Assembly: GCF_030528405.1 (NCBI RefSeq)
Contig: NZ_JAUMYY010000002.1
Span: 1 to 64,000, forward strand
DNA from: Fusobacterium sp.
GTDB taxonomy: Bacteria; Fusobacteriota; Fusobacteriia; Fusobacteriales; Fusobacteriaceae
DNA length: 64,000 nt
Direction of reading: 5' to 3'
Of the stretch, positions 1 to 64,000 are shown in pieces. The position numbers and the translations under genes are program-made. Position 1 is the stretch's first letter. Every line of letters starts with the position of its first letter. The notes under the pieces are model-generated. The model was not told the DNA's origin. It ran no database searches and was given only the letters and a program-made list of their open reading frames with translations.

Positions 1-1
1 C

Positions 2-829
2 GAAGAAGAAAAAATCCAGAAAAAACTTCAGAAAAAAATAAAAGAGAGTATCGAAATAGAAAGTAAATATTCTAAGGAAGAAGATAAGTCTGGAAAAGAT
101 AAATTAAGTCAGGAGTATAAGAAGCTCTCGGAAGAGATTGCTGCCCTTCAAGCAGAGTACTATTCTTTAACAGGGACTTATTATGAAGAATTTAATGAAC
201 AAAATAAATCCTTAGAAAAAGTCTTGGAGAGAAAACTTTCTCCTGATGAACAGTTTAAAGAAGACTTAAGAAATGTGTATCTTAATCAAAATTACTCTTT
301 AGCTAATACAAGTTTATTTCAAAAAACAAAGAATTTTTTCAGTTCAAATAAAGTAGAAAATTTTGAAAGTGATAATCAAAGAGCTAAGATAATTTATGCT
401 TCAGATAAAATTATGGTACAAGAGTTTAGAGAAAATGAACTTATAAGAGAAATAGAATATAGAACAGAAGACGGATACAATATAGTAACTGTTAAAATAG
501 ACGATAAACAACAGGGTTTTATAAGAAATTTAGATGATATAAAAAGTGGTTTTGGAGTTGATAAATTAAAGGATGGTGCAAAGATAGAATTTCGACATGA
601 AAATCAAGTTCCAACAGGCCCTGCAGTTAAGTACTATACAAATGGTGATAGAGAAGAATTTATTTATAGAAATGGGAAAAAGCATGGTTTTTCAACTTAT
701 TACTTTTCAAATGGTGATAAAGAAGAAGTATACTATATAGAAAATGTATTAGAGGGAAAAGCAAAATATACTTATTCAGATGGCTATGTTGAAATATACA
801 GATATAAGAATGGTAAAAGAGAAGAATAG
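2..829 (+). CDS. Coiled-coil protein with C-terminal MORN-type repeats (5' end outside window)
   Basis: The reading frame is open from base 2 without a stop, so the start lies left of the window. The first ~75 visible residues are rich in Glu, Lys and Gln with a heptad-like pattern, suggesting a coiled coil. Residues after about position 190 of the visible part contain repeated units of the type YYxNGDxEE-xYxNGKxxG, which resemble the MORN_2/YwqK-type repeats that form beta-hairpins. A TTG at 224 could be read as a start but there is no reason to prefer it because coding continues upstream. The stop is one base before the start of the next gene, so the two are probably co-transcribed. No enzymatic function can be assigned. 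Confidence 0.75.
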   Translation, partial: EEEKIQKKLQKKIKESIEIESKYSKEEDKSGKDKLSQEYKKLSEEIAALQAEYYSLTGTYYEEFNEQNKSLEKVLERKLSPDEQFKEDLRNVYLNQNYSLANTSLFQKTKNFFSSNKVENFESDNQRAKIIYASDKIMVQEFRENELIREIEYRTEDGYNIVTVKIDDKQQGFIRNLDDIKSGFGVDKLKDGAKIEFRHENQVPTGPAVKYYTNGDREEFIYRNGKKHGFSTYYFSNGDKEEVYYIENVLEGKAKYTYSDGYVEIYRYKNGKREE

Positions 830-830
830 T

Positions 831-1511
831 ATGAGATTGGATAAGTTTCTGGTAGAGTGTGGAATTGGGAGTAGAAAAGAAGTAAAAGATATAATTTATA
901 ATAAAAAAATAAAAGTAAACAATCAAATTACAGTTAGTCCAAAAGAAAATATAGATCCTTTCAATGATAAGATTTGTTTAGAAGATAAAATGCTAGAATA
1001 TAAAGAGTTTAGATATTATCTTATGAATAAGAAAGCAGGATATATAACTGCTGTAGAGGATAGTAGAGAGAAGACAGTTATGGATTTACTTCCAGATTGG
1101 GTTGTAAAAAAAAATTTAGTGCCAGTTGGAAGGCTGGATAAAGATACTGAGGGTTTACTTTTATTTACAAATGATGGAAAGTTAAATCATAAACTTCTTT
1201 CACCCAGAAATCATATTGAAAAATGTTACTATGTTGAAATAGAAAAAAGCATTAACATTGAAGATATAAGAAAATTAGAAAATGGAATCTGTATTGATAA
1301 CTATAAGACTATGCCATCCAAAGTATATAAGTTGGAAGAAAGAAAAATTTTATTAACAATAATGGAAGGAAAATTTCATCAAGTAAAAAAGATGTTAGAA
1401 GCAGTTAATAATAAAGTTTTGTATTTAAAAAGAATATCTTTTGGAAAATTAAAGCTTGATAATCTTGAATTAGGAGAAGTTAAAGAAATTTTTATAGAAG
1501 ATATAATTTAA
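831..1511 (+). CDS. RsuA/RluB-family 16S/23S rRNA pseudouridine synthase
   Basis: Converts a specific uridine in ribosomal RNA to pseudouridine. The protein (226 aa) begins with a short S4 RNA-binding domain (residues 1-45, RLDKFLVECGIGSRKE) followed by the catalytic domain with the family motif GRLDKDTEGLLL at residues 100-111; Asp103 is the expected catalytic nucleophile. The start at 831 places the S4 motif at the N terminus as in RsuA; the same frame is open from 780 but that would only add residues overlapping the upstream gene. The length fits RsuA (about 230 aa). Whether the target is the RsuA site in 16S rRNA or an RluB-type site in 23S rRNA cannot be decided. Confidence 0.93.
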   Translation: MRLDKFLVECGIGSRKEVKDIIYNKKIKVNNQITVSPKENIDPFNDKICLEDKMLEYKEFRYYLMNKKAGYITAVEDSREKTVMDLLPDWVVKKNLVPVGRLDKDTEGLLLFTNDGKLNHKLLSPRNHIEKCYYVEIEKSINIEDIRKLENGICIDNYKTMPSKVYKLEERKILLTIMEGKFHQVKKMLEAVNNKVLYLKRISFGKLKLDNLELGEVKEIFIEDII

Positions 1512-1530
1512 TTTTACAAGGAGAACAACT

Positions 1531-1848
1531 ATGAAAAAGACAGTTTTAATTGGATTATTTGCACTATTAACTCTAAGTGCTTGTACAACATCATTAGGCT
1601 TAGGGGTAGGAACTGGAAGTAGCGGAATATCAACTTCGGCATCAGTTAGCAAAGAAATAAAAAAAGAAAAAAAAGAAGTAAAAAAAGTTAAGAAAACGAA
1701 AACAGAAAATGTAGAGAAAAAAGCAGAAAAGAGGGTAAAACAAACAAGAGAAGATGCAGTGAATAAAATGTCAGAAGAAAAACAAGAAATACAAGGAGAG
1801 AAAACTCCAAATTTAATAAACAAAAGAATAAAACAAGAAAGAAACTAA
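1531..1848 (+). CDS. Small lysine/glutamate-rich lipoprotein
   Basis: A 105-aa protein with a classical lipoprotein signal: short basic start, hydrophobic stretch and lipobox LSAC with Cys at position 18, preceded by AAGGAG. After the lipidated Cys comes a Gly/Ser-rich linker and then a very charged Lys/Glu tract that is probably helical. It should be anchored in the envelope through its lipid, with the charged tail in the periplasm. It lies 19 bases after the pseudouridine synthase. No family is recognised. Confidence 0.8.
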   Translation: MKKTVLIGLFALLTLSACTTSLGLGVGTGSSGISTSASVSKEIKKEKKEVKKVKKTKTENVEKKAEKRVKQTREDAVNKMSEEKQEIQGEKTPNLINKRIKQERN

Positions 1849-1864
1849 ATTCTTTGTGAATATT

Positions 1865-2923
1865 ATGGAAATAAAAAGTATAGATATTTTTTGTGAAGTT
1901 ATTGATAATTATGGAGATGTTGGAGTTGCTTATCGTTTAGCAAGAGAATTTAAGTTTTATTTTCCTGATAGAAGGCTAAGATTGATAATAGATAGAACAG
2001 AAGAATTAAGACTTATAAAGAAAGATAATGATGGTATAGATGTTCTTGAGTTTTCTGAATTAAACGATGAAATAATAAGTTCTGATTTAATAATAGAATG
2101 TTTTGCATGTAAGATTCCAGATATTTATATGGAAAAAGCTTATAATAATTCCAAAATATTGTTGAACTTAGAATACTTTTCTTCAGAGGATTGGATAGAA
2201 AATTTTCACCTTCAGGAGTCTTTAATTGGAAAAGGTAGTTTAAAAAAATATTTTTTTATGCCTGGAATAAGTTTAAAGAGTGGTGGAATAATAATAGATA
2301 GAGAGTTTATTAGCAGAAAAGAAAAGGTTATAGAAAATAAAAGTCACTATTTAAAAAAATTCGGTATAGAGGAAGAATATGATTTAATAGGTAGTATATT
2401 TTCTTATGAAAAGAATTTTGATAAACTTATCTTTGAATTAGAAAGGACAGGAAAAAAAATCCTATTACTAATTATGAGTGAAAAAACTCAAAAAAATTTT
2501 ACAAAATATTTTGATAATATTAATATATATGATAAAATACAATTTGTTAAATTACCATTCTATTCCTATGATGAATATGAAGAAATTTTAGCATTATGTG
2601 ATTTTAATTTTGTTAGAGGAGAAGATAGCTTTGTTAGAGCTTTATTGCTTGGAAAACCATTTTTATGGCATATTTATCCTCAAAAAGAAAATGTTCATAT
2701 GATTAAATTAAAAAGTTTTTTAGATAAATATTATGGTAATTGGGAAGAGTTAAAGGATGTTTTCATAAAATATAATTTAAATAACGATGACTATGAATAT
2801 TTTTTTAAAAATTATGATAAAATTTCTTATTATAATCAAGAATGTAGCAAATATCTTTTGGAGAATTGTAATCTAGTTGAAAAATTAAATAATTTTTTAG
2901 AAAATTTAGGAGGTAACAAATGA
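1865..2923 (+). CDS. earP: EF-P arginine rhamnosyltransferase EarP
   Basis: Transfers rhamnose from dTDP-rhamnose to an arginine of elongation factor P, enabling it to relieve ribosome stalling at polyproline. The family (former DUF2331) is recognised by the N-terminal block IDIFCEVIDNYGDVGVAYRL (residues 5-24) and the C-terminal block RGEDSFVRALLLGKPFLWHI, both nearly diagnostic. ATG at 1865 gives 352 aa; a GTG three codons upstream (1856) is also possible since neither has a strong Shine-Dalgarno. The stop overlaps the start of efp by four bases (ATGA), with the efp ribosome site inside the earP tail, so the enzyme and its substrate are translationally coupled. The identification is reinforced by the substrate's Arg32. 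Confidence 0.95.
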   Translation: MEIKSIDIFCEVIDNYGDVGVAYRLAREFKFYFPDRRLRLIIDRTEELRLIKKDNDGIDVLEFSELNDEIISSDLIIECFACKIPDIYMEKAYNNSKILLNLEYFSSEDWIENFHLQESLIGKGSLKKYFFMPGISLKSGGIIIDREFISRKEKVIENKSHYLKKFGIEEEYDLIGSIFSYEKNFDKLIFELERTGKKILLLIMSEKTQKNFTKYFDNINIYDKIQFVKLPFYSYDEYEEILALCDFNFVRGEDSFVRALLLGKPFLWHIYPQKENVHMIKLKSFLDKYYGNWEELKDVFIKYNLNNDDYEYFFKNYDKISYYNQECSKYLLENCNLVEKLNNFLENLGGNK

Positions 2924-3483
2924 AAATTGCACAAGAATTAAGGGCAGGAAGTACTATTAAAATAGGAAATGATCCCTTTGTAGTATTGAAGGCTGAATAT
3001 AATAAATCAGGAAGAAATGCTGCGGTAGTAAAATTTAAAATGAAAAATTTAATATCAGGAAATATATCTGATGCTGTTTATAAGGCAGATGATAAAATGG
3101 ACGATATTAAATTAGATAAGGTAAAGGCAATATACTCTTATTTAAATGGAGATTCTTATATGTTTTCTAATCCAGAAACTTGGGAAGAAATAGAATTAAA
3201 AGGAGAAGATTTAGGAGATGCTCTTAATTATCTTCAAGAAGAAATGGAATTGGAAGTAGTGTATTATGAATCAATACCAGTTGCGGTAGAATTACCTACT
3301 TTTGTTGAAAGAGAAGTTACTTATACAGAACCTGGTCTTAGAGGAGATACTTCTGGGAAGGTTATGAAGCCAGCAAAAATAAATACAGGTTATGAAATTC
3401 AAGTTCCTTTATTTGTTGAGCAAGGAGAATGGATTAAAATTGATACAAGAACAAATGAATATGTGGAAAGAGTAAAAAAATAA
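2920..3483 (+). CDS. efp: Translation elongation factor P, EarP type
   Basis: Binds the ribosome E/P sites and stimulates peptide bond formation at consecutive prolines. The 187-aa protein has the three EF-P beta domains: KOW-like domain I (residues 1-65), OB domain II (66-128) and the C-terminal OB domain III with the signature GYEIQVPLFVEQGEWIKIDT. The loop residue that carries the modification is Arg32 in the context NKSGRNAA, as in the Pseudomonas/Neisseria EarP clade and not the Lys of the EpmA or DHS-type clades. It overlaps earP by four bases and has an AGGAGG ribosome site inside earP. A strong terminator follows immediately. Confidence 0.97.
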   Translation: MKIAQELRAGSTIKIGNDPFVVLKAEYNKSGRNAAVVKFKMKNLISGNISDAVYKADDKMDDIKLDKVKAIYSYLNGDSYMFSNPETWEEIELKGEDLGDALNYLQEEMELEVVYYESIPVAVELPTFVEREVTYTEPGLRGDTSGKVMKPAKINTGYEIQVPLFVEQGEWIKIDTRTNEYVERVKK

Positions 3484-3495
3484 ATACTTTGTATG

Positions 3496-3536
3496 GCACT
3501 CCCAATCTTAAAAGATACGATTGGGAGTGCTTTTTT
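3496..3536 (+). terminator. Intrinsic terminator of efp
   Basis: A 12-bp perfect inverted repeat (3496-3507 with 3519-3530) with an 11-base loop is followed by six T residues. It ends the earP-efp operon; on the other strand there is no U tract, so it is not an obvious terminator for htpX. Confidence 0.92.
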
Positions 3537-3555
3537 GTACTTGTTTTACATATTT

Positions 3556-4419
3556 CTATAAGTATCCTTTTTCAATTGCTAATTTTTCAAGCTCTCTTAT
3601 TCTATCATAAGTAGAAGGATGTGTTCGAAATAAATTTTGTAAACCTCTTAGACCTGAAAAAGGATTAACAATAAACATATGTGCAGTAGCAGGATTTTTT
3701 ACATTATTCATAGAAATTTGATGGCTATAATTCTCAAGCTTTTCCAAAGCATTTCTTAGATATAAAGGGTTTCCTGAAATTTCTGCTCCAGCTCTATCAG
3801 CCATAAATTCTCTTCTACGTGAAATTGTCATCTGTATAATAGAAGCTGCTATGGGGGCAAGTATGGCAGCTAAGAGAGCAAAGCCAGCATTGTTATTTCT
3901 ATTGTTTCTGTTATTGTTGTAATTTGCATATGGTAGAAAACGAGAAATATTAGCTATTGCACCAGCAAAGGTTGCAGCAATAGTACTAATTAAAATATCT
4001 CTATGTTTAACATGACCCAACTCATGTGCCATAACTCCAGCCAATTCATTATCGTTCATTAAATCTAAAAGACCTTGAGTACAAGCAACAGCAGCATTTT
4101 TAGGATTTCTTCCTGTTGCAAAAGCATTAGGCTGTCTCTCAGGAATAATATAAACTTTAGGCATTGGTAAATTTGCATTCATTGCAAGTTTTTTTACAAT
4201 CCCATAAAGTCTTGGATTTATTGTAGAGTCAACTTCTTTCGCTTTATAAGCTTTAATTACCATTTTATCACTGAACCAATAGCTAAAAAAACTCATACCG
4301 CCTGCTATAAAAAGACCAATTAATGCACCGTTTTCATTTCCAAATAAACCTCCAATAAAAGTAAACAATGCAACTAATACAAAAATTAAAAAGCCAGTTT
4401 TTAAACTATTCATAAACAT
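3556..4419 (-). CDS. htpX: HtpX-type membrane zinc metalloprotease
   Basis: An integral membrane peptidase of family M48 that degrades damaged membrane proteins, with its active site in the cytoplasm. The 287-aa protein has two N-terminal membrane helices (about residues 8-26 and 31-48), the zinc-binding HELGH motif at residues 132-136, and the downstream Glu ligand in the block SRRREFMADRAGAE. Two further hydrophobic stretches lie between these. An Asn-rich insert (NYNNNRNNRNNN) sits between helices 3 and 4. The start at 4419 has AGGAGAA seven bases upstream. It is a single-gene unit convergent with efp. Confidence 0.95.
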   Translation of the reverse strand: MFMNSLKTGFLIFVLVALFTFIGGLFGNENGALIGLFIAGGMSFFSYWFSDKMVIKAYKAKEVDSTINPRLYGIVKKLAMNANLPMPKVYIIPERQPNAFATGRNPKNAAVACTQGLLDLMNDNELAGVMAHELGHVKHRDILISTIAATFAGAIANISRFLPYANYNNNRNNRNNNAGFALLAAILAPIAASIIQMTISRRREFMADRAGAEISGNPLYLRNALEKLENYSHQISMNNVKNPATAHMFIVNPFSGLRGLQNLFRTHPSTYDRIRELEKLAIEKGYL

Positions 4420-4619
4420 AAGTATATTCTCCTTAATTATATCAAAATTTATTTTTAAAAATTTATTATACTAATTATATCATATTGTAAAAAAATATTT
4501 TATTTTTTATTAATTAATTATTTTTTTAAAGTAAAATAAAAGTATACAATTATATTTTTAATCTCAGTAAAATATATGTTATTATATATATGCTACAAAA
4601 AGACTAAAGGAGAGTGACT

Positions 4620-5066
4620 ATGAAGAAAATAATTTTGATAATAGTAATGGCTATTTTTTTTTCATCTTGTATAATTGGTAGTGTAGTTGGTGGGACTATA
4701 AGTGCTGCTGGTAGTATAGTAGGAGGAACAATAAAGGCAACTGGAAAGATTATTGGAGCTATTATAGGTGATGATGAAGGGGAAATAAAAGCTAAGGGTG
4801 TGAAGTATACTTACTCAGATGCAAAAGTTGAAGTAGATCATGATAAAACTGTAGTTTCTGGGACTGTTTATCACAATACAAGAACTAAGGAAAATGTCAG
4901 AATTGAAATTCCTTGCTATGATAAAAATAAAAATTATCTGGGAGATGCAGTTGATACTATAGAAGTTTTAGAAAAAAAAGAAAAATGGAAGTTCAATGCC
5001 ATAATCTACAATACAGATGTTAAATATGCAAATGTGAAAGATGCATATATTTCATCTAGCAATTAA
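4620..5066 (+). CDS. Lipoprotein with small beta-sandwich-like domain
   Basis: The protein (148 aa) begins with a lipoprotein signal ending in the lipobox FSSC, followed by a Gly-rich, repetitive hydrophobic stretch (GSVVGGTISAAGSIVGGTIKATG) and a C-terminal domain of alternating hydrophobic residues (TVVSGTVYHNTRTKENVRIEI...) resembling small beta-sandwich (FxLYD-like) domains that follow bacterial lipoboxes. ATG at 4620 is preferred to GTG at 4614 because AAAGGAGAG lies just before it. A glycine-rich segment like this may associate with membranes. Function unknown. The AT-rich stretch before it (4420-4600) should hold promoters for this gene and for htpX. Confidence 0.7.
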   Translation: MKKIILIIVMAIFFSSCIIGSVVGGTISAAGSIVGGTIKATGKIIGAIIGDDEGEIKAKGVKYTYSDAKVEVDHDKTVVSGTVYHNTRTKENVRIEIPCYDKNKNYLGDAVDTIEVLEKKEKWKFNAIIYNTDVKYANVKDAYISSSN

Positions 5067-5079
5067 ATTTGGAGGAAGA

Positions 5080-5832
5080 ATGAAAATTTTTATAACAGGA
5101 GGAACATCAGGAATTGGTTTAGGTTTAGCAAAAGAATATTTGTTACAAGGATATGAGGTTGCTGTCTGTGGAAGAAATGAGAAAAAAATTTCTGACTTGA
5201 AAGAAAAATATCCTAAATTAAAAATATATAAGGTAGATGTTAAAGATAAATTTGAACTAAAAAAAGCTGTTGAGAATTTTTCACAGGATCATCTAGATAT
5301 TATGATAGCTAATGCTGGGACTTATTCAAGTAATAGAGCTAAAAAACTTAATCAAGACGAGCTGATAAACTCACTTGATGTTAATCTAACAGGTGCTTTA
5401 CATGCACTAGAAATAGGAAGAGATATAATGTTAAAGCAAAACGAAGGACAACTTGTAGTTATATCATCTGTCGCAGGTTTACTTGAATATCCAGATGCTT
5501 CTGTTTATAGCAAATCCAAAAGAGCACTAAATTATGTATGTGAAGCTTATAGAGAAGCATTGAAAGGAAGTAATATAAAAATTACAAATATTTTGCCTGG
5601 TTATGTTGAAACAGAGAGATTAAGAGACTTAAATGCAGAAGACACAGATAAAAAGGCTTTTATTATATCAGAGAATGAGGCAGTAAGGATAATAATTGAA
5701 GCTATTAAAAAGAAAAAAGAAAAAGAAATTTTTCCTAAAAAGATGAAAATAGCTATCAGCATAATTTCAAAATTACCTAAGAGTTTAATAAACTTTCTTT
5801 TCCATTTTTATGAAAAAGAAAATGGAGAATAA
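5080..5832 (+). CDS. Short-chain dehydrogenase/reductase
   Basis: NAD(P)H-dependent oxidoreductase of the classical SDR fold, 250 aa. It carries the nucleotide-binding TGGTSGIG at residues 6-13, the NAG motif (residues 78-80), the catalytic Ser130 and the YxxxK pair Tyr143/Lys147. The C-terminal tail is basic and amphipathic, as in membrane-associated DltE/YqjQ-like members. The start at 5080 has GGAGG just upstream; the frame is open a little further up but would overlap the lipoprotein gene. Substrate unknown. A second, related SDR occurs at 7781. Confidence 0.88.
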   Translation: MKIFITGGTSGIGLGLAKEYLLQGYEVAVCGRNEKKISDLKEKYPKLKIYKVDVKDKFELKKAVENFSQDHLDIMIANAGTYSSNRAKKLNQDELINSLDVNLTGALHALEIGRDIMLKQNEGQLVVISSVAGLLEYPDASVYSKSKRALNYVCEAYREALKGSNIKITNILPGYVETERLRDLNAEDTDKKAFIISENEAVRIIIEAIKKKKEKEIFPKKMKIAISIISKLPKSLINFLFHFYEKENGE

Positions 5833-5844
5833 AAATAATAACTC

Positions 5845-5873
5845 TTGCTTGTTATATTATAAAGTAATATAAT
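5845..5873 (+). promoter_or_regulatory. Sigma-70-like promoter with overlapping palindrome (for hutG-like gene)
   Basis: TTGCTT at 5845-5850, a 17-base spacer and a perfect TATAAT at 5868-5873. An 8-bp perfect inverted repeat (TTATATTA at 5852-5859, TAATATAA at 5865-5872, 5-base loop) covers the spacer and -10 box and looks like a repressor site. Confidence 0.7.
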
Positions 5874-5908
5874 ATAGAACAAAATTTACTATAGAAGGAG
5901 AAAAAATA

Positions 5909-6865
5909 ATGGACTGGACAGGTCGTGTAGACGGTTATGATGAAGATGTATTAAGAGTACATCAAGTTGTAAAAGTAAAGACATTAAAAGAACTATTAGA
6001 AGATGATTCAAAAGATAGAAAGGTGTGTTTTGTAAGTTTTAACTCTGATGAAGGAATTAGGAGAAATAATGGAAGGACAGGAGCAAGTGAGGGTTGGAAG
6101 CATTTAAAAGCTGCACTTTCAAATTATCCTGTTTTTGATAATACTTTAAAGTTATATGATTTAAAGGAGTCTATAGATGTAATATCCGGTAATTTAGAAG
6201 CAGCTCAAGAAAAATTAGCTGATACGGTTGCAGAACTAAAGAAAAGGAATTATTTTGTAGTATGCTTGGGTGGTGGGCATGATATAGCTTATGGAACACA
6301 TAATGGAATTTTAAAATATGCAAAATCAAAAGAAAAAAATCCAAAAATAGGAATAATAAATTTTGATGCTCATTTTGATATGAGGGATTACAAAGAAAAA
6401 GGTGCTAATTCAGGCTCAATGTTCTTACAAATTGCAGAGGATAGAGAAAAAGACGGATTGAGATTTGATTATAATGTAATTGGAATACAAAAATTCTCAA
6501 ATACTAAAAGATTATTTGATACAGCTAAGAGATTCGGAGTAAACTATTTTCTGGCAAGGGACATAGAAAAAGTAAATGAACTTAATATAAATCCAATTTT
6601 AAATAGAAATGACTATATACATTTAAGTATTTGTACAGATGTGTTTCACGTAACTACTGCACCTGGAGTAAGTGCTCCTCAGTCATTTGGTATTTGGCCA
6701 AGTCAAGCTAATAGGCTTCTAAACATTATTGCTCAAACTGATAAAGATTTAACGCTTGAAGTGGCAGAAATAAGCCCTAGATATGACTATGATGATAGGA
6801 CTTCAAGATTGGTTGCCAATTTTATTTATCAAATAATTTTAAGGTATTTTAAAGTTGAAATTTAA
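5909..6865 (+). CDS. hutG: Formimidoylglutamase-like ureohydrolase (HutG type)
   Basis: Arginase-superfamily manganese hydrolase expected to split N-formimino-L-glutamate to glutamate and formamide, the last step of one histidine degradation route. The 318-aa protein shows GGGHDIAYG (Mn-binding His), DAHFDMR (Asp, His, Asp) and the APGVSAPQ motif typical of HutG rather than arginase. The usual Asp-x-Asp metal pair before APGVSAP reads Cys-Thr-Asp, so one canonical ligand is replaced by Cys. It has its own promoter and an AGAAGGAG ribosome site. No other hut gene is near. The alternative is another ureohydrolase of this superfamily; HutG is favoured by the N-terminal DEGIRRNNGRTGASEG block. 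Confidence 0.85.
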   Translation: MDWTGRVDGYDEDVLRVHQVVKVKTLKELLEDDSKDRKVCFVSFNSDEGIRRNNGRTGASEGWKHLKAALSNYPVFDNTLKLYDLKESIDVISGNLEAAQEKLADTVAELKKRNYFVVCLGGGHDIAYGTHNGILKYAKSKEKNPKIGIINFDAHFDMRDYKEKGANSGSMFLQIAEDREKDGLRFDYNVIGIQKFSNTKRLFDTAKRFGVNYFLARDIEKVNELNINPILNRNDYIHLSICTDVFHVTTAPGVSAPQSFGIWPSQANRLLNIIAQTDKDLTLEVAEISPRYDYDDRTSRLVANFIYQIILRYFKVEI

Positions 6866-6896
6866 TATGTTGAATAAAAATAAGAAGGGGCTAGCT

Positions 6897-7622
6897 ATGA
6901 AAAAAAAGTTATTATTAGTTTTTTCTATTTTTTTAATCTGTTCATTTTATATTTTTGGAGTAAAATTTCCTGAAAAATCTCAAAAGATAGAAGATTTTAT
7001 TCCTAAAGATTGGAAACTTATTAGTGATGCAAGGGGGGATTTAAATAAAGATAAGTTAGAAGATGTTGCTTTGCTTATAGAGAAAGATGATCTGGCAAAT
7101 ATCAAAAGTAATGAAGAAAAATTAGGACCACTTAAGTTAAATCTAAATCCAAGAATACTTTTAGTTTTATTTAGAGAAAAAGATGGGATGTATAGTCTAA
7201 AAGCTAAGAACGATAAAGGCTTTATAGCTAGTGAGCATAGTGATGATAATCCAACTCTTGAAGATACTTTTAGTGGGATGGATATAAGAAATAATACTCT
7301 TAGCGTAGCTTTTAGTTTTTTTACAAGTGCAGGAACTTATGGCTCTTCAAATAGTGTTTATATTTTTAGATTCCAAAATAAGAGAATAGAACTTATAGGA
7401 ATGCAGGACTTTTCATTTATGAGAAATTCAGGTGATGGTGAAGAGATTAGCATTAATTTCTCTACAGGGAAATATAAATTAACAAAAGGACTTAATGTTT
7501 TTAGTAAAGAAGAAAACAAACCAAAAGTAACATGGGGAAAACTTAAGAGTTCTAAGAAATATAGCTTAGAAGAAATGGAAGATTCTGTGATTGGAAAAAT
7601 ATACGAATCTATATACAACTAA
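6897..7622 (+). CDS. Secreted protein of unknown function
   Basis: A 241-aa protein with an N-terminal signal peptide (KKKLLLVFSIFLICSFYIFG), start at 6897 behind AAGAAGGGG; the frame is open from 6855 but that would overlap the preceding gene. The mature part contains DWKLISDARGDLNKDKLEDVALLIE, similar to the Asp-rich calcium-like loops seen in FG-GAP/VCBS-type exported proteins in which GDLNKDKLEDV is the tell-tale. It follows hutG with 31 bases between. No function can be assigned. Confidence 0.7.
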   Translation: MKKKLLLVFSIFLICSFYIFGVKFPEKSQKIEDFIPKDWKLISDARGDLNKDKLEDVALLIEKDDLANIKSNEEKLGPLKLNLNPRILLVLFREKDGMYSLKAKNDKGFIASEHSDDNPTLEDTFSGMDIRNNTLSVAFSFFTSAGTYGSSNSVYIFRFQNKRIELIGMQDFSFMRNSGDGEEISINFSTGKYKLTKGLNVFSKEENKPKVTWGKLKSSKKYSLEEMEDSVIGKIYESIYN

Positions 7623-7663
7623 AAAGAATTTTGTATCAAATATTACTAATTAAATAAATTTTT

Positions 7664-7699
7664 AATAGTTCCAGAAAATAAAATCTGGGACTATTTTTT
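7664..7699 (+). terminator. Intrinsic terminator
   Basis: Near-perfect 12-bp inverted repeat (7664-7675 with 7684-7695) followed by T6. It closes the hutG-secreted protein unit before the lipid cluster. Confidence 0.85.
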
Positions 7700-7718
7700 G
7701 TATAGCAATTAGTTTTAG

Positions 7719-7747
7719 TTGTATGCGATAAAAATATATAGTAAAAT
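7719..7747 (+). promoter_or_regulatory. Candidate promoter of the lipid/glycolipid cluster
   Basis: TTGTAT at 7719-7724, 17-base spacer, TAAAAT at 7742-7747, located 34 bases before the first gene of the cluster and just after a terminator. The -35 box is a poor match, so this is a moderate prediction. Confidence 0.5.
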
Positions 7748-7780
7748 AACTTCAGTAACTTTATTTAAAGGTGATATATT

Positions 7781-8551
7781 ATGTCAGTAGTTTTAATAAC
7801 TGGAGCAAGTTCTGGAATTGGAAAGGAATTAGCCTATTTTTTTGCAAAAAGAAATTATAACTTAATTTTACTTGCAAGGAATACTCAAAAATTATTAGAG
7901 ATTAAAGATAGCATTGAAAAAAAATTTAATATTGCTTGTAAAATAATAAGCTATGATTTAAAAAATACTGAAAATTTAGAAAAAATAGTTGAAGAGAATA
8001 ATTTTGATATTTTAATAAATTGTGCCGCCTTTGGAGAAATGACAAATTTTGATAATTTAACTCTAGAAAAAGATATTGAGATGTTAAATGTAAATTTGAT
8101 TAGTCCAATTATACTTACAAAATTATTTTTAAAAAAAGCTCTTGAAAGAGATGAGGGAACAGTTATGAATATCTGTTCGACGGCAGCACTGTATTATCAC
8201 CCATATATGACTATGTACAGTACAACTAAGGCGGGGCTTCTTAATTACTCTTTATCTTTAAGTGAAGAAATAAGATTTAGAACTAAGAATGTGCACTTAC
8301 TTTCAATTTGTCCTGGTCCAACTGCAACTCCTTTTTTTGAAGAGGAAACAAAGGCAAAGTTTGGAGTATTTAAAGTCTGGGAGATGTCAGCAGAATCTGT
8401 TGCAAAAGATATTTTAAGAGTTTTTGATAAAAAGAAAAGATTTGCAATAATAGGTCTGAGAAATAAAATTTTAGCAAAGTTTACAGCAATGTTGCCTATA
8501 AGTTTGCAACTTAAGGTAGTTGCCAGACATCTTAGAAAAGGTGCTAAATAA
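7781..8551 (+). CDS. Short-chain dehydrogenase, first gene of lipid-type cluster
   Basis: Classical SDR (256 aa) of the DltE/YqjQ-like subgroup: TGASSGIG at residues 7-14, NCAA in place of NNAG at 80-83, Ser133 and Tyr146/Lys150 in YSTTK. It probably reduces a keto group or oxidises an alcohol on a lipid-like substrate with NAD(P)H; the C terminus (KFTAMLPISLQLKVVARHLR) is basic and hydrophobic and may contact the membrane. The following glycosyltransferase gene begins 9 bases after its stop. All seven genes to 14387 are contiguous on one strand. Confidence 0.88.
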   Translation: MSVVLITGASSGIGKELAYFFAKRNYNLILLARNTQKLLEIKDSIEKKFNIACKIISYDLKNTENLEKIVEENNFDILINCAAFGEMTNFDNLTLEKDIEMLNVNLISPIILTKLFLKKALERDEGTVMNICSTAALYYHPYMTMYSTTKAGLLNYSLSLSEEIRFRTKNVHLLSICPGPTATPFFEEETKAKFGVFKVWEMSAESVAKDILRVFDKKKRFAIIGLRNKILAKFTAMLPISLQLKVVARHLRKGAK

Positions 8552-8560
8552 AGGAGTATT

Positions 8561-9715
8561 ATGAAGATAATTTTTTATTTTATTCTCTCTTCCATTTTTT
8601 TAATATTTTTATTAAGACTTATTCTGTCTTTAAAATATTTTAAAAAATTTAACAGTTTTCCTAAAAAGACTTTGGATGAAACTAAATATACAATTGTTCA
8701 ACCAATTCTTTCAGGAGATCCAAGACTGGAAGAAGACTTGAGAGAGAATCTTAAAAATATAGAAGCTATGAAATTTATTTGGCTTATTGATAAAAGCGAT
8801 ATGGAGGCTCAAAGAATTTCAAAGGAAATATTAAAAGAAGACTTGTATGCTAAGAGGATTAAAGTACTTGAGATAGATGATGTTCCACAAGAAATCAACC
8901 CTAAAACTTTTAAATTAAACTTTGCCTTAAATCATATAGAAAGTGAGTATACAATTATTCTGGATGATGACAGTGTAATAGATACAAAATATTTACATGA
9001 ACTTGCTAACTATGAAGATGAAGAAGAGTATTTAGCAACAGGTATAGCCTATAATTATGGAAATAAAAACATTTATTCCAAATTACTTGCAGCTTTTGTC
9101 AACAGTAATTCATTTTTAACTTACTTTACTATGGCAGAACTTAAGGAAAATAAGAGTATAAATGGTATGTTTTATATACTTAGAACGGGAATTTTGAGAA
9201 AATATAATGCTTTTGAAGAAATAAAATATTATTTATGTGATGATTTGGCACTTGCAAGTCTTATGCTTGAGAAGGATGTTAAACTTATTCAAACTCGTAT
9301 TTTTTGTAATGTAAGAACAAGTATAGCAAATTTTAAAAAATATATACTGCAGATGAAAAGATGGTTACTTTTTTCAAAAATATATATGATGAAAAATTTC
9401 TCGTTTAAATTTTTTATATTTATACTGCTACCTACAATTTTACCAATAATAATGCTACTAAGTAGTGTAATTTTAGGGGTAAATTACTTGTTATTGACAG
9501 CTCTCATATTTTTTGTCAAATCTTTTATTATGTATTTTTATCGATACTATATATTAAAAACAGGGGATGAATTATCTTCTATTTTATATGAATTTTTAAA
9601 TGATTTAATATTACCACTGATATTTGTATATACACTTACAACAGCTCCAGTTATAACTTGGAGAAATAAAAAAATAAGAGTACTGGATGGAAAAATTCGT
9701 TATGAGCAGATTTAA
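8561..9715 (+). CDS. Membrane glycosyltransferase, ceramide-glucosyltransferase-like (GT21)
   Basis: The 384-aa protein starts with a membrane helix (residues 4-24), has a GT-A catalytic domain and ends with three to four membrane helices (about 275-365). All parts of the GT21 D1-D2-D3-(Q/R)xxRW pattern are visible: Asp77/80, DDDS at 135-138, CDDLA at 226-230 and QMKRW at 264-268. Known GT21 enzymes transfer glucose from UDP-glucose to ceramide or similar long-chain alcohols at the cytosolic membrane face. Here, beside a ketoacyl synthase and reductases, the acceptor is likely the lipid made by the cluster. The exact donor and acceptor are inferred, not shown. Confidence 0.85.
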   Translation: MKIIFYFILSSIFLIFLLRLILSLKYFKKFNSFPKKTLDETKYTIVQPILSGDPRLEEDLRENLKNIEAMKFIWLIDKSDMEAQRISKEILKEDLYAKRIKVLEIDDVPQEINPKTFKLNFALNHIESEYTIILDDDSVIDTKYLHELANYEDEEEYLATGIAYNYGNKNIYSKLLAAFVNSNSFLTYFTMAELKENKSINGMFYILRTGILRKYNAFEEIKYYLCDDLALASLMLEKDVKLIQTRIFCNVRTSIANFKKYILQMKRWLLFSKIYMMKNFSFKFFIFILLPTILPIIMLLSSVILGVNYLLLTALIFFVKSFIMYFYRYYILKTGDELSSILYEFLNDLILPLIFVYTLTTAPVITWRNKKIRVLDGKIRYEQI

Positions 9716-10358
9716 AAAATATTTAGAACAATTAAAAAAATTAGACATTAAAAATAGCTTTTTTAATATATATCAGACTTCTGAAAAGGTCGTTATGATA
9801 TTAAGTGGGAGTAGTTGTTATGAAACGGCAGCTCTTTCAGAAGAACAAAAAGAATTTTTGTCCATATTTAAAAAATACGGTTATGATATAGTTGAATCAA
9901 ATTTTCCATATAATTTAGCTTTTCCTTATAAAAATTATGTTGATGAGAATTTAATAAAGGCAAGTTATGTCACAGCAATTTACTATATCCATACTTTAAA
10001 AAATAGAGAATTTCAAAATCAGATAAAAAAGCATCTAGAGGGGATTTTTAAATTAAAGAAGGTAATTATCATTACACAGAGTTCAGGACTCAATGTACTG
10101 AATAGATTCTTAGATTTTTTTGAAGAAGAAGATTTTAAAGCTACAGATATAAAAGTTTTTTCTTTAGGACCTGTTGCAAAAGAAACTAAAAAATTAAAAA
10201 TGCTAGACTATACTATAATTAAAGGAAAATACGATGAATACAGCAGAGGACTGGATTGTCATAAGACAGATGTATGGCTTAAGTGTAGGCATTTAGGCTA
10301 TTTAAAAAATAAAGAACTCTTAAAATATATAGAGGAATATTTGGAGGACAATTTGTAA
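9702..10358 (+). CDS. Putative serine hydrolase (alpha/beta-hydrolase-like)
   Basis: A 218-aa protein without a family I can name with certainty. A hydrophobic strand KKVIIIT (119-125) runs directly into TQSSG (125-129), which has the geometry of an alpha/beta-hydrolase nucleophile elbow (small-x-Ser-x-small) with Ser127 as candidate nucleophile; an earlier strand VVMILSGSS (30-38) would be the oxyanion strand. A thioesterase or deacylase role on a cluster intermediate would fit. The gene overlaps the glycosyltransferase end; ATG at 9702 is preferred over 9687 by spacing to GGATGG. It is followed 35 bases later by the epimerase-like gene. Confidence 0.6.
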   Translation: MSRFKKYLEQLKKLDIKNSFFNIYQTSEKVVMILSGSSCYETAALSEEQKEFLSIFKKYGYDIVESNFPYNLAFPYKNYVDENLIKASYVTAIYYIHTLKNREFQNQIKKHLEGIFKLKKVIIITQSSGLNVLNRFLDFFEEEDFKATDIKVFSLGPVAKETKKLKMLDYTIIKGKYDEYSRGLDCHKTDVWLKCRHLGYLKNKELLKYIEEYLEDNL

Positions 10359-10393
10359 AATTTATTGATATAAAAATAAAAAAAGGTGATAAA

Positions 10394-11371
10394 ATGAAGA
10401 TTCTAATAACAGGAGCAACAGGTTTTTTAGGTAAATATACTATTCAGGAATTAGAAGAAAATAATTATGAAATAGTTGCATTTGGGAGAAATGAAAAAAT
10501 AGGAAAATCTCTGCTAAGTAAAAGAGTAAGTTTTTTTAAAGGAGATTTTACAAAGATTGAGGATTTATATGAAGCTGCAGAAAATGTGGATATGATAGTT
10601 CATGCGGGAGCACTTTCAACTATTTGGGGAAGATGGGAAGATTTCTATAATACAAATGTACTCGGGACGGAAAATGTACTTGAAGTTTGTAGAAAAAAGA
10701 GAATAAAGAGATTAGTTTATATATCTTCACCAAGTATTTATGCCGATGCCAAAGATCAAATCAACATAAAAGAAGAGGAAGCCCCTCTGGAAAATGAGCT
10801 AAATTTTTATATAAAAAGTAAGATTTTAGCTGAAAAGAAAGTAAAAGAATACTCGGATGTAAACACAGTTATCTTAAGACCAAGGGGAATTTTTGGAATA
10901 GGCGATACCAGTATTATTCCAAGACTTCTAAAATTAAATCAGGAAAAAGCCATACCACTTTTTGATAATGGAGAAAATAAGGTGGATATAAGCTGTGTTG
11001 AAAATGTTGCTCTAGCTATCAGGCTTGCTTTAGAGAGTGAAAAGGCAGTAGGAAATGTCTATAATATAACAAATGATGAGCCTATAGTTTTTAAAGAAAT
11101 ATTGGATTTATTTTTTTCTGAAATGAATATTAAAGGAAACTACAAACATTTAAACTATAACTTTATGAAAATTATAGTAAGTCTTTTAGAAAAAATTTAT
11201 AAAATTTTTAAAATAAAAAAAGAACCGATTTTAACTAAGTATACTCTTTATCTTTTAAAATATTCTCAAACATTGTCTATTGAAAAAGCAAAGAGAGATT
11301 TAGACTATAAGCCAAAAATAAGCATAATTGAAGGGATAAAAAAATATGTTGAATACAATAAAGGAAAGTAA
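10394..11371 (+). CDS. NAD-dependent epimerase/3-beta-hydroxysteroid-dehydrogenase-like reductase
   Basis: Extended SDR protein (325 aa) with GATGFLG at residues 7-13, the VHAGA block near 69-73, catalytic Ser near 111-113 and Tyr139-x3-Lys143. This subgroup includes 3-beta-HSD-like enzymes and OleD, which reduces 2-alkyl-3-ketoacids in olefin synthesis. In this cluster a reduction of the ketoacyl synthase product is the simplest role. The C terminus overlaps the next gene by 26 bases, implying coupled translation. Confidence 0.85.
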   Translation: MKILITGATGFLGKYTIQELEENNYEIVAFGRNEKIGKSLLSKRVSFFKGDFTKIEDLYEAAENVDMIVHAGALSTIWGRWEDFYNTNVLGTENVLEVCRKKRIKRLVYISSPSIYADAKDQINIKEEEAPLENELNFYIKSKILAEKKVKEYSDVNTVILRPRGIFGIGDTSIIPRLLKLNQEKAIPLFDNGENKVDISCVENVALAIRLALESEKAVGNVYNITNDEPIVFKEILDLFFSEMNIKGNYKHLNYNFMKIIVSLLEKIYKIFKIKKEPILTKYTLYLLKYSQTLSIEKAKRDLDYKPKISIIEGIKKYVEYNKGK

Positions 11372-12185
11372 AGAACAATCTTTAATAGAGAGTGTTGATT
11401 ATTTTTCCTGTGGTTACTGTATAAATAAAATAGAGAATATTTTTTCTGAGGTAAAAAAGGAAAAAATAATATTTGAAGCTGGAGTTTTTTTAATAAAACA
11501 TAGAAAATATGGCTATATACTTTATGATACAGGTTATAGTACAAAAATTTTAAAAAATAAAGCTAAATATTTTCTATATAGATTTTTGAATCCTATAAAT
11601 ATAAAAAAAGAAGCTATGATAAATTTTCAACTTGAAAAACGAGGGATAAAAACCAAAGAGATAAAGTATATAATTTTGTCTCATCTTCATCCAGATCATA
11701 TAGGTGGTTTAGAATTTTTTCCTCAGTCAAAAATAATTATTACTCAAAAATGTTTTGACGACTTAGAAAAAAGTACACTTCGTTCATTGATATTTAAAGA
11801 GTTATTGCCAAAGGATTTTAAAGACAGGCTAAAAGTTATAGAATCTTTTACTGAGAATAAAAACTTTAAATATTTAAAAAGCTATGATTTGTTTTCTGAC
11901 GAGAGTATACTTCTAACAGAATTAGATGGGCACTCATCTGGACAGTGCTGTGCTTATATAAAGGATAGGAATTTATTTATTGCAGCAGATGCTACATGGA
12001 GGACGGAATTTTTAGATATGGTAGATAAGATGAAGCTTCTGCCTAGGTTAATACAAAATAACTTTTCAGAATATAAAAAGAGTATAGATATTTTAAAAGA
12101 GATTCAAAATGATGGAATAAAAATTCTTGTTAGCCACGATAAATCAATCAGGGCGTGGAAGGTGTTAAATGAAAAAAATATTTAA
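11346..12185 (+). CDS. Metallo-beta-lactamase-fold hydrolase
   Basis: The 279-aa protein carries the dinuclear zinc motif HLHPDHIGG with His113, His115, Asp117 and His118, a later His in GHSSGQCC, Asp in AADATW and His in VSHDK, i.e. the complete ligand set of lactonase/thioesterase-type MBL proteins. It begins with an unusual Cys-containing block DYFSCGYC. The start at 11346 lies inside the end of the preceding gene and has GAAGGGA just upstream. A thioester or lactone hydrolase role in the cluster is inferred. The next gene overlaps its end by 17 bases. Confidence 0.85.
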   Translation: MLNTIKESKEQSLIESVDYFSCGYCINKIENIFSEVKKEKIIFEAGVFLIKHRKYGYILYDTGYSTKILKNKAKYFLYRFLNPINIKKEAMINFQLEKRGIKTKEIKYIILSHLHPDHIGGLEFFPQSKIIITQKCFDDLEKSTLRSLIFKELLPKDFKDRLKVIESFTENKNFKYLKSYDLFSDESILLTELDGHSSGQCCAYIKDRNLFIAADATWRTEFLDMVDKMKLLPRLIQNNFSEYKKSIDILKEIQNDGIKILVSHDKSIRAWKVLNEKNI

Positions 12186-13461
12186 ATTAATTTCCGTATT
12201 TATAAAAGTACGTTTTTTTGATAAATGGGATAGTCGTGAGAAAATAGAGAAATACCAAAATAAAATGTTAAAAAGACAGATGGAATTTTTTAGAAATAAC
12301 TCACCGTATTTTAAGGCGGGAAAATTTAAAGAAAATGCTTCTATGAATAAAGAATTTATGATGGAAAATTTTGATGAGTTGAATACTGTTGGTATTAAGA
12401 AAGCTGAGGCCTTTAAAATTGCTATAGAAGCTGAACAAAATAGAGATTTCAAAGATAAATATAAAAACATATCAGTTGGACTTTCTTCAGGGACATCAGG
12501 CCACAGAGGACTTTTTATTACAACAGAAGAAGAACAGGCTATTTGGGCGGGGACTATACTTGCAAAAATGTTACCAAAGGGTTTTCAGAAACATAGATTG
12601 GCATTTTTTCTAAGAGCAAACAATAACTTATATAGCTCAGTAAACTCTTCCTTTATAAAACTTGAGTATTTTGATACTTTTCTAAATCCTAGTGGACATA
12701 TAGAAAAATTAAATAATTATGCACCAACCATATTAATTGCACCTTCTTCAATATTAATTATACTTGGAAAATTTAAAGAAGAAGGTTTATTAAATATTAA
12801 CCCGAAAAAAATAATTTCAGTTGCAGAAATTTTAGAGGATAGGGATAAAGAATACATAAAAAAATGCTTTTCAGTAAATGTAGTTCATCAAGTTTATCAG
12901 GCAACGGAAGGCTTTTTAGCTTATACCTGTGAATATGGTAATTTACATTTAAATGAAGATATTATAAAATTTGAAAAAGATTATATTGATGAGAGAAGAT
13001 TCTATCCTATAATTACTGATTTTAAAAGAAGTAGTCAACCCTTTGTAAAATATCATTTAAATGATATTTTGGTAGAAACGAATGAAAGTTGTAGCTGTGG
13101 TTCTAAATTGCAAAGAATAGAAAAGATAGAAGGACGCTCTGATGATATTTTTAAATTTTATAATGATAAAGGGGAGATTATAAATATTTTTCCCGATTTT
13201 ATAAGAAGGTGTATGCTTTTTATTGAAGGTATAAGAGAATATCAAGTTTTTCAAACTGATTATAATAAGATAGAAGTGGCTGTTTTAGATATAGAGCAGT
13301 TGCAAAAAGAAAAAATAAAAAAAGAATTTAAAAAACTCTTTAAAAATTTTAGAATAAAGAATGTAGAAATTAATTTTATAAGTTATAATATTGATAGTAA
13401 GGTTAAACTAAAAAGGATTATAAATAAAAGCAACTTAAGAAAAAGAGATGAGGAAGTATGA
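12169..13461 (+). CDS. Adenylate-forming (F390 synthetase/PaaK-like) enzyme
   Basis: A 430-aa member of the small adenylate-forming enzymes that activate a carboxylic acid as acyl-AMP. It has the phosphate-binding loop SSGTSGHRG at residues 106-114, the core YQATEGFLAYTCEYG and the hinge region EGRSDDIF. The family is the F390-synthetase-related group (I recall TIGR02304) whose members typically sit beside ketoacyl synthase III and hydrolase genes, as here; the true substrate has not been established to my knowledge. A fatty acid is likely. The start overlaps the MBL gene, with GGAAGG nearby; its stop overlaps the next start by four bases (ATGA). Confidence 0.85.
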   Translation: MKKIFKLISVFIKVRFFDKWDSREKIEKYQNKMLKRQMEFFRNNSPYFKAGKFKENASMNKEFMMENFDELNTVGIKKAEAFKIAIEAEQNRDFKDKYKNISVGLSSGTSGHRGLFITTEEEQAIWAGTILAKMLPKGFQKHRLAFFLRANNNLYSSVNSSFIKLEYFDTFLNPSGHIEKLNNYAPTILIAPSSILIILGKFKEEGLLNINPKKIISVAEILEDRDKEYIKKCFSVNVVHQVYQATEGFLAYTCEYGNLHLNEDIIKFEKDYIDERRFYPIITDFKRSSQPFVKYHLNDILVETNESCSCGSKLQRIEKIEGRSDDIFKFYNDKGEIINIFPDFIRRCMLFIEGIREYQVFQTDYNKIEVAVLDIEQLQKEKIKKEFKKLFKNFRIKNVEINFISYNIDSKVKLKRIINKSNLRKRDEEV

Positions 13462-14387
13462 GAAAAATAAAAATAAGTGGCTATGGAATGAGCCTACCTA
13501 AAAATATTGTAAATTTTAATGGACAGATTCGCTATAGAATAAGTGGAGATGAAAATCAACTTTCACTTGCAGTTAGTGCATGTAAAAAAGCACTTATCTC
13601 AGCAAAAAAAGAAATTGAAGATATTGATTGTATAGTTTCAGCTAGTGCAGTAGGAATACAGCCTATTCCATGTAGTGCTGCCTTAATTCATGAAAAAATA
13701 GCAAAAGGATCAGATATTCCTGCACTTGATATAAATACAACTTGTACAAGCTTTATAACTGCACTTGACTTGATGTCTTATCTAATTGATGCAGGAAGAT
13801 ATAAAAATGTATTAATAGTTTCTAGTGATGTGAGTTCCCAAGCTTTAAATTCTAAACAAAAAGAAAGTTATGAACTTTTTAGTGATGGTGCAACGGCTTT
13901 TATAATATCGGCTACAGAAGAAGAGGAAGGAATTATTTGTTCTTTACAAAAAACTTGGTCGGAAGGAGTCCATGCGACGGAAATTAGAGGAGGACTTTCT
14001 GCTTATCTTCCAAAAAATTATACTGAGGCTACAAAAGAAGAATATATGTTTGATATGAATGGAAGAGATGTTTTATCATTATCAATAAAAAAATTACCAA
14101 AAATGATGGATGAATTTTTAAATAAAAATAATTTAAAAATCACAGATATAGATATGGTCATTCCACATCAGGCAAGTGTTGCTATGCCGATGGTAATGTC
14201 AAAATTAAACATAGAAGAAGAGAAATATCTTAACTTTGTTTCAGAATATGGAAATATGGTGTCCGCCTCTGTGCCTATGACTTTATGCCTGGCGCTTGAT
14301 GAAAAGAAAATTAAAAAAGGCGATAAAATATTTTTAATTGGAACTGCAGCAGGACTAACGACAAATATGTTATATATGAAAGTTTAA
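13458..14387 (+). CDS. 3-oxoacyl-ACP synthase III-like condensing enzyme
   Basis: Thiolase-fold condensing enzyme (309 aa) of the FabH/OleA group with a full catalytic triad: Cys96 in NTTCTSF, His237 in IPHQAS and Asn266 in YGNMVSAS, and the C-terminal GTAAGLTTN. It should catalyse decarboxylative or head-to-head Claisen condensation between acyl thioesters. Its location at the end of an operon with an acyl-activating enzyme, two reductases and a glycosyltransferase, and far from the other fab genes, argues against the housekeeping FabH role and for a dedicated lipid product. Upstream overlap of four bases indicates coupling. Confidence 0.9.
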   Translation: MRKIKISGYGMSLPKNIVNFNGQIRYRISGDENQLSLAVSACKKALISAKKEIEDIDCIVSASAVGIQPIPCSAALIHEKIAKGSDIPALDINTTCTSFITALDLMSYLIDAGRYKNVLIVSSDVSSQALNSKQKESYELFSDGATAFIISATEEEEGIICSLQKTWSEGVHATEIRGGLSAYLPKNYTEATKEEYMFDMNGRDVLSLSIKKLPKMMDEFLNKNNLKITDIDMVIPHQASVAMPMVMSKLNIEEEKYLNFVSEYGNMVSASVPMTLCLALDEKKIKKGDKIFLIGTAAGLTTNMLYMKV

Positions 14388-14412
14388 ATATATTATATAA
14401 GGAGGAGATTAT

Positions 14413-15135
14413 ATGAAAAAATTTGTATTTTCCACATTAACTGTGCTTTTTTTTACTGTGTTTTCTTTTAACATAATGGCACAAATTAAAGAAAAAGATG
14501 TAACAGAACTTGTTTTTATCTTAGATAGATCAGGTTCTATGGCAGGACTTGAAAATGAAACAATTGGAGGTTTTAATTCGATTCTTGAAAAACAGAGAAA
14601 AGAAACTAGAGGCTCTGTCATTGTAACAACAGTTTTATTTGATAATGAATATGAAATATTACATAACAGACTTCCTATTGATGAGGTTAAAAAGATTACA
14701 AATGAAGAATATTATGTTAGAGGTATGACAGCTCTCTTAGATGCAATAGGAAAATCGATAGTTAACTTAAAAGAAATTAATAAAAGTAAAAAAAATAAAG
14801 ATAGCAAGGTTTTATTTGTAATAATAACTGATGGTATGGAGAATGCAAGCAAAGAGTTTACTATAGCTAAAGTAAAGGAGTTGGTGGAACTTCAAAAAAA
14901 AGAATTTAAATGGGAATTTTTATTTTTAGGAGCGAATATAGATGCAATACAAACTGCAAAAAGCTTTGGTATTGATGCTTCAAAAGCTGTTCAATATCAC
15001 TCTGATAAAATAGGGACTGAAAAAAACTATAGAGTTTTGAATGAGGCAGTAAGTGAGTTTAGATCGGGAAAAGAATTGAATGCTGAATGGAAAAAAGAAA
15101 TAGAAACAGATTTTAAAGAAAGAAAACAACAATAA
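14413..15135 (+). CDS. Exported von Willebrand factor A domain protein
   Basis: Signal peptide (residues 1-23, ending ...FNIMA), then a VWA domain with an intact MIDAS: DRSGS (Asp38, Ser40, Ser42), the Thr in RGMTALLDA and the Asp in IITDGMENAS. Metal-dependent adhesion or protein-protein binding in the periplasm or outside is expected. Total 240 aa. It begins 26 bases after the ketoacyl synthase with a good AAGGAGGAG site, so it may be transcribed with the cluster although the function appears unrelated. Confidence 0.88.
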   Translation: MKKFVFSTLTVLFFTVFSFNIMAQIKEKDVTELVFILDRSGSMAGLENETIGGFNSILEKQRKETRGSVIVTTVLFDNEYEILHNRLPIDEVKKITNEEYYVRGMTALLDAIGKSIVNLKEINKSKKNKDSKVLFVIITDGMENASKEFTIAKVKELVELQKKEFKWEFLFLGANIDAIQTAKSFGIDASKAVQYHSDKIGTEKNYRVLNEAVSEFRSGKELNAEWKKEIETDFKERKQQ

Positions 15136-15151
15136 GTTTAGGAGAAATTTT

Positions 15152-15589
15152 ATGAATAAGATTGCAGTAGTTTATTATAGCTTTACAGGAAATACAATGA
15201 GGATGGTTTCAGCCTTAGAAAAGGGATTGGTGGAAGCTGGAGCTGATTATAAAATTTTTAAAGTTATGGAAATGAAGGAAGAAGATAGAGAAATAATGTT
15301 TGCGAGTGATATTATTGCAATGGCTTCACCTGCAAATGAAAGAGAGGAAATTCATAAACTTGCCTGGCAACCATTTATGGCAGAGAACGGAGAAAGGTTT
15401 AAAGATAAAAGAGTTTATCTTTTCGGTTCTTATGGCTGGGGGGAAGGAGTTTATCTTAAAAATTGGAAAAAACAATTGGAAGAACTTGGAGCGGAAATTG
15501 TAGCAGAAGCAATACTTTCAAATGGTAATCCTAAAGCTGAAGAAAAAGAAAAACTTTTTGAAATGGGTAAAAAACTAGTGTATATATAA
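15152..15589 (+). CDS. Flavodoxin
   Basis: Small FMN electron carrier, 145 aa. The phosphate loop SFTGNTMRM follows the first strand (KIAVVYYS), and FGSYGWGEGVYLKNW is the 90s FMN loop. Length and order fit a short-chain flavodoxin. A ribosome site TTTAGGAG precedes. Redox partners are not encoded nearby. Confidence 0.93.
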   Translation: MNKIAVVYYSFTGNTMRMVSALEKGLVEAGADYKIFKVMEMKEEDREIMFASDIIAMASPANEREEIHKLAWQPFMAENGERFKDKRVYLFGSYGWGEGVYLKNWKKQLEELGAEIVAEAILSNGNPKAEEKEKLFEMGKKLVYI

Positions 15590-15639
15590 TTTATTTTTGA
15601 AAATAAAGATAAAAATTTGAGATTAAAAGGGAGGCGAAA

Positions 15640-16551
15640 ATGAAGCCTGAATTAAAAAAAAATATTTCACTTATAGGAGTACCTCTTGATTTGGGAGCAA
15701 GTTTAAGAGGGGCAAATTTAGGTCCAGATGCCATTAGATATGCAGGAATAAAAAAGAGGTTGGAAGCTATTGGGTATAAAGTTAAAGATGAGGGAGATAT
15801 ACTTGTTAAAAGAGAAGAAGCTTTTACTGTTTTAGGTTCAAATTTAAAAAATATGAATGTTGTTGTAGATGTAAATAAAAAACTTTGCGAAAAAGTAGAT
15901 CAAGTTATGAAAAAAGGTAGTTTACCTGTTGTTCTTGGTGGTGATCATAGTATTGCACTTGGTACAATAAAAGGAGTTTTACACAATGTAAAGAAACTAG
16001 GTATTATTTGGTTTGATGCACATGGAGATATTAACACCAATGAAACTACTCCAACAGGAAATATTCACGGAATGCCTGTTGCAAGTTTAATGGGACTTGG
16101 TGCAAAGGATCTAAAAGAAGTAGGTGGAGAAGAATATAAAATAGATAAAGCTAACTTTGTTTATATTGGTTCAAGAGATTTAGATGCACCTGAGCGTAAA
16201 ATGATGAAAGAGCTTGGAATGAATGTTTTTACTATGCATGAAATAGATAAAATAGGAATAGTAGCTGTAATGGAAGAAGCTCTTCGTATTGCAACAGATG
16301 GAACAGATGGAATACATGTGAGTTTTGATATGGATGTATTAGATCCAGAAATTGCACCAGGAACAGGGACAAAGATAAAAGGTGGCATGACTTATCGTGA
16401 GGCACATTTATCCATGGAAATGATTGCCAAAAGTGAAAAGCTTGTAAGTGTAGAATTTGTAGAAGTAAATCCATTACTTGATCATGAGAATATGACAGGA
16501 AAAGAGGCAGTAGCTCTTGCAGGTTCTTTGCTTGGCGAATGGTTAATATAG
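15640..16551 (+). CDS. rocF: Arginase
   Basis: Hydrolyses L-arginine to ornithine and urea. All six manganese ligands are present: His in GGDHSIALG, Asp126-His128-Asp130 in FDAHGDIN, and Asp230/Asp232 in SFDMDVLDP; the substrate-binding TGNIHGMPVASL and the C-terminal VEFVEVNP glutamate are also there. 303 aa matches Bacillus RocF-type arginases. It has its own ribosome site (AAAGGGAGG) and terminator. It is the intact reference for the degenerate arginase-fold domain of the fusion protein at 32084. Confidence 0.95.
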   Translation: MKPELKKNISLIGVPLDLGASLRGANLGPDAIRYAGIKKRLEAIGYKVKDEGDILVKREEAFTVLGSNLKNMNVVVDVNKKLCEKVDQVMKKGSLPVVLGGDHSIALGTIKGVLHNVKKLGIIWFDAHGDINTNETTPTGNIHGMPVASLMGLGAKDLKEVGGEEYKIDKANFVYIGSRDLDAPERKMMKELGMNVFTMHEIDKIGIVAVMEEALRIATDGTDGIHVSFDMDVLDPEIAPGTGTKIKGGMTYREAHLSMEMIAKSEKLVSVEFVEVNPLLDHENMTGKEAVALAGSLLGEWLI

Positions 16552-16555
16552 AGTG

Positions 16556-16607
16556 AAAAAGGAACTGTTATTTAGCATAACCATTTGGTTTCTAAACAGT
16601 TCCTTTT
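16556..16607. terminator. Bidirectional terminator between arginase and methyltransferase genes
   Basis: A 14-base repeat (16556-16569) pairs almost perfectly with 16594-16607, and runs of A and T flank it on both sides, so it can act for both convergent genes. Confidence 0.85.
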
Positions 16608-16614
16608 AATTATT

Positions 16615-17811
16615 TTAAAGTATGTAAAAATATTTTTTTATTAAATCTTCAAGTAAGGGATCAATAGATAAAAAGTCTTTAAATCTTTTATATTCTTCTA
16701 ATTTTTGCTCCAGCTGTTTAGGAGAAATATTGGATTTAATAGCTTTAATAAGTATATTTTTAGGTGTATGCTCCATATCTATAAATTCTGCCATTTTTAC
16801 CTTATAACCACATAGTTCTAACGCTAGGCTCCTAAAAGAATCAGTTGCGAGTGTTGAAAATTTTTCCAGAATTATCCCTGAATCTACCATAATTTTTAAA
16901 TTTTTATAAAGCTCACTGTTTTTAGTAATTTTTTCGTAAAATTCATGATGACAGCAAGGAACTGCAAGTATTGCTTTAGAATTTAATTCCAGTGCTTTTA
17001 CTATAGAATAATCAGTTGCATTGTTACATGCATGTAGAGAGAAAACTAAATCAACTTCTTCACCATTAAAATCTTTAATATCCATATTTAAAAATTTTAA
17101 ATTTTTATAATTTAATTTTCCAACCAGATTATTACAAAACTCAATTACATCTTTTTTTAGATCCAAGCCTATTATATTAAATGTAAGTTCTTGCCTAAAT
17201 TTCTTTAAGTAATAATGCAATGCAAAAGTGAGATAAGATTTTCCACAGCCAAAATCTAATATATTGATAGAGTTTTGTATAAGTTTCTTATCTTTTAATT
17301 CTCTGATAGTATCGTCTATAAATTCTAAATATTTATTAATCTGCTTAAATTTATTATATGAATTTTTAAAAATTTTTCCTTCTTTAGACATAAGCCCTAG
17401 TGTAATTAAAAAGTCGATTTTTTCACCTTCATTTAGAAAGTATTTTTTTTCTTTGTTATGTGCAACTGAATTAAATTTCAAATTATTTTTTATTTCCTTT
17501 TTTGAAAATTTTCCATTTTTTTTACTAAAAATATAGTCAATACCAGCAGTTTTAGCTAAAATTTGCTTAAAATTATCTAAATACTCATCAAGTAAAAAGA
17601 AAAGTTTTTCTTCATCTAGAGAAAAATTATTATGAAAAACTTTACTTTCTTTGAAACTTTCAATTTGAATTTTTATTTCGTTTTTTATATTTATAGCAGA
17701 AAGAGTAACCTTTTTATATTCATAATCTTTTGTATCCGAGAAGATATATTTTATAATATTTTTATTTTCTATATTTTCTTTTAGAACTTTTAAAACATTT
17801 TCTTTGTTCAT
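16615..17811 (-). CDS. Class I SAM-dependent methyltransferase
   Basis: A 398-aa protein whose first ~170 residues have no recognised motif and whose second half is a Rossmann methyltransferase: DFGCGKSYLTFALHYYL is the SAM-binding motif I, IGLDLK is motif II, and VDLVFSLHACNNATDY and VPCCHHEFYEK lie in the positions of motifs IV-V. The PCCxHE signature is characteristic of the methyltransf_32 (GSTCD-like) proteins, which are tRNA- or RNA-associated in other organisms. Substrate unknown. It shares a terminator with rocF and is followed upstream by the CobW gene on the same strand. Confidence 0.85.
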   Translation of the reverse strand: MNKENVLKVLKENIENKNIIKYIFSDTKDYEYKKVTLSAINIKNEIKIQIESFKESKVFHNNFSLDEEKLFFLLDEYLDNFKQILAKTAGIDYIFSKKNGKFSKKEIKNNLKFNSVAHNKEKKYFLNEGEKIDFLITLGLMSKEGKIFKNSYNKFKQINKYLEFIDDTIRELKDKKLIQNSINILDFGCGKSYLTFALHYYLKKFRQELTFNIIGLDLKKDVIEFCNNLVGKLNYKNLKFLNMDIKDFNGEEVDLVFSLHACNNATDYSIVKALELNSKAILAVPCCHHEFYEKITKNSELYKNLKIMVDSGIILEKFSTLATDSFRSLALELCGYKVKMAEFIDMEHTPKNILIKAIKSNISPKQLEQKLEEYKRFKDFLSIDPLLEDLIKKYFYIL

Positions 17812-17857
17812 AAAAAACTCCTAATTTTTATTTTGCTTTAGTAAAATCAATATAAGT

Positions 17858-18751
17858 TTACTTTTTTAAATATGCTTCTAAAGATTTTATATCTAGATTA
17901 TTTCCAATTACTACAATTTTACTTTCAGATACAGGATGACATGCTTCCATTTCAAAATTTTTATGGACTAAATTAAATTTACCCCATTGTCCATCAATTT
18001 GAATTAGTCCCTTAGCTCTATAAATCTTTCCAAAATTTCCATCCATTATTTTATTTAAAAATAGCCCAAATTCATCCATAGTAGAAATTTTTATATTTAC
18101 TTGTGAAAAAGTTTTTAAATTTATATGTTTAAAAATTTTAAAATTTGGTAAAATTTCTTTTTTTTCTATATCAGTATTAAAAATATCAATAAAAAAATCA
18201 TTCCCTAGTTTTCTATAATCATAATCTATAATTTCTATGTTAGGGTTTATTTCTAAAATTGACTTTTTTATGACTTCAATTTCAAATTTTGAAGAATTTT
18301 CTAATTTTGTTAATAAAATTTTCCCTGTATTTTTTATATTATCTATAAAATAGTCCTTAAAGTTTTCAAAATATTCATTAAAACAAGATACATCTATCAT
18401 TGAGATTGGGTTTAGAAGCTTTATTTCATTATTTTTAATAGCTTTAATATTATTTATAATTGAACTTAGCATTCCAACACCAGTAGGTTCAATTAGTAGA
18501 TATTCAGGATCTATTTGTGTATAAATATTTTTTATAGAATTTTTAAAATCACCTGTCATAGAACAACAAATACAGCCTTCTGATATTTCCCAAACATTTA
18601 ATTTATTTTCAGTTAAAATGTCTTTATCCATTCCGATATCAGCGTATTCATTTTCTAAAACAACAAATTCCATATTTATATTTTTAGCTAAATGTTTTAT
18701 AAAAGTTGTTTTGCCTGCACCTAAAAATCCTGATATAATTAAAATTTTCAT
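17858..18751 (-). CDS. CobW/G3E-family GTPase (metallochaperone type)
   Basis: A 297-aa G3E GTPase, the family that inserts or delivers metals (CobW for cobalt, ZNG1/YeiR for zinc). The P loop GFLGAGKT (8-15), the metal-binding Cys60-Ile-Cys62-Cys63 in EGCICCSM, and IEPTGVG are present; the NKxD guanine motif is degenerate (TKLE). The C-terminal domain is shorter than in CobW. The metal cannot be decided, but PduO-type cobalamin adenosyltransferase at 43231 shows that the organism handles cobalamin. The upstream palindrome at 18809-18834 may regulate it. Confidence 0.88.
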   Translation of the reverse strand: MKILIISGFLGAGKTTFIKHLAKNINMEFVVLENEYADIGMDKDILTENKLNVWEISEGCICCSMTGDFKNSIKNIYTQIDPEYLLIEPTGVGMLSSIINNIKAIKNNEIKLLNPISMIDVSCFNEYFENFKDYFIDNIKNTGKILLTKLENSSKFEIEVIKKSILEINPNIEIIDYDYRKLGNDFFIDIFNTDIEKKEILPNFKIFKHINLKTFSQVNIKISTMDEFGLFLNKIMDGNFGKIYRAKGLIQIDGQWGKFNLVHKNFEMEACHPVSESKIVVIGNNLDIKSLEAYLKK

Positions 18752-18808
18752 AGCTATCTCCTTATTATTTAGAGCAAGTTTTTTAAGTTTCAGTAAATAA
18801 TATTGCTC

Positions 18809-18834
18809 AATAGAATTATATAATAAATTCTATT
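18809..18834. promoter_or_regulatory. Palindrome between CobW-like gene and aminotransferase gene
   Basis: A perfect 9-bp inverted repeat (18809-18817 with 18826-18834, 8-base spacer with TATAAT-like core) in the 196-base divergent region 18752-18947. It looks like an operator for the minus-strand GTPase gene, though the promoter boxes there are weak, and a hairpin function is not excluded. Confidence 0.45.
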
Positions 18835-18947
18835 TTAGTTCCATAAAAACTTCTATAAAAAATTTCAAAAATAGTATATAATAATAAAAGGATTTAGTTT
18901 TCATTTTATTATTGAAAATTCGGATTACTTTAATGGGAGGAAATGTT

Positions 18948-20150
18948 ATGGAGATTTCAAAAAGAGCAATCAAAATGGAATATTCAGCAGTCAGGAAGCT
19001 ACTTCCTTTAGCTAATGAAGCTGAGGCAAAGGGAATAAAAGTATTTCGTTTAAATATAGGTCAACCTAATATAGAAACACCTGAATTGTTTTTTGAAGGA
19101 ATTAAGAATATAGATGATAAGGTTATAAAATATGCTGATTCCAAGGGCTTAACTCTTTTAATAGATAGATTAATAGAAACATATAAAAGAGATGGATACA
19201 GTTTGGAAAGAGAAAATGTTCTTGTTACACAAGGTGGAAGTGAAGCTTTAACTTTTGTTATTTTAGGTATCTGTAACGAAGGGGAAGAAATATTAATACC
19301 AGAACCATTTTATAGTAATTATAAAAGTTTTATAGGTTTTGCAGGGGCAAAAATAGTTCCTATTCCTACAGTTATTGAAAATGATTTTGCTCTTCCAAGT
19401 AAGGAAGAAATAAAAAAACTTATAGGACCAAAAACAAGGGGGATTTTATTCTCTAATCCTTGTAATCCGACTGGAAAAGTATATTCTAAAGAGGAAGTCA
19501 AAATTCTTTCAGAAATTGCAACTGAAAATAATCTATATTTAATAGGAGATGAGCCATATAGAGAATTTATATATGATGTTGAAAAAAAACATTATTCTAT
19601 TTTGGATATGGAAAAAGCAAAAGAGAACATTATTTTAATTGACAGTGTATCTAAGCATTATAGTGCTTGTGGAGCAAGGATAGGCTTTATAATTTCTAAA
19701 AATTTAGAATTTATGAGTTATATGTTGAAATTCTGTCAAGCTAGGCTTGCTGTACCAATAGTTGAACAATACGCTGTTGCGAATTTGTTAAAAGCTCCTA
19801 AAGAATATTTTAAAGAGATTAAAGAGATCTACAGAAGAAGAAGAGATATAATAGTAAATGCTTTGAATCAGATAGAGGGAGTTACATGTGCAACACCTAG
19901 TGGAGCTATTTATGCTTTTGCAAAACTTCCAGTTGATAGTTCAGATAGATTTTGTAAATGGTTGTTGACAGATTTCTCATATGAGAACTCAACACTTATG
20001 TTAGCGCCTGGTGAAGGTTTTTATACAACAGAAGGACTTGGAAAACAAGAAGTTAGGTTTTCATTCTGTGTTGGAGAAGAAGAAATAGATAAAGCTATGA
20101 CTGTATTAAAAATAGCCTTAGAAAAATATAATAAGGAAAATAAAAGATAG
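18948..20150 (+). CDS. Class I/II pyridoxal-phosphate aminotransferase
   Basis: Fold-type I aminotransferase of the aspartate/aromatic subgroup, 400 aa. Visible blocks: GQPNIETP near the start, QGGSEALTF for cofactor phosphate, SNPCNPTGKVYS, DEPYREFIY and the Schiff-base lysine Lys236 in SVSKHYSACGARIG, then GLGKQEVRFSF near the C terminus. ATG at 18948 has GGGAGG seven bases upstream; the earlier ATG at 18912 lacks a site. Substrate (aspartate, alanine or aromatic amino acids) cannot be told from the sequence. Confidence 0.92.
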   Translation: MEISKRAIKMEYSAVRKLLPLANEAEAKGIKVFRLNIGQPNIETPELFFEGIKNIDDKVIKYADSKGLTLLIDRLIETYKRDGYSLERENVLVTQGGSEALTFVILGICNEGEEILIPEPFYSNYKSFIGFAGAKIVPIPTVIENDFALPSKEEIKKLIGPKTRGILFSNPCNPTGKVYSKEEVKILSEIATENNLYLIGDEPYREFIYDVEKKHYSILDMEKAKENIILIDSVSKHYSACGARIGFIISKNLEFMSYMLKFCQARLAVPIVEQYAVANLLKAPKEYFKEIKEIYRRRRDIIVNALNQIEGVTCATPSGAIYAFAKLPVDSSDRFCKWLLTDFSYENSTLMLAPGEGFYTTEGLGKQEVRFSFCVGEEEIDKAMTVLKIALEKYNKENKR

Positions 20151-20187
20151 GAGGTTTTGTGATAGCTCAACATCACAAGAAATTATG
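20149..20187 (+). promoter_or_regulatory. Shine-Dalgarno separated from ATG by a hairpin
   Basis: AGGAGG at 20149-20154 is 30 bases before the ATG at 20185, too far for direct use. Between them a 7-bp stem (20157-20163 with 20172-20178) with an 8-base loop would bring the site to about 8 bases from the ATG. The same stretch also encodes a nine-codon ORF from GTG 20159 whose TGA overlaps the ATG. Confidence 0.5.
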
Positions 20188-20514
20188 AAAAAACTATTAT
20201 TAATGTTTATGTTTATTGCGTCTACACTGGGTGCAGTTGAAATTTTAAATGAGTTTTATGTTATGCAAAAGGTAATACCTTTTATTGAAAAAGGAGATAC
20301 TTATGATCTAAGTGGTACAAAGGTAAAGGTAGCTAGAGTTGATTCTAAAATATTAAAGGCACTTTCTACAAATGATAATCCTTTTTATTTTTATGATTCA
20401 AATCGTCAACAGACATTAGTTAGAATTGGAGATTATTTGATAAGTCCTTTAAATCTATCTGAAATATATTCGGTGGATGCAGAAATTTTTAAAGCAAATT
20501 ATATAAAAGATTAA
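20185..20514 (+). CDS. Small exported protein of unknown function
   Basis: A 109-aa protein with signal peptide (MKKLLLMFMFIASTLGAVE) and about 90 residues of mature sequence, predicted beta-rich. No family recognised. The ATG at 20185 has no adjacent Shine-Dalgarno (see the hairpin feature). It stands 34 bases after the aminotransferase and 24 before YihY. Confidence 0.65.
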   Translation: MKKLLLMFMFIASTLGAVEILNEFYVMQKVIPFIEKGDTYDLSGTKVKVARVDSKILKALSTNDNPFYFYDSNRQQTLVRIGDYLISPLNLSEIYSVDAEIFKANYIKD

Positions 20515-20538
20515 AATTGAATTAAAGGCGAGGAAGAC

Positions 20539-21759
20539 ATGGATAAATTTTTGAAATTACTTACTTTCGATAACATAACAGAAGGTGTAAAAAAAGCTTA
20601 TGAAAAATATAAAATAGCTAATTCAAGTTTTTGGGTAGAATCTTTATCCTTTAATACAATTTTAGCTTTAGCACCTATTTTAGCAATTCTTTTTAGTTTA
20701 GGAAGTTGGTTTGGAGCTAAGGATTATCTATTGGAGCAATTAGTTGAGTCTACACCTCTTCCAAAGGATGCAGTGGACTTGATTTCTACTTTTGCAGATA
20801 ATGCTTTAAAAAATGCAAGGAATGGATTATTGGCTGGGGTAGGTTTTTTATTTTTAGGTTGGACTTTTATTTCAATGTTTACTTTGATTGAAAGGTCATT
20901 TAATGATATTTGGCATATAAAAGTAACTAGAAGTTTTATAAGAAAGGTAAGTGACTACATATCTTTTTTTATTTTCTTACCTTTATTTTTTGTAATAATA
21001 AATGGACTTTTAATATTTCTTATGTCAAAGGTAGAGAATATTTCAATACTTTATGAGATTTTATCAAAAGTTTTACCTTATACTAGTTTACTTATATTTT
21101 TGGGAGCCCTTTATATGGTTATGCCTAATACTAGTGTTAAACTTGTTCCTGCTATGTCATCGGCCTTTGTAATTTCAGTAATATTTTCAATTTTTCAATT
21201 TCTATTTATAAAAACACAATCTCTTATAAATAGTTATAGCGTAATTTACGGAAGTTTTTCTGTCATTTTTATATTTTTGCTATGGATAAGAGTATCTTGG
21301 TTTTTTATTATTTTGGGTGTACATTTGACCTATTTATTTCAAAATGTAAGTCTTGATATAAGTTTAGAGGGCGAAACTGTTAATATAAGTTTTAACTCAA
21401 AATTATACATAACTTTAAAGATATTAGAAGAAATTATAAAAAAATATATTAATAATGAACCTCCTATAACATTTGAAGAATTAAAGAAAAATGTAAGTAC
21501 ATCTTCATTTTTACTTGAAAATATGTTAGAAGACTTAATTAAAATAGATTATTTGATTTTGGGCTATAACTCAAAAAATGAAAGAGTGTATACTATTGCA
21601 AAGAATATAGATGAAGTAAAATTGAAAGAAATATATAATTTAGTTGCTAGAAGTGGAGAAGAAATATTCATATTGAGAGATGAATCATTAGATAAAATAG
21701 AGAATATTATTTTTAATGAGGATTATGATAGAACATTGAAAAGTTTAGGAGGAAAATAG
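20539..21759 (+). CDS. YihY/BrkB-family membrane protein
   Basis: A 406-aa integral membrane protein with about six membrane helices in residues 35-270 and a C-terminal soluble domain of ~130 residues. The sequences SFNTILALAPILAILFSL and VIYGSFSVIFIFLLWIRVSW are the family blocks of UPF0761 (once called RNase BN). The transport role is unproven. The TAG stop overlaps the GTG start of the next gene. Confidence 0.88.
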   Translation: MDKFLKLLTFDNITEGVKKAYEKYKIANSSFWVESLSFNTILALAPILAILFSLGSWFGAKDYLLEQLVESTPLPKDAVDLISTFADNALKNARNGLLAGVGFLFLGWTFISMFTLIERSFNDIWHIKVTRSFIRKVSDYISFFIFLPLFFVIINGLLIFLMSKVENISILYEILSKVLPYTSLLIFLGALYMVMPNTSVKLVPAMSSAFVISVIFSIFQFLFIKTQSLINSYSVIYGSFSVIFIFLLWIRVSWFFIILGVHLTYLFQNVSLDISLEGETVNISFNSKLYITLKILEEIIKKYINNEPPITFEELKKNVSTSSFLLENMLEDLIKIDYLILGYNSKNERVYTIAKNIDEVKLKEIYNLVARSGEEIFILRDESLDKIENIIFNEDYDRTLKSLGGK

Positions 21760-23909
21760 TGTCTAAAATATTAAAAATTATAGCATTATTAGTAGCAAGC
21801 TTAATATTTTTTGCACTGTCTTTTTCGCTTATAAACCAAAAAAAATTTTTTTTGTTGGTAATGCTTATAACTTTAATTATCTATATTATTTTTTTATTAC
21901 TTTCTTTTAAAAATATAAAGAGAAAACAGATTTTTTATATAAGAAATAAAATGGCTGTATTTATAATTACGTTTTTTATGCTAGTTATTTTTTTAAGATT
22001 GGTGCAGATTCAAATTTTTGATAAAAATAAATATATAACTATGATGAACCAACAGATAATAAGTAAAAATGAAGAAGAGGGAGAAAGAGGAATAATTTTT
22101 GATAGTACAGGGAGAAAATTAGCTTTTAATAAAAGGCTTTATACTATGTACGTAAATCCTAGCTTACTTAATGATGAAAAATATTCTGAAAATTTATTAA
22201 AGGACATAAAGCTTATATTGGAGAGTAAGTTAATAAAACTTAATAAAAATATCATAGAAGAACTTAAAGAAATGGCAAGAAAAAATAAAAAGTATAAAAT
22301 TCTAGCTAAAAATATTGATGATGAGACCAAAAAGAAAATAGATAAATTATTAGAAGAGGAGCATAATGTATCTGGTAAAAAAAATTATAAGACTTCTCTA
22401 GCCTATCAAAAAATAATAGAGAGAGTTTATTATCATGAAAAAGAATATGAAAAACTTATAGGTATGGTTAAATTTACAGATAACTCAAAAACAAAACTTG
22501 GAATTTCAGGAATTGAAAAACAGTATGAAAATTATCTGATAGAAAGAAAAAGAGCTATATCAAAATTATATGGACTTAATAAAAAAACAATATTACCATT
22601 ATCTAAAGATACTATTTATTCTGATTTAAATGGTAAGAATGTGTATCTGACAATAAATTCAAATATGAACTATATTTTAAATGATGAGATGAGGATTCAA
22701 TTTGAAGAAACAAAGGCTCGAGAAGCTTATGGAATCATAATGGATCCTAATACAGGACAAGTTTTAGCTATTTCAGCTTTATCAAGAGATAAAAAACTTT
22801 TGAGAAACAATATTTTTCAAAGCCAATATGAACCAGGTTCTATTTTTAAACCTATAATTGTTGCAGCTGCATTAAATGAGGGTTTAATAAATAAGAATAC
22901 GAAATTTGATATTGGAGATGGGAGTATCTTAAAACATAAAAAGACAATAAAGGAAAGCAGCAGAACAACAAAGGGAATATTAAGTACAAAAGAAGTTGTA
23001 ATGAAATCCAGTAATGTTGGTATGGTATTAATAAGCGATTATTTTTCTGACGAACTTTTTGAAAATTATTTAAAAAAATTTGGACTGTATGATAAGACAA
23101 ATGTTGATTTTCCTGATGAATTAAAACCATATACAGTGCCATATAAAAAATGGGATAAGCTAAAAAAAAATAATATGGCATTTGGACAGGGAATAGTTGT
23201 AAGTCCTATACAGATGATAACTGCATTTTCAGCACTTGTTAATGGAGGAACTCTATATAGACCATATTTAGTTGATAAGATAACGGATAATGATGGTACG
23301 GTAATAATGAGAAATATACCAGAAAAGATAAGAGAAGTGGTAAAACCTGAAGTTTCTAAAGACATTATAGAAATGATGGAAGAAACAGTAACAGATGGAA
23401 CTGGTAAACGAGCTATTGTAGAGGGCTATAGAATAGGTGGTAAAACAGGAACAGCACAGTTAAGTGCAGGAAAGTTTGGATACGAAAAGAACGAATATTT
23501 AGCATCTTTTATAGGATTTTTTCCAGCTGAAAAGCCTCGTTATGTTGTATTGGTTATGTTTATGAGACCGCAATCAGATGAGCAATATAAGAAATTTGGT
23601 GGATATGTATCAGCACCAGTGGTTGCTAATATAGCTAAAAGAATAATAAAAGATGACAAGGTATTGTTGCAAAATGTTTCTAAATTAAATTCTCAAATTC
23701 AAGAAACTCAAGAATATAAGAAAATTGATAATAGAGAAGAGAAAATAATGCCTAATTTAATAGGAATAAGCTCAAGAGAAGTTATGGAATTATTTATAGA
23801 TGAAAATGTAGATATAGAAATAATAGGAACAGGTTTAGTTAAAGAACAAAGTCCACAAGCTGGTGAAAATATAGAAAATATTAGAAGAATAAAGGTTATT
23901 TTAAAATAA
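21759..23909 (+). CDS. ftsI: Penicillin-binding protein (FtsI/SpoVD type) with PASTA domain
   Basis: Class B transpeptidase for septal peptidoglycan. Motifs: SIFK in GSIFKP (active Ser), SSN in KSSNVG, and KTG in GGKTGTAQ, with a PASTA domain over the last ~65 residues (MPNLIGISSREVMELFI). The pedestal domain lies between. Unlike the usual single anchor, the N terminus has three hydrophobic helices (about 5-25, 31-50 and 66-85). The GTG start at 21759 has AGGAGG seven bases upstream and overlaps the stop of yihY. 716 aa, within range for PASTA-type class B enzymes. The gene symbol is given by family; spoVD-like is equally fair. Confidence 0.9.
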   Translation: MSKILKIIALLVASLIFFALSFSLINQKKFFLLVMLITLIIYIIFLLLSFKNIKRKQIFYIRNKMAVFIITFFMLVIFLRLVQIQIFDKNKYITMMNQQIISKNEEEGERGIIFDSTGRKLAFNKRLYTMYVNPSLLNDEKYSENLLKDIKLILESKLIKLNKNIIEELKEMARKNKKYKILAKNIDDETKKKIDKLLEEEHNVSGKKNYKTSLAYQKIIERVYYHEKEYEKLIGMVKFTDNSKTKLGISGIEKQYENYLIERKRAISKLYGLNKKTILPLSKDTIYSDLNGKNVYLTINSNMNYILNDEMRIQFEETKAREAYGIIMDPNTGQVLAISALSRDKKLLRNNIFQSQYEPGSIFKPIIVAAALNEGLINKNTKFDIGDGSILKHKKTIKESSRTTKGILSTKEVVMKSSNVGMVLISDYFSDELFENYLKKFGLYDKTNVDFPDELKPYTVPYKKWDKLKKNNMAFGQGIVVSPIQMITAFSALVNGGTLYRPYLVDKITDNDGTVIMRNIPEKIREVVKPEVSKDIIEMMEETVTDGTGKRAIVEGYRIGGKTGTAQLSAGKFGYEKNEYLASFIGFFPAEKPRYVVLVMFMRPQSDEQYKKFGGYVSAPVVANIAKRIIKDDKVLLQNVSKLNSQIQETQEYKKIDNREEKIMPNLIGISSREVMELFIDENVDIEIIGTGLVKEQSPQAGENIENIRRIKVILK

Positions 23910-23922
23910 AAATGGAGAAATT

Positions 23923-26220
23923 ATGCAATATTTTGATATCTATGTAGATGGAATGAAGGAGCTATATACCTATTCAGATATAAATGATGAATTTTCTGAG
24001 GGGGACTTTGTGTTAGTACCTTTCAGAAATATAAAGAAGTCTGCACTTATTATAAGAAGAAATATGAATGAAAGTTTTGACTTTAAAATTTTAAATATAA
24101 GTTCTGGAATAAAAAATTCAATTAAATTAAATAAGAACCAATTAAAACTTATAGAGTGGCTTGTAAATTATTATTTGTCTTCCTATGATAGTGTTGTAAA
24201 AACTTTAATACCCAAAAATTTAAAAATAAAATATAAACAGAACTACTGTTTAAATTTATATGAATCAGATTTTTCCCTACATAGAAATAATAAGATATTA
24301 AATTTTATCTTAAATTTAGCAAAAATAAGTTATTCAACAGCTAAAACTAAATTTAAAAAATCAGTTATTGATAAATTGCTCCAAGATAAATATTTAAATC
24401 TAAATTGCAATAAATTAGAGATAAGTATAGATAAGTTTTTATCCCTAGAATATGAAAATAAAGAAGTTTTTGATTATTTTTATAATAAAACCATTATAAG
24501 AAAGGAAAATCTTGAAAAAGTTTTCTCAAAAATTGAGATAAAAAAAGTTGTAGACATGGGTTTTTTAAAAATTAAAACGGATTTAGATGAAAAAAAAGAG
24601 TTTTTAAAAGAAAATTTGAAGAATATTAATAGAAAAAATAGTATTTTGACAAAAGAGCAGGACTTTGTAAGAAAAGAGATAGAGGAATCAGAACAAAGGT
24701 ATTTTTTATTAAAAGGTGTAACGGGCTCTGGTAAAACAGAAGTGTATATTGAACTCATAAAGAGAGCTTTTTTTAAAGGTGAAGGAAGTATATTTTTAGT
24801 TCCAGAAATTTCTTTGACACCACAGATGATAGCTAAGTTTAAAAATGAATTTAAAAATAATATAGCTATATTACACAGCAGACTTACAGATAATCAAAGA
24901 GCGAAGGAATGGGAAAGTATTTATAGTGGAGAAAAGAAAATAGTTTTAGGAGTAAGATCAGCCATATTTTCTCCTGTAAAAAACTTAAAGTATATAATTT
25001 TAGATGAGGAACACGAAGCTACATATAAGCAGGATATGAATCCAAGATATCATGCGAAATATGTAGCAATAAAGAGATGCCTTACAGAGAATGCAAAATT
25101 AATATTAGGTTCAGCAAGCCCTTCTATAGAAAGCTACTATTATGCACAAAAGGGAATATATAAGTTACTAAATATGGATTTAAGATATGGAAATGCAAAA
25201 ATACCAAGTATAGAAATAGTAGACATGAAAAAAGAGGAAGATATTTTTTTCAGTAAAAAGCTTCTAAAAGAGATAAGAGAAAGTTTAAAAAGAGAAGAGC
25301 AAATTATACTCCTTTTAAATAGAAAGGGCTATTCTACTTATATTCAATGTAGAGATTGTGGTCATGTTGAAGAATGTGAAAATTGTTCAATAAAAATGAG
25401 TTATTATAATGGAATAAAAAAGTTAAAGTGCAATTATTGTGGAAAAGTAAAAAATTATTCAGGAAAATGCTCAAAATGTGGAAGTAAAAATTTAGTCCAT
25501 AGTGGAAAAGGAATTGAAAGGGTTGAGGAAGAATTAAAAAAATACTTTGATGTACCTATTATAAAAGCGGACGGTGATTATTCAAAAGATAGAAATTTTT
25601 TTGAAAATTTATATAATGATTTTTTAGATAAAAGATATAGTATTCTTATAGGAACACAAATAGTTGCTAAAGGTTTACACTTTCCAAATGTTACCTTAGT
25701 AGGAGTTATAAATGCGGACATAATTTTAAATTTTCCAGATTTTAGAGCTGGAGAAAAAACATTCCAGCTTTTAACACAGGTTTCGGGTCGGGCTGGAAGA
25801 GCAGAAAAGGAAGGAAAGGTTATTATTCAGACTTATCAAGATGAAAGCTATGTAATAGAGAACAGTAGAGAAGAGAAGTATATAAATTTCTATAAAAAAG
25901 AGATAGAGCTTAGAAAGATGTTTTTCTATCCTCCTTTTTCCAAAATAATAAATATAGGTTTGAGTTCAGAAAATGAAGAAAAATTGAAAGAAGAAGCTAA
26001 ACATATATTTGAAGCTATAAAAAATGAAAAGATTGAAATTTATGGACCTATGCCAAGCATGGTATATAAAGTAAAAAGAAGATATAGAATGAATATTTTT
26101 ATTAAAGGAAAGAAAAACGATATAGATGATTTTAAAAAAGAGCTTAGAAAAAAAATTAAAAGTTTCGAAAAAAGTGATTTGAGAATTGTAATAGATATAG
26201 ATCCAATTAATTTATTTTAA
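23923..26220 (+). CDS. priA: Primosomal protein N' helicase
   Basis: Restarts stalled replication forks. The 765-aa protein has the Walker A motif GVTGSGKTEVY, DEEH box in ILDEEHEATYKQD, and the zinc-binding segment with paired cysteines CRDCGHVEECENC ... CNYCG ... CSKCG between the helicase lobes, which is unique to PriA. Later helicase motifs GTQIVAKGLHFP and QVSGRAGR follow. The start is 13 bases after ftsI with a GGAG site. The same strand continues with def. Confidence 0.95.
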   Translation: MQYFDIYVDGMKELYTYSDINDEFSEGDFVLVPFRNIKKSALIIRRNMNESFDFKILNISSGIKNSIKLNKNQLKLIEWLVNYYLSSYDSVVKTLIPKNLKIKYKQNYCLNLYESDFSLHRNNKILNFILNLAKISYSTAKTKFKKSVIDKLLQDKYLNLNCNKLEISIDKFLSLEYENKEVFDYFYNKTIIRKENLEKVFSKIEIKKVVDMGFLKIKTDLDEKKEFLKENLKNINRKNSILTKEQDFVRKEIEESEQRYFLLKGVTGSGKTEVYIELIKRAFFKGEGSIFLVPEISLTPQMIAKFKNEFKNNIAILHSRLTDNQRAKEWESIYSGEKKIVLGVRSAIFSPVKNLKYIILDEEHEATYKQDMNPRYHAKYVAIKRCLTENAKLILGSASPSIESYYYAQKGIYKLLNMDLRYGNAKIPSIEIVDMKKEEDIFFSKKLLKEIRESLKREEQIILLLNRKGYSTYIQCRDCGHVEECENCSIKMSYYNGIKKLKCNYCGKVKNYSGKCSKCGSKNLVHSGKGIERVEEELKKYFDVPIIKADGDYSKDRNFFENLYNDFLDKRYSILIGTQIVAKGLHFPNVTLVGVINADIILNFPDFRAGEKTFQLLTQVSGRAGRAEKEGKVIIQTYQDESYVIENSREEKYINFYKKEIELRKMFFYPPFSKIINIGLSSENEEKLKEEAKHIFEAIKNEKIEIYGPMPSMVYKVKRRYRMNIFIKGKKNDIDDFKKELRKKIKSFEKSDLRIVIDIDPINLF

Positions 26221-26237
26221 TAAAGAAAGGATAAAAT

Positions 26238-26747
26238 ATGGTTTATGAAATAAAAAAATATGGTGAGGCAGTTTTAAAAGAAGTCGCTAAAGAGGTTGAT
26301 GTATCAGAGATAAATGATGAATTTAGAAAATTTTTAGATGATATGGTAGAGACTATGTATGCAACAGAAGGAATAGGGCTAGCAGCACCTCAAATAGGAC
26401 TTAGTAAAAGAATTTTTGTCTGTGATAATGGAGAAGGAGTTGTTAGAAAAGTTATAAATCCTGTCATAACTCCTTTAACAGAAGAAATTCAAGAATATGA
26501 AGAAGGTTGTTTAAGTGTACCTGGGATATTCAAAAAAGTTGAGAGACCTAAAAAAATTCATATAAAATATTTAAATGAAAATGCACAAGAAGTAGAAGAA
26601 GAGGCTGATAATTTTCTTGCAGTAGTTATGCAACATGAATATGATCACTTAAATGGAATACTTTTTGTTGAAAGGGTTTCACCTATGGCAAAAAGAATGA
26701 TAGCAAAAAAATTACAAATGTTGAAAAAGGAAACTTTAAAAGGATAA
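26238..26747 (+). CDS. def: Peptide deformylase
   Basis: Removes the formyl group from nascent N-terminal methionine. 169 aa with the three family motifs: GIGLAAPQIG, EGCLSVPG and the metal-binding HEYDH in QHEYDHLNGILF. The Cys and the two His bind Fe2+. Co-located with priA, as commonly seen in bacteria (priA-def order). Confidence 0.97.
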   Translation: MVYEIKKYGEAVLKEVAKEVDVSEINDEFRKFLDDMVETMYATEGIGLAAPQIGLSKRIFVCDNGEGVVRKVINPVITPLTEEIQEYEEGCLSVPGIFKKVERPKKIHIKYLNENAQEVEEEADNFLAVVMQHEYDHLNGILFVERVSPMAKRMIAKKLQMLKKETLKG

Positions 26748-26754
26748 GAGAAAA

Positions 26755-27027
26755 ATGGATAAAAAATTTTTTATTTGCTTAGCTATAATAAGCTTATTTA
26801 GTTTAAAAGTAATTCCTCAGATAAGGAGTAATATTTCTAAAAAGGAAAATCTGGAAAATGAAATAAGATTGACAGAAGAGAAGATAGAAGTTCTTAGGGA
26901 GCAAATAATTAGATATGAAAACTTTATAAAAAAGTTGGAAACAGATTTTGAACAGGAAAAGATAGCTAGGAATAAGCTTAAGATGATAAAAGAAAATGAA
27001 GTTATTTATAAATTAGTTGAAAATTAA
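26755..27027 (+). CDS. FtsB/DivIC-like septum protein
   Basis: A 90-aa bitopic protein with one membrane helix near the N terminus, a coiled-coil (residues 29-66) and a C-terminal block ARNKLKMIKENEVIYKLVEN. The pattern ARxKLxMIKxxExxYxL is the ending typical of FtsB/DivIC proteins, which bridge to FtsL and FtsQ in the divisome. This is a family call from the short motif and architecture, and its neighbours (an FtsI-type PBP in the same transcript) support it. Moderate confidence because small coiled-coil proteins vary greatly. Confidence 0.65.
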   Translation: MDKKFFICLAIISLFSLKVIPQIRSNISKKENLENEIRLTEEKIEVLREQIIRYENFIKKLETDFEQEKIARNKLKMIKENEVIYKLVEN

Positions 27028-27038
27028 TAGGAGGAAAA

Positions 27039-28085
27039 ATGAAAAGAGAGCTGGCATTAGAATTTGCAAGAGTTACAGAAGCTGCAGCTTTAGCTGCACA
27101 TAAATGGGTTGGCAGGGGAAAAAAAGAATCTGCTGATCAAGCTGGAGTAGATGCAATGAGGACGATGCTCAATAGACTTGCTATAGATGGAGAAATAGTA
27201 ATAGGAGAGGGTGAAATAGATGAAGCACCTATGTTATATATAGGTGAAAAAGTGGGAAGAGCTTACTCTAAGGAAGATGAAGAAGAAGATGGACAAACAA
27301 TTTTTCCAGAAGTTGATATAGCAGTAGATCCTATTGAAGGAACAAGAATGACAGCTCAGGGGCAAGCAAATGCAATTACAGTTTTAGCTGTGGGAAAAAA
27401 AGGAAGTTTTTTAAAAGCACCAGATATGTATATGGAAAAATTGATAGTTGGTCCAGAAGCAAAAGGGAAAATAGATCTTTCAAAGCCTCTTATTGAAAAT
27501 ATAAATGCTGTAGCTAAAGCTTTGAATAAATCTTTATCAGAGCTTATGATAGTAATTCTTGATAAACCTAGACATACACAAATAATAAAAGATTTACAGG
27601 CTCTTGGAATAAAAGTTTATGCTCTACCTGATGGAGATGTAGCGGGTTCAATCTTAACATGTATGATAGATTCAGATGTAGATATGTTATATGGTATAGG
27701 AGGAGCTCCAGAAGGGGTTATTTCAGCGGCTGTAATTAGAGCTTTAGGTGGAGATATGCAAGCTAGATTAAAACTTAGAAACGAGGTAAAAGGAATTTCT
27801 GTTGAAAATGATAAAATATCAAATTTTGAAAAATCAAGATGTGAAGCACAGGGCTTAAAAGTAGGAGAAATTTTGAAATTGGAAGATTTAGCGAGTAGTG
27901 ATGAAATAATATTTTCAGCAACAGGAATTACAGGTGGAGATCTACTAGAAGGAGTTAAAAGAAAAGGTAGCATAGCTAGAACACAAACTTTAGTTGTAAG
28001 AGGAAGATCAAAAACAGTTAGATATATAAATTCAATTCATAATTTAGATTTTAAAGATGAAAAGATAACGCATTTGGTAAAATAA
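27039..28085 (+). CDS. glpX: Fructose-1,6-bisphosphatase, class II (GlpX type)
   Basis: Gluconeogenic phosphatase releasing fructose 6-phosphate. The 348-aa protein has the GlpX blocks: ELALEFARVTEAAALAAHKWVGRG, DGEIVIGEGEIDEAPMLYIGE, VDPIEGTRMTAQGQANAI and GIGGAPEGVISAAVIRALGG. Lithium/metal-binding Asp and Glu residues are in these blocks. It is of the usual size, slightly long. It stands 11 bases after the FtsB-like gene. Confidence 0.95.
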   Translation: MKRELALEFARVTEAAALAAHKWVGRGKKESADQAGVDAMRTMLNRLAIDGEIVIGEGEIDEAPMLYIGEKVGRAYSKEDEEEDGQTIFPEVDIAVDPIEGTRMTAQGQANAITVLAVGKKGSFLKAPDMYMEKLIVGPEAKGKIDLSKPLIENINAVAKALNKSLSELMIVILDKPRHTQIIKDLQALGIKVYALPDGDVAGSILTCMIDSDVDMLYGIGGAPEGVISAAVIRALGGDMQARLKLRNEVKGISVENDKISNFEKSRCEAQGLKVGEILKLEDLASSDEIIFSATGITGGDLLEGVKRKGSIARTQTLVVRGRSKTVRYINSIHNLDFKDEKITHLVK

Positions 28086-28108
28086 AATATAAAAAATGGA
28101 GAATACTT

Positions 28109-28600
28109 ATGTTATTTTATGAAGATTTACTTAAAGAATTAGAAAAAAATAGAAACGAAGAATTAAAATTAAAAAAAATAGAGAAATTTGGGTTAAATTC
28201 GAGTAAAAGTATAGCGGGTTATGGAATATCAATACCCCTTATAGCCATAGGTTTATTTCAAATATATTCATTTACAGTTTATAAAAAATGGTATTTATTA
28301 ATTTTAGGAATGATATTTCTAGGTTTAGGTTTAAAGCAATTTAAAAATATATTTACTTATTCTATTTTAGTTGATACTGAAAGTGGAAGAATAAAAAGCG
28401 GGAAATTGGATATGTTACTTTCTAATGCAGAAAGCTTAATTCTAAAAGAAATGAAGTTGGGTAAAAGAGTTGTTCCAGTAATAGATATGGTTACTCTTGA
28501 TAGAAAGCAGGTTATAATTCCTCTTTATATGAGGCAGCAACTTAGGTTTATTTCTGTTTTAAGAGAGTTATCTGGAAGTAAATTTTCAATTCAAAAGTAA
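28109..28600 (+). CDS. Small membrane protein of unknown function
   Basis: 163 aa with a charged N terminus (MLFYEDLLKELEKNRNEELKLKKIE), two closely spaced membrane helices (about 36-56 and 62-82) and a C-terminal cytosolic domain. The last part (ESLILKEMKLGKRVVPVIDMVTLDRKQVIIPLYMRQQLRFISVLREL) is well ordered, suggesting a small regulatory domain. I do not recognise the family. It sits in the tight gene run from yihY to tauE. Confidence 0.6.
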   Translation: MLFYEDLLKELEKNRNEELKLKKIEKFGLNSSKSIAGYGISIPLIAIGLFQIYSFTVYKKWYLLILGMIFLGLGLKQFKNIFTYSILVDTESGRIKSGKLDMLLSNAESLILKEMKLGKRVVPVIDMVTLDRKQVIIPLYMRQQLRFISVLRELSGSKFSIQK

Positions 28601-28632
28601 GCTTATAATTAATTGTAATATAGAGGATTTTT

Positions 28633-29901
28633 ATGAAAAAAATAGTTTTGGAAAAATCTAAGTTAAAAGGAAAAGTGTTCCCACCAGCTTCTAAAAGTAT
28701 ATTGCATAGATATATAATAGCAGCTTCAATGGCAGATGGAAAATCCAGAATAAAAAATATAAGTTTATCTGAAGATATTTTCGCTACTATATCTGCTATG
28801 AGAAATTTGGGTGCAAAAATAGAAATAGTTAATAGAGAACTACTTATTGATGGTAGTTCTTTTTCTAATGAAAAAGTGGTTGACATAAATGAAAGTGTTC
28901 AAATTGATTGTAATGAATCAGGTTCAACATTGAGGTTTCTAATACCAATATCGATGACAAAAAAAAATAAAATAATTTTTAAAGGAAAGTCCAGTCTATT
29001 TAAAAGACCACTTGAACCCTATTTTGAAATATTTGAAAAAAACTCTATAGAATATAAATTTTTAAAAAATCAAGAAGGAAAATTGTCAATAGAAGGTTTA
29101 TTAAAGAGTGGAGAATATGAAATAATAGGCAATGTGAGTTCGCAATTTATAACGGGTCTTTTATTTGCCCTTCCTCTTTTAGAAGGGGATTCTTTAATAA
29201 AAATAAAGGGAAACCTTGAATCTAAATCTTATATAGATTTAACTTTAGATTGCTTAAAAAAATTTGGAATAAGTTTTAAAAATATTGACTACAAAGAGAT
29301 TTATATAGGAGGATCTCAAAAATATAATGCTATTGATATAGATGTTGAAGCAGATTTTTCTCAGGCTGCTTTTTTTCTAGTTGCGAACGAGCTTGGTTCA
29401 GGTATAGAAATAAAAAATATAAACATTAACTCCTTACAAGGAGATAAAGAAATAATAGCCTTAATAGAGAAATTAAAAACTAAAAATAAAGAAATATTGA
29501 TAGATGGTTCTAACTGCCCCGATATAATACCGATATTTAGCTTATATGCAGCTTATTTAAATAAAAAAGTTAAAATAATAAATGTGAGAAGACTTAGAAT
29601 AAAAGAGTGCGATAGACTTAGTGCTACGGTTCAAGAACTTTCAAAATTAGGATTTGATCTTCAAGAAAGAGAGGAAGAAATATTGATTAACTATATGGGA
29701 AATAAAGATTTAAAAAAAGAAAATCAAAAGTTATCCTCTCATAATGATCATAGAATTGCAATGATGATAGCTATAGCTTCAACTGTCTATGAAGGAAAAA
29801 TAGAGTTGGATAATGCAACTTGCGTAAATAAATCATATCCAGATTTTTGGGATATATTTTCTTACCTAGGAGGTATATATAATGAATGTATGGGGAAGTA
29901 A
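28633..29901 (+). CDS. aroA: 3-phosphoshikimate 1-carboxyvinyltransferase
   Basis: EPSP synthase of the shikimate pathway, joining shikimate-3-phosphate and phosphoenolpyruvate. 422 aa. The blocks SKSILHRYIIAASMADG, NESGSTLRFLIP, and HNDHRIAMMIAIAS are the phosphate- and substrate-binding motifs of the family. It lies directly upstream of aroC with a 20-base overlap, the end of aroA carrying the aroC ribosome site. Confidence 0.96.
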   Translation: MKKIVLEKSKLKGKVFPPASKSILHRYIIAASMADGKSRIKNISLSEDIFATISAMRNLGAKIEIVNRELLIDGSSFSNEKVVDINESVQIDCNESGSTLRFLIPISMTKKNKIIFKGKSSLFKRPLEPYFEIFEKNSIEYKFLKNQEGKLSIEGLLKSGEYEIIGNVSSQFITGLLFALPLLEGDSLIKIKGNLESKSYIDLTLDCLKKFGISFKNIDYKEIYIGGSQKYNAIDIDVEADFSQAAFFLVANELGSGIEIKNININSLQGDKEIIALIEKLKTKNKEILIDGSNCPDIIPIFSLYAAYLNKKVKIINVRRLRIKECDRLSATVQELSKLGFDLQEREEEILINYMGNKDLKKENQKLSSHNDHRIAMMIAIASTVYEGKIELDNATCVNKSYPDFWDIFSYLGGIYNECMGK

Positions 29902-30949
29902 ATTAAGACTTTCAATATTTGGGGAATCTCATGGTCAAGCTTTAGGAATAGTAATAGATGGATTACCAGCAGGAACAAGATTAAATTTTGAAAGTATTAA
30001 TTTTTTTATAGATAGAAGAAGAGCAGGAAAAAACTCTTTTACAACCTCTAGAAAGGAAAAAGATGAGTATAATATTTTAAGTGGATTTAAAGATGGTTTT
30101 ACAACTGGCTCACCTCTTTGTATAATTTTTGAAAATACTGATATTATAAGTAAAGATTACGGAAATTTAGAAAGTTTATTAAGACCTAGTCATGCTGATT
30201 ACCCTGCAAAAATAAAATTTAAAGGTTTTAATGATTTTAGAGGAGGAGGACATTTTTCTGGAAGAATAAGCTTAGCTTTAGCTTTTGCAGGAGCTATAGC
30301 AAAGGATATTTTAAAAGAAAGAAAAATAGAAATCTACTCTCATATAAAAAAAATAAAGCATATTGAAGATGACAAATTTTCAGAAGATATTAGCTATAAA
30401 ATTTTAAAAGAATTAGAAAAAAAAGATTTAGCATTTTTCAATTCTAAATTGGAAGAAGAAGCAAAAACTTTTCTTGAAAAAGTTAAAAAGGAAGGAAATT
30501 CTGTAGGAGGAGAAATAGAATGCATTTGTCTTAATTTACCAGTTGGCTTAGGGTCTCCATTTTTTGATAGTTTAGAGAGTAAAATAGCTCACCTTGCTTT
30601 TTCTGTACCAGCTGTAAAAGGGATAGAGTTTGGAATAGGTTTTGATTTTGTAGATAAGTTTGGTTCGGAAGCTAATGATGAATATAGGCTGGAAGGAGAT
30701 AAAATTAAGACGAGAACTAACAATAATGGAGGAATTTTAGGAGGACTTTCAACAGGGATGCCTCTTATATTTTCAGTTGTTATAAAACCAACTGCTTCAA
30801 TTGCTTTGGAGCAAAAAACGATAAATATAAAAACCATGAAAGAGGAAGTATTAAAAATAAATGGCAGGCATGATGCCTGTATAGTTCCCAGAGTTTTACC
30901 AATTATTGAGGCAATTATGGCACTTGTTATTTTAGATGAGATACTTTAA
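29882..30949 (+). CDS. aroC: Chorismate synthase
   Basis: Converts EPSP to chorismate using reduced FMN. 355 aa with the signature block MNVWGSKLRLSIFGESHG at the start, RAGKNSFTTSRKEKDE, RPSHADYPA and RGGGHFSGR. ATG at 29882 has AGGAGG upstream; the preceding aroA reading frame overlaps by 20 bases. Downstream tauE is 27 bases away. Confidence 0.96.
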   Translation: MNVWGSKLRLSIFGESHGQALGIVIDGLPAGTRLNFESINFFIDRRRAGKNSFTTSRKEKDEYNILSGFKDGFTTGSPLCIIFENTDIISKDYGNLESLLRPSHADYPAKIKFKGFNDFRGGGHFSGRISLALAFAGAIAKDILKERKIEIYSHIKKIKHIEDDKFSEDISYKILKELEKKDLAFFNSKLEEEAKTFLEKVKKEGNSVGGEIECICLNLPVGLGSPFFDSLESKIAHLAFSVPAVKGIEFGIGFDFVDKFGSEANDEYRLEGDKIKTRTNNNGGILGGLSTGMPLIFSVVIKPTASIALEQKTINIKTMKEEVLKINGRHDACIVPRVLPIIEAIMALVILDEIL

Positions 30950-30976
30950 TTATTTTTTAAGAGGTGAAAATAAAAA

Positions 30977-31750
30977 ATGATTTTTGGTTTTTTTGTAGCT
31001 TTAATAACTTCAATTGTAGGTTCTATAACTGGAGTTGGAAGTGGAATTTTAATGAAGCCCATATTAGATTTATTTGGGAAAGATTCGGTAGAGGTTATAA
31101 ATATTATGTCTTCTATCACTGTTTTTGCAATGTCCTTATCAGCAATGTTAAAGGAATTAAGAAATAAAGTAAGAATTGATTATAATACAGTTATTTTTTT
31201 ATCAATTGGTAGTATAATCGGAGGCATAATAGGCAAGAAAATCTTTGAACATATTAGACAGAGTTACGGCAATGTAATAATTCCAACTCAATCAACTATT
31301 TTTTCAATTCTTATGTTTTTAATAATTGTATATTTATTGAAGGGAAAAGATATAAAAACATATAGAATAAGTTCAAAAATAGTTGTAGCCTTAGTTGGAT
31401 TTTTATTAGGTTTTATATCAGCTTTTTTAGGTATAGGTGGAGGACCATTAAATGTAGTCCTATTAATTTTTTTATTTTCTTTATCTACAAAAGAAGCCAG
31501 TTTAAACTCAATATTTATAATTTTTTTCTCACAGATAGCCTCTTTAGTTTATGGGCATATAAGTTATGGTATGCCTGATGTAAATTACTTAGTACTTGTT
31601 TTAATGGTTGTTGGTGGAGTAGTTGGCGGAATATTAGGAAGAAATATGGCAAATTATTTTTCAGATTCTAGTGTAAAAAAAATGTTTGTATTAGCGATTT
31701 TATTTTCATTTATAATGGGGATAGCTCACCTATCTACTGTTGTATTTTAA
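30977..31750 (+). CDS. TauE/SafE family permease
   Basis: A 257-aa membrane protein with seven to eight hydrophobic segments and the repeated glycine-rich pattern TGVGSGILMKPI and LGIGGGPLNVVLL, the hallmarks of TauE/SafE (sulfite/organosulfonate exporters and related anion permeases). The substrate is not visible. The ATG at 30977 has only a weak site (GAGGTGAAA). Confidence 0.82.
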   Translation: MIFGFFVALITSIVGSITGVGSGILMKPILDLFGKDSVEVINIMSSITVFAMSLSAMLKELRNKVRIDYNTVIFLSIGSIIGGIIGKKIFEHIRQSYGNVIIPTQSTIFSILMFLIIVYLLKGKDIKTYRISSKIVVALVGFLLGFISAFLGIGGGPLNVVLLIFLFSLSTKEASLNSIFIIFFSQIASLVYGHISYGMPDVNYLVLVLMVVGGVVGGILGRNMANYFSDSSVKKMFVLAILFSFIMGIAHLSTVVF

Positions 31751-31806
31751 ATTTTTAAAAAAGTATTTAAAAGTTTATTAAACTTTATTTTTTAAATAGG
31801 AAATAG

Positions 31807-31932
31807 TTGCATGAAAAATTATTATTTGTGCTAATATTGATATTTGGAATGCATGCTTTAAAAACTAAAAATTTAACCTTGGAAGAAGTCAATGAAATTT
31901 TGTAAGAAATGGGATTTGAAGCATATGAATAA
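31807..31932 (+). pseudogene. Remnant of a small secreted-protein gene
   Basis: A decayed frame reads LHEKLLFVLILIFGMHA, a signal-peptide-like stretch, then about 26 more codons with an in-frame TAA at 31903 and a final TAA at 31930. The hydrophobic start and downstream EEVNEIL-EMGFEAYE look like coding sequence, but no intact start remains. The rest of the region 31751-31947 shows nothing else. Confidence 0.4.
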
Positions 31933-31947
31933 TAGGAAAAATTTTTA

Positions 31948-31976
31948 TTGACATTTGATTATAAAAAACATAAAAT
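31948..31976 (+). promoter_or_regulatory. Strong sigma-70-like promoter of the decarboxylase/arginase-fold fusion
   Basis: TTGACA at 31948-31953, a 17-base spacer and TAAAAT at 31971-31976. Transcription should begin near 31983, leaving a leader of about 100 bases before the ATG at 32084. Confidence 0.85.
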
Positions 31977-32001
31977 AGCTTGTATTTGAAAAATATGAAA
32001 T

Positions 32002-32053
32002 AAGGTGAAGTAAGATTTCTAGTGTTTATTAAACTAAATTTTAACTTCACCTT
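32002..32053 (+). promoter_or_regulatory. Leader hairpin before the decarboxylase fusion
   Basis: A 10-bp perfect inverted repeat (AAGGTGAAGT 32002-32011 with ACTTCACCTT 32044-32053) around a 32-base loop lies between the promoter and the ribosome site AAAGGAGG. It lacks a U tract, so it might be a regulatory RNA element rather than a terminator. No known riboswitch class was recognised. Confidence 0.5.
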
Positions 32054-32083
32054 TAAACTTAAATAAAAGGAGGTTTTAATTAA

Positions 32084-34432
32084 ATGTCAAAGCTAGATCA
32101 GAATAAAACACCCTTATTCAGTGTTTTGAAAAATGAGTATGTAGGCAGAGATATATTACCTTTTCACGTTCCTGGACATAAAAGAGGAAAGGGAGTTGAT
32201 AAGGAGTTTTATGATTTTATGGGAGAAGGACCTTTTACCATGGATGTTACTATTTTTACAATGGTAGATGGTTTGCATCATCCTAAATCTTGTATAAAAG
32301 AAGCTCAAGAATTAGCAGCAGATGCTTATGGAGTTAAGCATAGCTTTTTTGCAGTAAATGGAACTTCAGGAGCAATTCAAGCGATGATAATGTCAGTGAT
32401 GAAAGCTGGAGAAAAAATTCTAGTACCTAGAAATGTTCATAAATCAGTTTCAGCAGGAATAATATTGAGTGGATCAGAACCAGTTTATATGAATCCAGAG
32501 ATAGACGAAAATTTGGGAATAGCTTTGGGAGTTAAACCTCAAACAGTTGAAAATATGCTTAAACAAGATCCAGATATAGCAGCTGTTTTAATAATTAATC
32601 CAACTTATTATGGAGTGGCAACGGATATAAAAAAAATAGCTGATATAGTTCACAGTTATGATATACCTTTAATAGTTGATGAAGCACATGGTCCACATTT
32701 ACATTTTCATGAAGAGTTACCTGTATCAGCAGTAGATGCTGGAGCAGATATTTGTACTCAAAGTACACATAAAATTTTAGGGGCATTGACACAGATGTCA
32801 TTAATACATGTAAATTCAGACAGGGTAGATGCAGCTAAGGTTAAGCAAATATTGAGTTTACTACATACAACATCACCTTCTTATCCTTTGATGGCGTCTC
32901 TTGATTGTGCGAGGAGACAGATAGCAACTCAAGGAAGAGAACTTTTAACAAAGACTATAGCACTTGCAAGAAGGTTTAGAACTGAAGCTAATAGAATACC
33001 TGGAATTTATTGTTTTGGTGAAGAGCTTGTAGGAAAAGAAGGTTTTTTTGCCTTTGATCCAACTAAAATAACTATATCAGCAAAAGAATTGGGACTTAAA
33101 GGCTTTGAATTAGAAAGCTTACTTGTCAATGACTATAATATTCAAATGGAATTATCAGATTATTACAATACTTTAGGACTTGTAACTATAGGTGATACTG
33201 ATGAAAGTATAAATAGACTATTAGAAGCTTTAAGGGACATCAGCAAGAGATTTATAAATAATGCTAAACAATTAGAAAAGAATTTTATAAAATTACCAGA
33301 TACTCCAGAGCTTGTTTTAATGCCAAGAGAAGCTTTTTATAGTGAAAAAAATAAAGTACTTTTCAAAGAGAGTGTTGGAAAGATTTGTGGTGAAATGATA
33401 ATGGCCTATCCTCCAGGTATTCCAATAATAATTGCTGGGGAGAGAATAAGTCAAGATATAATAGATCACATTGAGGAACTTAAAGATGCAAAATTACATT
33501 TACAAGGAATGGAAGATCCTAATCTTGAAACTATAAATGTAATTGAAGAAGAAGATGCAGTATATATTTATTCAGAGAAAATGAAAAATAAACTTATAGG
33601 TGTTCAGATGAATTTAGGAGCTAATAAGAGTGGAACAGAATTTGGACCTGATGAGCTTCTTCAAGCATACCCAGATACTTTTGATGAAATGGAAATAATA
33701 TCTATTGAGAGGCAAAAGGAAGATTTTAATGATAAAAAATTGAAATTTAAAAATACTATATTACATACTTCTGAAAAAATAGCAAAAACTGTTAATGAAG
33801 CTGTAAAAGATGGTTATAGACCTATAATGATAGGTGGAGACCATACAATAAGCTTAGGAAGCGTGGCAGGTGTTACTTTAGAAAAAGAAGTTGGTTTAGT
33901 CTGGATAAGTGCACATGGAGATATGAACACACCTGAAAGTACTTTAACAGGAAATATTCATGGAATGCCTCTGGCGTTACTTCAGGGAATAGGAGACAGA
34001 GATTTGGCAAACTGTTTTTATGAAGGAGCAAAGGTTGATAGTAGAAATGTTATCATCTTTGGAGCTAGAGAAATAGAATTAGAAGAAAGAAAAATAATTG
34101 AAGAGTTGGGTATAAAAATAATTTACTATGATGAAATCTTAAGAAAAGGAATTGATAATGTGCTAGAAGAGGTAAAAGATTACCTATCTATAGATAATAT
34201 ACACATTAGTTTTGATTTAAACGCTATTGATCCTGAGATAGCACCAGGAGTTTCAGTACCTGTTAGAAGTGGATTTACAGAAGACGAAGTATTTAAAACT
34301 TTAAAATTCTTATTTAAAAATTATTGGGTAACATCTGCAGATTTAGTTGAATTTAACCCTGTAAATGATACTAATGGTAAGACGGCAGAGCTTATAAATG
34401 ATATAGTTTCTTATATGACTAATCCAGACTAA
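32084..34432 (+). CDS. Arginine decarboxylase fused to an arginase-fold domain
   Basis: A 782-aa fusion. Residues 1 to ~490 are a group III PLP-dependent Orn/Lys/Arg decarboxylase of the short SpeA type: PFHVPGHKRG, the aminotransferase-like core, VDEAHGPHLHF and Lys230 in TQSTHKILGALTQ as Schiff-base lysine. Residues ~510-780 have the arginase/agmatinase fold with GGDHTIS (584-590), TGNIHGMPLALL and VEFNPVND, but two metal ligands are changed: Asp of DAHGD is Ser609 (SAHGD) and the second Asp of FDxD is Asn713 (FDLNAIDP). The N-terminal domain should make agmatine (or putrescine) from arginine; the C-terminal domain may be non-hydrolytic. Own promoter and structured leader precede it. The exact substrate is inferred from the family. 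Confidence 0.9.
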   Translation: MSKLDQNKTPLFSVLKNEYVGRDILPFHVPGHKRGKGVDKEFYDFMGEGPFTMDVTIFTMVDGLHHPKSCIKEAQELAADAYGVKHSFFAVNGTSGAIQAMIMSVMKAGEKILVPRNVHKSVSAGIILSGSEPVYMNPEIDENLGIALGVKPQTVENMLKQDPDIAAVLIINPTYYGVATDIKKIADIVHSYDIPLIVDEAHGPHLHFHEELPVSAVDAGADICTQSTHKILGALTQMSLIHVNSDRVDAAKVKQILSLLHTTSPSYPLMASLDCARRQIATQGRELLTKTIALARRFRTEANRIPGIYCFGEELVGKEGFFAFDPTKITISAKELGLKGFELESLLVNDYNIQMELSDYYNTLGLVTIGDTDESINRLLEALRDISKRFINNAKQLEKNFIKLPDTPELVLMPREAFYSEKNKVLFKESVGKICGEMIMAYPPGIPIIIAGERISQDIIDHIEELKDAKLHLQGMEDPNLETINVIEEEDAVYIYSEKMKNKLIGVQMNLGANKSGTEFGPDELLQAYPDTFDEMEIISIERQKEDFNDKKLKFKNTILHTSEKIAKTVNEAVKDGYRPIMIGGDHTISLGSVAGVTLEKEVGLVWISAHGDMNTPESTLTGNIHGMPLALLQGIGDRDLANCFYEGAKVDSRNVIIFGAREIELEERKIIEELGIKIIYYDEILRKGIDNVLEEVKDYLSIDNIHISFDLNAIDPEIAPGVSVPVRSGFTEDEVFKTLKFLFKNYWVTSADLVEFNPVNDTNGKTAELINDIVSYMTNPD

Positions 34433-34436
34433 AAAT

Positions 34437-34474
34437 AAAATCACAGTTGATAGAGATGTTGACTGTGATTTTTT
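34437..34474 (+). terminator. Intrinsic terminator of the decarboxylase fusion
   Basis: Inverted repeat AATCACAGT (34439-34447) with ACTGTGATT (34462-34470), followed by T5. It separates the fusion gene from pcrA. Confidence 0.85.
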
Positions 34475-34587
34475 ATTTATAAAAATATAAGTTAAATTTT
34501 AAAATTTAGCTATTTAAAATATTATTATTTTTGTTTTATCGTTATATATGATATAATTAATTAATTTTAAGAAGGAGAATTTAACTA

Positions 34588-36789
34588 ATGAGTTTTGAAT
34601 TGTTAGCAAAATTAAATGATAAACAAAGAGAAGCGGCAAAACAAGTTGAAGGTTCAATTTTGATACTTGCAGGTGCTGGTTCTGGAAAAACAAGAACAAT
34701 AACATATAGAATAGCTAATATGATAAAAAATGAAAATATAAATCCTTATAATATTTTAGCTGTAACTTTTACAAATAAAGCAGCAAAGGAAATGAAAGAC
34801 AGAGTTGAAGCTTTAATTGGAGAAGATGCAAAAAAATGCACTATTTCAACTTTTCATTCTTTTGGAGTAAAACTTTTAAGAATGTATGCAAAAGAATTAT
34901 CTTATGATTCAAACTTTACAATATATGATAATGATGACCAAAGAAGAGTTGTAAAAGGAATATTAAAAGAATATGGCTTAGAAAATATTAAAGAGAGAGA
35001 AATAGTTTCCCTTATTTCAAAGATTAAAGAAGAAGATTTAGATTTAAAAGATTTTGAATATATAAATAAAAATTTTACAGAAATATATGAGAGATATAAT
35101 AGAAATTTAAAAACTAATAATGCCATAGATTTTTCAGATATCCTTGTAAATACATATAATTTATTAAAATTGCCTCATATTTTAGAAAAAATTCAAGATA
35201 AATATAAATATGTAATGATAGATGAGTATCAAGATACAAATAATTTACAATATAAGATAATAGATTTGATTGCTAGAAAGCATTTAAATCTTTGTGTTGT
35301 TGGTGATGAAAATCAAAGTATTTATGGGTTTAGAGGAGCAAATATATCAAATATTTTAAATTTTGAAAAAAATTATTCTGACTCTAAAATAATAAAACTT
35401 GAGGAAAATTATCGTTCTACCTCAACTATATTAGAGGCAGCTAATGAAGTAATAAAAAATAATAAATCTTCAAAAGATAAAAAATTATGGACACAAAATG
35501 GGAGTGGAAATTTAATTCAAATTCTTGAATGCGATAATGGAAGGGATGAGGTAAATAAGATAATTGAAATAATAAAAGAAGAACATTCACAAGGAATTCC
35601 CTATAGAGATATGACAATACTTTATAGAACAAATGCTCAATCAAGAGTTTTTGAAGAAGGATTTTTGAGGTATAATATTCCTCATAAGGTTTTTGGTGGA
35701 ATAAGCTTCTACGCAAGGGCTGAAATAAAAGATATAATTGCTTATTTATCAGTCATAATAAATTCAAAGGATGAATTAAATTTAACAAGGATTTTAAATG
35801 TACCAAAAAGAAAACTTGGAGATAAGGGTTTGGAAAAGCTAAAAGAATACGCAAATTCTAATTCAATAAGTTTATTTGAAGTGCTTTCTCATGTAAATGA
35901 AATTTCAGGGCTAACAGTATCCACAAAGGAGAAGTTACTTAATTTATATAAGTTGATAAAGGAATTTCAAGAACTTTTAACCTATGATACAGCTTCTGTA
36001 ATAGTTAATGATTTAATTGAAAAGATAGCTTATTATGACCATATAAAGGATAGTTATGATAATTTTGAGAGTAGAATAGAGAATATAGAAGAATTTAAAA
36101 ATTCTATATTAGAGCTAGAAAATGTTCTTGGAAGCGTAAGTCTTAATGAATATATAGAGAATATATCTCTTGTCAGTGCAACAGATGATTTGGAGGAAAG
36201 CAGTGACTATATAAAACTTATGACTATACATAATTCAAAAGGTTTAGAGTTTCCCATAGTTTTTTTAGTAGGTTTTGAAAATGAAATATTTCCAGGAAAT
36301 AGAGCTTTAACAGATGATAATGAGCTTGAAGAGGAGAGAAGACTTTGCTATGTTGCTATAACCAGAGCTGAAAAAAAATTATATTTGAGTTATTCACATT
36401 TGAGATTTTTTTATGGCGAAGACAAAGTTATGAAAAAGTCTTTATTCTTAGATGAAATTCCAAGAAAACTTTATGAAGAAAAATTCAAGAAAAAAGGTAG
36501 GGATTTTTCTAGCACATCCTTATTATCCTCAACTAAATCAAATAGTTTTGAGGATAAATTTAATAAAAGATCTAGTTTTGAAGCAAAAAATATAATTCCT
36601 AACTCTATAACAAAATCTGATGTAAGTTGTAAATTAGGTTTCTATGTAGGAGATAGGGTTAAACATAAAAAATTTGGTTTAGGTGTTGTAAGGGACATAA
36701 CAGATAAAAAAATAATAGTGCAATTTGTAGATGGAAACAAGGAAATAGCAAATATAATTGCTGATAAATTTCTTACAAAGGTAGAATAA
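34588..36789 (+). CDS. pcrA: PcrA/UvrD-type DNA helicase
   Basis: Superfamily 1A 3'-5' helicase for repair and replication. The 733-aa protein has Walker A GAGSGKT, Q motif LNDKQREAA, motif II DEYQDTN (Walker B), motif III VVGDENQSIYGFRGA, and C-terminal motifs MTIHNSKGLEFPIVFL and VAITRAEKKLYL. It ends in a short region with a KVKHKKFGLGVV-like block, as in PcrA's C-terminal Tudor-like fold. The gene precedes lpxC by 15 bases, so it may be transcribed with the lipid A genes. Confidence 0.95.
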   Translation: MSFELLAKLNDKQREAAKQVEGSILILAGAGSGKTRTITYRIANMIKNENINPYNILAVTFTNKAAKEMKDRVEALIGEDAKKCTISTFHSFGVKLLRMYAKELSYDSNFTIYDNDDQRRVVKGILKEYGLENIKEREIVSLISKIKEEDLDLKDFEYINKNFTEIYERYNRNLKTNNAIDFSDILVNTYNLLKLPHILEKIQDKYKYVMIDEYQDTNNLQYKIIDLIARKHLNLCVVGDENQSIYGFRGANISNILNFEKNYSDSKIIKLEENYRSTSTILEAANEVIKNNKSSKDKKLWTQNGSGNLIQILECDNGRDEVNKIIEIIKEEHSQGIPYRDMTILYRTNAQSRVFEEGFLRYNIPHKVFGGISFYARAEIKDIIAYLSVIINSKDELNLTRILNVPKRKLGDKGLEKLKEYANSNSISLFEVLSHVNEISGLTVSTKEKLLNLYKLIKEFQELLTYDTASVIVNDLIEKIAYYDHIKDSYDNFESRIENIEEFKNSILELENVLGSVSLNEYIENISLVSATDDLEESSDYIKLMTIHNSKGLEFPIVFLVGFENEIFPGNRALTDDNELEEERRLCYVAITRAEKKLYLSYSHLRFFYGEDKVMKKSLFLDEIPRKLYEEKFKKKGRDFSSTSLLSSTKSNSFEDKFNKRSSFEAKNIIPNSITKSDVSCKLGFYVGDRVKHKKFGLGVVRDITDKKIIVQFVDGNKEIANIIADKFLTKVE

Positions 36790-36804
36790 TAAAGAAAGGA
36801 AACT

Positions 36805-37635
36805 ATGAAAAGAAAAACTTTGAAAAATGAAATAAAACATGAGGGAATAGGTTTACATAAGGGAGAAATGATAAAATTAAAATTGATTCCTGCAAATTCT
36901 GGAGGAATAGTTTTTAAGAGGGTGGATTTAGAAGAAGGAAAAAATATAATAAATTTAAGTCCTGACAATACTTTTGATTTAACAAGAGGAACTAATTTGA
37001 GAAATGAACATGGAGCAGAAGTTTTTACAATAGAACATTTTATGTCTGCTATGTATATTAAAGGAATTACAGATTTAATTGTTGAATTGGATGGGAATGA
37101 GTTTCCAATATGTGATGGTAGTGCATTAAAATTTCTTGAACTTATAGAGAATGCAGGAGTTCAAGAACTTGAGGAAGATATTGAAGAAATAGTTGTAAGA
37201 GAACCTATATATCTTTCAAAAGGTGATAAGCATGTTATAGCACTTCCTTATGATGGTTATAAATTAACTTATACAATAAAGTTTGATCATACATTTTTAA
37301 AATCACAATTAGCTGAGTTTGAAATAGATGAGAGAACTTATAAAAGTGAAATAGCACCTGCAAGAACTTTTTGTTTTGACTATGAGATAGATTATTTGAA
37401 GAAGAATAATCTGGCTTTGGGAGGGAGTTTAGAGAATGCTATAGTGATAAAAAAAGATGGAGTTTTAAATCCTGAAGGTCTTAGATTTGAAGATGAATTT
37501 GTAAGGCATAAGATGCTTGATATAATAGGAGATTTAAAAATATTAAATAGACCAATAAAAGCTCATATTATAGCCATTAAAGCTGGTCATCTTATAGACG
37601 TTGAGTTTTCTCAACTATTGAATAAAATAAGTTAG
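36805..37635 (+). CDS. lpxC: UDP-3-O-acyl-N-acetylglucosamine deacetylase
   Basis: First committed step of lipid A synthesis; zinc-dependent amidase. 276 aa with GIGLHKGE near the N terminus, IEHFMSAM (zinc His), ELDGNEFPICDGSA and VRHKMLDIIGDL (catalytic and zinc His/Asp). No DHFR-type fusion. It opens the lpx block. Confidence 0.95.
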   Translation: MKRKTLKNEIKHEGIGLHKGEMIKLKLIPANSGGIVFKRVDLEEGKNIINLSPDNTFDLTRGTNLRNEHGAEVFTIEHFMSAMYIKGITDLIVELDGNEFPICDGSALKFLELIENAGVQELEEDIEEIVVREPIYLSKGDKHVIALPYDGYKLTYTIKFDHTFLKSQLAEFEIDERTYKSEIAPARTFCFDYEIDYLKKNNLALGGSLENAIVIKKDGVLNPEGLRFEDEFVRHKMLDIIGDLKILNRPIKAHIIAIKAGHLIDVEFSQLLNKIS

Positions 37636-37734
37636 GTTGTTATAGAATATTTCATAAGTTAAAAAATTATAATTTATCATATTAAATTAACTTTTTTAAT
37701 AAAAATAAAAAAATAAATTTCAGGAGGAATATTG

Positions 37735-38160
37735 ATGTTAAATGTTTTAGAAATAATGGAAAGAATACCACACAGATATCCATTTTTATTGGTGGATAGA
37801 ATAATTGATATGAATAAGGAAGAGCAGTCAATTAAAGGGAAAAAGAATGTAACTATAAATGAAGAATTTTTTAATGGACACTTTCCAGGGCATCCTATAA
37901 TGCCAGGAGTTTTAATAGTTGAAGGAATGGCTCAATGTCTAGGAGTTTTTGTTTTAGAAGGAATAGAAGGAAAAGTTCCATATTTTGTTGGTATTGATGA
38001 AGCTAAATTTAAACTGCCTGTAAAACCTGGGGACACAATAATCTATGATGTGAAAGTTGATAAAATAAAAAGAAATTTTGTAAAAGCAAGTGGAAAAGCT
38101 TATGTAGATGAAAAAGTAGTTGCAGAGGCAAGCTTCACTTTCTGTATAGCAGATAAATAG
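37735..38160 (+). CDS. fabZ: 3-hydroxyacyl-ACP dehydratase
   Basis: Removes water from 3-hydroxyacyl-ACP in fatty acid elongation. 141 aa hot-dog fold with ERIPHRYPFLLVDRI and the catalytic HFPGHPIMPGVLIVEGMAQ (His and Glu). ATG 37735 has AGGAGG at seven bases; the ORF is open from TTG 37732. Sits, as in many Gram-negative bacteria, between lpx genes and controls the shared 3-hydroxyacyl precursor pool. Confidence 0.96.
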   Translation: MLNVLEIMERIPHRYPFLLVDRIIDMNKEEQSIKGKKNVTINEEFFNGHFPGHPIMPGVLIVEGMAQCLGVFVLEGIEGKVPYFVGIDEAKFKLPVKPGDTIIYDVKVDKIKRNFVKASGKAYVDEKVVAEASFTFCIADK

Positions 38161-38175
38161 TAAGGGAGGCACAAA

Positions 38176-38949
38176 ATGGTAGAAATACATAGCACTGCCA
38201 TTGTAGAGCAGGGAGCCATTTTAGAAGATGGAGTGAAAATAGGCCCTTATTGTATAGTTGGAAAAGATGTAAAAATAGGAAGAGGAACTATTTTACAATC
38301 ACATGTTGTTGTTGAAGGAATTACAGAGATTGGAGAGAGTAACACCATCTATTCTTTTGTTTCAATAGGAAAGGCAAATCAAGATTTGAAATATAAAAAT
38401 GAGCCAACAAAAACAATAATAGGTTCTAATAATTCAATAAGAGAATTTGTAACTATTCATAGAGGAACAGATGATAGATGGGAAACAAGAATAGGAAATA
38501 ATAATCTACTTATGGCCTATGTGCATATTGCCCATGATGTAATAGTTGGTGATGGTTGTATATTAGCAAACAACGTAACTCTTGCTGGGCATGTTGTAGT
38601 AGATAGCCATGCTATAATCGGGGGACTTACTCCAGTACATCAATTTACAAGGATAGGCTCTTTTTGTATGGTAGGAGGAGCTAGTGCAGTTAATCAAGAT
38701 ATTTGTCCTTTTGTTTTGGCAGAAGGAAATAAGGCTATTGTAAGGGGTCTAAATAGTGTAGGATTAAGAAGAAGAGGCTTTACAGATGAAGATATATCCA
38801 ATTTAAAAAAGGCTTATAAGATCTTGTTTAGGCAAAATGCTCCACTAAAGGATGCCATAGAAGAGCTGGAAAGAAACTTTAATCAAGATAAAAATATTAT
38901 GTATTTAGTAGATTTTATAAAAAGTAGTAGTAGGGGGATTGCAAGATAA
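38176..38949 (+). CDS. lpxA: UDP-N-acetylglucosamine acyltransferase
   Basis: Adds a 3-hydroxyacyl chain from ACP to UDP-GlcNAc. 257 aa left-handed beta-helix of hexapeptide repeats (e.g. IHSTAIVEQGAILEDGVKIGPY) with the active His in AYVHIAHDVIVG and a C-terminal helical domain. The stop TAA overlaps the ATG of lpxI by one base. Confidence 0.96.
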   Translation: MVEIHSTAIVEQGAILEDGVKIGPYCIVGKDVKIGRGTILQSHVVVEGITEIGESNTIYSFVSIGKANQDLKYKNEPTKTIIGSNNSIREFVTIHRGTDDRWETRIGNNNLLMAYVHIAHDVIVGDGCILANNVTLAGHVVVDSHAIIGGLTPVHQFTRIGSFCMVGGASAVNQDICPFVLAEGNKAIVRGLNSVGLRRRGFTDEDISNLKKAYKILFRQNAPLKDAIEELERNFNQDKNIMYLVDFIKSSSRGIAR

Positions 38950-39752
38950 TGGATAAAATAGGGCTTATTGTAGGAAATGGAGATTTTCCATTTTATTTCA
39001 TAGAAGAAGCCAAAAGAAACAATATTCTTATATATCCCATAGGTCTTTTTCCGACTATAAATGTCAATATTAAAAAAATAGAAAACTATGTTGAATTTAA
39101 TATAGGAAACATAGGAGAGATAGTAAAATATTTGCTTAAAAATGATATAAAGAAAATAGTAATGTTAGGTAAGGTAGAAAAAAAACTTATCTTTGAGGAC
39201 TTAATACTTGATAAATATGGAGAGCGGATAATGGAAATTGTTCCAGATAAAAAAGATGAAACTCTCCTTTTTGCAATTATCGGATTTTTAAGATTAAATA
39301 AAATAAAAGTTTTACCTCAGAGTTATTTAATGAAAAAATTTTTATTTGAAGATAGGTGTTATACAGATGTAATTCCTAACAAAGAGGACCAAAAAACTAT
39401 AAAAATTGGTATAGAGGCTGCAAAAGCATTAAGTCGTGTTGATGCAGGACAAACAGTTGTATGTAGAGATATGTCTGTAATTGCAATAGAGGGTATTGAG
39501 GGAACAGATGAAACAATAAAAAGAGCAGGTCTTTATTCAAATAAGAATAATATTATAGTTAAAATGTCAAGGCCACAGCAAGACATGAGGGTAGATATAC
39601 CAACAATAGGTATAAATACATTAAAAATAGCTTATGAAAATAATGCTAAGGGAATAGTTGCTGAAGCAAAAAAGATGATGTTTTTAGATCAAGAAGAATG
39701 TATCAAATTTGCTAATGAAAAAGGACTTTTTATAGTAGGTAAAAAAATATAG
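38949..39752 (+). CDS. lpxI: UDP-2,3-diacylglucosamine pyrophosphatase LpxI
   Basis: Hydrolyses UDP-2,3-diacylglucosamine to lipid X; the form replacing LpxH in many bacteria. 267 aa, with the N-terminal GLIVGNGDFPFYFIEEAK, VMLGKVEKK and the C-terminal block VVCRDMSVIAIEGIEGTDETIKRAG with the metal-binding Asp. The absence of an LpxH-type phosphoesterase motif fits this branch. Confidence 0.93.
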   Translation: MDKIGLIVGNGDFPFYFIEEAKRNNILIYPIGLFPTINVNIKKIENYVEFNIGNIGEIVKYLLKNDIKKIVMLGKVEKKLIFEDLILDKYGERIMEIVPDKKDETLLFAIIGFLRLNKIKVLPQSYLMKKFLFEDRCYTDVIPNKEDQKTIKIGIEAAKALSRVDAGQTVVCRDMSVIAIEGIEGTDETIKRAGLYSNKNNIIVKMSRPQQDMRVDIPTIGINTLKIAYENNAKGIVAEAKKMMFLDQEECIKFANEKGLFIVGKKI

Positions 39753-39777
39753 AAATTTAGGAACAAAGGGTGGTTCT

Positions 39778-40839
39778 ATGAAATTTTTTGTTTCAAGTGG
39801 AGAAGCTTCAGGAGATTTGCATCTTTCTTATCTTGTAAAAAGTATAAACAATAGGTATAAAGGTGTTGAATTTTTTGGAGTCGCGGGTGAGAAATCAGAA
39901 AAAGAAGGAGTAAAAGTTCTTCAAAATATAGATGATTTAGCTGTCATGGGTTTCACTCAAATTTTAAGTAAGTATAAATTTTTAAAAAAGAAAGCTCAAG
40001 ACTATATGGATTTTATTAAATTAAATAATATAAAAAAAGTTATTTTAATAGACTATGGAGGTTTCAACTTAAAATTTTTAGAAATGTTAAAAAAAGAAAT
40101 TAAAGGTATAGAAGTATTTTATTATATTCCACCTAAGCTTTGGATTTGGGGAGAAAGAAGAATAGATAAATTAAAATTGGCTGATCATATAATGGTAATA
40201 TTTCCTTGGGAAGTAACTTTCTATAAAAAACATAATGTTGAAGTTATTTATTTTGGAAATCCTTTTTCAGACATATATAAAAAAAATATTGAAAAGGGAG
40301 ATGATATACTATTATTGCCAGGGAGTAGAAAACAGGAATTGAAATCAATGTTACCTATTTTTCTAGAGTTAGTTAAGAAATTAGGGAATGAAAAATTTAT
40401 ATTGAAATTAAATAGTAAAAATGATTTAGTTTACACAAAAGAAATTTCAAAATATAAAAATGTAAAAATCAAGATTGAGGAGAAGTTGACAGATATTTCA
40501 AAAAAATCTAAAATTGCAATAGCTACATCTGGTACTGTTACTTTAGAGTTAGCATTACTAGATCTACCAAGTATAGTAGTTTATAAAACAAGCTTCATTA
40601 ATTATTTTATAGGTAAATATATTTTGAAAGTAGGCTTTATATCTTTACCTAATTTAATTTTAAATAGTGAGATATTTCCTGAACTAATACAGGGAGAATG
40701 TACATCGGATAATATAATAGATAGTATAAAAAATTTAGAGGGAAAAAAAGAAGAGATTTTTCTTAAATTAGAAATGATGAGACAAAAAATATCAGGAAAA
40801 TCAGTAATAGATGGTTATGCAGATTTTCTAATGAAATAG
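39778..40839 (+). CDS. lpxB: Lipid-A-disaccharide synthase
   Basis: GT19 glycosyltransferase joining lipid X and UDP-diacylglucosamine. 353 aa with SSGEASGDLHLSYL at the N terminus, GVAGEK, MVIFPWEVTFYKKHNVEVIYFGNP and LLPGSRKQEL (UDP-binding). Conserved last gene of the lpx run before msbA. Confidence 0.95.
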   Translation: MKFFVSSGEASGDLHLSYLVKSINNRYKGVEFFGVAGEKSEKEGVKVLQNIDDLAVMGFTQILSKYKFLKKKAQDYMDFIKLNNIKKVILIDYGGFNLKFLEMLKKEIKGIEVFYYIPPKLWIWGERRIDKLKLADHIMVIFPWEVTFYKKHNVEVIYFGNPFSDIYKKNIEKGDDILLLPGSRKQELKSMLPIFLELVKKLGNEKFILKLNSKNDLVYTKEISKYKNVKIKIEEKLTDISKKSKIAIATSGTVTLELALLDLPSIVVYKTSFINYFIGKYILKVGFISLPNLILNSEIFPELIQGECTSDNIIDSIKNLEGKKEEIFLKLEMMRQKISGKSVIDGYADFLMK

Positions 40840-40887
40840 ATTAGTTCCCTTTATAAGAATAGCAAAAATTTGATAGCGGAGAAAAAT

Positions 40888-42645
40888 ATGAAAATTTTAA
40901 AATTTAAAAACAAATCATTAAATATTTTTTTAGAGTATAGTTATAGATATAAGTGGTATATGGTAGCTGTAATTATACTTTCTACTATTGCTTCAGCAAT
41001 GAGTGCATTGCCAGCATGGCTTAGTAAATATTTAATAGATGATGTTCTAGTAAGACGGAGAAAAAATGAATTTTATTTAATACTCATAGCAGTTTTTGTA
41101 TCGACTATAATAAAAGTTGTAGCAGCATATTATTCAAATATAGCTTCCAACTATGTCACAGAAACTATAAAAAGAGAGATAAAAATAGATATTTTTTCTC
41201 ATTTACAAAAGTTACCAATAGAATATTTTAGAAAAAATAAACTTGGTGATATTTTATCAAAACTTACAAATGATACTTCCAATTTAGGACGTATGGGTTT
41301 TATAATTTTTGAAATGTTTAAAGAATTTTTAACAGTTTTGGCCCTAACAATAAGATTATTTCAAGTAGATTATATTCTTGCTTTAATTTCTCTGGTTTTA
41401 ATGCCGTTTATTTTAAAAATAGTTAAAAAATATACAAAGAAAATAAGAAAATCTGGGAGAGAGAGACAGGATACAGCTGGAAGAGTTACGGCATTTACTC
41501 AGGAAACTTTATCTGGAGTTTTTGTAATAAAAGCATTTAATAATATAGATTTTGTAACTAAAAAATATGAAGATTTTAGTGAAGAAGAATTTAAAAATTC
41601 ATATAAGACTACAAAAATAAAGGCAAAAGTATCTCCAATTAATGAGATTATTACAACATTTATGGTACTTTTAGTTGTTCTTTATGGAGGGTATAAAATT
41701 TTATATGAAAAATCTATTAGTTCTGGAGATTTAATTTCTTTTGTTACTGCATTGGGACTTATGCATCAGCCATTAAAAAGATTAATTAATAAAAATAACG
41801 ATCTCCAAGATGCTTTACCTTCTGCAGATAGAGTTGTTGAAATTTTTGATGAAGAGATAGAAAAAGAATATTTTGGTGAAAAAGTAGAATTTAAAGAGAG
41901 TATAAAAACAATAGATTTTAAGAATGTTTTTTATAGATATAGAGATTCAGATGGCTATGTCTTGAAAGATGTAAACTTAGAGGTGAAAGCTGGGGAGATA
42001 ATAGCGTTTGTTGGAAAAAGTGGAAGTGGAAAAACAACTCTAGTAAACTTATTAGCAAGGTTTTTTAATGTAGATGAAGGTTCAATTAGTGTTAATCATG
42101 TAGATATAAAAAATATTCCGTTGACTGAATATAGAGAAAAATTTGCTGTTGTACCTCAAGAAACTTTTTTGTTTAGTGGAACGATAAGAGAAAATATAAG
42201 ATTTGGTAGAAATGTTTCTGAAGATGAAGTTATCTCTGCATTAAAAATGGCCAATGCTTATGATTTTATAATGGAATTTCCAGATAAATTAGATACTCAA
42301 GTTGGAGAAAGAGGTGCTTTATTGTCAGGTGGACAAAAACAAAGAATTGCAATAGCCAGAGCACTAATAAAAAATCCAGAAATTATGATATTAGATGAGG
42401 CGACATCAGCTCTTGATAGTGAATCAGAGATGTTAGTTCAAGAAGCCTTAGATGAACTTATGAAGAATAGAACAACATTTGTCATAGCTCATAGGCTATC
42501 TACAATAATAAGAGCTGATAAAATAGTTGTTATGGAAAATGGAGAGATAAAAGAAATAGGTAAGCATTCAGAGCTTTTAGAGCTTAATGGGATTTATAAA
42601 AATCTCTATGATATCCAATATAATGAAAGTTTGGTTGCAAAATAA
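40888..42645 (+). CDS. msbA: MsbA-type lipid ABC exporter
   Basis: Single-chain ABC exporter (TMD + NBD) of 585 aa: six membrane helices in residues ~20-300, then Walker A GKSGSGKTT, signature LSGGQKQR, Walker B MILDEATSAL and the switch His in VIAHRLST, all intact. Position after lpxB identifies it as the lipid A flippase. ATG 40888 has GGAGA nearby; the frame is open from TTG 40870. A weak hairpin follows (42667-42691). Confidence 0.93.
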   Translation: MKILKFKNKSLNIFLEYSYRYKWYMVAVIILSTIASAMSALPAWLSKYLIDDVLVRRRKNEFYLILIAVFVSTIIKVVAAYYSNIASNYVTETIKREIKIDIFSHLQKLPIEYFRKNKLGDILSKLTNDTSNLGRMGFIIFEMFKEFLTVLALTIRLFQVDYILALISLVLMPFILKIVKKYTKKIRKSGRERQDTAGRVTAFTQETLSGVFVIKAFNNIDFVTKKYEDFSEEEFKNSYKTTKIKAKVSPINEIITTFMVLLVVLYGGYKILYEKSISSGDLISFVTALGLMHQPLKRLINKNNDLQDALPSADRVVEIFDEEIEKEYFGEKVEFKESIKTIDFKNVFYRYRDSDGYVLKDVNLEVKAGEIIAFVGKSGSGKTTLVNLLARFFNVDEGSISVNHVDIKNIPLTEYREKFAVVPQETFLFSGTIRENIRFGRNVSEDEVISALKMANAYDFIMEFPDKLDTQVGERGALLSGGQKQRIAIARALIKNPEIMILDEATSALDSESEMLVQEALDELMKNRTTFVIAHRLSTIIRADKIVVMENGEIKEIGKHSELLELNGIYKNLYDIQYNESLVAK

Positions 42646-42699
42646 TATAAAAAGTAATTGTTATAGCTTTGGAAGTCAAAGATAAAGCTTAAATTTATC

Positions 42700-42730
42700 T
42701 TGACTTATATCTGTATTTATATTTTAATAT
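42700..42730 (+). promoter_or_regulatory. Candidate ssb promoter
   Basis: TTGACT at 42700-42705 with TAATAT at 42725-42730 (19-base spacer, slightly long), about 45 bases before the ssb start. Moderate prediction. Confidence 0.4.
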
Positions 42731-42774
42731 AATAAAAATGGTAATTTTAATTTAAAATTTTTTAGGAGGTTTTT

Positions 42775-43212
42775 ATGAATTTAGTTGTTTTAAATGGAAG
42801 ACTTACAAGAGATCCAGAATTGAAGTTTGGACAGAGTGGGAAGGCTTATTCAAGATTTTCAATTGCTGTAGATAGAGGTTTTCAATCTGATAAAACTACA
42901 CAGACAGCTGATTTTATAAATTGTGTTGCTTTTGGTAAAACAGCTGAGTTTATAGGAGAATATTTTAGAAAAGGAAGAAAAATTTTACTAAATGGTAAAT
43001 TACAAATGAGCCAATATGAAGCTGAGGGGAAAAAAATTACAACTTATGTTGTGGTAGTTGATTCTGTAGAATTTGGAGAGAGTAAGGCAGCTTCTGCAGA
43101 TACAGGTTCATACAGTAGTTACACTAAAGCTACTGACAAGAATACAAATGAGCCAGAACCTATGTTTGATGAAAGCTCAGATTCTAACTTTGATGATGAG
43201 TTTCCATTTTAA
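42775..43212 (+). CDS. ssb: Single-stranded DNA-binding protein
   Basis: 145 aa. OB-fold from the start (MNLVVLNGRLTRDPELKF), KTADFINCVAFGKTAEF and a disordered tail ending with the acidic tip DDEFPF, the partner-binding peptide. AGGAGG precedes the ATG. The PduO-like gene follows 18 bases later, suggesting co-transcription. Confidence 0.96.
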   Translation: MNLVVLNGRLTRDPELKFGQSGKAYSRFSIAVDRGFQSDKTTQTADFINCVAFGKTAEFIGEYFRKGRKILLNGKLQMSQYEAEGKKITTYVVVVDSVEFGESKAASADTGSYSSYTKATDKNTNEPEPMFDESSDSNFDDEFPF

Positions 43213-43230
43213 TATGGAGGTGTTTTGTTA

Positions 43231-43803
43231 ATGGAAGATAAAAAGGAAAACAAAAAATATGTGAGCATAGGTAAAGTATACACTAAAAGAGGAGATAAAG
43301 GAGAAACTGATCTATTAGGAGGAAGTAAAGCTAAAAAAGATAGTTTAAAAGTTGATTCGTATGGCTGTATAGATGAAGTTTCAGCTTTTATAGGATTAGC
43401 TAGATATTACACTAAAAATAAAGAAATAAAGGAAAGGTTAAAAGAAATACAAAATAAATTACTCGTTTTAGGTGGATATTTAGCAAGTGATGATACTGGA
43501 AAAGATATGTTAAAAGATCAAATATCAGAAGCAGATGTTAAAAATTTAGAGGACTTTATAGATGAATATAATCAGAAATTAGGAGCTCTTTTTCAATTTA
43601 TTTTACCTGGTGATGAAGAAGTTTCTGCACATTTTCATGTTGCGAGAACTGTTGTTAGAAGGGCTGAGAGAAAGATAGTAAGTTTAGCTAGAGAGGAGCT
43701 CTTGGAGCCGTTTATTCAAAAATATATGAATAGACTATCTGATTTAATGTTTGTTTTAGCTAGATATTTCGAAGAGGTTGAAAACAAAAAAGCAAGTTTT
43801 TAA
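43231..43803 (+). CDS. Cob(I)alamin adenosyltransferase, PduO type
   Basis: Adenosylates cobalamin using ATP. 190 aa with the ATP-binding N-terminal block YTKRGDKGETDLLGGSKAKKDSLKVDSYG and DEVSAFIGLAR, and RRAERK near the C terminus (VVRRAERKIVSLA). ATG at 43231 has GGAGG ten bases upstream; a TTG at 43225 is too close to the site. The stop codon lies within the terminator hairpin. Confidence 0.92.
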   Translation: MEDKKENKKYVSIGKVYTKRGDKGETDLLGGSKAKKDSLKVDSYGCIDEVSAFIGLARYYTKNKEIKERLKEIQNKLLVLGGYLASDDTGKDMLKDQISEADVKNLEDFIDEYNQKLGALFQFILPGDEEVSAHFHVARTVVRRAERKIVSLAREELLEPFIQKYMNRLSDLMFVLARYFEEVENKKASF

Positions 43804-43820
43804 ACTTGCTTTTCTTTTTT
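43787..43820 (+). terminator. Terminator overlapping the stop codon of the PduO gene
   Basis: AGCAAGTTT (43791-43799) pairs with AAACTTGCT (43802-43810), with flanking A and T tracts. The stop TAA (43801-43803) lies in the loop/stem, so the coding end is part of the terminator. Confidence 0.8.
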
Positions 43821-43871
43821 TCAATGTAATGTATCGTTTCTTAATATATTTTATAAGGATGGTTGTAAAAC

Positions 43872-44306
43872 TTATTTCATTATAGAATTAATAAACCAAA
43901 GTTGTTTAGTGAAGTGTGCAATATGATCTTCCATTTCATTAGCTACAGCAAAATCGTCCTCTTCATTTGCAATTTCTCTTATTTTTTTAGCATCTGCCAA
44001 TAATAATTCCATATCTACTTTGATAAGTTCCATAACTTCTTTTGTACATAAATCTTTAGAATCTAATTCCTTAACAGTTGCATTAGCAAGGTAATCAGAT
44101 AATTTCGCTAAAGGATAATGCCCCTTCATCTTAATTATTTCAGCAACTTCATCATATTTTTCAAAATAATAATCATATAACTCTTCAGTGTAATTGTGTA
44201 TAGTAGTGAATTGTAATCCTACAACATTCCAGTGTAAATTGTGAGTTTTAGTTATTAAAACTGCTAAGTTTGATAAATATACATTTAAATTCTTTAAATT
44301 ATTCAT
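43872..44306 (-). CDS. dps: Dps-family DNA-protecting ferritin
   Basis: Forms a 12-mer cage that oxidises and stores iron and protects DNA. 144 aa with HNLHWNVVGLQFTTIHNYTEELYDYYFEKYDEVAE, which contains the ferroxidase ligands (His, His, Asp, Glu) of the intersubunit site, and a C-terminal helix ending. No long N-terminal basic tail, so DNA binding may be weak. A strong promoter lies just upstream. Confidence 0.95.
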   Translation of the reverse strand: MNNLKNLNVYLSNLAVLITKTHNLHWNVVGLQFTTIHNYTEELYDYYFEKYDEVAEIIKMKGHYPLAKLSDYLANATVKELDSKDLCTKEVMELIKVDMELLLADAKKIREIANEEDDFAVANEMEDHIAHFTKQLWFINSIMK

Positions 44307-44346
44307 TTTTTCCTCCTAGATTGATTTAATTTCTTTCATTGTTCAT

Positions 44347-44375
44347 ATTCTAACATAGTATATAAAATATGTCAA
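44347..44375 (-). promoter_or_regulatory. dps promoter
   Basis: On the minus strand TTGACA (44370-44375), 17-base spacer and TAGAAT (44347-44352), about 40 bases before the dps start. A palindrome ATTACA-N4-TGTAAT (44391-44406) lies 16 bases upstream of the -35 box and may be a regulator site. Confidence 0.8.
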
Positions 44376-44515
44376 TATTTTTTTGTAACTATTACAAATC
44401 TGTAATATGAGATATTGCTAATATTAAATAAATTTAAATAGTTTTTATACTAGAGAAAAAAATTTTTTTTAACAAATGAATATGTTATAATTATATACTA
44501 AAGAGAGGTGTTAAA

Positions 44516-45352
44516 ATGAAGAAAAAATTTTATTTATTATTTTTTATATTTGTATTGTTAATTACAGGCTGTACAGCTGGTAAAAAAATTTATCAAATTG
44601 ATAATAAAAAATATGTGGCAAAAGGTAAGAATGAAAGAATACAATTTATAGTTATTCATTACACAGCAGGTTCAAATGAAGCTTCAATAAGAGAGTTAAC
44701 TTCTGAACGAGTAAGTTCTCATTTCTTAATTCCTTCAGGAAAAGATGAAAAAATATATAATTTAGTTCCAGAAAATGAAAGAGCATGGCACGCTGGGGTT
44801 AGTGCTTTTAGAGGAAGGACTAATATAAATGATACTTCAATAGGAATAGAAATTGTAAATGAAGGTATTTACGAAAAATATAGAAATTATGAAACTTATA
44901 ATCTGTACGAACACTATGTTGACTATGAAGAAATGCAAATAGAAAAAGTTGCTCAGCTGATAAAAGATTTATCACTCAAATATAAAATACCTGCAAGAAA
45001 TATTTTGGCACATTCTGACATAGCCCCTTCAAGAAAAAAAGATCCAGGAGCAAAATTTCCGTGGAAGAGACTTTATGATGAATATCAAATAGGGGCTTGG
45101 TATGAGGAAGAAGATAAACTTCTTTTTATGAATCAAGAAGAATTTTCTAAAAAAAGTATAAAAGAATTAAAACAAGAACTGAAGGATTATGGTTATGAAA
45201 TAAATGATACAGATGAATGGGACAAGCAAAGCAGAGATGTTATCTATGCTTTTCAGCTTCACTTTAATCCAAAAAATTTAAGTGCTGAAATGGATCTGGA
45301 AACTTATGCTATTTTGAAGGCATTAAATAAAAAATATTTACATAAGAAATAA
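44516..45352 (+). CDS. N-acetylmuramoyl-L-alanine amidase lipoprotein (AmiD-like)
   Basis: 278 aa: lipobox ITGC (Cys 19), an Amidase_2 domain with zinc-binding His in IVIHYTAGS, VSSHFLI and HSDIAPSRKKDPG, and a C-terminal segment of ~75 residues like a small peptidoglycan-binding domain (LKQELKDYGYEINDTD...DVIYAFQLHFNP). Cleaves the amide between MurNAc and L-alanine, here probably at the inner face of the outer membrane for wall recycling. No obvious operon partner other than small genes downstream. Confidence 0.92.
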   Translation: MKKKFYLLFFIFVLLITGCTAGKKIYQIDNKKYVAKGKNERIQFIVIHYTAGSNEASIRELTSERVSSHFLIPSGKDEKIYNLVPENERAWHAGVSAFRGRTNINDTSIGIEIVNEGIYEKYRNYETYNLYEHYVDYEEMQIEKVAQLIKDLSLKYKIPARNILAHSDIAPSRKKDPGAKFPWKRLYDEYQIGAWYEEEDKLLFMNQEEFSKKSIKELKQELKDYGYEINDTDEWDKQSRDVIYAFQLHFNPKNLSAEMDLETYAILKALNKKYLHKK

Positions 45353-45377
45353 ATTTGAAAATTTAAGGTGAAAAAAT

Positions 45378-45575
45378 ATGAGTTTAAAGAAAAACAGATT
45401 TACTAAAAATGATAATCTTCTTATTAAAGTATCAAAAGTATATTTATTTCCCTTGTATGTTTTGGCTCTTTTTCTTAGATTTTATGATGGCTTAAAGTTA
45501 AAGTTAAAAAATATTATAGACTATAAAATTTTAAAGAAGAAAAAAGAAGTCAAGATTGAGGATTGGTGGGTATGA
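45378..45575 (+). CDS. Small basic protein of unknown function
   Basis: 65 aa with a hydrophobic stretch YLFPLYVLALFLRFYDGLK that could be membrane-associated and a basic C terminus. The ribosome site AAGGTG is in place. Stop TGA overlaps the next small gene (ATGA). No homology recognised. Confidence 0.55.
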   Translation: MSLKKNRFTKNDNLLIKVSKVYLFPLYVLALFLRFYDGLKLKLKNIIDYKILKKKKEVKIEDWWV

Positions 45576-45691
45576 TGAATGATGAAGAAATTGAAATTTC
45601 TATGCAAAAAGCAATTAAAAAATTGCCTTTTGAAATTAAAAAAATAAAGTTTATTTTGGCATTAATAAAATTATTAAAAAAAAATAAATGA
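45572..45691 (+). CDS. 39-aa small ORF
   Basis: ATG at 45572 overlaps the stop of the preceding gene as ATGA. The 39-residue product (MMNDEEIEISMQKAIKKL...) is amphipathic with a Leu/Ile-rich C terminus; tight coupling on both sides (next gene begins 13 bases later) suggests it is real. Function unknown. Confidence 0.5.
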   Translation: MMNDEEIEISMQKAIKKLPFEIKKIKFILALIKLLKKNK

Positions 45692-45704
45692 ATTGGGTGA
45701 ATTT

Positions 45705-45989
45705 ATGTTAGATGAAAAATTACTGAAAAAAATAAAAACAATAAATGAAAATTTTATAAAATTGGGCTTTGATTTAGAAACAGATTTAATAGAGCTCTTA
45801 ACTGAAAGAGAGGATATAAGAAAAAAAATAGAGAATACAAAATATAAGAAAATGACTTTTGCAAGAGATGAAGAAAATAATTCCTATATATTGAATTTAG
45901 AAGATTGTCAACTCAGTTTTGATATATTATATGGCGAAGATGAGGAAGGTCCTTGGTATGAAGTTGAGTGTAATATTTTATTTTTTTGA
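45705..45989 (+). CDS. Hypothetical acidic protein
   Basis: 94 aa. A mainly helical N-terminal half is followed by a beta-rich C terminus (FARDEENNSYILNLEDCQLSFDILYGEDEEGPWYEVECNILFF) with several acidic residues. ATG 45705 has GGGTG at seven bases, preferred to TTG 45693. Family not recognised. Last gene of the small-gene run after the amidase. Confidence 0.55.
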   Translation: MLDEKLLKKIKTINENFIKLGFDLETDLIELLTEREDIRKKIENTKYKKMTFARDEENNSYILNLEDCQLSFDILYGEDEEGPWYEVECNILFF

Positions 45990-46116
45990 TGAAAATAAAA
46001 GCTAAATAAAAAATAAAAAAATATTGATTAAATAAATATTAGATAAAAGGTAAAAAAATAACCAAAAAAAATAGGTAAAAGTTCTAAATTTATTCTAAAA
46101 AAAAGCCTGTATCTTG

Positions 46117-46145
46117 TTGACAGCTTTTTTTTTCTGTGTTATTAT
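46117..46145 (+). promoter_or_regulatory. Promoter of the TRAP transporter operon
   Basis: TTGACA at 46117-46122, 17-base spacer and TATTAT at 46140-46145. The -35 box and start of the spacer also form the right arm of an imperfect hairpin (46101-46130) with a T9 tract, which would terminate upstream transcription. A further 9-bp stem (46175-46184 with 46196-46204) lies in the leader. The rest of 45990-46233 shows nothing else. Confidence 0.75.
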
Positions 46146-46233
46146 TAGTTTGTATATAAAAACAATATATTCGACAAAAATCAGAACACATATGACTGAT
46201 TTTGAAAATCACTATTTTTAGGGAGGATTTCTT

Positions 46234-47274
46234 ATGAAAAAGTTTTTATCTTTAGTTTTACTATCACTATTCACTTTTATATTAGTGGCTTGTGGTGGAG
46301 AAAAAAAAGAAACTGCAGCAAATACAAGTGCACCAGTTGAAAAAAAGGTTATAAAAGTTAGTACTAAGTTTGTTGATGATGAGCAAACAGCTAAGTCATT
46401 AGTGAAAGTTGTTGAAGCAATTAATACTAGATCTAATGGAAGTTTGGAGCTTCAATTATTCACAAGTGGAACTTTACCGTATGGAAAAGATGGTATGGAA
46501 CAAGTTATGAATGGAGCAGACTGGATATTAGTAGATGGACTTAATTTCTTAGGTGATCATATTCCAGATTACAATGCTGTTACAGGACCATTTTTATATC
46601 AATCATTTGAAGAATATTTTAGAATGATGAAAACGCCATTAGTTCAAGATTTAAATGCACAAGCATATGAAAAAGGAATCAAGATTTTATCTCTTGACTG
46701 GGTTTTTGGTTTTAGAAATATGACTACAAATAAAGTTATAGTTACTCCAGAAGATATGAAAGGTTTAAAAGTAAGAGTTCCAACTAGTCAACTTTATACT
46801 TTTACAATGGAAGCTATGGGAGCAAGTCCTGTTGCTATGCCTTATCCTGATACTTATGCAGCATTACAACAAAAAGTTATAGATGGTTTAGAAGGTTCAG
46901 TAATGTCTTATTACGGAACTAAACAATATGAAAATGTTAAAAACGTAGCTAGAACTAGACATTTATTAGGGGTTTCTGCAGTATCAATTTCTAGAAAATT
47001 ATGGGAAAGTTTGACTGAAGAGCAAAGAGTGATAATTCAAGAAGAATTTGACAAGGGAACAGCTGATAACTTAGCTGAAACAGAAAAACTTGAAAAACAA
47101 TATGAAGAAGAATTGGTAAAACTTGGAGTTCAATTTAACGATGTAGATGCAGAAGCTTTCAGTAAAGCAGCAGCAGTTGTATTTACTCAATTTCCAAAAT
47201 GGACACCAGGAGTTTACGATAAAATAATTGAAAATCTTACTCAAATTAGAGAAGATATTAAAAATGGAAAATAA
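46234..47274 (+). CDS. TRAP transporter solute-binding lipoprotein (DctP type)
   Basis: 346 aa, lipobox LVAC (Cys 20). The DctP fold is recognised by the block GLKVRVPTSQ with the conserved substrate-binding Arg and FRNMTTNK. It captures a carboxylate-bearing solute and hands it to the membrane parts encoded next. The ligand (C4-dicarboxylate, sialate or other organic acid) cannot be decided. A hairpin 50 bases after the stop may raise its level relative to the permease. Confidence 0.9.
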   Translation: MKKFLSLVLLSLFTFILVACGGEKKETAANTSAPVEKKVIKVSTKFVDDEQTAKSLVKVVEAINTRSNGSLELQLFTSGTLPYGKDGMEQVMNGADWILVDGLNFLGDHIPDYNAVTGPFLYQSFEEYFRMMKTPLVQDLNAQAYEKGIKILSLDWVFGFRNMTTNKVIVTPEDMKGLKVRVPTSQLYTFTMEAMGASPVAMPYPDTYAALQQKVIDGLEGSVMSYYGTKQYENVKNVARTRHLLGVSAVSISRKLWESLTEEQRVIIQEEFDKGTADNLAETEKLEKQYEEELVKLGVQFNDVDAEAFSKAAAVVFTQFPKWTPGVYDKIIENLTQIREDIKNGK

Positions 47275-47324
47275 TAAATCTAAACTTAATTAGTAAAAGA
47301 AATAATACAATTATATTTTTATGG

Positions 47325-47356
47325 AATAGGGGATTTATTCAGTCCCCTATTTTATA
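47325..47356 (+). terminator. Intergenic hairpin (partial attenuator) after the solute-binding protein gene
   Basis: 9-bp perfect stem AATAGGGGA (47325-47333) with TCCCCTATT (47343-47351), 9-base loop, followed by only a short T run. Probably a processing or partial terminator that lets the binding protein be made in excess of DctQ and DctM. Confidence 0.65.
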
Positions 47357-47376
47357 AATTTACAGAGGGAGAGAAA

Positions 47377-47847
47377 ATGAAGAATTTTTTTAAGAAATTT
47401 GAGTTATACATAGGAAGTATATTTTTAAGTATAACTACAATCGTAGTTATAATGAATGTATTTACTAGGTATTTCTTAAAATTTACTTATTTTTGGACAG
47501 AAGAAATAGCTGTTGGTTGTTTTGTGTGGACAATTTTTTTAGGAACAGCGGCAGCATATAAAGAAAAATCACTTATTGGTGTTGAAGCAATAGTTGTTTT
47601 ACTACCTGAAAAAATAAGAAATGTAGTAGAGTTTTTCACATTTATTTTATTAAGTATTTTAAGTGCCATAATGATGGTATTTAGTTTTACATATGTTTCA
47701 TCTTCTTCTAAAATAACAGCAGCTTTGGAGTTTTCTTATGGATATATTAATTCATCAATAGTTCTAAGTTTTGCTTTGATGACTTTATATTCTGTGATGT
47801 ATGCAGCTGCAAGTTTTAAAAAAGGATTTTTAAATAAAAAGAATTAG
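47377..47847 (+). CDS. TRAP transporter small permease (DctQ type)
   Basis: 156 aa with four membrane helices and the conserved FTYFWTEEIAVGCFVW block of DctQ. It forms the membrane complex with DctM; separate Q and M genes here, not fused. Ribosome site GAGGGAGAG. Confidence 0.92.
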   Translation: MKNFFKKFELYIGSIFLSITTIVVIMNVFTRYFLKFTYFWTEEIAVGCFVWTIFLGTAAAYKEKSLIGVEAIVVLLPEKIRNVVEFFTFILLSILSAIMMVFSFTYVSSSSKITAALEFSYGYINSSIVLSFALMTLYSVMYAAASFKKGFLNKKN

Positions 47848-47859
47848 GAGGAGGACACG

Positions 47860-49146
47860 ATGCAATCTTTATACCCAATATTTTTGCTATTTGGATTATT
47901 TTTTCTAAATATTCCTATAGCTTTTGCTCTAATAGGAGCATCACTTTTTTACTTTATATTTATTAATACAGGAATGCCTATGAATTTGGTCATTCAACAG
48001 TTTGTTACAGCAGTTGAGTCTTTCCCATATCTTGCAGTTCCTTTCTTTATAATGGTAGGTTCTGTAATGAATTATTCAGGTATAAGTGAAGAACTGATGA
48101 ATGTTGCTGAAGTTCTAGCAGGACATATGAAAGGTGGACTTGCACAAGTAAACTGTTTACTTTCAGCTTTAATGGGAGGTATTTCAGGTTCTGCTAATGC
48201 TGATGCAGCTATGCAATCTAAACTTTTAGTTCCTGAAATGATAAAAAAAGGATTTTCTAAAGAGTTTTCAGCAGCTGTTACAGCTTCCTCATCGGCTGTT
48301 AGTCCAGTTATACCGCCAGGAACAAATTTAATTCTTTATGCTTTAATAGCAAATGTTCCTGTAGGAGATATGTTTTTAGCAGGATATACCCCTGGAATTT
48401 TAATGACAGTAGCTATGATGATAGTAGTTTATATTGTTTCAGTTAAAAGAGGTTATGCACCAAGTAGAGATAAAATGGCAAGTCCTGCAGCTATAGCTAG
48501 ACAATGTCTTAGATCTATATGGGCTTTAGCTATACCTTTTGGTATCATAATGGGAATGAGAAAGGGAGTTTATACACCAACAGAAGCTGGAGGAATAGCA
48601 GTTTTATTCTGTTTTATAGTAGGATTTTTTATATATAGAAAGCTAAAACTTCATCATATACCTATAATATTAGTTGATACAGTTAAGAGTACAGGTGCAG
48701 TTATGATTATAATAGCTAGTGCAAAGGTGTTTGGTTATTATATGACATTAGAGAGAATACCACAGATAATTACTCAAGGTTTAATGAATTTTACAGCTAA
48801 TAAATTTGTTTTATTAACTATAATAAATTTCCTTTTATTATTTGTAGGAATGTTTATAGAGGGAGGAGCAGCTCTTGTAATATTAGCTCCGTTACTAGTA
48901 CCAGCTGTAAAAGCTTTGGGAGTAGATCCTCTGCACTTTGGGGTTATATTTATAGTTAATATAATGATAGGTGGATTGACACCGCCGTTTGGTTCAATGA
49001 TGTTTACAGTGTGTTCAATAGTAGGAGTTCGTTTAGAAGGCTTTATTAAAGAAGTATGGCCGTTTATAATATCACTTTTAATAGTGTTATTCTTAGTGAC
49101 ATTCTCAGAACCAATTGCATTGTTTATACCAAATCTTTTAAAATAG
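47860..49146 (+). CDS. TRAP transporter large permease (DctM type)
   Basis: 428 aa with about twelve membrane helices, GGISGSANADAAM and SSAVSPVIPPG, the hairpin motifs of the DctM elevator domain, repeated as GGLTPPFGSMMF. Performs sodium-driven solute uptake with the binding protein above. Confidence 0.94.
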   Translation: MQSLYPIFLLFGLFFLNIPIAFALIGASLFYFIFINTGMPMNLVIQQFVTAVESFPYLAVPFFIMVGSVMNYSGISEELMNVAEVLAGHMKGGLAQVNCLLSALMGGISGSANADAAMQSKLLVPEMIKKGFSKEFSAAVTASSSAVSPVIPPGTNLILYALIANVPVGDMFLAGYTPGILMTVAMMIVVYIVSVKRGYAPSRDKMASPAAIARQCLRSIWALAIPFGIIMGMRKGVYTPTEAGGIAVLFCFIVGFFIYRKLKLHHIPIILVDTVKSTGAVMIIIASAKVFGYYMTLERIPQIITQGLMNFTANKFVLLTIINFLLLFVGMFIEGGAALVILAPLLVPAVKALGVDPLHFGVIFIVNIMIGGLTPPFGSMMFTVCSIVGVRLEGFIKEVWPFIISLLIVLFLVTFSEPIALFIPNLLK

Positions 49147-49156
49147 AATTAGAAGA

Positions 49157-49200
49157 AAGGGGCTGTTTTAATAATTTTCAAAATATAACAGCCCTTTTTT
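49157..49200 (+). terminator. TRAP operon terminator
   Basis: GGGCTGTT (49160-49167) pairs with AACAGCCC (49187-49194), followed by T6. Confidence 0.88.
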
Positions 49201-49231
49201 ATTATAAAAATATATAATTTTAGGAGGAAAA

Positions 49232-50023
49232 ATGAGGAACATAAAAGATATAAAATGTTTTTTATTGGATATGGATGGAACTATTTATTTAGGAAATGAA
49301 TTGATAGAAGGTGCTAGAGAATTTTTAGATACTTTGAAAAAAAAGAATATTAAATACTTATTTTTAACAAATAACTCATCAAAAAATAAAGATAAGTATG
49401 TTGAAAAATTAAATGTATTAGGTATAGAAGCTAATAGAGAGGATGTTTTTACTTCTGGAGAAGCTACGACAATTTATTTAAATGGATTGAAAAAAGGAGC
49501 TAAGATTTTCTTGCTGGGAACAAAAGACTTAGAGGCTGAATTTGAAAGAGCTGGTTTTACTCTTGTAAAGGAGAGAGGTAAAGAGATAGACTTTGTTGTT
49601 TTGGGTTTTGATACAACTTTAACTTATGAAAAATTGTGGATAGCTTGTGAATATATAGCTGAAGGGGTTAATTATATAGCAACTCATCCTGATTTTAATT
49701 GTCCCTTAGAGGGAGGAAAGTTTATGCCAGATGCAGGCTCTATGATAGAGCTAATAAAAGCTTCAACTGGTAAGATTCCAACAGTTATAGGTAAACCTAG
49801 TTCACATATAATAAATGCTATTACAAGCAAATATAGATTAAATAAAGAAGAACTGGCAATGGTAGGAGATAGATTATATACTGATATAAGAACAGGTTTA
49901 GATAACGGACTTACATCAATTTTAGTTATGAGTGGCGAAACTAATGAGGCAATGTTAAGAGAAACAATTTATAAACCTAATTATATTTTTAAATCTGTAA
50001 AAGAATTAGCAAAAGAATTGTAA
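49232..50023 (+). CDS. HAD-IIA phosphatase (NagD-like)
   Basis: 263 aa; haloacid dehalogenase fold with DMDGTIYLG (nucleophile Asp at the start), TNNSS motif II and GDRLYTDIRTG motif IV. Similar to NagD/AraL phosphatases. Substrate unknown, most likely a sugar or nucleotide phosphate. Ribosome site AGGAGG. Confidence 0.9.
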   Translation: MRNIKDIKCFLLDMDGTIYLGNELIEGAREFLDTLKKKNIKYLFLTNNSSKNKDKYVEKLNVLGIEANREDVFTSGEATTIYLNGLKKGAKIFLLGTKDLEAEFERAGFTLVKERGKEIDFVVLGFDTTLTYEKLWIACEYIAEGVNYIATHPDFNCPLEGGKFMPDAGSMIELIKASTGKIPTVIGKPSSHIINAITSKYRLNKEELAMVGDRLYTDIRTGLDNGLTSILVMSGETNEAMLRETIYKPNYIFKSVKELAKEL

Positions 50024-50045
50024 TTTAAAAATTAAAGGAGGGTTT

Positions 50046-50561
50046 ATGTCACTTTTAAAACTTATGGAGGAAAGATATACTTGCAGAAGATATTCAACTG
50101 AAAAAATAAAAGAAGAAGATCTATTAAAAATTTTAGAAGCAGGGCGACTTGCACCAACTTCTCATAATAATCAACCACAAAAGATATATGTTGTGAGCTC
50201 AGAAGAGGCGAAAGAAAACTTAATGAAAGATTTTGCTTATAATTATAAAGCTCCTTGTTATTTAGTTTGTACTTATGATAAAAATGAAACTTGGAGAAAT
50301 GACTTAGATGATAATAAAGAAAGTGGAGAGATAGATGTTGCAATTGTAATGACTCATATGATGCTTATGGCTGAAAACTTAGGACTAGGTGCTTGTTGGA
50401 TAGGACGTCTTAATCCAGAACTTGTGAAAAAAAATTTATCGATTGCAGAAACAGAAAAAGTTGTAGCAGTTTTAAGTTTAGGATATCATAGAGAAGATGA
50501 TAGACCTTCTAAACTACATAATATAAGAAAATCAAATGAAGAATTAGTTAGATATTTATAA
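50046..50561 (+). CDS. Nitroreductase-family flavoprotein
   Basis: 171 aa, FMN-binding nitroreductase fold: RYTCRRYSTEKIKEEDLLKILEAGRLAPTSHNNQP at the N terminus and GLGACWIGRLNPE toward the end. The family reduces nitro- or quinone compounds with NAD(P)H. It has a bidirectional terminator facing the ABC genes. Confidence 0.9.
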   Translation: MSLLKLMEERYTCRRYSTEKIKEEDLLKILEAGRLAPTSHNNQPQKIYVVSSEEAKENLMKDFAYNYKAPCYLVCTYDKNETWRNDLDDNKESGEIDVAIVMTHMMLMAENLGLGACWIGRLNPELVKKNLSIAETEKVVAVLSLGYHREDDRPSKLHNIRKSNEELVRYL

Positions 50562-50592
50562 AAATACAGCGACTACAATCGCTGTATTTTTT
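50561..50592. terminator. Bidirectional terminator between nitroreductase and ABC exporter genes
   Basis: A 12-bp perfect repeat (50561-50572 with 50579-50590) with A tracts on one side and T tracts on the other, usable in both directions. Confidence 0.85.
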
Positions 50593-52468
50593 AGCTATTC
50601 TCAAAGCCACTAATAAAAAGCTGATAATAAGAACCTTTTTTATTCATGAGTTCTGAATGATTTCCTCTTTCTATAATTTTTCCTTTATCTAATACCATAA
50701 TAACATCTGAATTTTTTATTGTAGAAAGTCTATGAGCTATAACAAAGACTGTTCTTCCTTGCATTAATTTATCCATTCCATCTTGAACAATTTTCTCAGT
50801 CCTTGTATCAATACTTGAAGTTGCTTCATCAAGAATTAAAACAGGAGGATCGGCAATAGCAGCTCTCGCAATAGCAAGTAATTGTCTTTGTCCTTGAGAA
50901 AGTTTTGCTCCACTACGGCTTAAATAAGTATTATAACCATCAGGCAAATATTTAATGAATTGATGAGCATTTGCAAGTTTGGCTGCTTTTTCAATTTCTT
51001 CATCACTGGCATCAAGTTTTCCATATCGTATATTATCGGCTATAGTTCCAGAAAAAAGATGAGTGTCTTGTAAAACTAGAGCTAGAGATTTTCTTAAGTC
51101 AGATTTAACAATTCTTTTTATATCTATGCCATCATATTTTATTATTCCATATTGTATTTCATAAAATCTGTTTATAAGATTTGTAATAGTTGTTTTTCCT
51201 GCTCCAGTTTCACCAACAAAGGCAATTTTTTGACCTGGTTTCGCATATAAGTTTATATTATGTAAGACATTTTTTACACCATCATAAGAAAAACTAACAT
51301 TTTCAAAAACTATATCTCCTAATAGTTCTTTATACTTATAGCCATTATTTTTATCAATTTCCTTCCAAGCCCATCTTCCTGTATGTCTTTCAACTTCTTT
51401 TATATTACCTAGCTTATCAGACTCGATATTTACAAGTTTTACATGACCACAGTCAGATTCTTTTTCTTGTTGGAGAAGTTTAAAAACTCTCGATGAACCC
51501 GCGGCTGCTAAAATAAGAAGATTTATCTGTTGGGCTATTTGAAAGACAGGTTGTCTTAATATTCGAGTAAATTGTAAAAAAGATACCAGAGCTCCTATTG
51601 TAAAAGTACTATTCGAAAGGGCTAAGAAAGAACCTATTGTAGCTATTAACAGAAAATTAATATTATTTAAATTACCAATAACTGGAAGTAATATATTTGA
51701 AAACCTGCTTGCATTATTAGAACTTATAAATAAATTTTCATTTAAATTATCAAATTTTTCAAGTGTTTTCTCTTCATATGAAAAAACTTTAACAACTTTT
51801 AGACCTTCAATTATTTCTTCAATATAACCATTTAATTTCCCTATATTAGCCTGCTGTGCTTTAAAATTAGTAGAACTTTTTTTTGATATTGAATTAGTTA
51901 AAAAAATTATAATTGTTATCATAGTAAGAGCGAATATAGTAAGTGCTATATTTAGGGTAAACATTGAACTTATTACAGTAATTATAGTAAAAATAGCAGC
52001 TAGAACTTGAATTAGGCTTTCATTTATCATATTTTTAAGGCTATCTATATCACTGGAATAAATGCTTATAATATCTCCATGAGCATTAGTATCAAAATAT
52101 TTTATAGGAAGAGCTTCCATATGTATAAAAACATCGTCTCTTAATTTTTTTAAAGTTCCCTGTGCAATATATATCATTGCTTTTTTATAACAATAGGTAA
52201 ATATAATTTCTAAACAGTAAATTATAGCCATAGAAGACAGTATTTTTATAAAGATATCTATACTTATATTTTGTTTTCCTATATTTGGAATAATATAGCT
52301 ATCAATCAGTTTTTTTATAAGCATAGTACCACGAACCATACATAGAGTAGCAAGACTCAAGAAAATTATGACTATAGAACTAAGCAATTTATTATTTTTG
52401 AAGATATATAGCAGCAAAGTTAGGATTGCTTTTATTTGATTTTCTTTTCTTTTCTTTTTATTATTCAT
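50591..52468 (-). CDS. ABC exporter subunit with consensus ATP site
   Basis: One half of a heterodimeric exporter; 625 aa with six membrane helices and an NBD carrying intact Walker A GETGAGKTT, Walker B LILDEATSSID and switch His in VIAHRLSTI. Its signature motif is altered (LSQGQ in place of LSGGQ). Start at 52468 with GGAGG eight bases upstream; the ORF is open from 52498 but that overlaps the previous gene more. Overlaps the preceding subunit gene by eight bases. Substrate unknown; homologues are multidrug or lipid exporters (LmrCD/BmrCD/TM287-288 class). Confidence 0.92.
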   Translation of the reverse strand: MNNKKKRKENQIKAILTLLLYIFKNNKLLSSIVIIFLSLATLCMVRGTMLIKKLIDSYIIPNIGKQNISIDIFIKILSSMAIIYCLEIIFTYCYKKAMIYIAQGTLKKLRDDVFIHMEALPIKYFDTNAHGDIISIYSSDIDSLKNMINESLIQVLAAIFTIITVISSMFTLNIALTIFALTMITIIIFLTNSISKKSSTNFKAQQANIGKLNGYIEEIIEGLKVVKVFSYEEKTLEKFDNLNENLFISSNNASRFSNILLPVIGNLNNINFLLIATIGSFLALSNSTFTIGALVSFLQFTRILRQPVFQIAQQINLLILAAAGSSRVFKLLQQEKESDCGHVKLVNIESDKLGNIKEVERHTGRWAWKEIDKNNGYKYKELLGDIVFENVSFSYDGVKNVLHNINLYAKPGQKIAFVGETGAGKTTITNLINRFYEIQYGIIKYDGIDIKRIVKSDLRKSLALVLQDTHLFSGTIADNIRYGKLDASDEEIEKAAKLANAHQFIKYLPDGYNTYLSRSGAKLSQGQRQLLAIARAAIADPPVLILDEATSSIDTRTEKIVQDGMDKLMQGRTVFVIAHRLSTIKNSDVIMVLDKGKIIERGNHSELMNKKGSYYQLFISGFENS

Positions 52469-54194
52469 TTTCAGAACCTCCATCAATTTGAGATTCATAT
52501 ATCTCCTTATAGATAAAATTGTTTTTTAGAAGTTCTTCATGGTTCCCAAGCCCAACAATTTCTCCTTCATCTAAGACTATAATTCTGTCGGAAAATTTTA
52601 TAGATGAAATTCTTTGAGAAATAATAATTTTTGTAGTATTGATTAAGTATTTTTTTAAAGCTTCTCTAAGTGCTTCATCAGTTTTACTGTCAAGTGCGTT
52701 TGTAGCATCATCAAGAATTAAGATTTTAGGTTTTTTAAGAAGAGCTCGAGCTATACAAAGTCTTTGCTTTTGTCCACCAGAAAGATTAACACCACCTTGA
52801 TCGATATAAGAGTCATATTTATTAGGTAAATTTTCTATAAAATCATGGATTTGGGCAATTTTAGCTGCATTAATTATTTCTATATCACTGGCATCTTTAT
52901 TACCCCAAAGTAAATTTTCTTTGATAGTACCTGAAAACAGGATATTTTTTTGTAAAACTATGGAAATACTTTCTCTTAATGTTTTTAAATCATAGTCTTT
53001 AATATTTTTATTTCCTATTAATATTTCTCCACTCATAACATCATAGAGCCTTGGAATTAGTTGTACAAAGGCAGATTTAGAACTTCCTATACCACCTATT
53101 ATACCTATAACTTCTCCTTGGGAGATTCTTATATTAATATTTTTTAAATTTAAAAACTCAGGTCTAGCTGTGTAACTGAAATTGACATTTTTAAATTCAA
53201 TATTAGCATTTTCTATATTATAACAAGGATTGTCAGGATTTTTTATACTACCTTCTTCATCCAAAACTTCAATTATTCTTTCAGCTGAAACTCTTGATAG
53301 GCTGATTGACACCAATATCATTGCGAGCATAAGCAGATTTATTAAAATATTAGAAGTATATACGAATAGACTCATAAGTTGCCCAGTTGTCAAAGTTTCA
53401 GAAATTATCATTTTTGCTCCTAACCAAGAAAGGAACAATGTGCAAATATACATGGTACTTTGCATAAGTGGGGAAATAAAGATTACTATTTTAAAACCTT
53501 TAAGCATATTGCTTTTTAAATTTTCAGTTGCTTCTTTAAATTTTTCAATCTCATATTCTTCTTTGACATAGGATTTCACAACTCTTATTCCAGCAATATT
53601 TTCTTGGAGGGTACTGTTTATATTGTCATATTTTTTTACAGCAGCTGAAAAGATAGGATAAACAAATAAAATTATAAATGCTAACATAGAAGACATAAAT
53701 AGAATTGCAGCAATATAAATTAAAGATAGTCTTGCACTTATATAAATAGCCATTAAAGTTGCGAAAACTATCATAAAAGGAGCCCTGATAAAAACTCTTA
53801 TAAGCATATGATATGAATTTTGAATACTTGAAATATCGGTAGTAAATCTTGTTATAAGACTAGCAGTAGAAAATTTATCTATATTTGAAAAAGATAAAGT
53901 TTGAATTTTATAAAATAGAGCTTTTCTGATATTTTTAGCAAAGCCTGAAGCAGCTCTAGCAGAATGTTTTCCAGCAATTAAACCAAATGACATGGATAAA
54001 AGAGTTAAAATAAAAGTAAAGCCTCCTATAAAAAAAATATAGTTCATATCATTTTTATTAAGCCCTTTATCAATAATATTAGCCATAAAAAAAGGTATTG
54101 TTATTTCAATTAAAACCTCCATAGAAATGAATATTGGTGCTAATATGGAATTTTTTTTATATTCTCCTACATATTTCAATAATTTTCTTAGCAT
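52461..54194 (-). CDS. ABC exporter subunit with degenerate ATP site
   Basis: Partner subunit, 577 aa, six membrane helices plus NBD. The ATP-binding motifs are altered: Walker A reads GGIGSSKS, Walker B LILDDATNALD (Asp for the catalytic Glu), and the switch His is Gln in IISQRISSI. The signature LSGGQ is intact. Together with the partner's LSQGQ this makes one catalytic and one non-hydrolytic site, the pattern of BmrCD and TM287/288. A TTGAAT-TATAAT promoter at 54281-54309 and a hairpin at 54211-54238 precede it. Confidence 0.92.
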   Translation of the reverse strand: MLRKLLKYVGEYKKNSILAPIFISMEVLIEITIPFFMANIIDKGLNKNDMNYIFFIGGFTFILTLLSMSFGLIAGKHSARAASGFAKNIRKALFYKIQTLSFSNIDKFSTASLITRFTTDISSIQNSYHMLIRVFIRAPFMIVFATLMAIYISARLSLIYIAAILFMSSMLAFIILFVYPIFSAAVKKYDNINSTLQENIAGIRVVKSYVKEEYEIEKFKEATENLKSNMLKGFKIVIFISPLMQSTMYICTLFLSWLGAKMIISETLTTGQLMSLFVYTSNILINLLMLAMILVSISLSRVSAERIIEVLDEEGSIKNPDNPCYNIENANIEFKNVNFSYTARPEFLNLKNINIRISQGEVIGIIGGIGSSKSAFVQLIPRLYDVMSGEILIGNKNIKDYDLKTLRESISIVLQKNILFSGTIKENLLWGNKDASDIEIINAAKIAQIHDFIENLPNKYDSYIDQGGVNLSGGQKQRLCIARALLKKPKILILDDATNALDSKTDEALREALKKYLINTTKIIISQRISSIKFSDRIIVLDEGEIVGLGNHEELLKNNFIYKEIYESQIDGGSENE

Positions 54195-54210
54195 GTTGAA
54201 CCCCTTAATT

Positions 54211-54309
54211 TAAAAAACAGATGAAAAATCATCTGTTTTATGTACTTAAATAAAAAGTTAAATAATAATTTTTCCTTATTATTATATAAAAAATTATTTA
54301 ATAATTCAA
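54211..54309 (-). promoter_or_regulatory. Promoter and terminator-like leader of the ABC exporter operon
   Basis: Minus-strand promoter TTGAAT (54304-54309), 17-base spacer, TATAAT (54281-54286). About 35 bases downstream, an 11-bp stem (ACAGATGA with TCATCTGT, positions 54217-54238) with a T6 tract lies 17 bases before the ABC start. It can serve as the terminator of nagA and, if the promoter is used, as an attenuator for the exporter. Confidence 0.6.
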
Positions 54310-54337
54310 TGCTATTTAATTTTATAAAATGAAAATT

Positions 54338-55486
54338 TTAATGTAATTTATATTTAATTTTTCCTTTTACAAAGGTCATGTTGACATTATAATTTTCATC
54401 CATTATAACTAAATCAGCATCATAATTTTCTTTAATAGATCCCGAATTTAATTTAAATTCTTTAGCTGCATTGGTAGAACACATTTTAAAAGTATCAACT
54501 ATACTGTAACCTAAGTCAATTAGATTTCTAAAAGCTTTATCCATAGTTAGAACACTACCTGCTAAAGCATTATTACTAGCAAGCCTTGCTTGACCATCTT
54601 TTACGTTTACATCAAATTCTCCAAGCTTGTAACAACCTTCTTTTAAACCTGTTGCAGACATAGAATCAGTTATACAGACAATTTTATCTACTCCCTTAAT
54701 TTTTATTAAAGTTCTTACAGCTTCAGGGTGAACATGAAATTTATCAAAAATTACCTCAGCCATAATTTCATCAAAATTAAATATGGCTCCAACAACCCCT
54801 GGCTCTCTATGAGTAAATCCCTTCATTGCATTAAAAGTGTGAGTTGCATGGCTAAGACCATTTTCAACGGCTTTTTCCACATCTTCATATGTAGCAGTAC
54901 TATGAGCCACAGAAGCTATAATACCTTTTGAAACAAGATATTTAATGGCATTTATATTTTCTACATTATGTGGAGAAATGGAAAATATTTTTATAAGTCC
55001 TTCTTTTATTGAGAGATATTCTTCAATTTCTTTAATTTCAGCAGATTTCATATATTTTTCATTTTGAGCCCCTTTATATTCTACAGAAAAATAAGGACCT
55101 TCCATATGAACTCCAAAAATATTTGCTCCTTCTATATCTTTATCTTGTAAATTTCCAACAACTTTTAAAACTTTTTTTAAATCTTCCTTTGAACTTGTAA
55201 GAGTTGTGGCTAAGAAGTTTGCAGTTCCTTCTTTTGCAAGATATAAAGATATATTTCTAAGAGCTTTCTCAGTCGAATCCATTGTATCTGAACCATTTGC
55301 TCCATGTATATGAACATCAACAAAGGCAGGTCCTAGATATTTTCCATTTAAATTTATTTCTTCGTAATCTTGATTAATTATTTTTTCAGATATTTTTTCT
55401 ATCTTTGAATTATTCAGTAAAATATCGCCTTCAATAATTTTATTAGACAAAACAATTTTAGCGTTTTTTAATAATATTTTTTTCAT
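54338..55486 (-). CDS. nagA: N-acetylglucosamine-6-phosphate deacetylase
   Basis: Deacetylates GlcNAc-6-phosphate to glucosamine-6-phosphate, feeding amino-sugar catabolism and wall recycling. 382 aa amidohydrolase fold: VDVHIHGANGSDTMD (metal His-x-His), HMEGPYFS, VAHSTATYED and HTFNAMKGFTHREPG, CITDSMSATG. The active-site Asp is in the last block. NagB is not in the window. A structured leader precedes it. Confidence 0.93.
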   Translation of the reverse strand: MKKILLKNAKIVLSNKIIEGDILLNNSKIEKISEKIINQDYEEINLNGKYLGPAFVDVHIHGANGSDTMDSTEKALRNISLYLAKEGTANFLATTLTSSKEDLKKVLKVVGNLQDKDIEGANIFGVHMEGPYFSVEYKGAQNEKYMKSAEIKEIEEYLSIKEGLIKIFSISPHNVENINAIKYLVSKGIIASVAHSTATYEDVEKAVENGLSHATHTFNAMKGFTHREPGVVGAIFNFDEIMAEVIFDKFHVHPEAVRTLIKIKGVDKIVCITDSMSATGLKEGCYKLGEFDVNVKDGQARLASNNALAGSVLTMDKAFRNLIDLGYSIVDTFKMCSTNAAKEFKLNSGSIKENYDADLVIMDENYNVNMTFVKGKIKYKLH

Positions 55487-55544
55487 ATTAAAAATCCTCC
55501 TTATTTTTTATTTTATACTATTATTTAAAATAAATCAAATAAAA

Positions 55545-55615
55545 AAGTAGGCTTCATCGCCTGACTTTCTTTGCTGTATTAACTCAAAGATTAGGCTCTT
55601 AAAAAGCTAAATCTC
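55545..55615 (-). ncRNA. Candidate structured leader or small RNA upstream of nagA
   Basis: On the minus strand, arms AGCCT (55593-55597), CTTTG/CAAAG (55585-55589 with 55569-55573) and the mutually exclusive AGGC/GCCT hairpin (55549-55562) followed by T6 form a possible switch 60-130 bases before nagA. Stems are short, so this is only a candidate. The rest of the 414-base divergent region 55487-55900 is simple AT-rich sequence with no gene found. Confidence 0.3.
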
Positions 55616-55900
55616 TATAATATTTGCTTATTTAATATATTAAAAATATTAAATTTATATTTTTCATATATTAAAAATTTTTTAAAATAGAATTAACCAT
55701 TATATACAAAAATATTTCTATTTCAAATTTAATAAAAGCTTAAATATTAGTGTATTTTTAAAAATATTTTACTTTTATAATATTTAATTAATATAATATA
55801 TATATAATTCAGAATTAAAAATATACTTAAGAACTTATTGTAATATGGTATAATATATTATAAAAATTATAAAATTTAGAAGTAAATAGGAGTTGAGAGA

Positions 55901-56686
55901 ATGAGTGATTATAGTAAAATTAAAAAAATTGAAGGAATAAAAACGAGTTTAAAAATATTAATTATAGCTTGTGCTACTTTGTTTACCTTTTTTCTACTTA
56001 AGGCAGTACTTTTTTTTATAAGGAATTTTGAAAGAGGATATGCATCAGTTGGAATAAGATATTTAATTGGGGCAATAGTATCTGTTTTAATTTTAGCGAC
56101 CATAGCTTTTGTCTTGCCATATTTATTAATAAAATTATATCCTAAAATATATTACTATGAAGATGGTTTTACTTTAGGAAAAAATGGGAAAAAGATTTTT
56201 TACAAAAAATTGGATTACTTCTATGTACCTGCTTATAATAAAGTAAATACTTTTTTAGCAATTAAATTTAAAAATAATGAAGATGACTGGGAAAATATAG
56301 CAGCTACAGGTTATTCTAAATCAGCTTTTGATTTGTTTCAACAAGATTTTTTAAGTGCAAATTATCAAGAGGCTATGAATAAAATAGAAGCTGGAGAAAC
56401 ATTAGAATTTTTATTTAATGATCCTAGAAAGAAGATAGTGGCATTTGGAAAAAGAAAATATATGGAAAAGAAACTGGAACAAGCTCTTAAAATAAAAGTA
56501 ACAAAGGAAGGCATAAATTTTGATGGTGAAAAATATGACTGGGATAAATATAAAATATTTGTATCTTTAGGAAATATAATAATTCAAGATATAAATTCCA
56601 ACAATATTTTATCTATAGGTGATAAAGCCTTAATTCATAGACTAAATTTATTAGAAGCAATAATTGATACATTAGGGAAAAAATAA
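55901..56686 (+). CDS. Membrane protein with C-terminal soluble domain
   Basis: 261 aa with two membrane helices (about 18-37 and 52-75) and a long cytosolic part that contains two similar beta-rich segments (YYYEDGFTLGKNGKKIFYKKLDYFYVP and KVTKEGINFDGEKYDWDKYKIFVSL) like PH or bPH domains. No family recognised. A second membrane protein gene follows 13 bases later. Confidence 0.6.
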   Translation: MSDYSKIKKIEGIKTSLKILIIACATLFTFFLLKAVLFFIRNFERGYASVGIRYLIGAIVSVLILATIAFVLPYLLIKLYPKIYYYEDGFTLGKNGKKIFYKKLDYFYVPAYNKVNTFLAIKFKNNEDDWENIAATGYSKSAFDLFQQDFLSANYQEAMNKIEAGETLEFLFNDPRKKIVAFGKRKYMEKKLEQALKIKVTKEGINFDGEKYDWDKYKIFVSLGNIIIQDINSNNILSIGDKALIHRLNLLEAIIDTLGKK

Positions 56687-56699
56687 AAGGAGTTAAAGT

Positions 56700-57311
56700 T
56701 TGGAAACAAGGAGATTTTTTACATTAGAAAAAGATGAATATAAAGTATTTACCTTCTTAGGAGCATTCTTAGCCTTTTTAATTGTAACATTTTTAGCTTA
56801 TATAGTAGCTCAAGATAATAAAACTCTGCTTTATGTTCCATTATTTATATTAAGTTTAATAGTTTACGGAGCTGCACTTGGAAACTATATAGGTAGAGTA
56901 TTGAAAAATAAAAAAATTCATAAAAATAATCAGAATATATGGAGTGATGATAGAAAAATAAATAAAGAAAAAAAGAGTAGATTTAATATTCATGATAATG
57001 TTAAGGTAACAGTGTTTGGTTCTTTCTTATCAGTATTTTTTTCATACTTATCAATATATTTATCAGAAGTATTAAATTTAACAAAAAATCTTCAAAGAGA
57101 AGCAGTTGATGAAAAATTTTCTATTATTTTTTTAGGTGTATTTAAAGATATATTGAGAGTTAAGTGGGCTAGAGAATATTTAATAGAATATTGGTTGATA
57201 TTGAGCTTTATAATTTTGATATATTTTGTGGCTATAATTTGGGCACTGAAAAAAATTAAAAATTTAAAAAGAGAAGAAGAGAGAAAAAAAGCAACTTGGA
57301 ACAAAAAATAA
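56700..57311 (+). CDS. Small integral membrane protein
   Basis: 203 aa with four hydrophobic helices. TTG at 56700 is the likely start since AAGGAG lies seven bases upstream and no ATG follows until residue 40. C terminus is strongly basic. Function unknown. Adjacent to the preceding membrane protein, likely the same complex or transcript. Confidence 0.6.
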   Translation: METRRFFTLEKDEYKVFTFLGAFLAFLIVTFLAYIVAQDNKTLLYVPLFILSLIVYGAALGNYIGRVLKNKKIHKNNQNIWSDDRKINKEKKSRFNIHDNVKVTVFGSFLSVFFSYLSIYLSEVLNLTKNLQREAVDEKFSIIFLGVFKDILRVKWAREYLIEYWLILSFIILIYFVAIIWALKKIKNLKREEERKKATWNKK

Positions 57312-57337
57312 TATTTATAATTTTAAATTTATATTTT

Positions 57338-57384
57338 AAACTACACTTTAAATTCTAATTTACTGAATAAAGTGTAGTTTTTTT
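57338..57384 (+). terminator. Terminator before rph
   Basis: AAACTACACTTT (57338-57349) pairs with AAAGTGTAGTTT (57369-57380), followed by T tract. It ends the two-membrane-protein unit. Confidence 0.85.
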
Positions 57385-57480
57385 ATTAGAGTTAAAACTA
57401 ACACTACAAATTTAGAATTTGCAAAAGAAGTTTAAAAAAAGTATAATAAAATAATAAAGATTAGAAAGGAAGTAAGAAAA

Positions 57481-58200
57481 TTGTTAAGAGAAGATGGAAG
57501 AAAACTAGAGCAGGAAAGGGAAATTAAAATAATAAAAGATATAAATATATATGCTGAAGGTTCAGTATTAATAGAAGCAGGTAATACAAAAATAATTTGT
57601 ACGGCCTCAGTTTCAGATAAGGTTCCACAATTTATAAGAGGAACAGGAAAGGGATGGGTAACAGCTGAGTACTCTATGTTACCAAGAGCTACGAATGAAA
57701 GAAATCAAAGAGAGGCAAGTAAGGGGAAACTTACAGGAAGAACTGTAGAAATTCAAAGACTTATAGGAAGAGCTTTGAGATCCTCAATAGATTTAGAAAA
57801 ACTAGGAGAAAGATTAATAACAATAGATTGTGATGTACTTCAAGCAGATGGAGGAACAAGGACTACATCTATAACAGGAGGATTTGTAGCTTTGGCACTT
57901 GCTGTTAAGAGATTAATTCAAGAAGGATTTATATTAGAAAATCCAATAATTTCAAATGTTGCTGCTATAAGTGTTGGAAAAGTAAATGGAGAATTATTAT
58001 CTGACTTAAAATATAGTGAAGATTTTGAGGCTGAAGTTGATATGAATATAATAATGAATAAAAATGGAGAATTTATAGAAGTTCAAGGTACTGGAGAGGA
58101 GAGTACTTATACAAGGAAGGAGCTTAATGCTCTATTGGATTTAGCAGAAAATAGTATTAAAAGAATAATTGCTTTACAGGATAAGATATTGGGAGAGTAG
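57481..58200 (+). CDS. rph: Ribonuclease PH
   Basis: Phosphorolytic 3'-5' exoribonuclease trimming tRNA 3' ends. 239 aa; the block AEGSVLIEAGNTKIICTASV, YSMLPRATNERNQREASKG and DCDVLQADGGTRTTSITG are diagnostic. TTG start at 57481 behind AAGGAAG. Operon with rdgB (1-base gap), the common bacterial arrangement. Confidence 0.95.
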   Translation: MLREDGRKLEQEREIKIIKDINIYAEGSVLIEAGNTKIICTASVSDKVPQFIRGTGKGWVTAEYSMLPRATNERNQREASKGKLTGRTVEIQRLIGRALRSSIDLEKLGERLITIDCDVLQADGGTRTTSITGGFVALALAVKRLIQEGFILENPIISNVAAISVGKVNGELLSDLKYSEDFEAEVDMNIIMNKNGEFIEVQGTGEESTYTRKELNALLDLAENSIKRIIALQDKILGE

Positions 58201-58201
58201 A

Positions 58202-58786
58202 ATGAAAATATTTTTAGCTACAGGAAATAAACATAAAATAGATGAAATAAAGGATATTTTTTCAGATATAAGAGGAATAGAAATTTTGTCAATAAAAGAT
58301 GGTTTTGATATTCCAGATGTAATTGAAGATGGAAAAACTTTTGAAGAAAATTCTCAAAAAAAAGCATTAGAAATCGCCAAGTTTTTAAATATCATAACTA
58401 TAGCTGATGATTCTGGTTTATGTGTAGAAAGTTTAAATGGAGAACCAGGAGTATACTCTGCAAGATACAGTGAAGAGGGAACAGATAAGGAAAATAATAA
58501 AAAGTTAATCAAAAATCTTCAAGGAATAGAGAATAGAAAAGCTAAATTTATTTCAGTTATAAGCTTAGCAAAGCCAAATGGAGAAATTTATTCATTTTCG
58601 GGTGAAATTCATGGAAAGGTAATAGACGAAGCAAAAGGAGAGACGGGATTTGGCTATGATCCACATTTTTATATTGAAAAATATAATAAAACTCTCGCAG
58701 AAATGCCTGAAATAAAAAATAAAATAAGTCATAGAGCTAAAGCTTTAGAAAAACTAAAAGAAAATTTAGAAAATATATTATTTTGA
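58202..58786 (+). CDS. rdgB: XTP/dITP diphosphatase (RdgB/HAM1)
   Basis: Cleans non-canonical purine nucleotides (dITP, XTP) from the pool. 194 aa with ATGNKHKIDEI, IADDSGLCVESLNGEPGVYSARYS and the GFGYDPHFYI block. Start ATG 58202 follows the rph stop by one base; the frame is open earlier but lies within rph. Confidence 0.95.
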   Translation: MKIFLATGNKHKIDEIKDIFSDIRGIEILSIKDGFDIPDVIEDGKTFEENSQKKALEIAKFLNIITIADDSGLCVESLNGEPGVYSARYSEEGTDKENNKKLIKNLQGIENRKAKFISVISLAKPNGEIYSFSGEIHGKVIDEAKGETGFGYDPHFYIEKYNKTLAEMPEIKNKISHRAKALEKLKENLENILF

Positions 58787-58798
58787 TTTTTAAAATTA

Positions 58799-58827
58799 TT
58801 GACTTATGAATAAATTTTATGTAAAAT
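58799..58827 (+). promoter_or_regulatory. Promoter for the small secreted FMN-bind-like protein
   Basis: TTGACT at 58799-58804, 17-base spacer, TAAAAT at 58822-58827, 33 bases before the start. Confidence 0.75.
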
Positions 58828-58860
58828 AAATATACATAAAACTTAGGGAGGTTGATAAAA

Positions 58861-59256
58861 ATGAAAAAATTTTTATTTGGTTTATTTCTTTTAAGTTCTG
58901 TTGCAGCTCTAGCAGGACAATATACTGATGGTACATATAGAGGTCTTTATATTTCAAGACAAGAAACTGAAGTTGAAATTCAATTTGATCTAAAAGATGA
59001 TGTTATAACTAAAGCAACTTTCAGAGTTTTGAATTATAAAGGTCATGACTGGTTAAAAGAAGATGAATTTGTGGCTAAAAATAAAGGTTATTTAAAAACT
59101 CTTGAAGAAATAACAGGAAAAAAAATTCAAGATGTATTACCTACATTGTATAATGAAAAAGAAATTGAAACAGCTGGTGCAACTGTAAGAAAAGGTAAAA
59201 TTAGAGCAGCTTTACAATATGGATTAAATTTAGGACCATATAGATTAGCAAAATAA
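58861..59256 (+). CDS. Small exported protein with FMN-bind-like fold
   Basis: 131 aa: signal peptide (MKKFLFGLFLLSSVAALA) then YTDGTYRGLYI and TAGATVRKGKIRAALQYGLN, which match the start and end of the FMN_bind domain (DGTYxG ... SGATxT ... AVxxAL). The residue that accepts FMN in the SGATS/T motif cannot be confirmed: here it reads AGATV, lacking the final Ser/Thr. It may therefore bind flavin non-covalently or not at all. Start chosen by AGGGAGG nine bases upstream. Confidence 0.6.
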   Translation: MKKFLFGLFLLSSVAALAGQYTDGTYRGLYISRQETEVEIQFDLKDDVITKATFRVLNYKGHDWLKEDEFVAKNKGYLKTLEEITGKKIQDVLPTLYNEKEIETAGATVRKGKIRAALQYGLNLGPYRLAK

Positions 59257-59266
59257 TAAAAAATAA

Positions 59267-59302
59267 AAAAATCCTTTCACAAAAAATGAAAGGATTTTTT
59301 TT
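59267..59302 (+). terminator. Terminator after the FMN-bind-like protein gene
   Basis: Stem AAATCCTTTCA/TGAAAGGATTT (59269-59279 with 59287-59297) with flanking A and T tracts; it also faces the 3' end of the tRNA operon. Confidence 0.85.
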
Positions 59303-59343
59303 GTATAAAAAATTCCAGAATAACATCTGGAACTAATATTTTA

Positions 59344-59419
59344 TGGAGCGGGAAACGAGGCTCGAACTCGCGACATTAACCTTGGCAAGGTTACACTCTA
59401 CCAACTGAGTTATTCCCGC
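59344..59419 (-). tRNA. tRNA-Gly (GCC)
   Basis: Full cloverleaf on the minus strand with acceptor GCGGGAA, anticodon loop reading TT-GCC-AA, T arm TTCGA and encoded CCA. Last tRNA of the operon. Confidence 0.95.
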
Positions 59420-59440
59420 ATAATATTATATTAATTAAAA

Positions 59441-59524
59441 TGGTGCGGAGAGAGAGACTTGAACTCTCACGTCTGGGACACTAGATCCTAAGTCTAGCGC
59501 GTCTGCCAATTCCGCCATCCCCGC
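59441..59524 (-). tRNA. tRNA-Leu (TAG)
   Basis: 84 bases with the long variable arm of class II tRNA, anticodon TAG in the loop CT-TAG-GA and encoded CCA. Confidence 0.95.
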
Positions 59525-59542
59525 AGAATAAATTATATAAAA

Positions 59543-59618
<76 letters not shown>

Positions 59619-59622
59619 TTAA

Positions 59623-59699
59623 TGGCGGGAGTGACGAGGCTCGAACTCGCGACCTCCTGCGTGACAGGCAGGCGCTCTAACCAACTGAGCTACACCCCC
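59623..59699 (-). tRNA. tRNA-Asp (GTC)
   Basis: Cloverleaf with acceptor GGGGGTG (one G-U pair), loop CT-GTC-AC and encoded CCA. Confidence 0.95.
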
Positions 59700-59710
59700 A
59701 GAATTTTTTA

Positions 59711-59786
59711 TGGTGGTCGCAATAGGACTTGAACCTATGACCCCCTGCTTGTAAGGCAGGTGCTCTCCCAGCTGAGCTATGCGACC
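59711..59786 (-). tRNA. tRNA-Val (TAC)
   Basis: Cloverleaf with acceptor GGTCGCA, loop CT-TAC-AA and encoded CCA. Confidence 0.95.
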
Positions 59787-59792
59787 AAATGA

Positions 59793-59867
59793 TGGTACCC
59801 CGTAGGGGAATCGAACCCCTGTTTCCAGAGTGAAAATCTGATGTCCTAACCACTGAACGAACGGGGC
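59793..59867 (-). tRNA. tRNA-Glu (TTC)
   Basis: Cloverleaf with acceptor GCCCCGT, loop TT-TTC-AC and encoded CCA. Confidence 0.95.
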
Positions 59868-59876
59868 AGAAACTAA

Positions 59877-59952
59877 TGGTGCGTCATACAGGATTCGAAC
59901 CTGTGACCACCTGATTAAGAGTCAGATGCTCTACCAACTGAGCTAATGACGC
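59877..59952 (-). tRNA. tRNA-Lys (CTT)
   Basis: Cloverleaf with acceptor GCGTCAT, loop CT-CTT-AA and encoded CCA. The CTT isoacceptor for AAG codons. Confidence 0.93.
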
Positions 59953-59963
59953 ATAATTTTTAA

Positions 59964-60041
<78 letters not shown>

Positions 60042-60051
60042 CGCATTAGTT

Positions 60052-60080
60052 ATGTTATCATAAGTATAGAGCTTTGTCAA
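60052..60080 (-). promoter_or_regulatory. tRNA operon promoter
   Basis: Minus-strand TTGACA (60075-60080), 17-base spacer, TAACAT (60052-60057), 13 bases before the first tRNA. It lies directly after the Eis-like gene. Confidence 0.8.
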
Positions 60081-60087
60081 ATATTTT

Positions 60088-61260
60088 TTACTGAAATTCA
60101 TATAAATAATTTTGCTTATTTTTGAATACCTCTCTAAGTTTTTTATTTTCAATTTTTGTATCCTTTTTTAACTCAATTTTTCTCATGAATAGCATTTCAT
60201 CAAAATTAAAAAAGCCTGTTAATAACTGCACCAAGTCGGCTATATTTATTTTGAAATCATAGTTCTCACTTATTGTTAAGTGTTCCCATTCTTTACCATT
60301 GAACGAATATAATCCCGTATTATTTTTTATAATCTCATCAACTATTAAAATCTTCAATTTTTTTATTTTTATATTTGTAAAGTTTAAAATATCTAAAGGT
60401 TTAAGTATTCTCATCATCATAAAAGGACTTTCAGATTTTTTTATTTTTAATTGATTTTTAAAAATGTACTCTATGTTGGAATTGGCTTCAGAATTAAGTT
60501 TTACTTTGTTATAGTAATCTCTATAGGAGTAGAGAATTTTCATTATATTTTTATAGGATTTAAAATCTAAAGAAAAAATTTCTCTAACTTCAATTTGATT
60601 GTCATATTTTCCAAAAATTATATATGATTGAGGATATTTATTTTTATATGAAATAAAAATTTTCATTTCTTCATTAAAACATTCTAATAACAACTTATTA
60701 AAATAAGATTTATCTCTTACTAAATATGAAAGTTTAATTTTCATATTTTTATTGTAAATATAAATTAAATCTTCTAAAAATTTATTTTTGTTTTCAAAAT
60801 TAACTTCAAAAATGTCAATTTCTTTCTCAAATTCTAAATCTTTTAACTCATCTATTTCAAATTCAAAGGTTTCAATTTTTGAGAAGTATTCAAAACCATA
60901 TTTCCTATATATAGCTGGGTTTATTGCACTTAGAAAAACAAGAGGGAAATTATCTTTTTTAGATTTTTTTAACATCTCTATTATTAAATGCCTCATATAA
61001 CCCTTTCCCTGTTCTTCTGGAGGAGTTGCTACTCCAACTATGTACTTAGTCTTTATTTCTTTATTATTAAATTTAAGTATATAAGGATTTTCATGTAGAG
61101 ATGAGACTATCTTATTATCTTTTTCAAGAACTAGATAGTTTTTATAGTCAAAAATATTATTGAAATAAAATTCAATTTGTTCTTCACTGTCTTTGAAGTT
61201 ATTTTTCCAATTTTTTATTGCAATTTCTTTTTCATTTTTCTTAGCATATCTCATTCTCAT
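60088..61260 (-). CDS. Eis-like multidomain GNAT acetyltransferase
   Basis: 390 aa. N-terminal GNAT domain with VGVATPPEEQGKGYMRHLI (acetyl-CoA loop R/QxxGxG/A), a middle GNAT-like segment and a C-terminal SCP2-like part, the layout of Eis/YebA-type enhanced intracellular survival proteins that acetylate amines such as aminoglycosides. The substrate here is unknown. Start at 61260 has GGAGG nine bases upstream. Confidence 0.78.
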   Translation of the reverse strand: MRMRYAKKNEKEIAIKNWKNNFKDSEEQIEFYFNNIFDYKNYLVLEKDNKIVSSLHENPYILKFNNKEIKTKYIVGVATPPEEQGKGYMRHLIIEMLKKSKKDNFPLVFLSAINPAIYRKYGFEYFSKIETFEFEIDELKDLEFEKEIDIFEVNFENKNKFLEDLIYIYNKNMKIKLSYLVRDKSYFNKLLLECFNEEMKIFISYKNKYPQSYIIFGKYDNQIEVREIFSLDFKSYKNIMKILYSYRDYYNKVKLNSEANSNIEYIFKNQLKIKKSESPFMMMRILKPLDILNFTNIKIKKLKILIVDEIIKNNTGLYSFNGKEWEHLTISENYDFKINIADLVQLLTGFFNFDEMLFMRKIELKKDTKIENKKLREVFKNKQNYLYEFQ

Positions 61261-61341
61261 TATATCTATCCTCCAAGATTATTTTTTATAGTATAGCATA
61301 CTTATGGATTTTTATTGTCGAGTATTTTTGTAAAAAATAAT

Positions 61342-61398
61342 TTGACATATTTTAGAAATCATGATAATATAAATATACATACGGGGGTATGGTATAAT
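61342..61398 (+). promoter_or_regulatory. Promoter with CsoR/RcnR-like G-tract operator
   Basis: TTGACA (61342-61347), 17-base spacer, TAATAT (61365-61370), and a second TATAAT (61393-61398). Between them lies ATAC-GGGGG-TAT (61379-61390), inside ATACATACGGGGGTATGGTAT spanning 61375-61395. A G tract flanked by inverted AT sequences is the form bound by CsoR/RcnR-family regulators; a csoR gene lies 1.5 kb away. Confidence 0.6.
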
Positions 61399-61420
61399 AA
61401 AATATAGAAGGAGGAATATT

Positions 61421-61600
61421 ATGGTAAGTTGTGAAAATATGAAAAAAGGTGAAGTATATAAATGCCAATCTTGCGGATTTGAAATAGAAGTAAAAAATAC
61501 TTGTAATTGTTCTACAGGAGATAACTGTGAAACACATACGCATGAACATGAGTGTTGTGAATTTACTTGTTGTGGAAAGACACTTGAATTAAAGAAGTAG
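61421..61600 (+). CDS. Cys/His-rich desulforedoxin-like miniprotein
   Basis: 59 aa with a strong AGGAGG site. It opens like a desulforedoxin (GEVYKCQSCGFEIEV with Cys15 and Cys18) and closes with CCG (Cys50, Cys51), the four ligands of an Fe(SCys)4 or Zn site. The segment between carries an extra set of metal-binding residues (Cys28, Cys30, Cys36, His39, His41, His43, Cys45, Cys46). The neighbouring operator suggests that metals, perhaps copper, induce it. A role in metal storage or in redox is inferred. A terminator-like hairpin (61631-61655, T6) follows. Confidence 0.75.
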   Translation: MVSCENMKKGEVYKCQSCGFEIEVKNTCNCSTGDNCETHTHEHECCEFTCCGKTLELKK

Positions 61601-61625
61601 ATTGTAAATCATAATAAAAATTTTA

Positions 61626-61661
61626 AAAGGGCTATTAACAGTAAAATGTGATAGCTTTTTT
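61626..61661 (+). terminator. Terminator of the miniprotein gene
   Basis: Imperfect stem 61631-61640 with 61647-61655 followed by T6. Confidence 0.65.
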
Positions 61662-61674
61662 AAATTTTATTTAA

Positions 61675-61707
61675 TTGACAAATTCTATTTATAATATATT
61701 ATATAAT
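61675..61707 (+). promoter_or_regulatory. Candidate promoter of the thioesterase gene
   Basis: TTGACA at 61675-61680 followed by several TAT-rich -10 candidates (TTATAT at 61699, TATAAT at 61702). Spacer choice is uncertain. Confidence 0.45.
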
Positions 61708-61743
61708 TAATTTATTAATTCAAAATCTTGAGGAGAAACTTTT

Positions 61744-62145
61744 ATGTTTAAATTTACTTATGAAATACAAAAAGAAGATATTAATATGGGTAATCACGTT
61801 GGTAATGAAAGAGCTTTACTTTTTTTTCAATACGCAAGAACAGAATTTTTAAAGCAATTTAACCTATCCCAACTTAATTTAGGAGATAATAATATAGGAT
61901 TAATACAACTAAATTCTTATGTTGAGTATAGAAAGCAATTATTTTTAGGGCAAAGTATAGAAATTTTCATAGAAAGTATAGAAATAAATGCTTTGAAATT
62001 AATTTTTAATTACAGAATTATTTGTGAGGATAAAGTTGCTATTACTGGGTATACAACTATGAGCTGTTATGATTACTCTTTACAGAAGGTGAAAAAAATT
62101 CCAGAATCTTTTTTGAAGATATTAAAGGAAAATTTTTACTATTAA
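61744..62145 (+). CDS. Hot-dog acyl-CoA thioesterase
   Basis: 133 aa of the 4HBT/YbgC family: DINMGNHVGNERALLFFQYARTEFL matches the catalytic D-x-N/M-GHVxN-x-YLxYFExAR helix, although the usual Asp is not clearly present. Hydrolyses acyl-CoA or acyl-ACP thioesters of unknown chain length. Own terminator downstream. Confidence 0.82.
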   Translation: MFKFTYEIQKEDINMGNHVGNERALLFFQYARTEFLKQFNLSQLNLGDNNIGLIQLNSYVEYRKQLFLGQSIEIFIESIEINALKLIFNYRIICEDKVAITGYTTMSCYDYSLQKVKKIPESFLKILKENFYY

Positions 62146-62172
62146 AAAATCCGACTTAGTCGGATTTTTTTA
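62144..62172 (+). terminator. Terminator of thioesterase gene
   Basis: Perfect CCGAC/GTCGG stem (62151-62155 with 62159-62163) with triplet loop, A run before and T8 after. Also convergent with the MORN repeat gene. Confidence 0.85.
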
Positions 62173-62184
62173 TATTTTAATATT

Positions 62185-62730
62185 TTATACTTCTATTCCA
62201 TTTTTATAAGTAGCTTCTTTTAATAATTTTCCTTCAGCATTATATTCTTTATATAAACCTTCTAATTTTCCTCTCTCTCCATATGTACATTCTTTATACA
62301 GTTGACCATTTGAGTGGTATTCTTTATAAGGTCCAGACATATAACCATTAACAAGGTTTACTTCTACTTTTTTCTCACCGTTAGGGAAATATTTAATATT
62401 TTGTGATGTAGTATTGCTATCAATATATTCTGCAAGTCTTTTTAAGCTTCCATTTGGATAAAATTCTTTGTAAGTGCCAATCATTCTTCCATCCACTAAA
62501 GTGTGACTTGAATTTAAAGTTCCATCCATATAATAAGTTTCATAAGTTCCGTGAAGATTTCCATCTTTATAGTGTTTGATTATCTCCACTTTTCCATTCA
62601 TGTAATAAGATTTATACTCTCCTTGCCTAACTCCGTTTACATAATTCCTTTCTTCTTGGATAACACCATTATCGTAAATTTTTACCCATAAACCTTCTTT
62701 TTTTCCATCTTTGTTGTATTGGTTATTCAT
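62185..62730 (-). CDS. MORN/YwqK-type repeat protein
   Basis: 181 aa made almost wholly of short repeats of the type YxxNGxxxGxYKxYYxNGxxxxxxxYKDGxxxG (about seven copies). The family is called MORN_2 or 'toxin-antitoxin YwqK' repeats; in Fusobacterium such proteins are abundant. Cell location is not clear since there is no signal peptide. Similar units end the partial protein at the left edge of the window. Confidence 0.82.
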   Translation of the reverse strand: MNNQYNKDGKKEGLWVKIYDNGVIQEERNYVNGVRQGEYKSYYMNGKVEIIKHYKDGNLHGTYETYYMDGTLNSSHTLVDGRMIGTYKEFYPNGSLKRLAEYIDSNTTSQNIKYFPNGEKKVEVNLVNGYMSGPYKEYHSNGQLYKECTYGERGKLEGLYKEYNAEGKLLKEATYKNGIEV

Positions 62731-62859
62731 GATAAAAACCCCCTTGAATTTAGCTTGTTAATTAAAAGTAAAAACTTCTTAACAACAGTATACTCTAAAT
62801 TTAGAAATAAATAAAGTGTTTTTATAAAAATGAAATTAATTTTTTTCTTTTTTCCTATT

Positions 62860-63135
62860 TTATTTCATTTTGGCAAAATAATCTACAGCTTTTTCAAACT
62901 TTTTTATAGCTTCGTCTGCATCTCCATGATCTATAGCTTCTCTGACACAGTGATTTAGATGACCTTCTAAAATTAATTGTCCTACTTTATGAACTGCACT
63001 CTTGATTGCATTTATCTGAACTAAAATATCTTCGCAAGGGATATCTTTATCTATCATCCCAGATATAGCTTTTATTTGACCTTCTATTTTTTTTAGCCTT
63101 GCATTTACTTTTGCTTGATCTATACATTGTTTCAT
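62860..63135 (-). CDS. csoR: CsoR-type metal-sensing repressor
   Basis: 91-aa all-helical DUF156 protein. The metal ligand set is Cys34, His59, Cys63, the Cys-x24-His-x3-Cys arrangement of copper-sensing CsoR and different from FrmR (Cys/Glu) and CstR (two Cys). It should repress target genes until Cu(I) binds. The nearby G-tract operator at 61375-61395 is a plausible target. Ribosome site GGAGGA precedes the ATG. Confidence 0.88.
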   Translation of the reverse strand: MKQCIDQAKVNARLKKIEGQIKAISGMIDKDIPCEDILVQINAIKSAVHKVGQLILEGHLNHCVREAIDHGDADEAIKKFEKAVDYFAKMK

Positions 63136-63406
63136 ATATTTCCTCCTGAAATTTTGTTAGATTTTTATTTTTTCTATTCTATCATATTTTATCATTTTAT
63201 AAATAGTTAATTTTTATGGTTCCTTTTAATACTTAATTTTTTAAAAGTATTAAAGTTTGTTCAAAGGAAAAATGGAAAGTACTTAATAAATAGGAAGTTT
63301 TATACTCTATTGATAAGTTTTCTATAATTGGATAATAAGGAATACATAATTATTAGAAAAATTAATTTCCCATTTTGTTTTAAATTCTCATCTAATTAAT
63401 CTCTAG

Positions 63407-63478
63407 TTATACCTGACTTTGTAAACTAGCAACTATATTATTAATTTCCCTTTCAATCTCATCTAAAGAAATAGAAAA
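63407..63478 (-). pseudogene. Possible gene tail remnant
   Basis: A minus-strand frame of 23 codons (FSISLDEIEREINNIVASL...) ends in TAA at 63407 and is cut by a stop at 63479-63481, directly after the AAA ATPase gene. It looks like the C terminus of some lost gene. The remaining part of 63136-63406 shows no gene. Confidence 0.3.
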
Positions 63479-63492
63479 CTATTCTTTTGGCT

Positions 63493-63999
63493 TTATTTTT
63501 CTCCCCAAAATGTTTTAAAATGTTCTATTGAATTATTTTTTTCAAAACATTCTTTAAACATTTGGATAATATTTTCTTTAGATTTTCCATTTAAATCAGC
63601 TTCTAAATCATCTATTCCATGTGAATTAACATTAAAAAATTTTTTTGCTCCTTCAACTTTTGATAAAAATTTTTTTTGTTCAAGTCCATTAAAGTTTATA
63701 TATGTCTCTATTATTCTTCTTATTGGATTTAGTAGTATTGCAGGATTACAAGAAGATAAGCTAAATAAAATACTGATCTCACACCATAGACTTTCATAAC
63801 TTGTTTTAAAATCTTCTTTTTTACTTTTTATATAATTAATTTTAGTTTTTTTAGTATCAGATACAAGCCTAATAAAATTTTTATTTTTTTCATAATCTTT
63901 ATCTTTATCAAAATCATATTTAACATTTATATAAAAATGTACATTATGTGTCATTAGAATAACTTTATCATTTTTTTTATTTTTTAAAAATTTTCCCAT
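63493..63999 (-). CDS. AAA_13-like ATPase, C-terminal part (truncated by window)
   Basis: The frame is open to the right edge, so the visible 168 residues are the end of a longer protein. VILMTHNVHFYINV has the form of the H-loop of AAA_13 (RloC/PrrC-type) ATPases, and the C-terminal block IRRIIETYINFNG...VNSHGIDD is also typical of that group. Such proteins often belong to restriction or abortive-infection systems. The Walker motifs are outside the window. I cannot tell the exact system. Confidence 0.6.
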   Translation of the reverse strand: MGKFLKNKKNDKVILMTHNVHFYINVKYDFDKDKDYEKNKNFIRLVSDTKKTKINYIKSKKEDFKTSYESLWCEISILFSLSSCNPAILLNPIRRIIETYINFNGLEQKKFLSKVEGAKKFFNVNSHGIDDLEADLNGKSKENIIQMFKECFEKNNSIEHFKTFWGEK

Positions 64000-64000
64000 C

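Follow-up and report, generated by a model that had tools for sequence, protein, structure and literature searches.

Several described systems use enzymes of the kinds found in the operon analyzed here. The OleABCD pathway comprises a condensing enzyme, the OleD reductase and an enzyme of the ANL superfamily. The PQS pathway (PqsA, PqsD, PqsBC and PqsE) follows a logic of adenylating enzyme, KAS III and MBL-fold protein. MxnB and CorB complete modular PKS lines by forming an alpha-pyrone. Ceramide glucosyltransferase and HpnI exemplify the GT21 family, and the NCBIfam family TIGR02304 ('F390 synthetase-related protein') has no assigned function.

The operon overlaps with each of these systems and coincides with none. 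It shares the condensing enzyme, the OleD-type reductase and an ANL-superfamily enzyme with OleABCD, but it has neither the OleA glutamate nor OleB, employs another adenylating family, and contains an MBL and glycosyltransferases in addition. The adenylating enzyme, KAS III and MBL recall the PQS pathway, to which the operon adds reductases and glycosyltransferases, and PqsD and PqsC are distant from its KAS III (168 and 119 bits). Unlike the setting of MxnB and CorB, there is no PKS, and the KAS III is accompanied by a reductase, an MBL and an adenylating enzyme. The operon's glycosyltransferase has the Pfam family and the motif of ceramide glucosyltransferase and HpnI, whereas neither ceramide genes nor hopanoid genes were seen in the operon. 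The adenylating enzyme belongs to TIGR02304.

Operon layout and enzyme families

The window, that is the whole stretch of 64,000 nucleotides of Fusobacterium sp. DNA, hosts seven near-contiguous ORFs on the + strand (7781-14387; Table 1), in which every expected catalytic residue is kept. The first-pass annotation had described a tightly packed operon of these seven enzymes, starting at 7719 and joined by ATGA-type overlaps. The seven genes are real and the packing is tight, with gaps of 9 and about 35 nt and overlaps of 29, 26, 17 and 4 nt. However, a true ATGA overlap occurs at the last junction alone (13458), and position 7719 lies 5' of the first ATG. No terminator-like hairpin was found on the + strand inside the operon or between the KAS III gene and the following gene at 14413. 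The seven genes include neither an acyl carrier protein nor the second glycosyltransferase of most relatives.

Table 1. Features of the operon and its upstream boundary (core, gene of the four-gene core)
Feature	Position	Strand	Supporting features
Terminator-like hairpin	7664..7695	+	12 pairs, T tail; separates operon from gene upstream
SDR oxidoreductase, classical	7781..8551	+	Pfam adh_short 1e-36; GxxxGIG, Ser133, Tyr146, Lys150 conserved
Membrane GT21-like glycosyltransferase, ceramide-glucosyltransferase/HpnI type	8561..9715	+	PF13506 3.5e-21
Small alpha/beta-hydrolase, lipase/cutinase-like	9687..10358	+	SSG 132-134, invariant Asp and His
OleD/3beta-HSD-type reductase (core)	10394..11371	+	PF01073/PF01370 (Epimerase/3Beta_HSD)
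MBL-fold hydrolase, lactonase-like (core)	11346..12185	+	Lactamase_B; H113xH115xD117H118, H196, D215, H264
F390-synthetase-related adenylate-forming enzyme, PaaK-like (core)	12169..13461	+	SSGTSG, YQATEG, GRxDD, Lys413
KAS III, MxnB/CorB-related (core)	13458..14387	+	ACP_syn_III; Cys96, His237, Asn266

The best NCBIfam matches of the first protein are SDRs, including mycolate_SDR, whose cut-off is not reached (115 bits, cut-off 380); a mycolate-type logic was rejected on this ground. The glycosyltransferase passes PF13506 (75.9 bits, cut-off 21.7) and carries the GT21 signature D1,D2,D3,(Q/R)xxRW as DDD135-137, CDD226-228 and Q264xxR267W268, in agreement with the initial GT21-like call. Its PDB matches are weak and all to ceramide glucosyltransferase (E=0.016), and it stays below the NCBIfam cut-off for HpnI (49.7 bits, cut-off 310). 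We rejected a hopanoid logic, as both HpnI and HpnA fall well under their NCBIfam cut-offs. The small hydrolase, whose true start may lie about 18 nt downstream of 9687, has no Pfam or NCBIfam match. Its AF2 model (pLDDT 81.6) adopts a minimal lipase/cutinase-type alpha/beta fold, and Foldseek returned modest matches to B. subtilis lipase, feruloyl esterase and cutinase (E 6e-4 to 1e-3, TM about 0.45).

The best NCBIfam family of the second reductase is OleD (210 bits), although the equivalog cut-off of 580 is not reached, and its Ser111, Tyr139 and Lys143 are invariant across phyla. Together with the 3Beta_HSD Pfam match, this upholds its initial assignment to the 3-beta-HSD/OleD type. In both sequence and model, the MBL hydrolase resembles lactonases. 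The best Foldseek matches of its AF2 model (pLDDT 90.5) are all AHL- or pyridoxo-lactonases, and fold and metal ligands fit, but none of the quorum-quenching equivalogs (AttM, AiiA and others) is reached (AttM 72.5 bits, cut-off 390). PqsE was not among the MBL matches listed. The adenylate-forming enzyme is a full TIGR02304 member (588.2 bits, cut-off 251.9) and matches the PaaK-type ligase 4r1l (E 5e-11). It had been called OleC-like, a label that this PaaK-like equivalog family and the lack of OleB do not bear out. Passages of a 2009 study (PMC2649909) mention that fatty-acid clusters of D. psychrophila and of an anammox bacterium contain an F390-synthetase/phenylacetyl-CoA-ligase-like gene; these passages do not tie the gene to the cassette.

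The KAS III had been compared to OleA. A glutamate that reaches the active site of the partner is essential in OleA and in PpyS (PMC4578411). In the operon KAS III, Ile70 aligns with this residue (OleA Glu117, PpyS E105), where MxnB/CorB have the likewise hydrophobic Val94, and the enzyme shares with these two-chain ketosynthases the intact Cys-His-Asn triad without the Glu base. Profile scores are highest for MxnB and CorB (315 and 304 bits), followed by FabH, the third-best structural match (260 bits), and reach only 113 bits for OleA. In a tree of cassette copies, MxnB/CorB and FabH, the cassette KAS IIIs of several phyla form one clade (96/90) that joins MxnB/CorB and is split from FabH with 100/100 support. 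We therefore rejected the OleA identity: the KAS III is the sister of the ketosynthases that fuse two chains in myxopyronin and corallopyronin. The kinship is distant (sister branch length of about 1 change per column), so the substrate class need not be the same. Compared with FabH, the N-terminal part lacks about 18 aa, and the separate FabH of this genome (G000:C71) falls in another clade and is 31% identical to the operon enzyme.

Conservation within and beyond Fusobacteriota

Among 98 Fusobacteriota genomes, the GT21 gene is present in 11 and the hydrolase gene in 8, solely inside the locus; a marginal hydrolase fragment in one genome (G040, E=5e-4) is the one exception to this confinement. 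TIGR02304 is above cut-off in 14 out of 98 genomes, and all 14 loci hold all four core genes. The same gene order recurs in several genera. Homologues scattered among relatives would have spoken against the single lipid-directed operon of the first-pass annotation; they were not observed in these genomes, and this part of the proposal holds for the condensing enzyme, the OleD-type reductase, the adenylating enzyme and the GT21, without the likeness to OleA and OleC. Most Leptotrichiaceae-type copies have an eighth gene, which encodes a second glycosyltransferase (GT1-type). In one genome (G070), a stop occurs within the GT21 gene and the hydrolase ORF is shortened. Since the flanks of the present copy differ from those of all other copies examined, the block is mobile, and the operon is thus a conserved unit that moves horizontally.

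Four genes reach further: the KAS III, the OleD-like reductase, the MBL and the F390-synthetase-related enzyme also occur together in Bacillota and Pseudomonadota. Based on a plasmid collection and on E. coli genomes, we detected this core in E. coli, Pontibacillus, Paenibacillus, Paracoccus, Ketogulonicigenium, Paraburkholderia, Shinella and Pseudomonas. Within E. coli, 674 out of 5,426 complete genomes carry it (about 12%), including urinary isolates and strain LF82; strain 83972 has it on the chromosome. Neither this reach nor the eighth gene had been noticed at first, and the present analysis contributes the link between TIGR02304 and the core. Between the four core proteins, distances are correlated (r=0.925-0.953, with 0 out of 2000 permutations as high), although shared ancestry alone contributes to such values. 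The four genes are a core that co-evolves, and each lineage supplements it with tailoring genes of its own. The E. coli cassette has FA_hydroxylase, FA_desaturase and PAP2 neighbours. In other lineages, ATP-grasp, acetyltransferase-like and NRPS-like genes adjoin the core, which is therefore not tied to sugar. On a Pseudomonas amygdali plasmid, a lone TIGR02304-type match has no other core gene annotated within 10 kb. Searches of the open-licence literature (F390-synthetase-related proteins, Fusobacterium glycolipids and E. coli neighbour genes) returned no description of the cassette.

Candidate pathway and alternative products

The order of the steps, the substrates and a product of the glycolipid class are what we infer from these enzymes. 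We see an even chance that the core fuses a pair of acyl chains and then reduces and re-activates the fused molecule, and that the Fusobacteriota module glycosylates it. The KAS III would condense a pair of acyl thioesters to a keto product with two chains, which might leave the enzyme as a lactone/pyrone or a thioester. One of the thioesters would probably be a beta-ketoacyl chain; because the alpha-carbon of such a chain is acidic, the enzyme would need no Glu base. The lactonase-like MBL would release an acid from this lactone or thioester by hydrolysis, the OleD-like reductase would convert the beta-keto group to a hydroxyl, and the PaaK-like enzyme would re-activate the acid so that it can be transferred. 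In the genome studied here, the SDR might afterwards reduce another carbonyl, a second keto or aldehyde reduction being our guess at its role. The GT21 would glycosylate a hydroxyl at the membrane, like ceramide glucosyltransferase, and the alpha/beta-hydrolase, at a guess, might trim or transfer an ester. In most relatives, the GT1-type enzyme would attach a further sugar. The pathway would thereby end in a glycolipid with two chains that mimics sphingolipids.

More tentatively, the core could represent a cross-phylum class of two-chain lipid pathways, built on a free-standing KAS III, that makes sphingolipid mimics without serine palmitoyltransferase. Decorations would differ by lineage: Fusobacteriota would attach two sugars, E. 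coli would hydroxylate, desaturate and dephosphorylate the lipid, and other lineages might add amino or sulfo groups. The pathway is conserved without an assigned function in Fusobacteriota, in about one E. coli genome in eight and in soil and marine bacteria. If it yields a two-chain glycolipid, the membranes of these bacteria would gain a lipid class, which could have a part in host recognition. Because E. coli carries a copy, this can be addressed directly in strains that are easy to manipulate.

A single-chain glycolipid is possible but rather less probable than the two-chain product. The KAS III would then be a specialized FabH and lengthen a single acyl chain by means of malonyl-ACP, the MBL would release the chain as a thioesterase, and the reductases would lead to a beta-hydroxy acid or a long-chain alcohol, later activated and glycosylated. 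The FabH-type triad, the rank of FabH among the structural matches and the glycosyltransferase modules are all consistent with this, and MBL thioesterases exist, for example PqsE. However, the split between the KAS III clade and FabH has full support, the clade groups with two-chain-fusing enzymes, and the namesake of the OleD-type reductase in the core acts on 2-alkyl-3-oxo acids.

We consider it unlikely that the product is a diffusible signal or antibiotic derived from lipids (pyrone- or quinolone-like) and exported as a glycoside. The parallel with PqsA, PqsD-PqsBC and PqsE, the matches of the KAS III to PqsD and PqsC, its sister position to makers of antibiotic pyrones, the likeness of the MBL to quorum-quenching lactonases and a patchy, mobile distribution in keeping with specialized metabolites would all fit. 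Yet the conserved set has no receptor, exporter or resistance gene, and the membrane GT21 and the E. coli desaturase, hydroxylase and PAP2 neighbours look lipid-directed.

An Ole-type pathway (OleA-OleB-OleC-OleD) to an olefin or beta-lactone is very improbable, despite the OleD match of the reductase and the presence of a KAS III and an ANL-superfamily enzyme. The residue comparison already contradicts it, since the KAS III lacks the essential glutamate of OleA and PpyS (PMC4578411). In addition, the KAS III scores far lower against OleA than against MxnB, the adenylating enzyme is not OleC, and the reductase stays below the OleD cut-off. Neither OleC nor OleB genes were found beside the KAS III and reductase genes, where the hydrolases are the MBL and the lipase-like fold. 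Finally, almost no credence is due to the idea that the genes are neighbours by chance, or remnants in a decaying island, and have no joint function: the patchy distribution and the damaged G070 copy would agree with decay, but all window ORFs are intact with invariant catalytic residues, the core spans phyla, and chance clustering is rejected because set and order recur in several genera and the GT21 and hydrolase are confined to the locus.

Conservation and layout of the operon in Fusobacteriota

We searched 98 Fusobacteriota genomes and found the adenylating enzyme TIGR02304 above its cut-off in 14 of them. In all 14 loci it is accompanied by the rest of a four-gene core, namely a KAS III, an OleD-like reductase and an MBL hydrolase. 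GT21 is present in 11 of the 98 genomes and the hydrolase in 8 (not counting a marginal hit to an interrupted hydrolase-like sequence in G040), and both are confined to these loci. The operon proposed in the first-pass annotation is therefore one conserved unit, and a joint function of its genes is almost certain. Nearly all these genomes also encode a separate, ordinary FabH, which in the window's genome is 31% identical to the operon KAS III.

Of the seven ORFs, the first two are separated by 9 nt, the second and third overlap by 29 nt, and approximately 35 nt lie between the third and fourth; the remaining three junctions are overlaps (26, 17 and 4 nt in gene order). Of the ATGA-type overlaps described earlier, only the last is exact (ATGA, 4 nt). 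A promoter scan of the + strand found no consensus promoter at 7696-7780, and such scans carry little information in DNA this rich in A+T (52 found versus 45 expected). We saw no terminator between KAS III and the gene at 14413, so read-through into this gene, which has an AGGAGG ribosome site of its own, is possible.

Features of the operon, its surroundings and the compared loci
Feature	Location	Strand	Description	Basis
Operon	window 7781 to 14387	+	seven ORFs	
Gene 1			classical SDR	
Gene 2			GT21 glycosyltransferase	
Gene 3			223-aa protein	no family found in Pfam or NCBIfam
Gene 4			extended SDR	top NCBIfam models OleD, 210 bits (cut-off 580)
Gene 5			MBL-fold hydrolase	nearest AHL lactonases, 72 bits (below cut-off)
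Gene 6			TIGR02304 adenylate-forming enzyme	scores 588 bits, above the 251.9 cut-off
Gene 7			KAS III	
Terminator-like hairpin	window 7664-7695		separates operon from upstream gene	sequence
Secreted-looking protein	window 14413-15135		directly 3' of operon, possible read-through target	vWA-like start (FILDRSGSM); no Pfam match at 1e-5
Arginase-family genes	window 5909-6865 and 15640-16551		flank operon on both sides	
Eight clustered tRNA genes	window 59344-60039	minus		
Segment beside tRNA cluster	window 57652-59259		matches DNA downstream of cassette in L007	
E. coli LF82 operon (narI-purU)	L048:4501-11382		KAS III, OleD-like, MBL, F390-related, PAP2, FA hydroxylase, FA desaturase; adjoins rtT/tyrT	
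AMP-binding + carrier protein, 957 aa	L039:4260-7133 (G045)		within cassette variant	condensation-like N-terminal part, no Pfam call
GT21 and hydrolase of G070	L027:4611-6255		in-frame stop in GT21; hydrolase ORF shortened	
GT1 homologues outside cassette	G066:C21:37376-38623; G081:C1:1650396-1651652		one genome without TIGR02304	

The core in other phyla and its mobility

The core recurs in the same order (KASIII-OleD-MBL-F390) between narI and purU in 674 of 5,426 complete E. coli genomes, followed there by PAP2, FA hydroxylase and FA desaturase genes; our literature search found no paper on this seven-gene operon. This ties TIGR02304, an 'F390 synthetase-related protein' without assigned function, to a mobile four-gene core that extends to E. 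coli, which is a useful advance. A 385-kb E. coli 'plasmid' (NZ_CP141085.1) is evidently a stretch of chromosome, because it carries nar, purU, hns and adhE. Pontibacillus and Paenibacillus keep the core order with an inserted ATP-grasp gene, Paraburkholderia and Shinella keep it with ATP-grasp and GNAT-annotated genes, and Paracoccus and Ketogulonicigenium keep it next to a sulfotransferase gene. The core is also present in this order on a Pseudomonas plasmid, and Lachnospiraceae ACC2 has the order OleD-MBL-F390-KASIII-GT1. When sequences are compared pair by pair, the distances obtained for one core protein correlate with those for the other three (r 0.925-0.953; 0 of 2000 permutations as high). 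Such correlation is expected for genes travelling together, with shared descent forming part of the signal.

The window operon matches all other cassette loci, and its flanks match none of theirs. In L007 (NZ_CP084075.1, labelled Fusobacterium vincentii pSB055A), the flanking DNA is nearest to G017 (84%), a genome of the window's own genus, whereas the operon is 80-83% identical to the copies of f4 genomes, tentatively labelled Leptotrichiaceae-type, versus 75-77% to the G017 operon. As judged from these alignments, the operon moves between genomes. A donor with another base composition is not evident, since the G+C of the operon is not distinct from that of neighbouring DNA. L007 is a 2.1-Mb record, and both its label and its plasmid status look doubtful.

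Enzyme families and a putative pathway

We read the operon as following Claisen-fusion/OleD logic, with a KAS III clade of its own. Compared with solved structures, the KAS III family profile scored highest with MxnB (315 bits) and CorB (304), followed by a FabH (260), E. coli FabH (217), PqsD (168) and OleA (113). In a tree built without true OleA sequences, all cassette copies form a single clade (96/90) next to MxnB/CorB and split from FabH (100/100). OleA and PpyS depend on a Glu that the partner subunit supplies; at this position MxnB/CorB carry Val94 (PMC4578411). The window KAS III has Ile70 at the aligned position, which we checked, so the OleA mechanism does not apply to this enzyme. 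The nearest precedent is a fusion of the MxnB/CorB kind, in which the beta-ketoacyl partner is already acidic. In the window's subclade (Fusobacteriota f1/f4 and Lachnospiraceae copies), approximately 18 residues are missing near the N-terminus. FabH uses this region to hold part of CoA, and the loss hints that the donor has changed.

Catalytic residues were compared across several phyla, in as many as 28 sequences. Conserved throughout are Cys96-His237-Asn266 of KAS III, HxHxDH/H196/D215/H264 of the MBL hydrolase, SSGTSG, YQATEG, GRxDD and Lys413 of the adenylating enzyme, and Ser111-Tyr139-Lys143 of the OleD-like reductase; GT21, compared like the SDR within Fusobacteriota, conserves DDD, CDD and RW. 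The top structural matches of the MBL model (pLDDT 90.5) are almost exclusively lactonases. The model of the 223-aa protein (pLDDT 81.6) is a small alpha/beta-hydrolase resembling B. subtilis lipase and cutinase. Since SSG is invariant and Asp and His are conserved, its description as serine-hydrolase-like is reasonable, with a modest structural match (TM ~0.45).

All families are known, and, in agreement with the first-pass annotation, their combination fits no pathway tested. The data establish which families the enzymes belong to, that the set is conserved and that it is mobile; the order of steps, the substrates and a glycolipid product we infer as follows. Two acyl chains would be fused, the lactonase-like MBL would open or release the product, the OleD-like enzyme would reduce it and the PaaK-like enzyme would re-activate it. 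A decoration differing by lineage would come last, in the window through SDR, GT21 and hydrolase. We give this whole scheme about even chances, while a lipid-type product of some kind is probable.

The f4 genomes usually have the order SDR-GT21-hydrolase-GT1-OleD-MBL-F390-KASIII. Their GT1 (EryCIII/GT28 C-terminal type) is absent from the window's genome, its sister G017 and L007. Distant loci carry a reshuffled gene set, without the hydrolase in G046, G088 and G090, and without SDR, GT21 and hydrolase in G065. An AMP-binding/carrier multidomain protein replaces the sugar genes in G045, so the core may additionally feed peptide-type chemistry. In the G070 strain, the sugar module is possibly decaying.
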